Virus record (IMG/VR): IMGVR_UViG_3300022928_000113
Location: 1 to 24,239 of that record
Direction: 5' to 3' (one strand)
DNA length: 24,239 bases
Source of the DNA: a virus
This document shows positions 1-24,239 of this stretch, in pieces. A model generated the notes under the pieces. The model was not told the origin of the DNA and did no database searches. It saw only the letters and a list, made by a program, of their open reading frames with translations. Position numbers and translations under genes: made by a program. Every line of letters begins with the position of its first letter. Within the stretch, counting starts at the first letter, position 1.

Positions 1-3000
1 GCTTTAAACGGTGTTCTGGAGTACGACTTTCAGCCAACCCAGCTGGATTTAAACGGCAATAACATTATTGATGCTGGCACTATCTCTAGTGGTGCTATTA
101 CAAGTACAAGTTCTATTACTGGTAAAACAGGAACATTTACAGGTCAAAACGGAATTGCACTAGAAGTCAATAGTGGAACTACTAATGTAGTTGCTAACTT
201 TGAAAGTGGTGATGCTACTGTATGGATTAATTTAAAAGATAGCGATTCAGGAACTTATGGAACTCTGCTAGGAGCAGAAGGTGGATTATTTAGACTTAGA
301 ACCAATAACAATGATTCAACTACTGATTTAACAGTAGACACTTCAGGAAATTTGTCGGTTTCAGGAACTATCTCTAGTGGTGCTATTACTAGCACTAGCA
401 AGGTAAGCGCCGCCACTAACTATACCTATGGAGGACTCAATTACCATTTTGTCTTGCAGGAAGACACTAACGATTCGTATATCGGAAACGTCAACGGCCA
501 TACTTTAATAAGCTCTGGTGGATATTACTACGGAGCAGAATTGAGGAAGTTGAATCCAAGCCACACTTCATACTCTGGCCTTCTTTTATCGCAAAATGGC
601 AGCTTGCGATTTGAGCAGATTATCGGCGGCGATGCGGGAGATGAAGAAACTGCGAGCGTTCCATTTAGCATAGGGACAGATGCCGTTTCAACAATTACGC
701 ACATTAATACCGGAAACGTCAACGCATCTACAATTCACGGAAGGAATGTTGGTCATGTAGAGCAAGACTATTTATTCGCTATTACTGACTGGGATACTAG
801 CGAATCAATTCGCAAAAAATTCAACAGCACTTCCACTGCTTTTACCAAAGTAGATGATTCTACCGCGCCAGCCAGCGGAGTGTTTCAAGTTGTTGGTACT
901 ATACAACCGCAATCAATTGGGGAATTAATCCCTTTAGGTGAAGAAGATGAAATAATATTTGAGTGTTGGGCAAAATATGTTTCAGGTGGAGATTCGTCGG
1001 GTTTGTTTTACGCTGGAAGCTCTTTTTATAACGGGAGTCAAGTTTACTTAGGAAATAATCAAAGATACTGGGGCGCAAGTGCCAATGAGTTAGATTCGAC
1101 AAATGGCACTGCTTGGAGACACATTAGGGGCGTTTTGAATGTTGCTGAATTGCGTTTGAACAGCACCGTTTCGACCGCCGAATATGCAAGGCTATTGGTT
1201 TTATTTAACTATACTGCAAATGCTAATACGACAAGATATTGCGGCTTTAAATTCTACAGATCAAGAAAGACAGTTACTTCCCTTTATCACACATCAAACG
1301 CGAGAGGGACTAAAGGATTCAGCTCTGACTGGGAGGGAACGCAGACCAAAGTCATTGATGGGTCTGGGAATCTTTATACAACTGAATATCTTTACCATTC
1401 TGGGGACACGGATACTTATTTAAGATTTTTAACTAATCAGATTATTGTAAAAACTGGGAACGCTGATGCGATAGATATACATAGCAACGGCAATATGTAT
1501 GTTCACCGTCCGGTCATACAATATGACCCGACAACTTGGGTCACTGACACCTCGCTTACTCTACACAAAGCGACTAACAGCAACGGCATAGGTATTCTTT
1601 TTAGCGATCACGTTCCCACTGACGGTGGGACTAAGCAGACTGGAAGTCTTACATATTACCATGCAGATGGTTTTTCTTATGGCTCAGGAAACACGTTTGT
1701 TTTTGCTAGTAACCAATCAACGCTGACAGTTTTAGCTGATGGCAAGCTGATGTTTAATGAAGGTCTATACCTTAAACCCGCATCGGGCACTGGTGCAGGG
1801 ACACAGATTATTACTTCTTCAGGTAATCTGACCAATATAGGAAGCATTTCTGCATCAGGCCCAATAACGATGGGATCAGGCACCGCAGGCTTTTTAGCTT
1901 TAACTGATGCGTATGACGTTGCGAATAACGATCATTTAGCAAATATAGGTTGGCTACGAAGTTCTGGCGGTACCTACATCGGATACGGCGTAAAACAATC
2001 AGGTAGCGCGACATGGAAAAGCACCTTTGATAACGCTTCAGCAGAGAGAAATTACGTTGCTTTCGACGAAGATAGTGTGCGAATGGTTTACGCTCCTGCA
2101 CAGCAAACTGCGGTTGATAGCGAGGTAACTGGACTTACTGAAAAATTCAAATTTAACCTTCAACATGGCAGGCTAATAGTTACAAGCTCAGGGACTATTG
2201 GCGGCGCAACACCAGCAAACGGCTTCTTACAGCTAACAGATGGTTCAGATACTCTGGCCTTTGATACAAACGAAATCCACTCTACGGACGATTTATATAT
2301 TCTAGTGGAAGGTGGTGACATCACTTTCAGGGGTACTAGCAATGCTGGCGTTGATTTAATTAATGGCGGTTTTCGTTTTATGGACGCTGCCCGGAACCTT
2401 GAAAATATAACAAGCATTTCAACCAGCAGCATCAATTTAAACAACGGCGACATAAACAACGTCAATGCAATAACAATCAATGATCCGGGGGTTAGCGAAG
2501 GCATAAGCTGGTTGGCAGGAAATCTTTGGAAAATTTACGAATCGCCAGATAACTTAACAAATGCGGCAGGGAACTTGCAGATTGTTACTAATGCAACTAG
2601 GCGGGCGACTTTTTACACCGATGGCAGCTTTGAAGTAACAAACAACTTGCAAGTAAATGACCGAACAGTTATCAACAATGAACATGAAGTTTTTGGCAGG
2701 CTAATGTCTGACCAGAAAGGGTTAAGAACTGAGCCTGTAAATAATGCACAAAGCTACAATGCTCAGTCCCCTGTGCTTTTTGATACCACCACAATATTAA
2801 GCAACCGAGCCACAACAGATCTCGGAATGTCAAATATCGTGGCTGTGCAAAATAATTACGCTTACGCCTCAACCGGGCCTCAAGCTGGCGGGAGTGTGAT
2901 TAGAGTTAGTGACTACAGACAGGTTTATTCTGATTATATACCAGTCACTCCCGGCGAAACAGTTTACGGGGAGTTTTGGGCGAGACGAATTAGCGGAAGC

Positions 3001-4224
3001 GGGTCAGTCGTATATTATGGACTTGAACGATTTGATTCTCAAAAAAGGCCAATAGGCGGGAACACAGGAACAACGTATTTTGTGGCGAGTGGATTAAATG
3101 TAACAAACACTACTTGGACAAGATATTCTAATCATTACAGAATACCAACATCGCACACTCCTTTTGGAAGCAGTGACGGTGGAGGTGTTTATTATGTTCG
3201 CGTTAGGCTCCTTTTAAACTATAACGCGGCAGGAGCTACTCGGGAATATGCGGGATTTCAACTTAGAAGGGTAAGCCTGCCATCAGTCGCTCAAAGTTTT
3301 GGTCATGCAGGGCCATTTCCCGGGAATGTACCGGGCACAAGATTCGCAGCAATAGAAGGAAATACTGACGCTGGCGGCGAAGGGTCTGGGCGGTTGTTTT
3401 TCAGCGAGCATAACAGCACTAGTGAAGCAATGGATAACTACGGCCTAAGCCTAGGGTATAGGGGCGGCAGTACATCAGTTACTACTAGTGGCGGCAATAC
3501 TTGGACCGGATTGTCGCAAATTGGTAATGGTGAATGGGGAATGTGGGGTCATAATAATAACCTCACCGGCGCACTCATTATGGACGGTGACAGGGCAGCC
3601 ACCAGAATCAACTTTAACGACAACAAACTTTATTTAGGTAACAGAGACGGAACAACATATCTGCAAAGCAATGGTGATTCTTTAAGAGTTCAAACATCAA
3701 ACGGGTCTCTTGATATGGGGCCGGCCAACACTTCCTACTGTCACTTCTCCACTGATAGGTCAAGGTATTATTTCAATCAAAAAATTGTTGTAGATTCTGG
3801 GATTCTTGCCTCTTATAACGAAGACTTAAAACTTTACCGAGCAGATAGCAGCAGTTATTCAATGACGCTATCTACGAGCGGAGCCACGTTTACCCATAAC
3901 GTAACTGCTTATTCAGACCGCAGATTAAAGGAAGATATTAAGCCAATTGAAAACGCGCTAAATACCGTTCTGAAGTTACAGGGGGTTACTTACAAGCGAA
4001 TTGATAACAATGAAAATAATCTTGGATTTATAGCGCAGCAAATTGAGGAAGCGGCTCCTGAAATTGCTGATAGAGTCGTTGGCGAGATGGATGATGAGCG
4101 TAAAACCAAGCATGTAAATTACGCAAACATGGTGGCGCTTTTAACTGAGGCGATCAAAGATCAGCAAGAAATTATTTACAAACTAACCAAGCGGATAGAG
4201 GACATAGAAAATGGCGATAACTAA
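1..4224 (+). CDS. Tail fibre/spike with C-terminal S74 intramolecular chaperone (5' partial)
   Basis: The frame is open from base 1, so the gene begins upstream; 1407 codons are visible. It is a beta-rich, Ser/Thr/Gly/Asn-rich trimeric fibre, presumably at the tail tip and binding the host surface. The C-terminal ~103 residues are a Peptidase_S74 chaperone domain: the motif YSDRRLKEDI begins around visible residue 1304, and Ser1305 is the expected self-cleavage residue (codon at 3913). A terminal helix follows (TEAIKDQQEIIYKL). Known members of this family fold the trimer and then cut themselves off. The middle carries fibre motifs such as YLYHSGDTDTYLRF (about 1387-1430) and two similar jelly-roll-like blocks (about 931-1266 and 2926-3268). 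The next gene starts inside its last codons. The composition is AT-richer than the rest of the window. The S74 call is firm; the receptor is unknown. Confidence 0.92.
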   Translation, partial: ALNGVLEYDFQPTQLDLNGNNIIDAGTISSGAITSTSSITGKTGTFTGQNGIALEVNSGTTNVVANFESGDATVWINLKDSDSGTYGTLLGAEGGLFRLRTNNNDSTTDLTVDTSGNLSVSGTISSGAITSTSKVSAATNYTYGGLNYHFVLQEDTNDSYIGNVNGHTLISSGGYYYGAELRKLNPSHTSYSGLLLSQNGSLRFEQIIGGDAGDEETASVPFSIGTDAVSTITHINTGNVNASTIHGRNVGHVEQDYLFAITDWDTSESIRKKFNSTSTAFTKVDDSTAPASGVFQVVGTIQPQSIGELIPLGEEDEIIFECWAKYVSGGDSSGLFYAGSSFYNGSQVYLGNNQRYWGASANELDSTNGTAWRHIRGVLNVAELRLNSTVSTAEYARLLVLFNYTANANTTRYCGFKFYRSRKTVTSLYHTSNARGTKGFSSDWEGTQTKVIDGSGNLYTTEYLYHSGDTDTYLRFLTNQIIVKTGNADAIDIHSNGNMYVHRPVIQYDPTTWVTDTSLTLHKATNSNGIGILFSDHVPTDGGTKQTGSLTYYHADGFSYGSGNTFVFASNQSTLTVLADGKLMFNEGLYLKPASGTGAGTQIITSSGNLTNIGSISASGPITMGSGTAGFLALTDAYDVANNDHLANIGWLRSSGGTYIGYGVKQSGSATWKSTFDNASAERNYVAFDEDSVRMVYAPAQQTAVDSEVTGLTEKFKFNLQHGRLIVTSSGTIGGATPANGFLQLTDGSDTLAFDTNEIHSTDDLYILVEGGDITFRGTSNAGVDLINGGFRFMDAARNLENITSISTSSINLNNGDINNVNAITINDPGVSEGISWLAGNLWKIYESPDNLTNAAGNLQIVTNATRRATFYTDGSFEVTNNLQVNDRTVINNEHEVFGRLMSDQKGLRTEPVNNAQSYNAQSPVLFDTTTILSNRATTDLGMSNIVAVQNNYAYASTGPQAGGSVIRVSDYRQVYSDYIPVTPGETVYGEFWARRISGSGSVVYYGLERFDSQKRPIGGNTGTTYFVASGLNVTNTTWTRYSNHYRIPTSHTPFGSSDGGGVYYVRVRLLLNYNAAGATREYAGFQLRRVSLPSVAQSFGHAGPFPGNVPGTRFAAIEGNTDAGGEGSGRLFFSEHNSTSEAMDNYGLSLGYRGGSTSVTTSGGNTWTGLSQIGNGEWGMWGHNNNLTGALIMDGDRAATRINFNDNKLYLGNRDGTTYLQSNGDSLRVQTSNGSLDMGPANTSYCHFSTDRSRYYFNQKIVVDSGILASYNEDLKLYRADSSSYSMTLSTSGATFTHNVTAYSDRRLKEDIKPIENALNTVLKLQGVTYKRIDNNENNLGFIAQQIEEAAPEIADRVVGEMDDERKTKHVNYANMVALLTEAIKDQQEIIYKLTKRIEDIENGDN
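79..389 (+). repeat. Direct repeat inside the tail fibre gene
   Basis: A 23-base string is repeated exactly at 79-101 and 367-389, 288 bases (96 codons) apart and in frame. It encodes TISSGAIT both times, preceded by G and followed by TST-like residues. Weaker protein-level copies occur later (GSISASGPIT near 1840-1870). Such GxISSGxIT units are common joints between modules of phage fibres and can act as recombination points. Confidence 0.8.
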
Positions 4225-4486
4225 AACTGAAAATATCTTGAGGATTATTGTTCAAAACCCAACAGGAGAGGTTGGAGATTTTGATGATCCAACAATAATT
4301 GTCGAGACGGAAATTTCTCTTGATGACCCTGACGATAATACTTTGCCTGTGAAGCATCCGGTAAGAAAGACAATAGAGAAATGGGTAAGAGCGGTTATTG
4401 AAGGTGAGGATGATGTTTTAACCGATATTAGTGGTGAGGACACAATGGTTCAGGCGGTATGCAATGCGGTCTGGACTGATGCCTGA
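4211..4486 (+). CDS. Small acidic phage protein, unknown function
   Basis: This gene encodes 91 residues with no family I recognise. It starts with ATG inside the last codons of the fibre gene (14-base overlap). A GAGG ribosome site lies nine bases upstream, so translation is probably coupled to the fibre. The protein is acidic (DDPDDNT, EGEDD) with no signal peptide or membrane segment. The N-terminal part looks like short beta strands (ILRIIVQNP, PTIIVETEISL). By position it could be a tail-tip accessory or fibre assembly factor, but the sequence does not show this. Confidence 0.75.
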   Translation: MAITKTENILRIIVQNPTGEVGDFDDPTIIVETEISLDDPDDNTLPVKHPVRKTIEKWVRAVIEGEDDVLTDISGEDTMVQAVCNAVWTDA

Positions 4487-4652
4487 TTACGTTGTTGAAG
4501 GCGGGTTTATCAAATTCAGCGTAACTCTTAGCAATAACGAAGATCTTGTTGTTGAAATTCCAGAAGAAGAAAACCCTGAAGCGGCAATTGCCAGCTTTAT
4601 CACTAAAGAAGAACAAAGGCTGGAATGGCTAAAACAATTGAATCAAGGATAG
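4479..4652 (+). CDS. Small phage protein, unknown (57 residues)
   Basis: The preferred start is the ATG at 4479, whose first codons overlap the stop of the preceding gene by 8 bases. The frame also offers upstream starts at 4464 (ATG) and 4431 (GTG). The product begins MPDYVVEGG and has a short beta-rich N-terminus, then an acidic helical C-terminus (EEENPEAAIASF, EEQRLEWLKQL). It overlaps the next gene by 28 bases, so 4211-5827 looks like one coupled transcript with the fibre. The general form resembles small proteins that accompany phage tail fibres. No function can be assigned. Confidence 0.65.
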   Translation: MPDYVVEGGFIKFSVTLSNNEDLVVEIPEEENPEAAIASFITKEEQRLEWLKQLNQG

Positions 4653-5827
4653 TCACGGTAGGGAACGGCCTTTCAGGGGGGGCTTGGGGTTATGACTTCG
4701 GGCCGCCTTTTGGCAGCCCTTATGGGTCTATTAATAATTCTACAAGTCTGATCTACGGAAATAATCTAATCAAGGAGGTTTGGTGGTTACCGCAAGACAG
4801 TGGGACTATTACCTTTGGTTTTGACGGTGTTCATGACAATGAAGGCTGGGACACCGTTGAAATAAATGGCACCAGCTATTCCCGCACCAGTATGACTTAT
4901 GCGGCAAACATCACTGATTATTATGGGCCTAAAACTTGGTGGTATTTAGAAGGCGTTTCAAATCCCATTCCACAAACGGTTGGGGCAACCTTTACAGTAA
5001 ACGTAAAGCATAATGGCGCTCGGCCGGCAAACGGTGAAATAACTTTAAACGACATTCACCAAGACGCTGGAGGGTCTAGCGGAACCTCTGTTTCAATAAA
5101 CGATGCAGACGTTAGGGCTTTAAGCTGGTACGGCCTTATAAACGGCACAACCCCTGCTTCTGGCGCTACACAACGATTCACTGACTTCTATTATCCGTCA
5201 GCCATTAATGACACTACGATCCTGAGAAGAGTTAGCTCAACTGAAACAGGAGGAACAAACGGCACCACCAGCTTGACGGCGATGGTCAGCACAGGGGGCA
5301 ATGGTTTTAATCAAACTTTTGATGGGGATTATTCCGTAACGGTTCAAGCAACGAGCACAGACACTTTCATCAAAATAAGATCATCGTCTGGTACAAAAAC
5401 CGTTTATGACCGAAACGGAAACAGCTCAACTGGAGCTGCAATGGAGGAGATGTGGAAATCAACAGGCTTCCCAGCAGCGTATTGCGCAATTCAAAGCACA
5501 TCAACCTACACATTTGTAAATTCTATTTTTCCGTCTGGATGGAGCTATAGCAGATTACCCAATGAAGCTCCAGCAGTTGGCACTCATTTAAGTAGCAACA
5601 GCTTAACGTCTTTTACGTCAATGACTGAGAATACTGAATACGGAAGAAAAGTAATCCAAAGAATCACGACAGATAGCACCACGAACACAATCGGAACTTT
5701 ACGAGAGACAACAAGATTTACAATTGTTCTTCGCACAGCGCCAAACGGAACTTCTACAAAGAATGACAAGAGTATTGGGCTGTCGTTTTTGATCCACAAT
5801 CTTCATATTGTTACTGGTGAAAACTAG
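4625..5827 (+). CDS. Putative virion/tail-tip structural protein (400 residues)
   Basis: This 400-residue protein is rich in Gly, Ser, Thr, Asn and aromatic residues, with no catalytic motif, signal peptide or membrane helix, which is typical of a beta-sandwich phage surface protein. It begins MAKTIESRIVTVGNGLSGG after an AAAGG ribosome site five bases from the ATG. Residues near 155-190 (SVSINDADVRALS then TQRFTDFYYPSA) resemble the short 'aIsl.Df.g' repeat found in many minor tail and receptor-binding proteins. It overlaps the preceding small gene by 28 bases and ends the tail module. It is probably an adsorption or tail-tip protein; function inferred from composition and position only. Confidence 0.7.
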   Translation: MAKTIESRIVTVGNGLSGGAWGYDFGPPFGSPYGSINNSTSLIYGNNLIKEVWWLPQDSGTITFGFDGVHDNEGWDTVEINGTSYSRTSMTYAANITDYYGPKTWWYLEGVSNPIPQTVGATFTVNVKHNGARPANGEITLNDIHQDAGGSSGTSVSINDADVRALSWYGLINGTTPASGATQRFTDFYYPSAINDTTILRRVSSTETGGTNGTTSLTAMVSTGGNGFNQTFDGDYSVTVQATSTDTFIKIRSSSGTKTVYDRNGNSSTGAAMEEMWKSTGFPAAYCAIQSTSTYTFVNSIFPSGWSYSRLPNEAPAVGTHLSSNSLTSFTSMTENTEYGRKVIQRITTDSTTNTIGTLRETTRFTIVLRTAPNGTSTKNDKSIGLSFLIHNLHIVTGEN

Positions 5828-5919
5828 GCAATTAAGCTGACCTGTTAAATCAAAACAACACCCTCAAAACTAAATAGATTTAATTAGAATTTAGGTTCCT
5901 ACATTACATGAGAGAAACA

Positions 5920-6141
5920 ATGAGCAATCAACAAGAATTAACCGCAGAACAGTATGTGACCCTAGCCAAGATCGACAGCCTTGCAAAGCAAAACGCGCAG
6001 CAAGCCATTCGCATCGCGGACCTCGAGGCGCAGTTGTCTTTATATCAACAGCAACAGCAGCAGGCACAAAACGAAGCCTCTGAGCAAAACGGCGAGCAAG
6101 CGCCGGCAGAGTTCGAGCCCGTTGAAGTCGAAGCGCATTAA
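5920..6141 (+). CDS. Small coiled-coil protein
   Basis: The product is about 73 residues from the ATG at 5920, which has a GAGAG ribosome site five bases upstream. An in-frame ATG at 5908 has a poorer site. It is strongly helical: TAEQYVTLAKIDSLAKQNAQ and RIADLEAQL form heptads, followed by a Gln run (QQQQQQAQ) and an acidic tail (EFEPVEVEAH). No membrane segment is present. It is the first gene of the lysis region. It may be a virion or lysis accessory protein; no family was recognised. Confidence 0.7.
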   Translation: MSNQQELTAEQYVTLAKIDSLAKQNAQQAIRIADLEAQLSLYQQQQQQAQNEASEQNGEQAPAEFEPVEVEAH

Positions 6142-6161
6142 ATAATTGGGAGGGTAGTACC

Positions 6162-6326
6162 GTGGAAGACAGCGCGAAACAAGCACTCGATTGGTTGTCA
6201 GTCGGCGCGGCGGTATCTACCCTCGCCGGCTGGCTCCCGCCAGTTGCCAGTTTATTAACGATCATCTGGATGAGTTTGCGGATTTGGCAAGATCCGTTGA
6301 TTATGAAATGGCGCGGCAAATCATAA
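6162..6326 (+). CDS. Tiny membrane protein, holin-like (54 residues)
   Basis: This is a GTG start preceded by a very strong GGGAGGG ribosome site with six bases of spacing. The product starts MEDSAKQALDWL and has one or two closely spaced hydrophobic segments (VGAAVSTLAGWLPPVASLL, then TIIWMSLRIW). It ends in a basic tail (MKWRGKS). This is the size and charge pattern of small phage holins, which open the inner membrane for lysozyme. The lysozyme gene lies 770 bases downstream. The next gene begins directly after its stop codon. Confidence 0.65.
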   Translation: MEDSAKQALDWLSVGAAVSTLAGWLPPVASLLTIIWMSLRIWQDPLIMKWRGKS

Positions 6327-6440
6327 ATGCTCCCAGAAAAAAGCCTTAAATTGATCGGCGTGATTATTGGGTGGGGAGTTGTTTTTGTGATGCTAGTCGT
6401 GCCGATGATTTACATATATTCAAATTACTGGCGAAGGTGA
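6327..6440 (+). CDS. Tiny single-span membrane protein (37 residues)
   Basis: The ATG follows the preceding stop codon with no gap, so translation probably depends on the upstream gene. The product is MLPEKSLKL, then one long hydrophobic helix (IGVIIGWGVVFVMLVVPMIY), then a short basic end (NYWRR). The positive C-terminus suggests N-out topology. It may be a holin partner, pinholin-like or spanin-like lysis protein. It is too short for a family assignment, but position, coupling and clear membrane pattern support a real gene. Confidence 0.55.
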   Translation: MLPEKSLKLIGVIIGWGVVFVMLVVPMIYIYSNYWRR

Positions 6441-6449
6441 AGGTGACCT

Positions 6450-6617
6450 ATGGATTCCGTCGAGTTGCTTTCGCAATTGTGGGCACCTTTGGTGGGCGTA
6501 ACGCTGTTGATTTACACAATCTCGCGGCTCATTGGCGACGTTGAAACTCTGAAATCGAAGGTCGAAGTGCTGTTCAATTTGTTCAATAACCTTAAGGACA
6601 AGGACGACAAAAAATGA
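6450..6617 (+). CDS. Small membrane-anchored helical protein (55 residues)
   Basis: The ATG at 6450 has an AGGTGA ribosome site four bases upstream. The product MDSVELLSQL has one membrane helix (about residues 11-28, APLVGVTLLIYTISRLIG), then a charged amphipathic helix (VETLKSKVEVLFNLFNNL) and a Lys/Asp tail. The layout is a membrane anchor followed by a coiled coil on one side. The XhlA-type haemolysin lysis proteins have the same parts in the reverse order. Its stop overlaps the next start (ATGA), so it is coupled to the 3-TM holin gene. Confidence 0.6.
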   Translation: MDSVELLSQLWAPLVGVTLLIYTISRLIGDVETLKSKVEVLFNLFNNLKDKDDKK

Positions 6618-7096
6618 GATTCAATGATATCAAAACCCTCTTGGGGTCGGTTGCCCCAACGATTGGCGCGGCTTTAGGGGGACCGGTTGGGGGCGCTGCC
6701 GGGTCTGTTATTGCCAACGTGCTTGGCGTACCAAACGAGCCTAAAGCTATCGAGCGTGCGGTCAAAGCAGCAACGCCTGAGCAACTTGCGGAACTTAAAA
6801 AGGCCGAGCTAGATTTTCAAGTGCAAATGCAGCAGCTCGAGGTGGACGTATTTGCATTAGAAACCGCCGACGTTCAAAACGCTCGTCAAGCGTATGCCAG
6901 CAGCGGTGACTGGACGCCTAAATTCATTGCAGTTTGCTGCGTGCTGTTTTTTGGTGGATATATCGCGCTGGTGACTATATTGCCACCGGACGCAAACAGC
7001 GACACGATTGTGTCGTTGGTGCTTGGATATCTGGGCGGCATCGTCAGCTCGATCATTTCGTTTTACTACGGCGCGAGCCACGATCATAAGGGCTGA
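6614..7096 (+). CDS. Holin of the 3-TM (gene-transfer-agent release) type
   Basis: The product has 160 residues. The N-terminus is Gly/Ala-rich and membrane-prone (IGAALGGPVGGAAGSVIANVLG). A helical linker follows (LKKAELDFQVQMQQLEVDVFALETADVQNARQ). Two further membrane helices (about residues 104-123 and 131-150) and a basic end complete it. This order matches the 3TM holin family (PF11351), including the D-x-x-x-A-R patch before the second span. Holins trigger timed membrane permeabilisation. The lysozyme gene starts three bases after its stop codon. Confidence 0.85.
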   Translation: MRFNDIKTLLGSVAPTIGAALGGPVGGAAGSVIANVLGVPNEPKAIERAVKAATPEQLAELKKAELDFQVQMQQLEVDVFALETADVQNARQAYASSGDWTPKFIAVCCVLFFGGYIALVTILPPDANSDTIVSLVLGYLGGIVSSIISFYYGASHDHKG

Positions 7097-7098
7097 AA

Positions 7099-7524
7099 AT
7101 GAACAGATTGCGAGACATGATCAAGCGCCATGAGGGAGTTGAAACCCACTGCTACAAAGACCACCTTGGGCTTGAAACGATCGGCGTTGGCCGTTGCATT
7201 GCGGAGGGATCGCTTGGACTTAGCGACGATGAGATCGACTACTTGCTCGACAACGATATTGTGCGCTGTATCAAAGAGCTAACGCGATCGCTGCCGTGGT
7301 TCAGCTCCCTTGATGAAGTGCGCAAAGAAGCACTAATTGATCTTTGCTTTAACTTAGGGCTTACAAGATTACTTGGATTTAAAAAAGCGCTTGCGGCAGT
7401 TGAGGTAAGCGACTGGGACACGGCCAAGGTTGAATTGCTCGATTCACGTTGGGCAACTCAAGTCGGCAATCGAGCGCAAGAGATTGCGGAAATGATCCGC
7501 AGCGGTGTTTATCAGCAGGCATAA
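7099..7524 (+). CDS. Endolysin, T4-type lysozyme (GH24)
   Basis: This 141-residue muramidase cleaves the beta-1,4 bond between MurNAc and GlcNAc in peptidoglycan. The catalytic triad pattern of the T4 lysozyme family is intact: Glu12 in RHEGVE, Asp21 in CYKDHLG, and Thr27 in LETIGVG. The C-terminal half has the family patch ALIDLCFNLGLTRL and RWATQVGNRAQEIAEMI. There is no signal peptide or SAR helix, so export depends on the holins just upstream. A good AAGGG ribosome site precedes the ATG. A GC-rich terminator follows within a few bases of the stop. Confidence 0.95.
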   Translation: MNRLRDMIKRHEGVETHCYKDHLGLETIGVGRCIAEGSLGLSDDEIDYLLDNDIVRCIKELTRSLPWFSSLDEVRKEALIDLCFNLGLTRLLGFKKALAAVEVSDWDTAKVELLDSRWATQVGNRAQEIAEMIRSGVYQQA

Positions 7525-7527
7525 AAA

Positions 7528-7545
7528 ACCCCGCCTGAGCGGGGT
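7528..7545. terminator. Bidirectional rho-independent terminator
   Basis: A perfect 7-bp stem (ACCCCGC / GCGGGGT) encloses a CTGA loop. On the minus strand the stem is followed by a run of six T, a classic terminator for the leftward operon. On the plus strand it is followed by GATTTATT, a weaker tail that can stop the lysis transcript. It sits between converging genes, exactly where it is needed. Confidence 0.9.
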
Positions 7546-7569
7546 GATTTATTATTACTAATATTATAA

Positions 7570-7806
7570 TCAGTATTTATCTCTCAATTTATATTCCGAG
7601 ACAACTTCATATTGTCGCGCCCATAGTTGATCACGGAAGATAACCCCTCTGTCCTGCAAGAGTTGCATCATTTTATAAACCGAATTTTGCGTGGTTTTTA
7701 TGCCACGCGCTATTTCGTTCTGACTCGGATTTTTGCCGTTCTCGAGCGCAAATCGTTTTACAAATTCCAGCAAATCGTGCTGGCGCGGTGTGACATCATG
7801 CAGCAT
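7570..7806 (-). CDS. LexA-type winged-helix DNA-binding protein (no protease domain)
   Basis: The product has 78 residues. It matches the N-terminal DNA-binding domain of LexA: VTPRQHDLLEFVKRFALENG, then NPSQNEIARGI (first HTH helices), then NSVYKMMQLLQDRGVI (recognition helix), and a basic wing. The Ser/Lys autoprotease half of LexA is absent. It may be a phage repressor or Cro-like regulator that cannot be cleaved by RecA. Its ATG lies 11 bases inside the end of the exonuclease gene, with an AGAGG ribosome site. It is the last gene of the leftward operon, before the terminator. Confidence 0.8.
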   Translation of the reverse strand: MLHDVTPRQHDLLEFVKRFALENGKNPSQNEIARGIKTTQNSVYKMMQLLQDRGVIFRDQLWARQYEVVSEYKLRDKY

Positions 7807-8761
7807 TTTGGCTTGCCTCTTTAATTAGTTTGATCCGCACAGACTTTGAGCGCTCTGGATTTTTACCGGCGTACACGACGGTCTTTTCCTCACGTCCGTT
7901 CGTCATTGGCCACTCAAGATGGTAACGCTTGCCAACTCCGGCGACGTGATCGCCAAGCGCTATTTTGAGCAAGTTTTGACAAGCATCAATTTTCGCGTCC
8001 ATCGCCTTTTTTACGCGCTTGGCGTCAGCGATTTCTTCACAGATATCGTCGATATCCTCATCAAAATCTGCCAGCGGTTTGGCGTCGAACTCTAGCGGCT
8101 CAGGCCAGATCGTGTTTGCGTCGTCGCTTGATTCAGGCGCATAGAAATCTTGCTCGGTAATGCGGCGGTCGAAGTCGCGCACCCGGTTTGCAATTATTGT
8201 CTGCACCGAGGGGGCGTTATCGTAAAAATACAACCTCAAATCAAAACCGCCGTACAAAGTCGCCACCACGCCCCACTTGAGCGAGGTACACATCATTTGC
8301 GCCTGAAGCTGAAGCGGACCGCGATACGGTGCAGGACCGTCGCCCGGCTTAACGCTGGTATTTTTGCACTCGATAATGCCAGTGCCCCGCAGCGTGATTT
8401 TTTTGCTGGGCGTGAACACATAAATACCCTTCTCAGGATTGTGCTCGACAACGGTGTCAGCAAAGCAAGTGGCATCAAGCGAGCACGCAAGCGCTAACAG
8501 TTTGTGAAAAAATGGCTCGTCATAATCAAGCTTCAGCTTGCTGCCGCCGATGGTTTCGCACGCAGCTTGCGCTAAAAAGCCCTCAATACGGTCGCCAAAC
8601 GCGGCTTGCTTGCTCTGCACATAATCGGGAGGCGCTATGCCATTGCTCGCGTTGATGCACGATCGCAGGCAATCGTTGGGAGTTTTGTATTTATCTTGAC
8701 CGAGGATGGCCGCGATAATGCTGGCCGAAGCCATGTGGTTTGGGGTTACTTTTCCTACCAT
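7796..8761 (-). CDS. YqaJ-like phage recombination exonuclease
   Basis: The product has 321 residues from the ATG at 8761, which has a GGGG ribosome site and overlaps the stop of the upstream gene. A longer in-frame start at 8824 lacks support. It is a PD-(D/E)XK exonuclease of the lambda Exo/YqaJ group, which resects DNA ends for phage annealing recombination. The sequence shows SLDATCF (Asp96), GIIECKNT (Glu131 and Lys133) and the Gln-rich QLQAQMM helix that follows the active site in YqaJ proteins. The C-terminus (ADAKRVKKAMDAKIDACQNLL, about 235-255) is helical. No single-strand annealing partner is obvious nearby. Confidence 0.85.
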   Translation of the reverse strand: MVGKVTPNHMASASIIAAILGQDKYKTPNDCLRSCINASNGIAPPDYVQSKQAAFGDRIEGFLAQAACETIGGSKLKLDYDEPFFHKLLALACSLDATCFADTVVEHNPEKGIYVFTPSKKITLRGTGIIECKNTSVKPGDGPAPYRGPLQLQAQMMCTSLKWGVVATLYGGFDLRLYFYDNAPSVQTIIANRVRDFDRRITEQDFYAPESSDDANTIWPEPLEFDAKPLADFDEDIDDICEEIADAKRVKKAMDAKIDACQNLLKIALGDHVAGVGKRYHLEWPMTNGREEKTVVYAGKNPERSKSVRIKLIKEASQNAA

Positions 8762-9009
8762 GATAGTGCCCCTGTTTTCAGTGCATATATCATGTAGAAT
8801 GAAAAAACCATCGACGCGCTGCACAGTGTCACCACTGCAATCTCGCCGATTGTCTTTACAAATTCCGTTATCTGCGGTGTTTGTTTCCCCTCCGAAATGA
8901 TTGGATCACAATAGACACGTCCTGCGGTGTTACCGCAATATTTATTATACCGAATCTCATATCGGCGAAAGCTAGTTAAATTGGGCGTTTTCATGCTTTT
9001 TACGTTCAT
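8755..9009 (-). CDS. Small membrane protein, unknown
   Basis: This gene encodes 84 residues starting with ATG at 9009, after a GAGGG ribosome site with six bases of spacing. The N-terminal two thirds is soluble and basic with two Cys (NKYCGNT, VYCDP). One membrane helix lies near the C-terminus (about residues 56-76, AVVTLCSASMVFSFYMIYAL). Its stop codon overlaps the exonuclease start. Small membrane proteins in an early operon can be superinfection-exclusion or host-takeover factors, but nothing in the sequence proves this. Confidence 0.6.
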   Translation of the reverse strand: MNVKSMKTPNLTSFRRYEIRYNKYCGNTAGRVYCDPIISEGKQTPQITEFVKTIGEIAVVTLCSASMVFSFYMIYALKTGALSW

Positions 9010-9024
9010 ATCTTACCCTCGTCC

Positions 9025-9276
9025 TTATCGGATTGTTTTATAATGTTTGAGCGTTCGTACCCCTTCTCGGAGCTTGATCGCTGTACTTTGCACTTCCCAT
9101 TGCGCTGCCCTTACGCGCTCGCTGACTCTCCCGTTATGGTTATGAATCAAATCTAATTTGTCTGCCAATGCGCGCAGCTCAGTCGCTGCCGTCGCAATGT
9201 GCTCATCAGAAGCCAGCGGTACGCTAATGCGCACGCTTTTGCCCGGATATTGAAATTCAGTCGTTGCTCTTGGCAT
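9025..9276 (-). CDS. Small phage protein, unknown (83 residues)
   Basis: I chose the ATG at 9276 because AAGGA sits five bases upstream. An ATG at 9282 and longer in-frame starts to 9318 exist but run deeper into the recombinase-like gene. The product begins MPRATTEF, with a short beta segment (KSVRISVPL) and then long helices (ATAATELRALADKLDLI, RVRAAQWEVQSTAIKL). It is basic overall. It overlaps the end of the recombinase-like gene by 20 bases. No family was recognised; it could be a small nucleic-acid-binding protein. Confidence 0.55.
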   Translation of the reverse strand: MPRATTEFQYPGKSVRISVPLASDEHIATAATELRALADKLDLIHNHNGRVSERVRAAQWEVQSTAIKLREGVRTLKHYKTIR

Positions 9277-10171
9277 ACTCATCCTTTGCTTTTGCAATCT
9301 GCCCATACGGCAAGCCAAATTTGCGCGAAATCATAGAAATTCCCATTTCGGGATGCGCTGCAACTATATCTTGTGCTGTTTTTATCCCATCTTGAGAGAT
9401 CAAGTCAACTACATCTTCGGATATAATCTCAGACTGCGCCAATTCGTTTCTAACACTCAAGCGCGGTTTGATGCCGCAATTGTCCATTATGTTGCGCGCC
9501 ATGCTGGCGGTCCACAGCGTGCGCCCTCGAGGACTGACAATCCTTTTCGCCGTTAAACTTTTGGCGAAATCGCCGGAGCTGCGACAGCCACGGTCATAAA
9601 GCCCCTGCATCACCGGCAAAATTTCAACAATATAATCTTGTTTTTGCGCAGCCCTTGCCTTTGTTGCTTCTGCCGCTGCCAATTTGGTCGTTTTGATATT
9701 CCCGAGCGTAGTAATTACCTTGCCTTTTTTGGTGATGTGTTTGCCTGTGCGCTTAATTTCGCTCTGGATCTTGTCATACGCCTTTTGAGCGCGCGCCTTG
9801 GTTTCAGTCACTTCAAACTCCGCAACGCTGGCCATCACCTTCAGCACCTCGCGCGTCTTGCCCGGTTCGTTCAAGCTGGCTACATCCGGCGTGCAGACCT
9901 CGATCCCGTGTTTTATCATCTTGCCAATCACGTCGGCATTTCGGCTCATTTGACCAAATGTCGGAATGAGCAAAATTGCTTTGGCCAGTTGTGCCAATCG
10001 CAGCGCGCGCTCGAGTTCCGGGCGCTTGCTTCTTTTGCGCCCTTTTTCGCTTTCTATAACCTGTCCCGCTATTTTGTATCCCCGCGTTTCACACCATTCA
10101 GCCGCCAATTCTTGCTGATATTGCAAGCCCTTGCCGCCTGTCCGATCGCGGTAATATACGATCGCCTTCAC
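9257..10171 (-). CDS. Serine-recombinase-like protein with degraded active site
   Basis: The product has 304 residues, from a GTG start with an AGGGGG ribosome site. The fold signature of the resolvase/invertase N-terminal domain is clear: KAIVYYRDRTGGKG, RPELERALRLA, MSRNADVIGKMI, and the long helix ASVAEFEVTETKARAQKAYD. However, the catalytic Ser10 of YYRVS is Arg here (YYRDR). The DR of the LDRLxR motif is GQ (TFGQMSR, residues 73-74), leaving only the last Arg (Arg77). Strand cleavage is therefore not expected. The C-terminal half is basic with HTH-like stretches (GISMISRKFGLPYGQIAKAK). As the first gene of the leftward operon it may serve as a DNA-binding regulator. Alternatively it is a decaying integrase. 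The fold is confident; the role is inferred. Confidence 0.8.
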   Translation of the reverse strand: MKAIVYYRDRTGGKGLQYQQELAAEWCETRGYKIAGQVIESEKGRKRSKRPELERALRLAQLAKAILLIPTFGQMSRNADVIGKMIKHGIEVCTPDVASLNEPGKTREVLKVMASVAEFEVTETKARAQKAYDKIQSEIKRTGKHITKKGKVITTLGNIKTTKLAAAEATKARAAQKQDYIVEILPVMQGLYDRGCRSSGDFAKSLTAKRIVSPRGRTLWTASMARNIMDNCGIKPRLSVRNELAQSEIISEDVVDLISQDGIKTAQDIVAAHPEMGISMISRKFGLPYGQIAKAKDEYAKSND

Positions 10172-10353
10172 TTTAGCCCCCTGCTTAATTTTTCTTTTTA
10201 TGAAAAAAGTTGCGTTATATCAAGGTATAAACACCAAACTACATAATTACACCCTTGACCCACCATACCCGAACAAATACCGTTTGCCAAGCGTAGGGGT
10301 GTTTCGGTGTTTGTACGCCGATCACACAAAAATCAACACATTGGCCAAAAGCT
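10172..10353. promoter_or_regulatory. Divergent control region with AAACACC/GGTGTTT repeats
   Basis: This 182-base region separates the leftward recombination operon from the rightward replication operon, so it must carry promoters for both. The heptamer GGTGTTT occurs twice in tandem with 8-base spacing (10298-10304, 10306-10312) and once inverted as AAACACC (10229-10235), an operator-like pattern. A weak rightward promoter candidate is TTGACC (10255-10260) with TACCGT 17 bases on. The leftward side is AT-rich, but I could not fix a clear -10/-35 pair. No ribosome site is clear before the ATG at 10354. Confidence 0.45.
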
Positions 10354-10743
10354 ATGGTTGACAGTCGCGCCAAGGGCGCAGGATTCGAGCGAGAGATCGC
10401 CAATCTAATCTATGAGCATTTGGGCATCACTGTGCGGCGAGACCTCGATCAATATCGAGAATCGCTACACGGCGACCTCATTGGACTGGATGGCTGGACA
10501 ATCGAATGCAAGCGGTACGCCGATAACAGCAGCTTTCTGCACCGACCAGAGTGGTGGACGCAGACTTGCAATGCGGCGCGCGGCAACAATCCCGTGTTGA
10601 TTTACAAGTTTGATCGACGGCCAATCCGTTGCGTTTTTCCCCTGCACATACTGAATAAAGGTCTCGGAGAGACAAACGATCAGGTTTGTACAACCAGCTT
10701 TGAAACGTGGTGTTACGTTGTGCGTAACGTCGAGCCTTATTAA
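10354..10743 (+). CDS. PD-(D/E)XK nuclease, putative Holliday junction resolvase
   Basis: The product has 129 residues. The N-terminus SRAKGAGFEREIANLIYEHL followed by HGDLIGLDGWTIECKRYA is the layout of small phage and archaeal Hjc-like junction resolvases: Glu12/Glu14 on the first helix, Asp41 in GDL, and Glu51-x-Lys53 in ECK. Such enzymes trim or resolve branched replication intermediates before packaging. It is the first gene of the rightward DNA-metabolism operon. Beyond the fold, the substrate (junction, flap or mismatch) is inferred. Confidence 0.75.
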   Translation: MVDSRAKGAGFEREIANLIYEHLGITVRRDLDQYRESLHGDLIGLDGWTIECKRYADNSSFLHRPEWWTQTCNAARGNNPVLIYKFDRRPIRCVFPLHILNKGLGETNDQVCTTSFETWCYVVRNVEPY

Positions 10744-10769
10744 ATAAACGAAAAATATAAGGAAAATAT

Positions 10770-11297
10770 ATGTCGATTTTAGGTTTAGCGGGTGATGAAA
10801 GTGGTGGTGGCAGCTTATATATAAAATATAAAGCGCAAGCGCGGTTATGGGGCGAGAAGGATGTCGAGTTTGATATGGCTGGCGTCAAAATCATCTGCGA
10901 CATGGATTCAGTGAAAACCGGCTGGATTTTCTGGCCTGAAGGCGGCGGCGGTCCTGAAAAAGTTTGGGCCGAAACATTAGGGCAGCGCATCCCCTCCCCC
11001 GGCAAAGATTTCAAAATGGCTTTTACCGTCGAGTTTTCACTTGATGGCGAGCGAAAAATCTGGGAAAGCACACAAACCGGCGCGCTCATGGGCTTTGATG
11101 AGCTATATGACGCAATGTCGGCAGCTCGAGAAGGCAACAAGCTGGCTGAATTAAAGTGGGAAGGTGCAGAACCCAAGCAAGTCGGCAAAGGCAACACGTC
11201 AATTCCAAAATGGTCGATTGTCGGCTGGGTTGATCGCCCTACCGAGCTGCTGCGCGATGATGATCTGGAGTCTGCCGGCGCTGCCGCATCATGGTAA
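10770..11297 (+). CDS. Conserved-looking phage protein of the replication operon, unknown
   Basis: The product has 175 residues with a clean AAGGAAA ribosome site. It begins MSILGLAGDESGGG and appears mostly beta (YIKYKAQARLWGE, AGVKIICDMDSVKTGWIFW), with an acidic C-terminus ending in an aromatic residue (RDDDLESAGAAASW). Placed between a resolvase-like nuclease and the primase-helicase, it could be the phage's single-strand DNA-binding protein: the beta-rich body and acidic aromatic tail suit that. No OB-fold motif can be proven by eye. A GC-rich hairpin follows its stop codon. Confidence 0.65.
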   Translation: MSILGLAGDESGGGSLYIKYKAQARLWGEKDVEFDMAGVKIICDMDSVKTGWIFWPEGGGGPEKVWAETLGQRIPSPGKDFKMAFTVEFSLDGERKIWESTQTGALMGFDELYDAMSAAREGNKLAELKWEGAEPKQVGKGNTSIPKWSIVGWVDRPTELLRDDDLESAGAAASW

Positions 11298-11302
11298 AGG
11301 CT

Positions 11303-11361
11303 ACCCCTCACGCTGGCGGGGTCATACCTAACCCCTCGCCCCTTACCCGCCGGCGTGGGGT
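11303..11361 (+). promoter_or_regulatory. Long GC-rich hairpin covering the primase ribosome site
   Basis: The arm 11303-11321 (ACCCCTCACGCTGGCGGGG) pairs with 11345-11361 (ACCCGCCGGCGTGGGGT) over about 17 bp, with one small bulge and a G-U pair. The GGGG at 11357-11360 is the only plausible Shine-Dalgarno for the ATG at 11368 and lies in the 3' arm. The structure could be a translational switch, or a terminator/attenuator, since TTTCTTC follows it. An alternative fold within 11331-11361 is also possible. Confidence 0.65.
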
Positions 11362-11367
11362 TTCTTC

Positions 11368-13239
11368 ATGATGAGCGAGCGAGAGCACGATATTTCTGGC
11401 GACGCAATGCTAAAAATATGCCTTGCGTTGTTCGGCGATCCGAGCCAAGTAAACGGCAACGAGTACCGCTGGGGCACCCACGGATCGAAGCGCCTGACGA
11501 TCGATAACGGGCAGTTTTACGATTATGAGCTGGAGAAAGGCGGCAACGCGATCAGCCTACTGCAACTCCACGGCGATGGTCGACCGATTCACGAACAGCT
11601 TGACGAGCATGGGTGTCGATTGCAGCCAGTACCGCCAAGGCCAGAGTCATTTAAGGAAGTAGCGCGCTACTTTTACACCGATGAAGATGGCGTCATCCGC
11701 TATCAGGTTGCACGCGAGGAAAGTGCGCGCGGTAACAAGCGATTCAAGCAGTTTGATGCCGCCGGCAAACCGGGTATTAAAGGCAAAGGCATCGATCCCC
11801 TGCCCTATCGTTTGCATGAAATCGCCTCGAGGCCGGATGAGGCAGTTCACATCCTCGAGGGCGAAAAGTGCTGCGAGGCATTGATCGCAGAGATGGGTGT
11901 GCTGGCTACCACGAACAGCGGCGGCGGCGGTCAGTGGGGCGAAATTCATTCGATGAGATTGCGCGATCGCACTTGCTATGTGTTTGAAGATAACGATGCG
12001 AAAGGTCGAGCGCACGCGCGCAAGGTTATCGAGTCGCTGCGCCCGTTTACCGATAGCATACAGTTGATTCATTTCCGGGAATTTGGCGATAAGTACGACG
12101 CTGCTGACTTCCTAAAGACGCACGATTACGTCGAATTAATGGAACGAGCCGAATATGTCGACGAAAACACTGTCGAAATAGAGCTTGATTTTGAATCTGA
12201 CGAGGATTCGGGCATCCCACTCAGTTATGAGGTGCTCTCAATCGCGGATTTGTACGCTATGCCGCCGGCAAAGTGGTTGATCGATGGCGTCATTGCAGAG
12301 CGCGAGCTGACGGTACTGTATGCGCCGCCGGGCGAAGGCAAGACGTTTTTGGCGTTGGATTTTGCCTTGCACGTCGCTGCCGGGCGCGATTGGAATGATC
12401 GCACCACGACTCCAGGTCGAGTTCTATACATCGCCGGCGAGGGCGTTTCTGGCCTCCCGGCGCGGGTTAAGGCGTGGCACCAGCACAACGGCTACGAGCC
12501 GATAGATAACTTTTACATATTGCCGCAAACCGTTGAAATGATTGACCCTGCGAGTATGTTTCGATTGGGCAATACCATCGCCGAAATGGGCGAATTTGAC
12601 TTAATCGTGATCGATACCGTGGCGCGAGCGCTTGCCGGCGCTGAAGAAAACAGCGCGACGGATATGGGTAAATTTATCGGCGCGTGCGGCAAATTGCAGA
12701 GCGATCACAACGCCAGCGTGTTGGGAATCCATCACTCCGGCAAAGATGTCGGGCGCGGTATGCGCGGCAGCTCGAGTTTGCTTGGCGCGGTCAACACCTC
12801 GATGAGCTGCAAGCGGGTCGATGACAACCAGATCAAGCTGACCTTCGAAAAGCAAAAAGACATCGAGATCGCCGAGCCGATTGCGCTGGATATGGTGCAA
12901 GTACAGGTTGGCGACGGCTTGCTTGGCCAAACTTCGATAGCGCTTGAGCTGGCGACCATCATTGCGGAAGAAAAGCAGAAATTCCAATTGACGACCAACG
13001 AGCGGTTGACGTTGAAAGCGCTGCGCAGTGCCGTCTTTAGAGTCGGCAAAGCGCCGGTGTCTAACCGAGTAAATGGCATGGCTATGGTGGTCAGTCTCGA
13101 TGATTGGCGCGAGGAAGCGCGCAATCTGATGGATACCGGCAAGAAAAGTTGGTACACGGCATTTGCGCGATCGGTAAGTCGATTGGTCGAGCGAGAGGTA
13201 GTTGGCAAGCATAACGATGAGCATTGGGTGCTCGAATGA
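11368..13239 (+). CDS. Bifunctional TOPRIM primase / RecA-fold (RepA-like) replicative helicase
   Basis: The product has 623 residues. The N-terminal part lacks a clear zinc finger. A TOPRIM domain follows: VHILEGEK (Glu164, about 160-167) and YVFEDNDAKG (Asp208, Asp210), the metal-binding residues of primases. The C-terminal half is a hexameric helicase/ATPase of the AAA_25/RepA type: Walker A APPGEGKT (319-326, Lys325), Walker B LIVIDT (Asp416), then GIHHSGKDVGRGMRGSS, the sensor and arginine-finger region of this family. It should unwind and prime phage DNA at the fork. The preceding hairpin may control its translation, and its stop overlaps the next start (ATGA). The TTG frame extension before the next gene is not needed. 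Confidence 0.92.
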   Translation: MMSEREHDISGDAMLKICLALFGDPSQVNGNEYRWGTHGSKRLTIDNGQFYDYELEKGGNAISLLQLHGDGRPIHEQLDEHGCRLQPVPPRPESFKEVARYFYTDEDGVIRYQVAREESARGNKRFKQFDAAGKPGIKGKGIDPLPYRLHEIASRPDEAVHILEGEKCCEALIAEMGVLATTNSGGGGQWGEIHSMRLRDRTCYVFEDNDAKGRAHARKVIESLRPFTDSIQLIHFREFGDKYDAADFLKTHDYVELMERAEYVDENTVEIELDFESDEDSGIPLSYEVLSIADLYAMPPAKWLIDGVIAERELTVLYAPPGEGKTFLALDFALHVAAGRDWNDRTTTPGRVLYIAGEGVSGLPARVKAWHQHNGYEPIDNFYILPQTVEMIDPASMFRLGNTIAEMGEFDLIVIDTVARALAGAEENSATDMGKFIGACGKLQSDHNASVLGIHHSGKDVGRGMRGSSSLLGAVNTSMSCKRVDDNQIKLTFEKQKDIEIAEPIALDMVQVQVGDGLLGQTSIALELATIIAEEKQKFQLTTNERLTLKALRSAVFRVGKAPVSNRVNGMAMVVSLDDWREEARNLMDTGKKSWYTAFARSVSRLVEREVVGKHNDEHWVLE

Positions 13240-13481
13240 ATGAGCACTGGCTGCGGCAGGATTTGTTGATCTATGAGATCGAGCAGCAAGGCAACTCGCT
13301 CAAAGAGGCGCATATCCGAGGCATTTTGGACCTCAGCGACAAAGAATTTGAGGTGCTCGAGCAAGCGCGCGATTTGATGGAGGCACTGGCCGAGCAAATG
13401 GCCGAGGATTTGGCGTTCGCGGAAGAGGTCGAACCAGATCCGGTGCTTTGGTTTAAACAGCATTATTCGGACTGGTGGTAA
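13236..13481 (+). CDS. Small acidic protein, unknown (81 residues)
   Basis: The ATG overlaps the stop codon of the primase-helicase gene (ATGA), so translation is coupled. The product MNEHWLRQDLLIYEIEQQG is mainly helical, with the repeat-like acidic helix LMEALAEQMAEDLAFAEEVE and an aromatic end (HYSDWW). A short LSDKEFEVLEQA region could form a helix-turn-helix, but this is weak. No family was recognised. It may be a helicase partner by context. Confidence 0.65.
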   Translation: MNEHWLRQDLLIYEIEQQGNSLKEAHIRGILDLSDKEFEVLEQARDLMEALAEQMAEDLAFAEEVEPDPVLWFKQHYSDWW

Positions 13482-13669
13482 TGGCGAAACTGACAATTGA
13501 ACTACATGAAAGCGACATCGATGAGCTGATCGAAGAGCTGACCAAGCTGCGGGGGCAAGTCACCGAGCTATGGGATGATTCGAGGCGACTGATTTATGAA
13601 ATGGAAGATATGACGGACAAAATGCGCAAGATTGTTGCGCCGTTTGGCGGTGAGCATGACGACATTTAA
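13481..13669 (+). CDS. Small coiled-coil protein next to the iterons (62 residues)
   Basis: The ATG shares a base with the preceding stop (TAATG). An upstream in-frame GTG at 13475 is possible. The product MAKLTIELHESD is followed by an almost continuous heptad helix (IDELIEELTKLRGQVTELWDD, then RLIYEMEDMTDKMRKIV) and an acidic end (GGEHDDI). It probably dimerises through a coiled coil. It is the last gene before the iteron array and may act in origin function, but the sequence itself does not show this. Confidence 0.65.
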   Translation: MAKLTIELHESDIDELIEELTKLRGQVTELWDDSRRLIYEMEDMTDKMRKIVAPFGGEHDDI

Positions 13670-13690
13670 CTGTATATCCATACAGACATA

Positions 13691-13920
13691 GTCATCACTA
13701 AGGGGTGATGACTCGAGGATATAGTCATCACCCCAAATGATGACTCAGTCATCAGAGTCATCACCCGAGTCATCAAAGTGATGACTCACGCAAGTAATTG
13801 ATATTAATAAAAAAAGAGGAAATAGTCATCATCGAGTCATCACCTACACGGTCAACAAATCATGAGTCATCACCTTACCCACCACCCTATAGGGTGGGGG
13901 TAATGATGACTACTGATGAC
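13691..13920. repeat. Iteron array, candidate phage replication origin
   Basis: Thirteen copies of the octamer AGTCATCA or its complement TGATGACT lie in 230 bases of non-coding DNA. Using the GTCATCA core, plus-orientation copies start at 13691, 13724, 13748, 13757, 13769, 13825, 13836 and 13866. Minus-orientation copies (TGATGAC) start at 13706, 13738, 13779, 13904 and 13914. The wider consensus is (G/T)AGTCATCACC. An AT-rich stretch (about 13791-13824) splits the array, like a DNA-unwinding element. The array lies just after the primase-helicase cluster. A regulator-binding array is the main alternative. Confidence 0.85.
13875..13903. repeat. Inverted repeat inside the iteron region
   Basis: TTACCC and CCACCCTA pair with TAGGGTGG and GGGTAA, perfect except for one bulged A at 13881. 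The core CCACCCTATAGGGTGG (13882-13897) is an exact 16-base palindrome. It sits between the last plus-orientation iteron and the two final inverted ones, so it may be a further protein-binding or strand-initiation site of the origin. Confidence 0.7.
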
Positions 13921-13932
13921 TGGGGTTAAACA

Positions 13933-14424
13933 ATGCAAAAAAATATCGAACTAGAAAGCATCACAAGTGGAATTGACGCGTTGCGCGAAGCAACGGATCG
14001 GAAGTGGGGAAAAGATTATCTGCGCCTCAAGGTCAGCCCAGAGACGCGCTTCAAATGGGATGCTCAGGTCGAGCGTTATGAAAAGGCGGTCAAGGCGAAT
14101 CATTTGCCATCTGTGCGAGTTCACGCGAAATCTATTACTGCCGGATTTGATGCGCTCGAGCGGGAAGCTGAGAGGCTAGGCTTCAGCCCTACCCCGCCGA
14201 CAATCTGGACGGCCAAGGCTGGGCCTCGTCATACCCCGATTCATATTGTGAAAGAGAAAGAGCACGTTGATCTGGCTGAGAATGAGGGTGTAGTCACGTT
14301 CACCCTTGATGAGCTAGTAAAAATGATCCCGGTGAACATTATCGCCATAAAGGCGCAGTTTACCGGCACACGAATAACCAATTGGGAAGAGGTGGATTTT
14401 AAAGATGACGATATCCCGTTCTGA
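13933..14424 (+). CDS. Unknown protein with an SSB-like C-terminal tail (DDDIPF)
   Basis: The product has 163 residues, from an ATG eight bases after GGGG. The last residues are EVDFKDDDIPF, which reproduces the acidic tail by which bacterial SSB recruits PriA, RecQ, RecO, ExoI and others. The body does not look like a typical OB-fold SSB: it is largely helical with two similar segments, SITSGIDAL (residues 9-17) and SITAGFDAL (67-75), then a beta-rich part (GVVTFTLDEL, NIIAIKAQFTGTRI). It could be a divergent phage SSB or a protein that imitates the SSB tail. It starts directly after the iterons and overlaps the next gene by 20 bases. Confidence 0.7.
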   Translation: MQKNIELESITSGIDALREATDRKWGKDYLRLKVSPETRFKWDAQVERYEKAVKANHLPSVRVHAKSITAGFDALEREAERLGFSPTPPTIWTAKAGPRHTPIHIVKEKEHVDLAENEGVVTFTLDELVKMIPVNIIAIKAQFTGTRITNWEEVDFKDDDIPF

Positions 14425-14725
14425 AAACGTACACGCGCCAGCTCATTATGCCGGCGATATCGAGTGCATCGACGCGATGGTGCAGCAATTTGGCGACGAT
14501 GCGGTCAAAACCGCTTGCGTGGTCCAAGCGTTTGAGATGCTTTGGAGATGGACAAAGAAAGGCGACCCGGATGAGAACCTCGAGAAAGCGCACTGGTGGC
14601 TCTCGTTTGCGATTGGGCAAGATCCACGCAGCGAGCGCTCATCGGACCGCATGAAACGCGGTCGCAAGCTAAACACCATAACAGGCGAGGAGACAGTGAT
14701 CGATGCAAATTCAAGTCGGAACTAA
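14405..14725 (+). CDS. DUF3310 family phage protein
   Basis: The product has 106 residues. The pattern HYAGDIECIDAMVQQFG, then AFEMLWRWTKKGDPDENLEKAHWWL, is the DUF3310 signature (HY..gdiEciD, lKYlwR..kKg..eDL.KA.wyL), common in phage nucleotide and DNA metabolism regions. The biochemical role is not established. A GAGGTGG ribosome site lies inside the end of the preceding gene. The C-terminus (SSDRMKRGRKLNTITGEETV) is basic. It overlaps the following gene by 23 bases, so replication and morphogenesis genes are read on one message here. Confidence 0.8.
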   Translation: MTISRSENVHAPAHYAGDIECIDAMVQQFGDDAVKTACVVQAFEMLWRWTKKGDPDENLEKAHWWLSFAIGQDPRSERSSDRMKRGRKLNTITGEETVIDANSSRN

Positions 14726-15398
14726 CATCCACGAATTCAAAAGGCAGCTCAAGAAAGTACAGCACAAGCAATTGCCTTTTGCCTATCAGGAAGCGCTGAA
14801 CGATACAGCTTTTCAGGCGATGAGAGCCGCTAAAAAGCACATGCGAGAAACCTTCGAGCGACCAATTGTCGGCTACATACCCAAAGGCATAACCGTTCAA
14901 AAGGCTGTCAAAAATAAAAACATCGATCAGATGATGGCTAGGGTGGATCTCGAAGATTTTGGCGATAAAGGCCAAGCGCGTCGGGACATTATGAAGCCGC
15001 ACATTTTGGGAGGCACTCGACGACAGAAGAAAGCCGAGCGCTTGTTTGTTGGCTCTGGGCGATATCTCTATGCCGGCAGAGATGCGCCGCGCAATCGATA
15101 CGGAAACCTTCACAATGCTCAGATCGTCAAAGCGATTTCGGATATCGGACGCAATACAGACGCCGGGCAAAACACCAAGCGGCGCAAGAAAAAATACTTT
15201 GCGATCAATACCAACAAGCAAAGGACGATCATCATGCAGCGCAACGGCAACACTGCCACGCCGTTTATGGTCGAGGGCAAAAAGCCGCAATATAAAAAGC
15301 GTTTCCAGTTTTATGAGGTCATAACTAAAACGGCTAGACAAAACTTCCCGAGGAACATGACGCGAAACCTACGCAAAGCGATGAAGACTGCGCGCTAA
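14703..15398 (+). CDS. Minor-tail-protein-Z-like / neck protein candidate
   Basis: The product has 231 residues, very basic, with no membrane segment. The N-terminus VGTNIHEFKRQLKKVQHKQLPFAYQEALNDTAFQAMRAAKKHM has the layout of the phage minor tail Z / gp10-like tail completion group (a helix ending in A.n.ta..a......r). The middle is Gly/Arg-rich (GSGRYLYAGRDAPRNRYG), and FAINTNKQRTIIMQRNG resembles the later beta part of such proteins. Known relatives sit at the head-tail interface. Its place before the terminase genes, away from other tail genes, is unusual. A GAGGAG ribosome site precedes the ATG. Family call is moderate. Confidence 0.5.
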   Translation: MQIQVGTNIHEFKRQLKKVQHKQLPFAYQEALNDTAFQAMRAAKKHMRETFERPIVGYIPKGITVQKAVKNKNIDQMMARVDLEDFGDKGQARRDIMKPHILGGTRRQKKAERLFVGSGRYLYAGRDAPRNRYGNLHNAQIVKAISDIGRNTDAGQNTKRRKKKYFAINTNKQRTIIMQRNGNTATPFMVEGKKPQYKKRFQFYEVITKTARQNFPRNMTRNLRKAMKTAR

Positions 15399-15580
15399 TG
15401 GATTTGCAGCAAACACAATCAAACGGCAACAAACCCCTGTCGACTGGCAAGTTTGCAACACGTTTGGAATTGATCGCAAAGGTCGCACAGTACAAGCGCC
15501 AGCGCCGCTCTCAAGAGCACTGTGCGCGGGTTTGCGGCGTCAGTAGGTCTACAATTGCCAAGATATATCGTGCTTTGTAG
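15398..15580 (+). CDS. Small helix-turn-helix protein (60 residues)
   Basis: The ATG overlaps the previous stop (TAATG). The C-terminal half is a helix-turn-helix: QEHCARVCGVSRSTIAKIYRAL, with the turn at CGVS and the recognition helix RSTIAKIY. The N-terminus is polar. It lies directly before the possible cos region and the small terminase, which itself lacks an HTH. It may bind the packaging site or regulate the late genes. Assignment rests on the HTH pattern only. Confidence 0.65.
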   Translation: MDLQQTQSNGNKPLSTGKFATRLELIAKVAQYKRQRRSQEHCARVCGVSRSTIAKIYRAL

Positions 15581-15692
15581 GGCATTTGGCGCGGGTCCTT
15601 CTGGCTCGATGCCGTGTGCGGGTAGTTCGAACTGCGATTTTTTAATAGTGAATAGATTTAAAAGGCATTAAAAATGAGGTCTATATAACCAA
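15581..15692 (+). other. Candidate cos/packaging region and late leader
   Basis: This non-coding gap sits immediately before the small terminase, where lambda-like phages with gpA-type terminase keep cos. It holds GCGGGTCCTTCTGG (15591-15604), a second GCGGGT (15618-15623), the palindrome AGTTCGAACT (15624-15633), a T6 run, and then an AT-rich stretch before the TerS start. The exact nick positions cannot be read from sequence alone. A GAGG lies about 13 bases from the TerS ATG, further than usual. Confidence 0.45.
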
Positions 15693-16025
15693 ATGAAACA
15701 AGGACGCAAAACAGCAGCGGTCGAGGCCGAGGGAGTCGAGGATTATGCGAAATATAATGCGGCGCGCGCAAAACGTGAAGCGGCGAATGCTGAACTCGCA
15801 GAGCTGGTTCTACGCGAAAAAGAAAACGAACTTGTCGAAGTTGCCAGCGTCAAAAAGGAAGCCGACGCCGCCGCGCGTGAAGTAAAAAACGCATTTTTGG
15901 CACTGCCGGAGCGTATTTCATCCATTTTGGTTGGGCGCACTGAGAAAGAGATATTGTTCGAGCTGCGCCGCGAGGTAAAAAACACTTTGGAACTGGTAGC
16001 CGATCGTGTACAGCCAAACTTATAG
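15693..16025 (+). CDS. Terminase small subunit (Nu1-like, without N-terminal HTH)
   Basis: The product has 110 residues. The helical core KYNAARAKREAANAELAELVLREKENELVEVASV, then KEADAAAREVKNAFLALPERIS and VGRTEKEILFELRREVKNTL, matches the middle and C-terminal parts of lambda Nu1-type small terminases, which bring TerL to the DNA. The winged-helix domain that lambda Nu1 uses to bind cosB is absent, and the protein begins only about 20 residues before this core. It overlaps the TerL start by 20 bases. The small HTH protein encoded just upstream may supply DNA binding. Confidence 0.8.
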   Translation: MKQGRKTAAVEAEGVEDYAKYNAARAKREAANAELAELVLREKENELVEVASVKKEADAAAREVKNAFLALPERISSILVGRTEKEILFELRREVKNTLELVADRVQPNL

Positions 16026-17808
16026 CGAGGCGCTGCGCCCTGAGCCCGATCTGACCGTCAGCGAATGGGCTGATCGGCACCGCGTTTTAGACCAAGCCAG
16101 CAGCAGCGAGGCAGGCAAATGGCGCACCGATCGCACCCCCTATCTACGCGAAATCATGGATTCTTTAAGCGCTCAGTCGACCGACGATATCGTCGTATTC
16201 CAGAAAGGCGCGCAGATTGGCGCGACCGAAGCCGGCAATAATTGGCTTGGTTATGTGATCCATCACGCCCCCGGCTCGATGCTTTACGTTATGCCAACTG
16301 CCGATAGCGCCAAGCGCGCGTCAAAACAACGGATCGGGCCGATGCTAGATTCAATCCCGGAGGTTGCGAGCAAGATTGCAGCACCTCGAGCGCGTGATTC
16401 TGGCAATACCTTGTTTCAAAAAGATTATGCCGGCGGCACCTTGATCCTTACCGGCTCAAACTCAAACGTCGGTCTGCGCTCGATGCCAGCTCGATATCTG
16501 TTTCTCGATGAAGCGTCGAGCTATCCTAGCGACGTTGACGGTGAGGGCTCGCCAGTACAGTTGGCAATCCGGCGCACCGCGACATTTAAGCGCAATCGCA
16601 AGGTGTTTATGTGCAGCACCCCAACGATCGACGGACTTTGCACCATACAAGAGTATTACGAGCAAAGCGATCAGCGGCAGTTCTATCTGCCCTGCCCCCA
16701 TTGTGACGATTTCATTACAATCAGTTGGGACCGCATAAGCTGGCAAAATGACGACCCCACAACGGCGTGCTTGATTTGCAGCGAGTGTGGATCTGAGATT
16801 GCTGAAAGTAACAAAACCAACATGCTTTTGCGCGGCGAATGGCGACCCACTGCTACCGGCAGATATAAAGGCTATCACCTCAGCAGCCTATACTCGCCGC
16901 TTGGCTGGTACAGTTGGAGCGATGCCGCCACCGATTTTATGGCTGCTAAAAAAGGCAGTCAGGAACAGCTAAAGACGTTTGTAAATACGGTGTTGGGAGA
17001 ATGCTGGCGGGAACAAGGCGAACAGCTTGATCCGGCTAGCTTGATCGTGCGCCGGGAGGAATACCCGGCAGGCATAACTTTTGACAAAACCACCATCGGC
17101 ATCGATGTGCAGAAAGATCGTTTGGAACTTGAGCACGTTGGCTGGGATGCCAAAACTGAGGAAAGCTGGTCGCTCGATTACATGATTTTAACGGGAGACA
17201 CGGCACAGCCGGCTGTTTGGGATGATCTCGCAGATTTACTTGATGATTTAAACCCTGACTCGGTGGCAATTGACAGCGGATACAACACCAGCCTTGTCTA
17301 TGCGTTTTGCGAAAAGCGCAAGTATTGCCACGCGGTCAAGGGCGTTTCTGGGTTTGGCATTACGTTGATCGAGGACCTGCAAAAACGCGCGCGTCGATTG
17401 GCGCGCCGTCGTAAAAAGGCGCTCAGTGCAGAGCCTATTGGCGTCGATCAAGGCAAAAGCATCGTCTACTCTTATCTCACAATCAGCGAACCGGGACCGG
17501 GATATTGTCATTTTCCCGCAGACGCGGCTTATGATGACGAGTATTTTGCGCAGTTGACGGCTGAAAAGCTGGTCACAAGGTACAGCAAAGGCCGGCCAAG
17601 GCAAGCATGGGTCACAACCCGCGCTCGAAATGAGGCGCTCGATTGCCGTGTGATGGCTCTCAGCGCCTTGCGATTGAGCAAAAACCAGCGCAAACGTTCA
17701 CCAATACCGCAGCAAAAAGCGCCTGAAACGCCGCCAAATGACGTACAAACAACGTCAAAACGACGGAAATGGAGTATTAACGCGCAACCTCAAGGCGCTT
17801 GGTTGTGA
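16006..17808 (+). CDS. Terminase large subunit (lambda gpA-like)
   Basis: The product has 600 residues, from a GTG start inside the end of the TerS gene. The N-terminus LTVSEWADRHRVLDQASSSEAGKW is the hallmark of the gpA family. ATPase: an atypical Walker A region FQKGAQIGATEAGNN (65-79) and Walker B YLFLDEAS (Asp168, Glu169). A zinc-ribbon-like insert has Cys230, Cys233, Cys255, Cys258 and Cys261. Nuclease: TIGIDVQKDRLE (Asp367) and VAIDSGYNT (Asp423), the RNase H-type metal sites. It cuts concatemers at cos and drives DNA into the prohead. gpA relatives are cos packagers, which supports a cos site nearby. Confidence 0.95.
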   Translation: MYSQTYSEALRPEPDLTVSEWADRHRVLDQASSSEAGKWRTDRTPYLREIMDSLSAQSTDDIVVFQKGAQIGATEAGNNWLGYVIHHAPGSMLYVMPTADSAKRASKQRIGPMLDSIPEVASKIAAPRARDSGNTLFQKDYAGGTLILTGSNSNVGLRSMPARYLFLDEASSYPSDVDGEGSPVQLAIRRTATFKRNRKVFMCSTPTIDGLCTIQEYYEQSDQRQFYLPCPHCDDFITISWDRISWQNDDPTTACLICSECGSEIAESNKTNMLLRGEWRPTATGRYKGYHLSSLYSPLGWYSWSDAATDFMAAKKGSQEQLKTFVNTVLGECWREQGEQLDPASLIVRREEYPAGITFDKTTIGIDVQKDRLELEHVGWDAKTEESWSLDYMILTGDTAQPAVWDDLADLLDDLNPDSVAIDSGYNTSLVYAFCEKRKYCHAVKGVSGFGITLIEDLQKRARRLARRRKKALSAEPIGVDQGKSIVYSYLTISEPGPGYCHFPADAAYDDEYFAQLTAEKLVTRYSKGRPRQAWVTTRARNEALDCRVMALSALRLSKNQRKRSPIPQQKAPETPPNDVQTTSKRRKWSINAQPQGAWL

Positions 17809-18053
17809 TCGAGGCTATCATAACCGAGGTGTTACACAGCAAAGTCGATCGATCGCTGGCCAACGAACTGCGCGATGCGATTGTCGAAGCGCTGCATAAG
17901 CAAGCTGGCGGCGATACGGTCTATATATTGAAGAAGCCGAAAATTGATCGGAGCTTGTTGAGGGCTGAATTTAACGGCAGAAACATCGACGATTTGTGCG
18001 GACGTTTTAAGATAACGCGCCAGCGGGTGTATCAAATTTTGAATGAAAACTGA
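17805..18053 (+). CDS. Mor/C-like transcription activator
   Basis: The product has 82 residues from a GTG overlapping the TerL stop (GTGA). A TTG at 17799 is a possible alternative. Residues SLANELRDAIVEALHKQAGGDTVYILKK, then FNGRNIDDLCGRFKITRQRVYQIL, follow the Mor activator plan: helical dimer region, GG..YIPk beta strand, f.G.n..eLa.ry..s...vy.ii HTH. Mor and C of phage Mu activate middle and late promoters. It may activate late genes here. A hairpin begins at its stop codon. Confidence 0.7.
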   Translation: MIEAIITEVLHSKVDRSLANELRDAIVEALHKQAGGDTVYILKKPKIDRSLLRAEFNGRNIDDLCGRFKITRQRVYQILNEN

Positions 18054-18067
18054 GGGCTATGCCCTCA
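18051..18067. terminator. Bidirectional hairpin terminator between converging genes
   Basis: TGAGGGC (18051-18057) and GCCCTCA (18061-18067) form a perfect 7-bp stem with a three-base loop. Read leftward it is followed by GTTTTC, making it a terminator for the accessory cassette. Read rightward it contains the stop of the Mor-like gene and has no T run. The stop codon of the leftward RHH-like gene lies at the loop. Confidence 0.7.
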
Positions 18068-18218
18068 GCTCAGTAATCAACTCTTGAATTTTTTGCGCTT
18101 CTGCATCCGTGACCCAAAATTCAGCGCGTTTTAGGCCAAGGCTTTTTTTGCGTTCGCGCTCTGCGCTTTTGCGTTCTGCTGCGGTTTTCGCAACGATGGC
18201 TTTTTCAACTTCTTTCAT
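18057..18218 (-). CDS. Small basic protein, ribbon-helix-helix-like (53 residues)
   Basis: The gene is short: ATG at 18218 to TAG at 18057-18059. The product MKEVEKAIVAKTAAERKSAE continues as a charged helix (RERKKSLGLKR), then AEFWVTDAEAQKIQELITEL. A short beta strand (RAEFWVT) followed by two helices, after a basic arm, is typical of small RHH DNA-binding proteins of phages. It is the last gene of the leftward cassette, and its stop codon is enclosed by the terminator hairpin. It could be the cassette's own regulator. Confidence 0.6.
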   Translation of the reverse strand: MKEVEKAIVAKTAAERKSAERERKKSLGLKRAEFWVTDAEAQKIQELITELRA

Positions 18219-18283
18219 TCTTTAATCCCATCTTAGGATTTGTGTAACGTGTTCTTCACCGATAGCATTCTTGATGCCTTCGT

Positions 18284-18517
18284 CTAAGCATCTGTTGCGC
18301 CGCATTCAGCCATGCTGATCACTTCGTCCCAAAACTCTGCGGCTGGCCCAGAATACCAGTGAATCACAAACGATTCAGCGCCGCTTGAGTCCCAAATCTT
18401 ACGATTAGGGGCATCGACACAAATGTGCTTGTCGGTAGCGGTGATGTAGCTGACATCCCAATCGACCTGACCCCCTTGTTTAGCGATCTCGGACATTGCT
18501 TGTTTTTTAGTTGCCAT
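18284..18517 (-). CDS. Accessory cassette protein, unknown (77 residues)
   Basis: The ATG at 18517 has the ribosome site AGGGGAG, shared in sequence with the next upstream junction. The product starts MATKKQAMSEIAKQGGQVDWD and continues as alternating beta and short helices (VSYITATDKHICVDAP, SFVIHWYSGPAAEFWDEVISM). It is soluble, with no catalytic motif I can name. In-frame extension to 18556 would overlap the upstream gene and lacks a better ribosome site. Its place among opposite-strand genes in the head module suggests a non-essential phage-host function. Confidence 0.6.
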   Translation of the reverse strand: MATKKQAMSEIAKQGGQVDWDVSYITATDKHICVDAPNRKIWDSSGAESFVIHWYSGPAAEFWDEVISMAECGATDA

Positions 18518-18534
18518 AGCATCTTCTCCCCTTA

Positions 18535-18550
18535 AGCGGCTTATGCCGCT
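18535..18550 (-). repeat. Stop-codon hairpin and repeated gene junction, copy B
   Basis: AGCGGC and GCCGCT form a perfect 6-bp stem. On the minus strand the loop and stem carry the TAA stop of the cysteine-peptidase-like gene, followed at once by AAGGGGA, the ribosome site of the next gene. The block matches copy A (18931-18944) at 21 of 24 bases on the minus strand. Confidence 0.75.
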
Positions 18551-18915
18551 GTCCAATATGAGTTCACTGGTCTATATCGGCAATCCCAAGAGTCGATGCA
18601 CACCCCGTTTCTAACCGCTGTCAGATGCCCTGAGTTTATTACAACGGCAATCCCGTCAAAGCGCCAGTCGCGGAGCTTGATGTACTTGCCTTGGGAGTTT
18701 CTTGGAGGTTTGTTTTTGACAAAACCGTTTTGCTCAAGGTATTTTATCCACACCTTGTCATGGCTTGGAAAGGCACCCATATCCAGCCCTAGCGCCATTA
18801 TCTCCCGGAAGGTCTCTTGATAGGTCTTGCCAGTCGCTATACTGATCGACCGGATCACACAGTCATCCTTGAATGTTTTGCAGATCCGACCGTTGTTTGT
18901 TTGCTGAAATTCCAT
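18541..18915 (-). CDS. Putative papain/C39-like cysteine peptidase fold protein
   Basis: The product has 124 residues from the ATG at 18915, with an AAGGGGA ribosome site (a GTG three bases upstream is possible). The order DDCVIRSISIATGKTY (Cys19), then VVINSGHLTAVRNG (His97), then CIDSWDCR (Asp108/Asp111) reproduces the Cys-His-Asp plan of small phage papain-like proteins: a Cys at the start of a helix, SGH on a strand, and D.wD after a turn. It could process a phage or host protein. Some family members may lack activity. It is the second gene of the leftward cassette and its stop codon is inside a hairpin. Confidence 0.6.
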   Translation of the reverse strand: MEFQQTNNGRICKTFKDDCVIRSISIATGKTYQETFREIMALGLDMGAFPSHDKVWIKYLEQNGFVKNKPPRNSQGKYIKLRDWRFDGIAVVINSGHLTAVRNGVCIDSWDCRYRPVNSYWTAA

Positions 18916-18930
18916 CACGTTTCCCCTTGG

Positions 18931-18944
18931 GCGGCTTACGCCGC
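18931..18944 (-). repeat. Stop-codon hairpin and repeated gene junction, copy A
   Basis: On the minus strand GCGGC pairs with GCCGC around GTAA, a GNRA-type loop that includes the TAA stop of the coiled-coil gene. AAGGGGA follows as the ribosome site of the peptidase-like gene. It is nearly the same sequence as copy B. Confidence 0.75.
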
Positions 18945-19427
18945 TCCTTTATTGACTTTAACATTGGTTAAAACTCGGTGATGAAGGCACTGGATATTGT
19001 AACCGCCAGCCCAGATAACCACGATTTTTACGCTAAAGCCGTCGATGATCCAATGACCTTCAAAGTTCTTGCCGTGAACCACTTTAAAGTTGTCAACGTC
19101 AATGCTTGTGATCCCAGCCTTTTCCATCTTCGCTGCGATTCTATTGTTTCGCGCTTTGTGGGTGTTGCGGGTACGCTTCTCGGTTTGTTCGATCTGATAG
19201 CTTAAACCGTGTTGTTTTTCGGTATATAGTTGAAGGCTAAATTCTCGGATCAATCGCTGTCGAACAACAATCATTTCATCAACTCGGTTCAGATTAACCT
19301 GATCTTGAATCTCAGCCTTACGATCATCAAAAAACTTGTTCATCTGCTCAACTTGAGCGGGAATGTTTGCAATAGACTGCGCGTCTGATTCTGCGAAAGC
19401 TGCCTTGATTTGTTCTTGTAGGCCCAT
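18936..19427 (-). CDS. Accessory cassette coiled-coil protein, unknown (163 residues)
   Basis: I chose the ATG at 19427, which has GGAG six bases upstream. The ATG at 19439 has no ribosome site. The N-terminal two thirds is helical (LQEQIKAAFAESDAQSIA, EQMNKFFDDRKAEIQDQV, RQRLIREFSLQLYTEKQHG, RTRNTHKARNNRIAAKMEKA). The C-terminus is a small beta domain (FKVVHGKNFEGHWIIDGFSVKIV, then GGYNIQCLHHRVLTNVKV). It is soluble and basic, with no family recognised. It is the first gene of the leftward cassette behind the 19457-19484 promoter. Confidence 0.65.
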   Translation of the reverse strand: MGLQEQIKAAFAESDAQSIANIPAQVEQMNKFFDDRKAEIQDQVNLNRVDEMIVVRQRLIREFSLQLYTEKQHGLSYQIEQTEKRTRNTHKARNNRIAAKMEKAGITSIDVDNFKVVHGKNFEGHWIIDGFSVKIVVIWAGGYNIQCLHHRVLTNVKVNKGAA

Positions 19428-19456
19428 CTTTTTCTCCATTTGCGTTGTTGTTATTG

Positions 19457-19484
19457 ATTATATTCGTGACCGGTCACAATACAA
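19457..19484 (-). promoter_or_regulatory. Leftward promoter with palindromic operator in the spacer
   Basis: On the minus strand, TTGTAT (-35, at 19484-19479) and a perfect TATAAT (-10, at 19462-19457) are 16 bases apart. The spacer holds the 12-base palindrome GTGACCGGTCAC (19466-19477), a classic position for a repressor operator. Transcription would start about 20-25 bases before the ATG at 19427. Confidence 0.65.
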
Positions 19485-19512
19485 GCATTTTATGCAATTA
19501 ATTTAAAAAAGA

Positions 19513-19553
19513 TTTTAGGGCGGAAAAGTAAACGGTTTACTGTTCCGCTAAAA
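19513..19553. repeat. Large imperfect inverted repeat in the 19440-19616 spacer
   Basis: TTTTAG, CGGAA and GTAAAC pair with GTTTAC, TTCCG and CTAAAA, with a two-base bulge and a small internal mismatch. The central GTAAACGGTTTAC is a near-perfect operator-like palindrome. It may be a regulator site for the leftward promoter, or a hairpin in a rightward message. Confidence 0.65.
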
Positions 19554-19593
19554 CATCTTGCGAAGTTGTAAAGTTTTTCCCTAAAAATTTGAC

Positions 19594-19614
19594 AGCAATC
19601 TTGAAATGATTGCT
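19594..19614 (+). promoter_or_regulatory. Hairpin abutting the start codon of the gpW-like gene
   Basis: AGCAATC (19594-19600) and GATTGCT (19608-19614) form a 7-bp stem ending two bases before the ATG at 19617. There is no purine-rich Shine-Dalgarno before this start. TTGACA at 19589-19594 matches a -35 box, but no -10 follows at the right distance before the gene. Confidence 0.55.
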
Positions 19615-19616
19615 CG

Positions 19617-20168
19617 ATGACAAATGCGTTTGATTCTGCGAATTATCCGACCTCGGAACCGACTGAATTGGTTGCCGGTGATCGCTGGGCTTGGAAACGC
19701 ACCGACCTCAATAGCGATTATGCGAACTCAGCTTATACGCTTAAATATGCGCTGCGCTTGCAAGGCTCTGGCGCGACCGAGATTGCCATCACGGCGAGTG
19801 CTTCTGGGCTTGAATATATAGTCGAAGTCGCCAGCACCACAACCGCTGCCTATACCGTGGGCCGATATACCTATCAGGCTTATATCACGCGCAACTCAGA
19901 CAGCGAGCGACTGACCATCGGATCTGGTGAAATCTTGCTAGTTGCAAACCGCGACGAAGCAACCACCAACCCGATTACTAATCTGCGCCAGCGGCTCGAG
20001 AACCTCGAGACTGCTATTTTGACCCTTACTACAAAAACGGCGAGTGCCTACTCGATCGCTGGTCGCAGTTTTTCCTATGTAGACCTCCCGGAGTTGCAGC
20101 GTATGCGCGACCAAACCGCTGGCGAAATTAACACCAAGACGCGCAAGCGATTCGGGATTAGATCATGA
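19617..20168 (+). CDS. Head-tail connector, gpW-like C-terminus with extra N-terminal domain
   Basis: The product has 183 residues. The N-terminal domain (about 1-115) is beta-rich: NYPTSEPTELVAGDRWAWKR, then YTLKYALRL and later strands, a pattern I know from phage proteins between terminase and portal. The C-terminal end AYSIAGRSFSYVDLPELQRMRDQTAGEI follows the gpW plan (v.GRsv...dL.eL......le), which in lambda closes the portal for tail joining. Lambda gpW is about 68 residues, so this is an extended form. The start lacks a normal ribosome site. Its stop overlaps the portal start (ATGA). Confidence 0.7.
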   Translation: MTNAFDSANYPTSEPTELVAGDRWAWKRTDLNSDYANSAYTLKYALRLQGSGATEIAITASASGLEYIVEVASTTTAAYTVGRYTYQAYITRNSDSERLTIGSGEILLVANRDEATTNPITNLRQRLENLETAILTLTTKTASAYSIAGRSFSYVDLPELQRMRDQTAGEINTKTRKRFGIRS

Positions 20169-21559
20169 ACAACGTGCGCCGCTGGGACGCTGCAAGCCCT
20201 GACGTGGTTCAAAACTGGGTCAGCGAAGTCAAATCAATCAACGAGGATTTGCGCACGCAAGGTGAGGCGCTGCGCGCTAGGGCACGCGATCTTGAGCAAA
20301 ACAACGATTACGTTGCTCGATACCTAAATTTGGTCGAAACCAACATTATTGGCGAAGGCGTCAAGCTGCAAGCCAAGACGCGCACCAATCGCGGCAAGCT
20401 GGACATGCGCGTCAATCGCATTATCGAGCGCGAGTTTAAAAACTGGACCTACGCGGAAAACTGTTCGCGTGACGGTCGTCTCGACTGGGAAGATATCCAG
20501 CGCTTGGTCGCTCGCTCAGTTGCTCGAGACGGCGAAGTCATCGTGCGAATTGTGCGCGGATCTGAATTCAAAATCGCGTTATATGACGCCGATTTTCTTG
20601 ACTACGCACTGAACCGCGAAGCGACGGACAACAACAACGCCATCATCCAAGGCATCGAACTCGATCGAGCTGGCAAGCCGGTCGCGTATTACCTTTGGAA
20701 AATGCCACCAAACAAAGTGCCGAGCATTTTTGGAATGCCAACCAAGTCGCCGAATATCAATCAATACGAGCGCGTTTTAGCCGAAGACATTATTCACATT
20801 TACAAGTCGGATCGCCCCAATCAGATACGCGGCGCAACGTGGCTTGCGCCGGTAATGATTCACCTGTTGATGCTTAATCGATACGAGCGTGCCGAAATGC
20901 GTGCCGCTGAGATAGCAGCAAGCAAGGTTGGTTACTACAAGACACCAACCGGCGATTACTTAGATGATGAAGACAATGCCGAAGGTTATGGCTTGCCCTC
21001 GTCAATTGGCGGCGTTGGATTCACGGAACTGCCGGCTGGCACTGAGCTGGCAATGCTCGACCCCAATCACCCGGTCAGCGCTTATTCTGACTACGTTGCC
21101 GGCGTTTTGCGCGGCGTTGCTACCGGCTTAAACGTTACCTATCACGCCCTTTCTAGCGACCTCACGAGCGTCAATTTCAGCTCAATCAGAGCCGGCACCA
21201 TCGAGGAACGCGATAACTGGCGCAAGTGGCAGCAATTTTATGTCTGTCACCTTATCAGACCAATTTTTTCAGCTTGGCTTGAGTTCAACCGCAACCGACT
21301 GGGCCTTTCTAGCACCGCCGCAGACGCGACTTTTGTGCCGCGCGGTTGGTCATGGGTTGACCCGGTTAAAGAGCTGCAAAGCCATCAAATGGCTTATGAC
21401 CTGGGGGTCACTTCCCTATCAGCTATTGCAGCGTCGCAAGGCAAAGACCTCGAGGAAGTGTTTGATCAGCGCGCCAAAGAAAAAGAATTGATGGCTGAGT
21501 TTGGGCTTGAGTTTGGGCCTGTTAATCCGATGCAACCGGAGGATGATGCAAATGAATGA
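20165..21559 (+). CDS. Portal protein, lambda gpB family
   Basis: The product has 464 residues and forms the dodecameric gate through which DNA enters the head. The N-terminus DLRTQGEALRARARDLEQNN followed by VARYLNLVETNIIGEGVKLQAK is the lambda portal signature. FKNWTYAENCSRDGRLDWEDIQRLV and DGEVIVRIVRG follow, then the stem/crown region DIIHIYKSDRPNQIRGATWLAP, and the wing part VTYHALSSDLTSVNFSSIRAG. It is slightly shorter than lambda gpB (533), mostly at the C-terminus. It overlaps both neighbours. The next gene's GGAGG ribosome site lies inside its final codons. Confidence 0.93.
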   Translation: MNNVRRWDAASPDVVQNWVSEVKSINEDLRTQGEALRARARDLEQNNDYVARYLNLVETNIIGEGVKLQAKTRTNRGKLDMRVNRIIEREFKNWTYAENCSRDGRLDWEDIQRLVARSVARDGEVIVRIVRGSEFKIALYDADFLDYALNREATDNNNAIIQGIELDRAGKPVAYYLWKMPPNKVPSIFGMPTKSPNINQYERVLAEDIIHIYKSDRPNQIRGATWLAPVMIHLLMLNRYERAEMRAAEIAASKVGYYKTPTGDYLDDEDNAEGYGLPSSIGGVGFTELPAGTELAMLDPNHPVSAYSDYVAGVLRGVATGLNVTYHALSSDLTSVNFSSIRAGTIEERDNWRKWQQFYVCHLIRPIFSAWLEFNRNRLGLSSTAADATFVPRGWSWVDPVKELQSHQMAYDLGVTSLSAIAASQGKDLEEVFDQRAKEKELMAEFGLEFGPVNPMQPEDDANE

Positions 21560-23339
21560 GATCAAGACCGGAACACTAAACCGGCATTTTAATTTTGAAC
21601 GGGCCAACGTCGACGAAGACGCTCGCACACTTACCTTGAGCTTTTCAAGCGAAGCTCCGGTTGAAAGATGGTTCGGGACTGAGGTTTTATCCCACTCCCC
21701 CGGATCTGTCGACCTGACGCGCTTAAATTCTCGAGCTGCGTTGCTTGCAAATCACGACTTGAACGATCAAATCGGCGTCATCGAAAACGCCAAAATTGAA
21801 GACGGTCGTGGCATTGCCACGGTGCGATTTTCAAAAAGCGAAAGAGGCGAAGAGTTTTACCAAGACGTACTTGATGGCATTAGGTCCGGCGTCTCCGTCG
21901 GTTACGTCATCGACGAAATGGAAGAACGCAGCGAGCGTGTTTTTGAGGCAACCCGTTGGTCGCCCCATGAAATATCGCTTGTATCTACGCCCGCAGATCT
22001 TAGCGCTACCACGTTGAGATCAGACGCCGTTCAAGGCGAAAACCTAACCCGTGTTATTAATTTAAAAAAGGAAACTCCCGAAATGGAAGACCAAAAGATT
22101 GACCTCGAGGTCGTTAAGAACGAAGCACGCGAAGCTGCTTTAAAAGATGAGCAAGTGCGAGTGCGTACTATCAACGAAATGGCAAAAGATGCGCCTTACT
22201 TGCGCGAGTTAGCCGACAAAGCATTGAACGAAGGTTTTGCCCTCGATCACTTCCAGCGCGAAGCCTTCGAAGCAACTAAAAAAGAGCTGGCTCGCAAGCC
22301 AGAAGCTGCGCCAGAAATTGCCAGCCCTTTGAATGTTGACCTTAGCGCGCGTGAAAAAGAAAGCTATAGCTTGCTTCGCGCAATCTCTGCATCAGCATCA
22401 GGCGACTGGAGCAAAGCTGGACTTGAGAAAGAAATCAGTGACACCATTGGCCAGCGATCTGGCAACGCATCACAAGGCGGCTTTTATATGCCTGCCGATA
22501 TGCAGTGGGGTCGACGAGATCTGACAGTTGGCACCAACAACGCTGGCGGCTTTTTAGTTGGAACTGACCACGATGGTGCATCGTTCATCGACGCATTACG
22601 CGCTGCGATGGTAACAACTCGTCTTGGCGCTCGAGTAATGAGCAACTTGCAAGGCAATGTTGCCATTCCAAAACTGAGCACTGGCACCTCGACCTACTGG
22701 GTTGCGGAAGATGGCGCGCCGACTGAAGGCCAGCCAGTGTTTGCATCAGTGTCATTAACTCCAAAAAACCTCGCGTCATTTGTTCAAATCTCGCGCAATC
22801 TTTTGGTTCAAAGTGACCCCTCGGTCGAAGCTGTCATCCAAGATGACATCACGCAATCAATCGCCGTTGCCATCGACGCCGCTGCATTGGCAGGATCAGG
22901 AAGCAGCAACCAGCCGACTGGCATCTTGAGCACCACTGGGATCGGTAGCGTTTCATTCGCTTCTGCTGGTGCTCCCACGTTTGCCGAGATCGTTGCAATT
23001 GAATCAGCTATCGCTGCTGACAATGCGATGGGCGCGAACATGGCGTTTGTTACAACTCCCGCACTTGCTGGAACTTTGAAAACAACTACCAAGGACTCTG
23101 GTTCTGGTCGGTTTGTTTCAGAAGAAAACGCAATCATGGGCTACTCAGTAAACCCAACCTCAAGCATGACTGCTAACACGATCTTACTTGGCGATTTCAG
23201 CCAGTTGATGATCGCTCAGTTTGGAGCCATCGAGGTAATCACCGAGCGCAACGCGCAAACTGGGCAATTGACGCTTGGCTTGCACGCAATGGTTGATATT
23301 GGCGTAAGACACGCCGAGTCATTTGCGAAAGGTGCATAA
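21552..23339 (+). CDS. Fused prohead protease and HK97-type major capsid protein
   Basis: The product has 595 residues. I chose the ATG at 21552, nine bases after GGAGG; upstream in-frame starts at 21546, 21543 and 21501 are weaker. Residues 1-175 are a U35-type prohead protease: LLANHDLNDQIGVI (His68) and GIRSGVSVGYVID (Ser115, Ser112 nearby), then WSPHEISLVSTPAD. Residues about 178-265 form a charged helical linker like the HK97 delta domain. The remainder is the capsid fold (FIDALRAAMVTTRLGARVM, VAIPKLSTGTSTYWVAEDGAP, SFVQISRNLLVQSDPSVEAVI, AALAGSGSSNQPTGIL). The protease should cut itself and the linker away during assembly. An internal start at 22083 could make capsid without protease. 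Confidence 0.92.
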   Translation: MNEIKTGTLNRHFNFERANVDEDARTLTLSFSSEAPVERWFGTEVLSHSPGSVDLTRLNSRAALLANHDLNDQIGVIENAKIEDGRGIATVRFSKSERGEEFYQDVLDGIRSGVSVGYVIDEMEERSERVFEATRWSPHEISLVSTPADLSATTLRSDAVQGENLTRVINLKKETPEMEDQKIDLEVVKNEAREAALKDEQVRVRTINEMAKDAPYLRELADKALNEGFALDHFQREAFEATKKELARKPEAAPEIASPLNVDLSAREKESYSLLRAISASASGDWSKAGLEKEISDTIGQRSGNASQGGFYMPADMQWGRRDLTVGTNNAGGFLVGTDHDGASFIDALRAAMVTTRLGARVMSNLQGNVAIPKLSTGTSTYWVAEDGAPTEGQPVFASVSLTPKNLASFVQISRNLLVQSDPSVEAVIQDDITQSIAVAIDAAALAGSGSSNQPTGILSTTGIGSVSFASAGAPTFAEIVAIESAIAADNAMGANMAFVTTPALAGTLKTTTKDSGSGRFVSEENAIMGYSVNPTSSMTANTILLGDFSQLMIAQFGAIEVITERNAQTGQLTLGLHAMVDIGVRHAESFAKGA

Positions 23340-23343
23340 ATAA

Positions 23344-23398
23344 AGTGGTAAGCACTAAGGATTCGCCTGCGCTAGTCGCAGGCCTATCCCCCACCACT
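23344..23398 (+). promoter_or_regulatory. Two-tier hairpin after the capsid gene
   Basis: GCCTGCG (23365-23371) and CGCAGGC (23377-23383) form a perfect 7-bp stem with a CTAGT loop. Outer arms AGTGGT (23344-23349) and ACCACT (23393-23398) can close around it. No T run follows. It most likely protects or processes the abundant capsid message, or partly attenuates downstream genes. Confidence 0.55.
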
Positions 23399-23413
23399 AA
23401 AGGAAGCAAAAAG

Positions 23414-23605
23414 ATGGCAAAAGTAAAAGTTTTAGTAGGCGTCGTTGCGAGCGGATTTGATTGCAAAGCCGGCGGCGAATATGACCTAACAGATGAAGAC
23501 GCGACCATGCTTATACGCATGGGAAAAGCAGTGCCTGTTGAAGCGTCAACAAAAAAAATAACGAGTCGAGAAGATGCGCCCAAAACTACAAAACGAGGCA
23601 AATAA
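23414..23605 (+). CDS. Small head-region protein, unknown (63 residues)
   Basis: The ATG at 23414 follows AAAGGAAG. In-frame reading back to 23345 crosses the hairpin and is unlikely to be translated. The product MAKVKVLVGVVASGFDCKAG continues with GEYDLTDEDATMLIRMGKAVPVE, a short SH3-like pattern (KAGGEYDLTDEDA...LI..GkA) found in many small proteins encoded after phage capsid genes. A Lys/Thr-rich tail ends it. It may decorate or support the capsid; the role is not established. Confidence 0.7.
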   Translation: MAKVKVLVGVVASGFDCKAGGEYDLTDEDATMLIRMGKAVPVEASTKKITSREDAPKTTKRGK

Positions 23606-23614
23606 GGCAAAGCA

Positions 23615-23914
23615 ATGGCTCTCGAAGAATTGGGCGAATTTTTTGAACTGGGTGAACACGGCACCGCCGCAACCTATACACCAAGCGGCGGCTCAAGTAG
23701 TTCGATTGTCGTTATTTTTCGCAATGAGTTTTACCTTGAAGACGCTGGAGGTATTGGCGTCGAGACGACGCAGCCGGTGATAACCGTGGAGATATCAAAG
23801 GTGCCGGGCGTGTCCCACGGCGACGTGATTGGTATTGATGGAACAGATTACAACGTTGTTGGGGTTCGCCCTGATGGCACAGGAATCGCGGAAATAGTGC
23901 TCGAGGCACAGTAA
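23615..23914 (+). CDS. Head-tail joining protein, lambda gpFII-like
   Basis: The product has 99 residues. The C-terminal half, HGDVIGIDGTDYNVVGVRPDGTGIAEIVLE, matches the FII attachment family (dG..Y.V....pDGtG...l.L). The strands before it (IVVIFRNEFYLED, QPVITVEISKV) complete the small beta barrel. In lambda, gpFII forms the head-side ring that the tail docks on. The N-terminus ALEELGEFFELGEHGTAATY is the usual flexible part. Its stop overlaps the next start (TAATG). Confidence 0.85.
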   Translation: MALEELGEFFELGEHGTAATYTPSGGSSSSIVVIFRNEFYLEDAGGIGVETTQPVITVEISKVPGVSHGDVIGIDGTDYNVVGVRPDGTGIAEIVLEAQ

Positions 23915-24239
23915 TGGCGAACCATGTTAGACGACAAATTAGGGAGCGCGTGGCGACTACGTTGACCGGACTTGCAACCACCGGCAGCAAAGTCTACCAG
24001 TCGCGCGTTTACCCTCTCGCCTCTAACAACTTGCCGGGTCTGCTGGTCTACACAAACAGCGAATCAAGCGAGCCAGATGTGATGGGTGCGCAGCCGGAGT
24101 TAGACCGCGATTTGAATTTAGTCATCGAGGGTTATGCAAAAACTGCGAGCAACCTTGATGACGTGATGGACGGAATTGCAAAAGAGGTCGAGGTCGCAAT
24201 GGCGGCAGACACAACAATAAACGCGCTGGCAAAAGATAG
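23914..24239 (+). CDS. Tail terminator/minor tail protein U-like (3' partial)
   Basis: The gene runs off the window after 108 codons. The product begins MANHVRRQIRERVATTLTGL, then ATTGSKVYQSRVYPLASNNLPG and LLVYTNSES, the layout of gpU-type tail terminators and related completion proteins (R..ir.av...L.gl..t...v...r..pl....lPal.vyt..e). LNLVIEGYAKTASNLDDVMD and IAKEVEVAM continue the alpha/beta fold. Lambda gpU is 131 residues, so little is missing. It starts inside the stop of the FII-like gene and marks the beginning of the tail module. Confidence 0.75.
   Translation, partial: MANHVRRQIRERVATTLTGLATTGSKVYQSRVYPLASNNLPGLLVYTNSESSEPDVMGAQPELDRDLNLVIEGYAKTASNLDDVMDGIAKEVEVAMAADTTINALAKD

Follow-up and report, generated by a model that had tools for sequence, protein, structure and literature searches.

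An octamer array beside a phage primase-helicase gene is a probable replication origin whose repeat word follows the helicase C-terminal domain

Results

The window, the whole 24,239-base stretch of viral DNA analysed here, contains 13 exact copies of the octamer AGTCATCA at positions 13690–13921, 3' of a primase-helicase gene and immediately 5' of a gene for a protein ending in DDDIPF. Eight copies are on the plus strand (starting at 13690, 13723, 13747, 13756, 13768, 13824, 13835 and 13865) and five on the minus strand (13706, 13738, 13779, 13904 and 13914), with start-to-start spacings, in order, of 16, 17, 15, 9, 9, 12, 11, 45, 11, 30, 39 and 10 bases and an extended repeat consensus of GAGTCATCACC. 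The word occurs nowhere else in the window, for which 0.65 copies would be expected by chance, and 13 copies were never attained by any shuffle. The exact count bears out the initial annotation of this DNA, which had reported 13 octamers, eight one way and five the other, and had judged them not to be chance; its coordinates (13691–13920) were about one base off, and its spacing of 9–56 bases is corrected to 9–45 from start to start. No open reading frame of at least 60 aa covers the array, which had likewise been described as having no gene of its own.

An AT-rich block (GTAATTGATATTAATAAAAAAAGAGGAAATA, 13793–13823), by its sequence a putative DNA-unwinding element, divides the array in two. 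Towards its end, inverted repeat copies around a 16-base exact palindrome (CCACCCTATAGGGTGG, 13882–13897) make up a long imperfect hairpin (13865–13911; DNA fold z = −4.3), a candidate single-strand initiation (priming) site. Both the block, at about 13793–13823, and the palindrome had been noticed initially and were found in place. The hairpin was not called a terminator because it has no U-run, and a sub-threshold Rfam match to whalefall-1 inside the array was taken as chance. A cumulative GC-skew minimum, initially suggested as a sign to look for at this locus, was found at the array neither in the window nor in the complete phage CRP-823; the skew is uninformative because it follows gene strand.

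A nucleotide search of the array region among phages gave no match. Scanning for three spaced AGTCATCA copies returned 94 stretches which, the relatives of the window aside, were mostly one-strand runs, taken for chance or coding repeats. No description of the repeat word was found in the open-access literature, to which the paper search was limited and absence from which is no proof of novelty.

Upstream of the array, the gene order is a PDDEXK/Holliday-junction-type nuclease, a probable SSB, the primase-helicase and two small genes. The probable phage SSB (10770–11297, plus strand), which has an acidic tail, is named from its position, equal to that of a roseophage gene annotated as a ssDNA-binding protein; the roseophage protein matches phrog_112, and the window protein has no family match. 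Its gene is only 78% identical to the counterparts in three contigs (L009, L013 and L017) that are otherwise ~98–99% identical to the window, a pattern that suggests recombination within the gene. The two small proteins, of 81 aa (13236–13481, plus strand) and 62 aa (13481–13669, plus strand, directly before the array), are confined to the window's own phage group. Two lineages have a cytosine-5 DNA methyltransferase-like gene (SGYAGIERG...PCQPFS) between them (8412–9440 in L010/L019, 1075–1960 in L015), which widens the distance from primase to array; the array is still present.

Beyond the array lies its conserved neighbour, the 163-aa DRKWG protein (13933–14424, plus strand), with an SSB-like acidic C-terminal tip, DDDIPF. 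This sequence is the tip of bacterial SSB, and the DRKWG protein may use it to recruit host or phage partners. The family had no match in Pfam, PHROG or PADLOC, a search in phages with the window sequence as query gave none either, and the structure model is helical and not DNA-binding-like, with no convincing match in a fold search. Terminase genes follow a few kb downstream of the array. On the minus strand, a serine recombinase (9257–10171) and a small LexA/repressor-like HTH protein (7570–7806) may point to a phage that is, or once was, temperate.

The primase-helicase (11368–13239, plus strand, 623 aa) combines a weak Toprim-like N-terminal part (Toprim_3, 14.5 bits, below cut-off), a RepA-family helicase (AAA_25, Pfam E 3.9e-41; domain at aa 298–460, 12259–12747) and a predicted C-terminal winged helix. 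Among solved structures, RSF1010 RepA alone is a sequence relative (1g8y, E 6.9e-7). AlphaFold2 modelled the last 119 residues as H-b-H-H-b-b, with pLDDT of ~70–95 per 10-residue block over model residues 39–117, and a Foldseek search with this model returned winged-helix domains (CRP, MORF WH, cullin WHB), all weak, the best E being 0.03. The segment at aa ~543–621 (12994–13230) is predicted on these grounds to be a winged helix, with its recognition helix predicted at aa 594–608 (nt 13147–13191).

Homologues of the primase and DRKWG proteins, at 61–99% protein identity, were found in about ten IMG/VR contigs, and the array is present in every window-group contig that covers the interval. All relatives that share the primase have a repeat cluster at this locus; the comparison proposed in the initial annotation thus turned out in favour of its reading. 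L015 and L077/L094 have the word AGTCATCA with their own spacing, and L010, L011 and L012 have the window layout but mostly the word ATTCATCA. The AT-rich GATATTAAT block and the hairpin palindrome are retained in L012, L015, L019 and L020, and hairpins comparable to that of the window (z −3.7 to −4.4) occupy the equivalent place in four other lineages.

In distant lineages the module runs exonuclease, SSB, AAA_25 primase-helicase, intergenic array and DRKWG; the DRKWG homologues beside the arrays are recognisable at ~20–32% identity to the window protein, and most lineages keep the SSB-like tip as DD(x)IPF/W. A repeat array above all 100 shuffles was found at 61 of 72 distinct loci. The words differ by lineage (AGTCATCA, ATTCATCA, GGTGAGGA, GGTGTGGA, AACTGTGGA, AC(C/T)ACAAAC, ACTACAAA, TGTATAAA, TGTAGGAA and GGCTGGAA, with the spellings ACCACAAAC/ACTACAAAC and TGTAGGAA/ATCATACA among distant DRKWG lineages), giving at least nine dialects besides that of the window. 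Of the loci where no array was detected, L170 and L171 have another ORF within the 450 bp before DRKWG; in L172, not detected at first, GGTGGGGA copies appeared once the ORF start was corrected by eye. The C-terminal codons of the primase-helicase end 140–220 bp from the array in most lineages, the window having its two small genes between, and at L126, L179, L194 and L216 a gene is inserted there. Some GGTGAGGA phages (L126, L127/L128) have an HNH endonuclease-like gene in this position.

The module is also carried by the cultured roseophages CRP-811, CRP-821, CRP-823 and CRP-831. The complete CRP-823 genome contains ten copies of ACTACAAA, all inside the array. Roseophage record PV211008 (L228) has a GGCTGGAA array directly after the helicase gene and no recognisable DRKWG homologue, making DRKWG dispensable for the presence of an array. 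Other AAA_25 phages (Vibrio, Caulobacter, Microcystis) had no repeat cluster near the helicase gene, and a Manatee Spring AAA_25 phage had only a weak cluster inside that gene; arrays are thus not universal for AAA_25 helicases. Genome contigs scanned for the primase and DRKWG yielded no confirmed relatives.

The repeat word was set against protein identity in a sliding comparison of 37 loci with three words (GGTGAGGA, GGTGTGGA and ACTGTGGA), in which same-word and different-word pairs were compared in 40-column windows. Along the primase-helicase the AUC was 0.52–0.78, followed by 0.85–0.96 over the last ~100 columns; the step is sharp at the domain border, and tracking is lost within ~40 residues of the C-terminal part. 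DRKWG windows gave 0.60–0.70 except for the first, an exception attributed to ORFs whose called extensions reach back into the array. In a non-redundant set (n = 22) the AUC was 0.953 for the C-terminal part (maximum of 1000 permutations ≤0.774), 0.586 for the helicase, 0.548 for the N-terminal part and 0.606 for DRKWG. For 33 phages with three words, the tree of the C-terminal part requires two word changes, the minimum possible, that of the helicase body six and that of DRKWG seven. By these sequence comparisons the repeat word goes with a single protein segment, the C-terminal ~100 residues of the primase-helicase, which supplies a candidate where the initial annotation had seen no obvious initiator gene. 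Within the window's own group, the C-terminal part is not sharply set apart by word between AGTCATCA and ATTCATCA lineages; only position 597 fits, with T in the former and A in the latter.

The initial annotation had named the DDDIPF protein or one of the small proteins flanking the array as the possible binder. An initiator role for DRKWG would suit a gene that in most lineages lies next to the array and can be recognised at 20–30% identity, but the protein fails to follow the word (AUC 0.61; seven changes on its tree), its structure model neither resembles a DNA-binding protein nor matches a known fold well, and the PV211008 array exists without it. The two small proteins are limited to the window's group, and arrays persist in lineages that lack both. 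It is very unlikely that any of these proteins is the initiator.

Because the array lies close to the C-terminal codons, linkage inflates their association, and word and codons might match only as neighbours exchanged together, with the true reader elsewhere. Against this, tracking is limited to the C-terminal part and ends at a sharp step, the equally close DRKWG gene on the opposite side does not track, the match holds across insertions of ~0.8 kb between codons and array, and two genes intervene in the window's group. Linkage is therefore not the whole story; the worry is reduced, not removed, and coincidental co-inheritance is unlikely.

Natural swaps separate the segments further. In three pairs of phages with different words (L198/L183, L210/L193 and L213/L215), the primase-helicase body and DRKWG are mostly 80–100% identical by window and the C-terminal parts only ~47–70%, each swapped C-terminal part being 85–100% identical to those of other phages having its word. 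Between CRP-823 and CRP-831, the SSB, exonuclease, PDDEXK nuclease, wHTH regulator (CRP823_10, 99%) and both terminase subunits (small 100%, large 99.6%) are 98.5–100% identical, and DRKWG is 93% identical. Their primase-helicases are 97–100% identical in the centre and 60–75% in the C-terminal part; the N-terminal part shows 68–85% identity irrespective of word. Ten array copies at matched positions and orientation all read CTACAAA in one phage and GTATAAA in the other, and the palindrome AAACCCTTTAGGGTTT is unchanged. A switch of reader would require just such a concerted change at all ten sites. Since the two phages are also unlike in an HTH gene and a few small genes, the pair by itself does not prove the reader; most of the weight lies on the larger set.

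The same pair bears on what else the array could be. A role in packaging (cos/pac) or partition, with the small terminase or a ParB-like protein as binder, would fit the terminase genes a few kb downstream in the window; yet all array copies differ between CRP-823 and CRP-831 while the terminase subunits are identical or nearly so, and no partition genes were seen. The small terminase was rejected as repeat binder on this count, and a packaging or partition role is extremely unlikely. As an operator or attenuator for the DRKWG operon, bound by the helicase C-terminal part or a separate repressor, the array would suit its place between two co-directional transcription blocks and the weak promoter-like match that it contains, and CRP-823 and CRP-831 do differ in an HTH gene. 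However, 13 copies around an AT block, together with a hairpin, are more than an operator usually has; in many phages the word follows the helicase domain; an array is present even where DRKWG is missing; and the wHTH regulator CRP823_10 is 99% identical despite the differing words. We consider the operator reading unlikely.

Discussion

The sequence comparisons are best explained by the array being a phage replication origin, probably read by the upstream primase-helicase, the proposed initiator, through its C-terminal winged helix, with reader and array exchanged as a cassette. We infer the following steps. Helicase subunits would dock through their winged helices on octamers on either side of the AT block; the many copies in both orientations would gather RepA-type helicase rings, which would load as the block opens; and the end hairpin, exposed on opening of the duplex, could become a priming site for the fused primase, as do the ssi hairpins of RSF1010. 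The reader domain and the array would evolve and swap as one cassette, by which related phages come to use different, probably mutually incompatible words. The initial proposal of an origin of a new iteron type stands in part: an iteron origin is the best-supported reading and 'new iteron type' fits the word, but the class, octamers in both orientations that a helicase reads with its own winged helix, has precedents in P4 alpha and SaPI Rep.

Phage P4 has octamers in both orientations and a C-terminal reader; its alpha helicase is of the SF3 type, and it has separate ori1 and crr. The window octamers likewise lie in both orientations, but the helicase is of the RSF1010-RepA type, with AAA_25 the only Pfam assignment, and not SF3 (D5-like). 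There is a single cluster in the window (which may be a fragment) and in the complete CRP-823, and the present system has many dialects with swapped readers. P4 alpha unites primase, helicase and winged-helix domain in one polypeptide that binds origin repeats, unwinds and primes (PMC4234260), and the window protein similarly joins an AAA_25 helicase, a weak Toprim match below cut-off and a predicted winged helix.

SaPI Rep and SCCmec Cch2 are self-loading helicases that use their C-terminal domain to recognise iterons lying just downstream of their own gene (PMC7581432). Here too the iterons lie downstream of the helicase gene, mostly by 140–220 bp and in the window after two small genes, and the helicase C-terminal domain, which the word tracks statistically, may bind them similarly. 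Unlike those proteins (DUF927, D5/Primase_Cterm helicases), the window helicase is AAA_25, and it occurs in tailed phages, not staphylococcal islands, in which the primase is separate or of the AEP type.

In RSF1010, RepC reads the iterons, RepA unwinds and RepB' primes, and oriV combines iterons with stem-loops for priming (PMC4234260). The window helicase is homologous to RepA (1g8y, E 6.9e-7), and the locus resembles oriV in form, with iterons plus a conserved hairpin that may be used for priming; in contrast to the three RSF1010 proteins, reader, helicase and primase would be fused. Pfam and PHROG annotation of the module genes gave no RepC-like iteron binder or separate RepB' primase.

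The PLE satellites of Vibrio cholerae offer a parallel for the swaps: there the part of RepA that binds DNA varies together with the origin and has repeatedly been exchanged, the two must be cognate, and the origin-directed nuclease Odn acts as a selective force (PMC8263062). In the present system the proposed reader domain and the origin are likewise swapped together, but PLE uses a RepA_N initiator and ~30-bp semi-palindromic iterons, as opposed to a helicase-fused reader with octamers, and no tested replication-module protein had a RepA_N match in Pfam. In the pRN1 and BIP-1 replicons the primase-helicase ends in a winged helix, and a stem-loop follows its gene (PMC4234260); unlike these (SF3 helicase, AEP primase, no iterons), the window has an AAA_25 helicase and iterons. 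The system would work like P4 alpha, RSF1010, SaPI Rep/Cch2 and PLE but belongs to none of them, differing in helicase family, fusion and number of dialects.

If correct, this assigns a replication origin and an initiator to an environmental phage group that includes cultured roseophages, whose describing paper names neither and does not mention the repeats (PMC12629253). It also offers an unusually large natural collection of readers matched to their sites, in which some pairs are only one base and a few residues apart and from which winged-helix DNA recognition could be decoded. A broader reading, which we put forward as a tentative possibility, is a widespread replication-specificity system of tailed phages: a swappable winged-helix reader with an octamer origin, at least ten mutually orthogonal dialects and repeated swaps between near-identical phages. 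The origin dialect would then assign each phage to a replication 'compatibility group', its protein-DNA code would be readable, and swaps may evade origin-directed antagonists or replication interference by co-infecting relatives. Mutually orthogonal words would explain phage compatibility and provide orthogonal origins for laboratory use.

Some individual records deserve mention. In L174 (4986–5564 and upstream), the DRKWG gene is preceded by GGTTACAA repeats, and the upstream protein, of 875 aa, was not recognised by the primase queries; this is perhaps the same origin logic with a different initiator. In L228, the annotated start of CRP406_2 (161–487) falls within the GGCTGGAA array, and the true start is probably further downstream. 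The same record, PV211008, is titled CRP-406 with 29,189 bp, and the table of PMC12629253 lists CRP-406 at 29,144 bp and CRP-701 at 29,189 bp; the two labels may have been exchanged.

DnaA-box-like sequences occur at the left edge of some arrays, namely TTATCCACA in L015 (2277–2290), TTATCCACC/T in the ACCACAAAC group (L140–L153), with L010 also among these loci; the window has only a poor match. Four loci (L164, L165, L177 and L209) have a conserved stretch, CAATGGGTTACAG, between the first two copies and the later ones, and this stretch is common to two otherwise different dialects.
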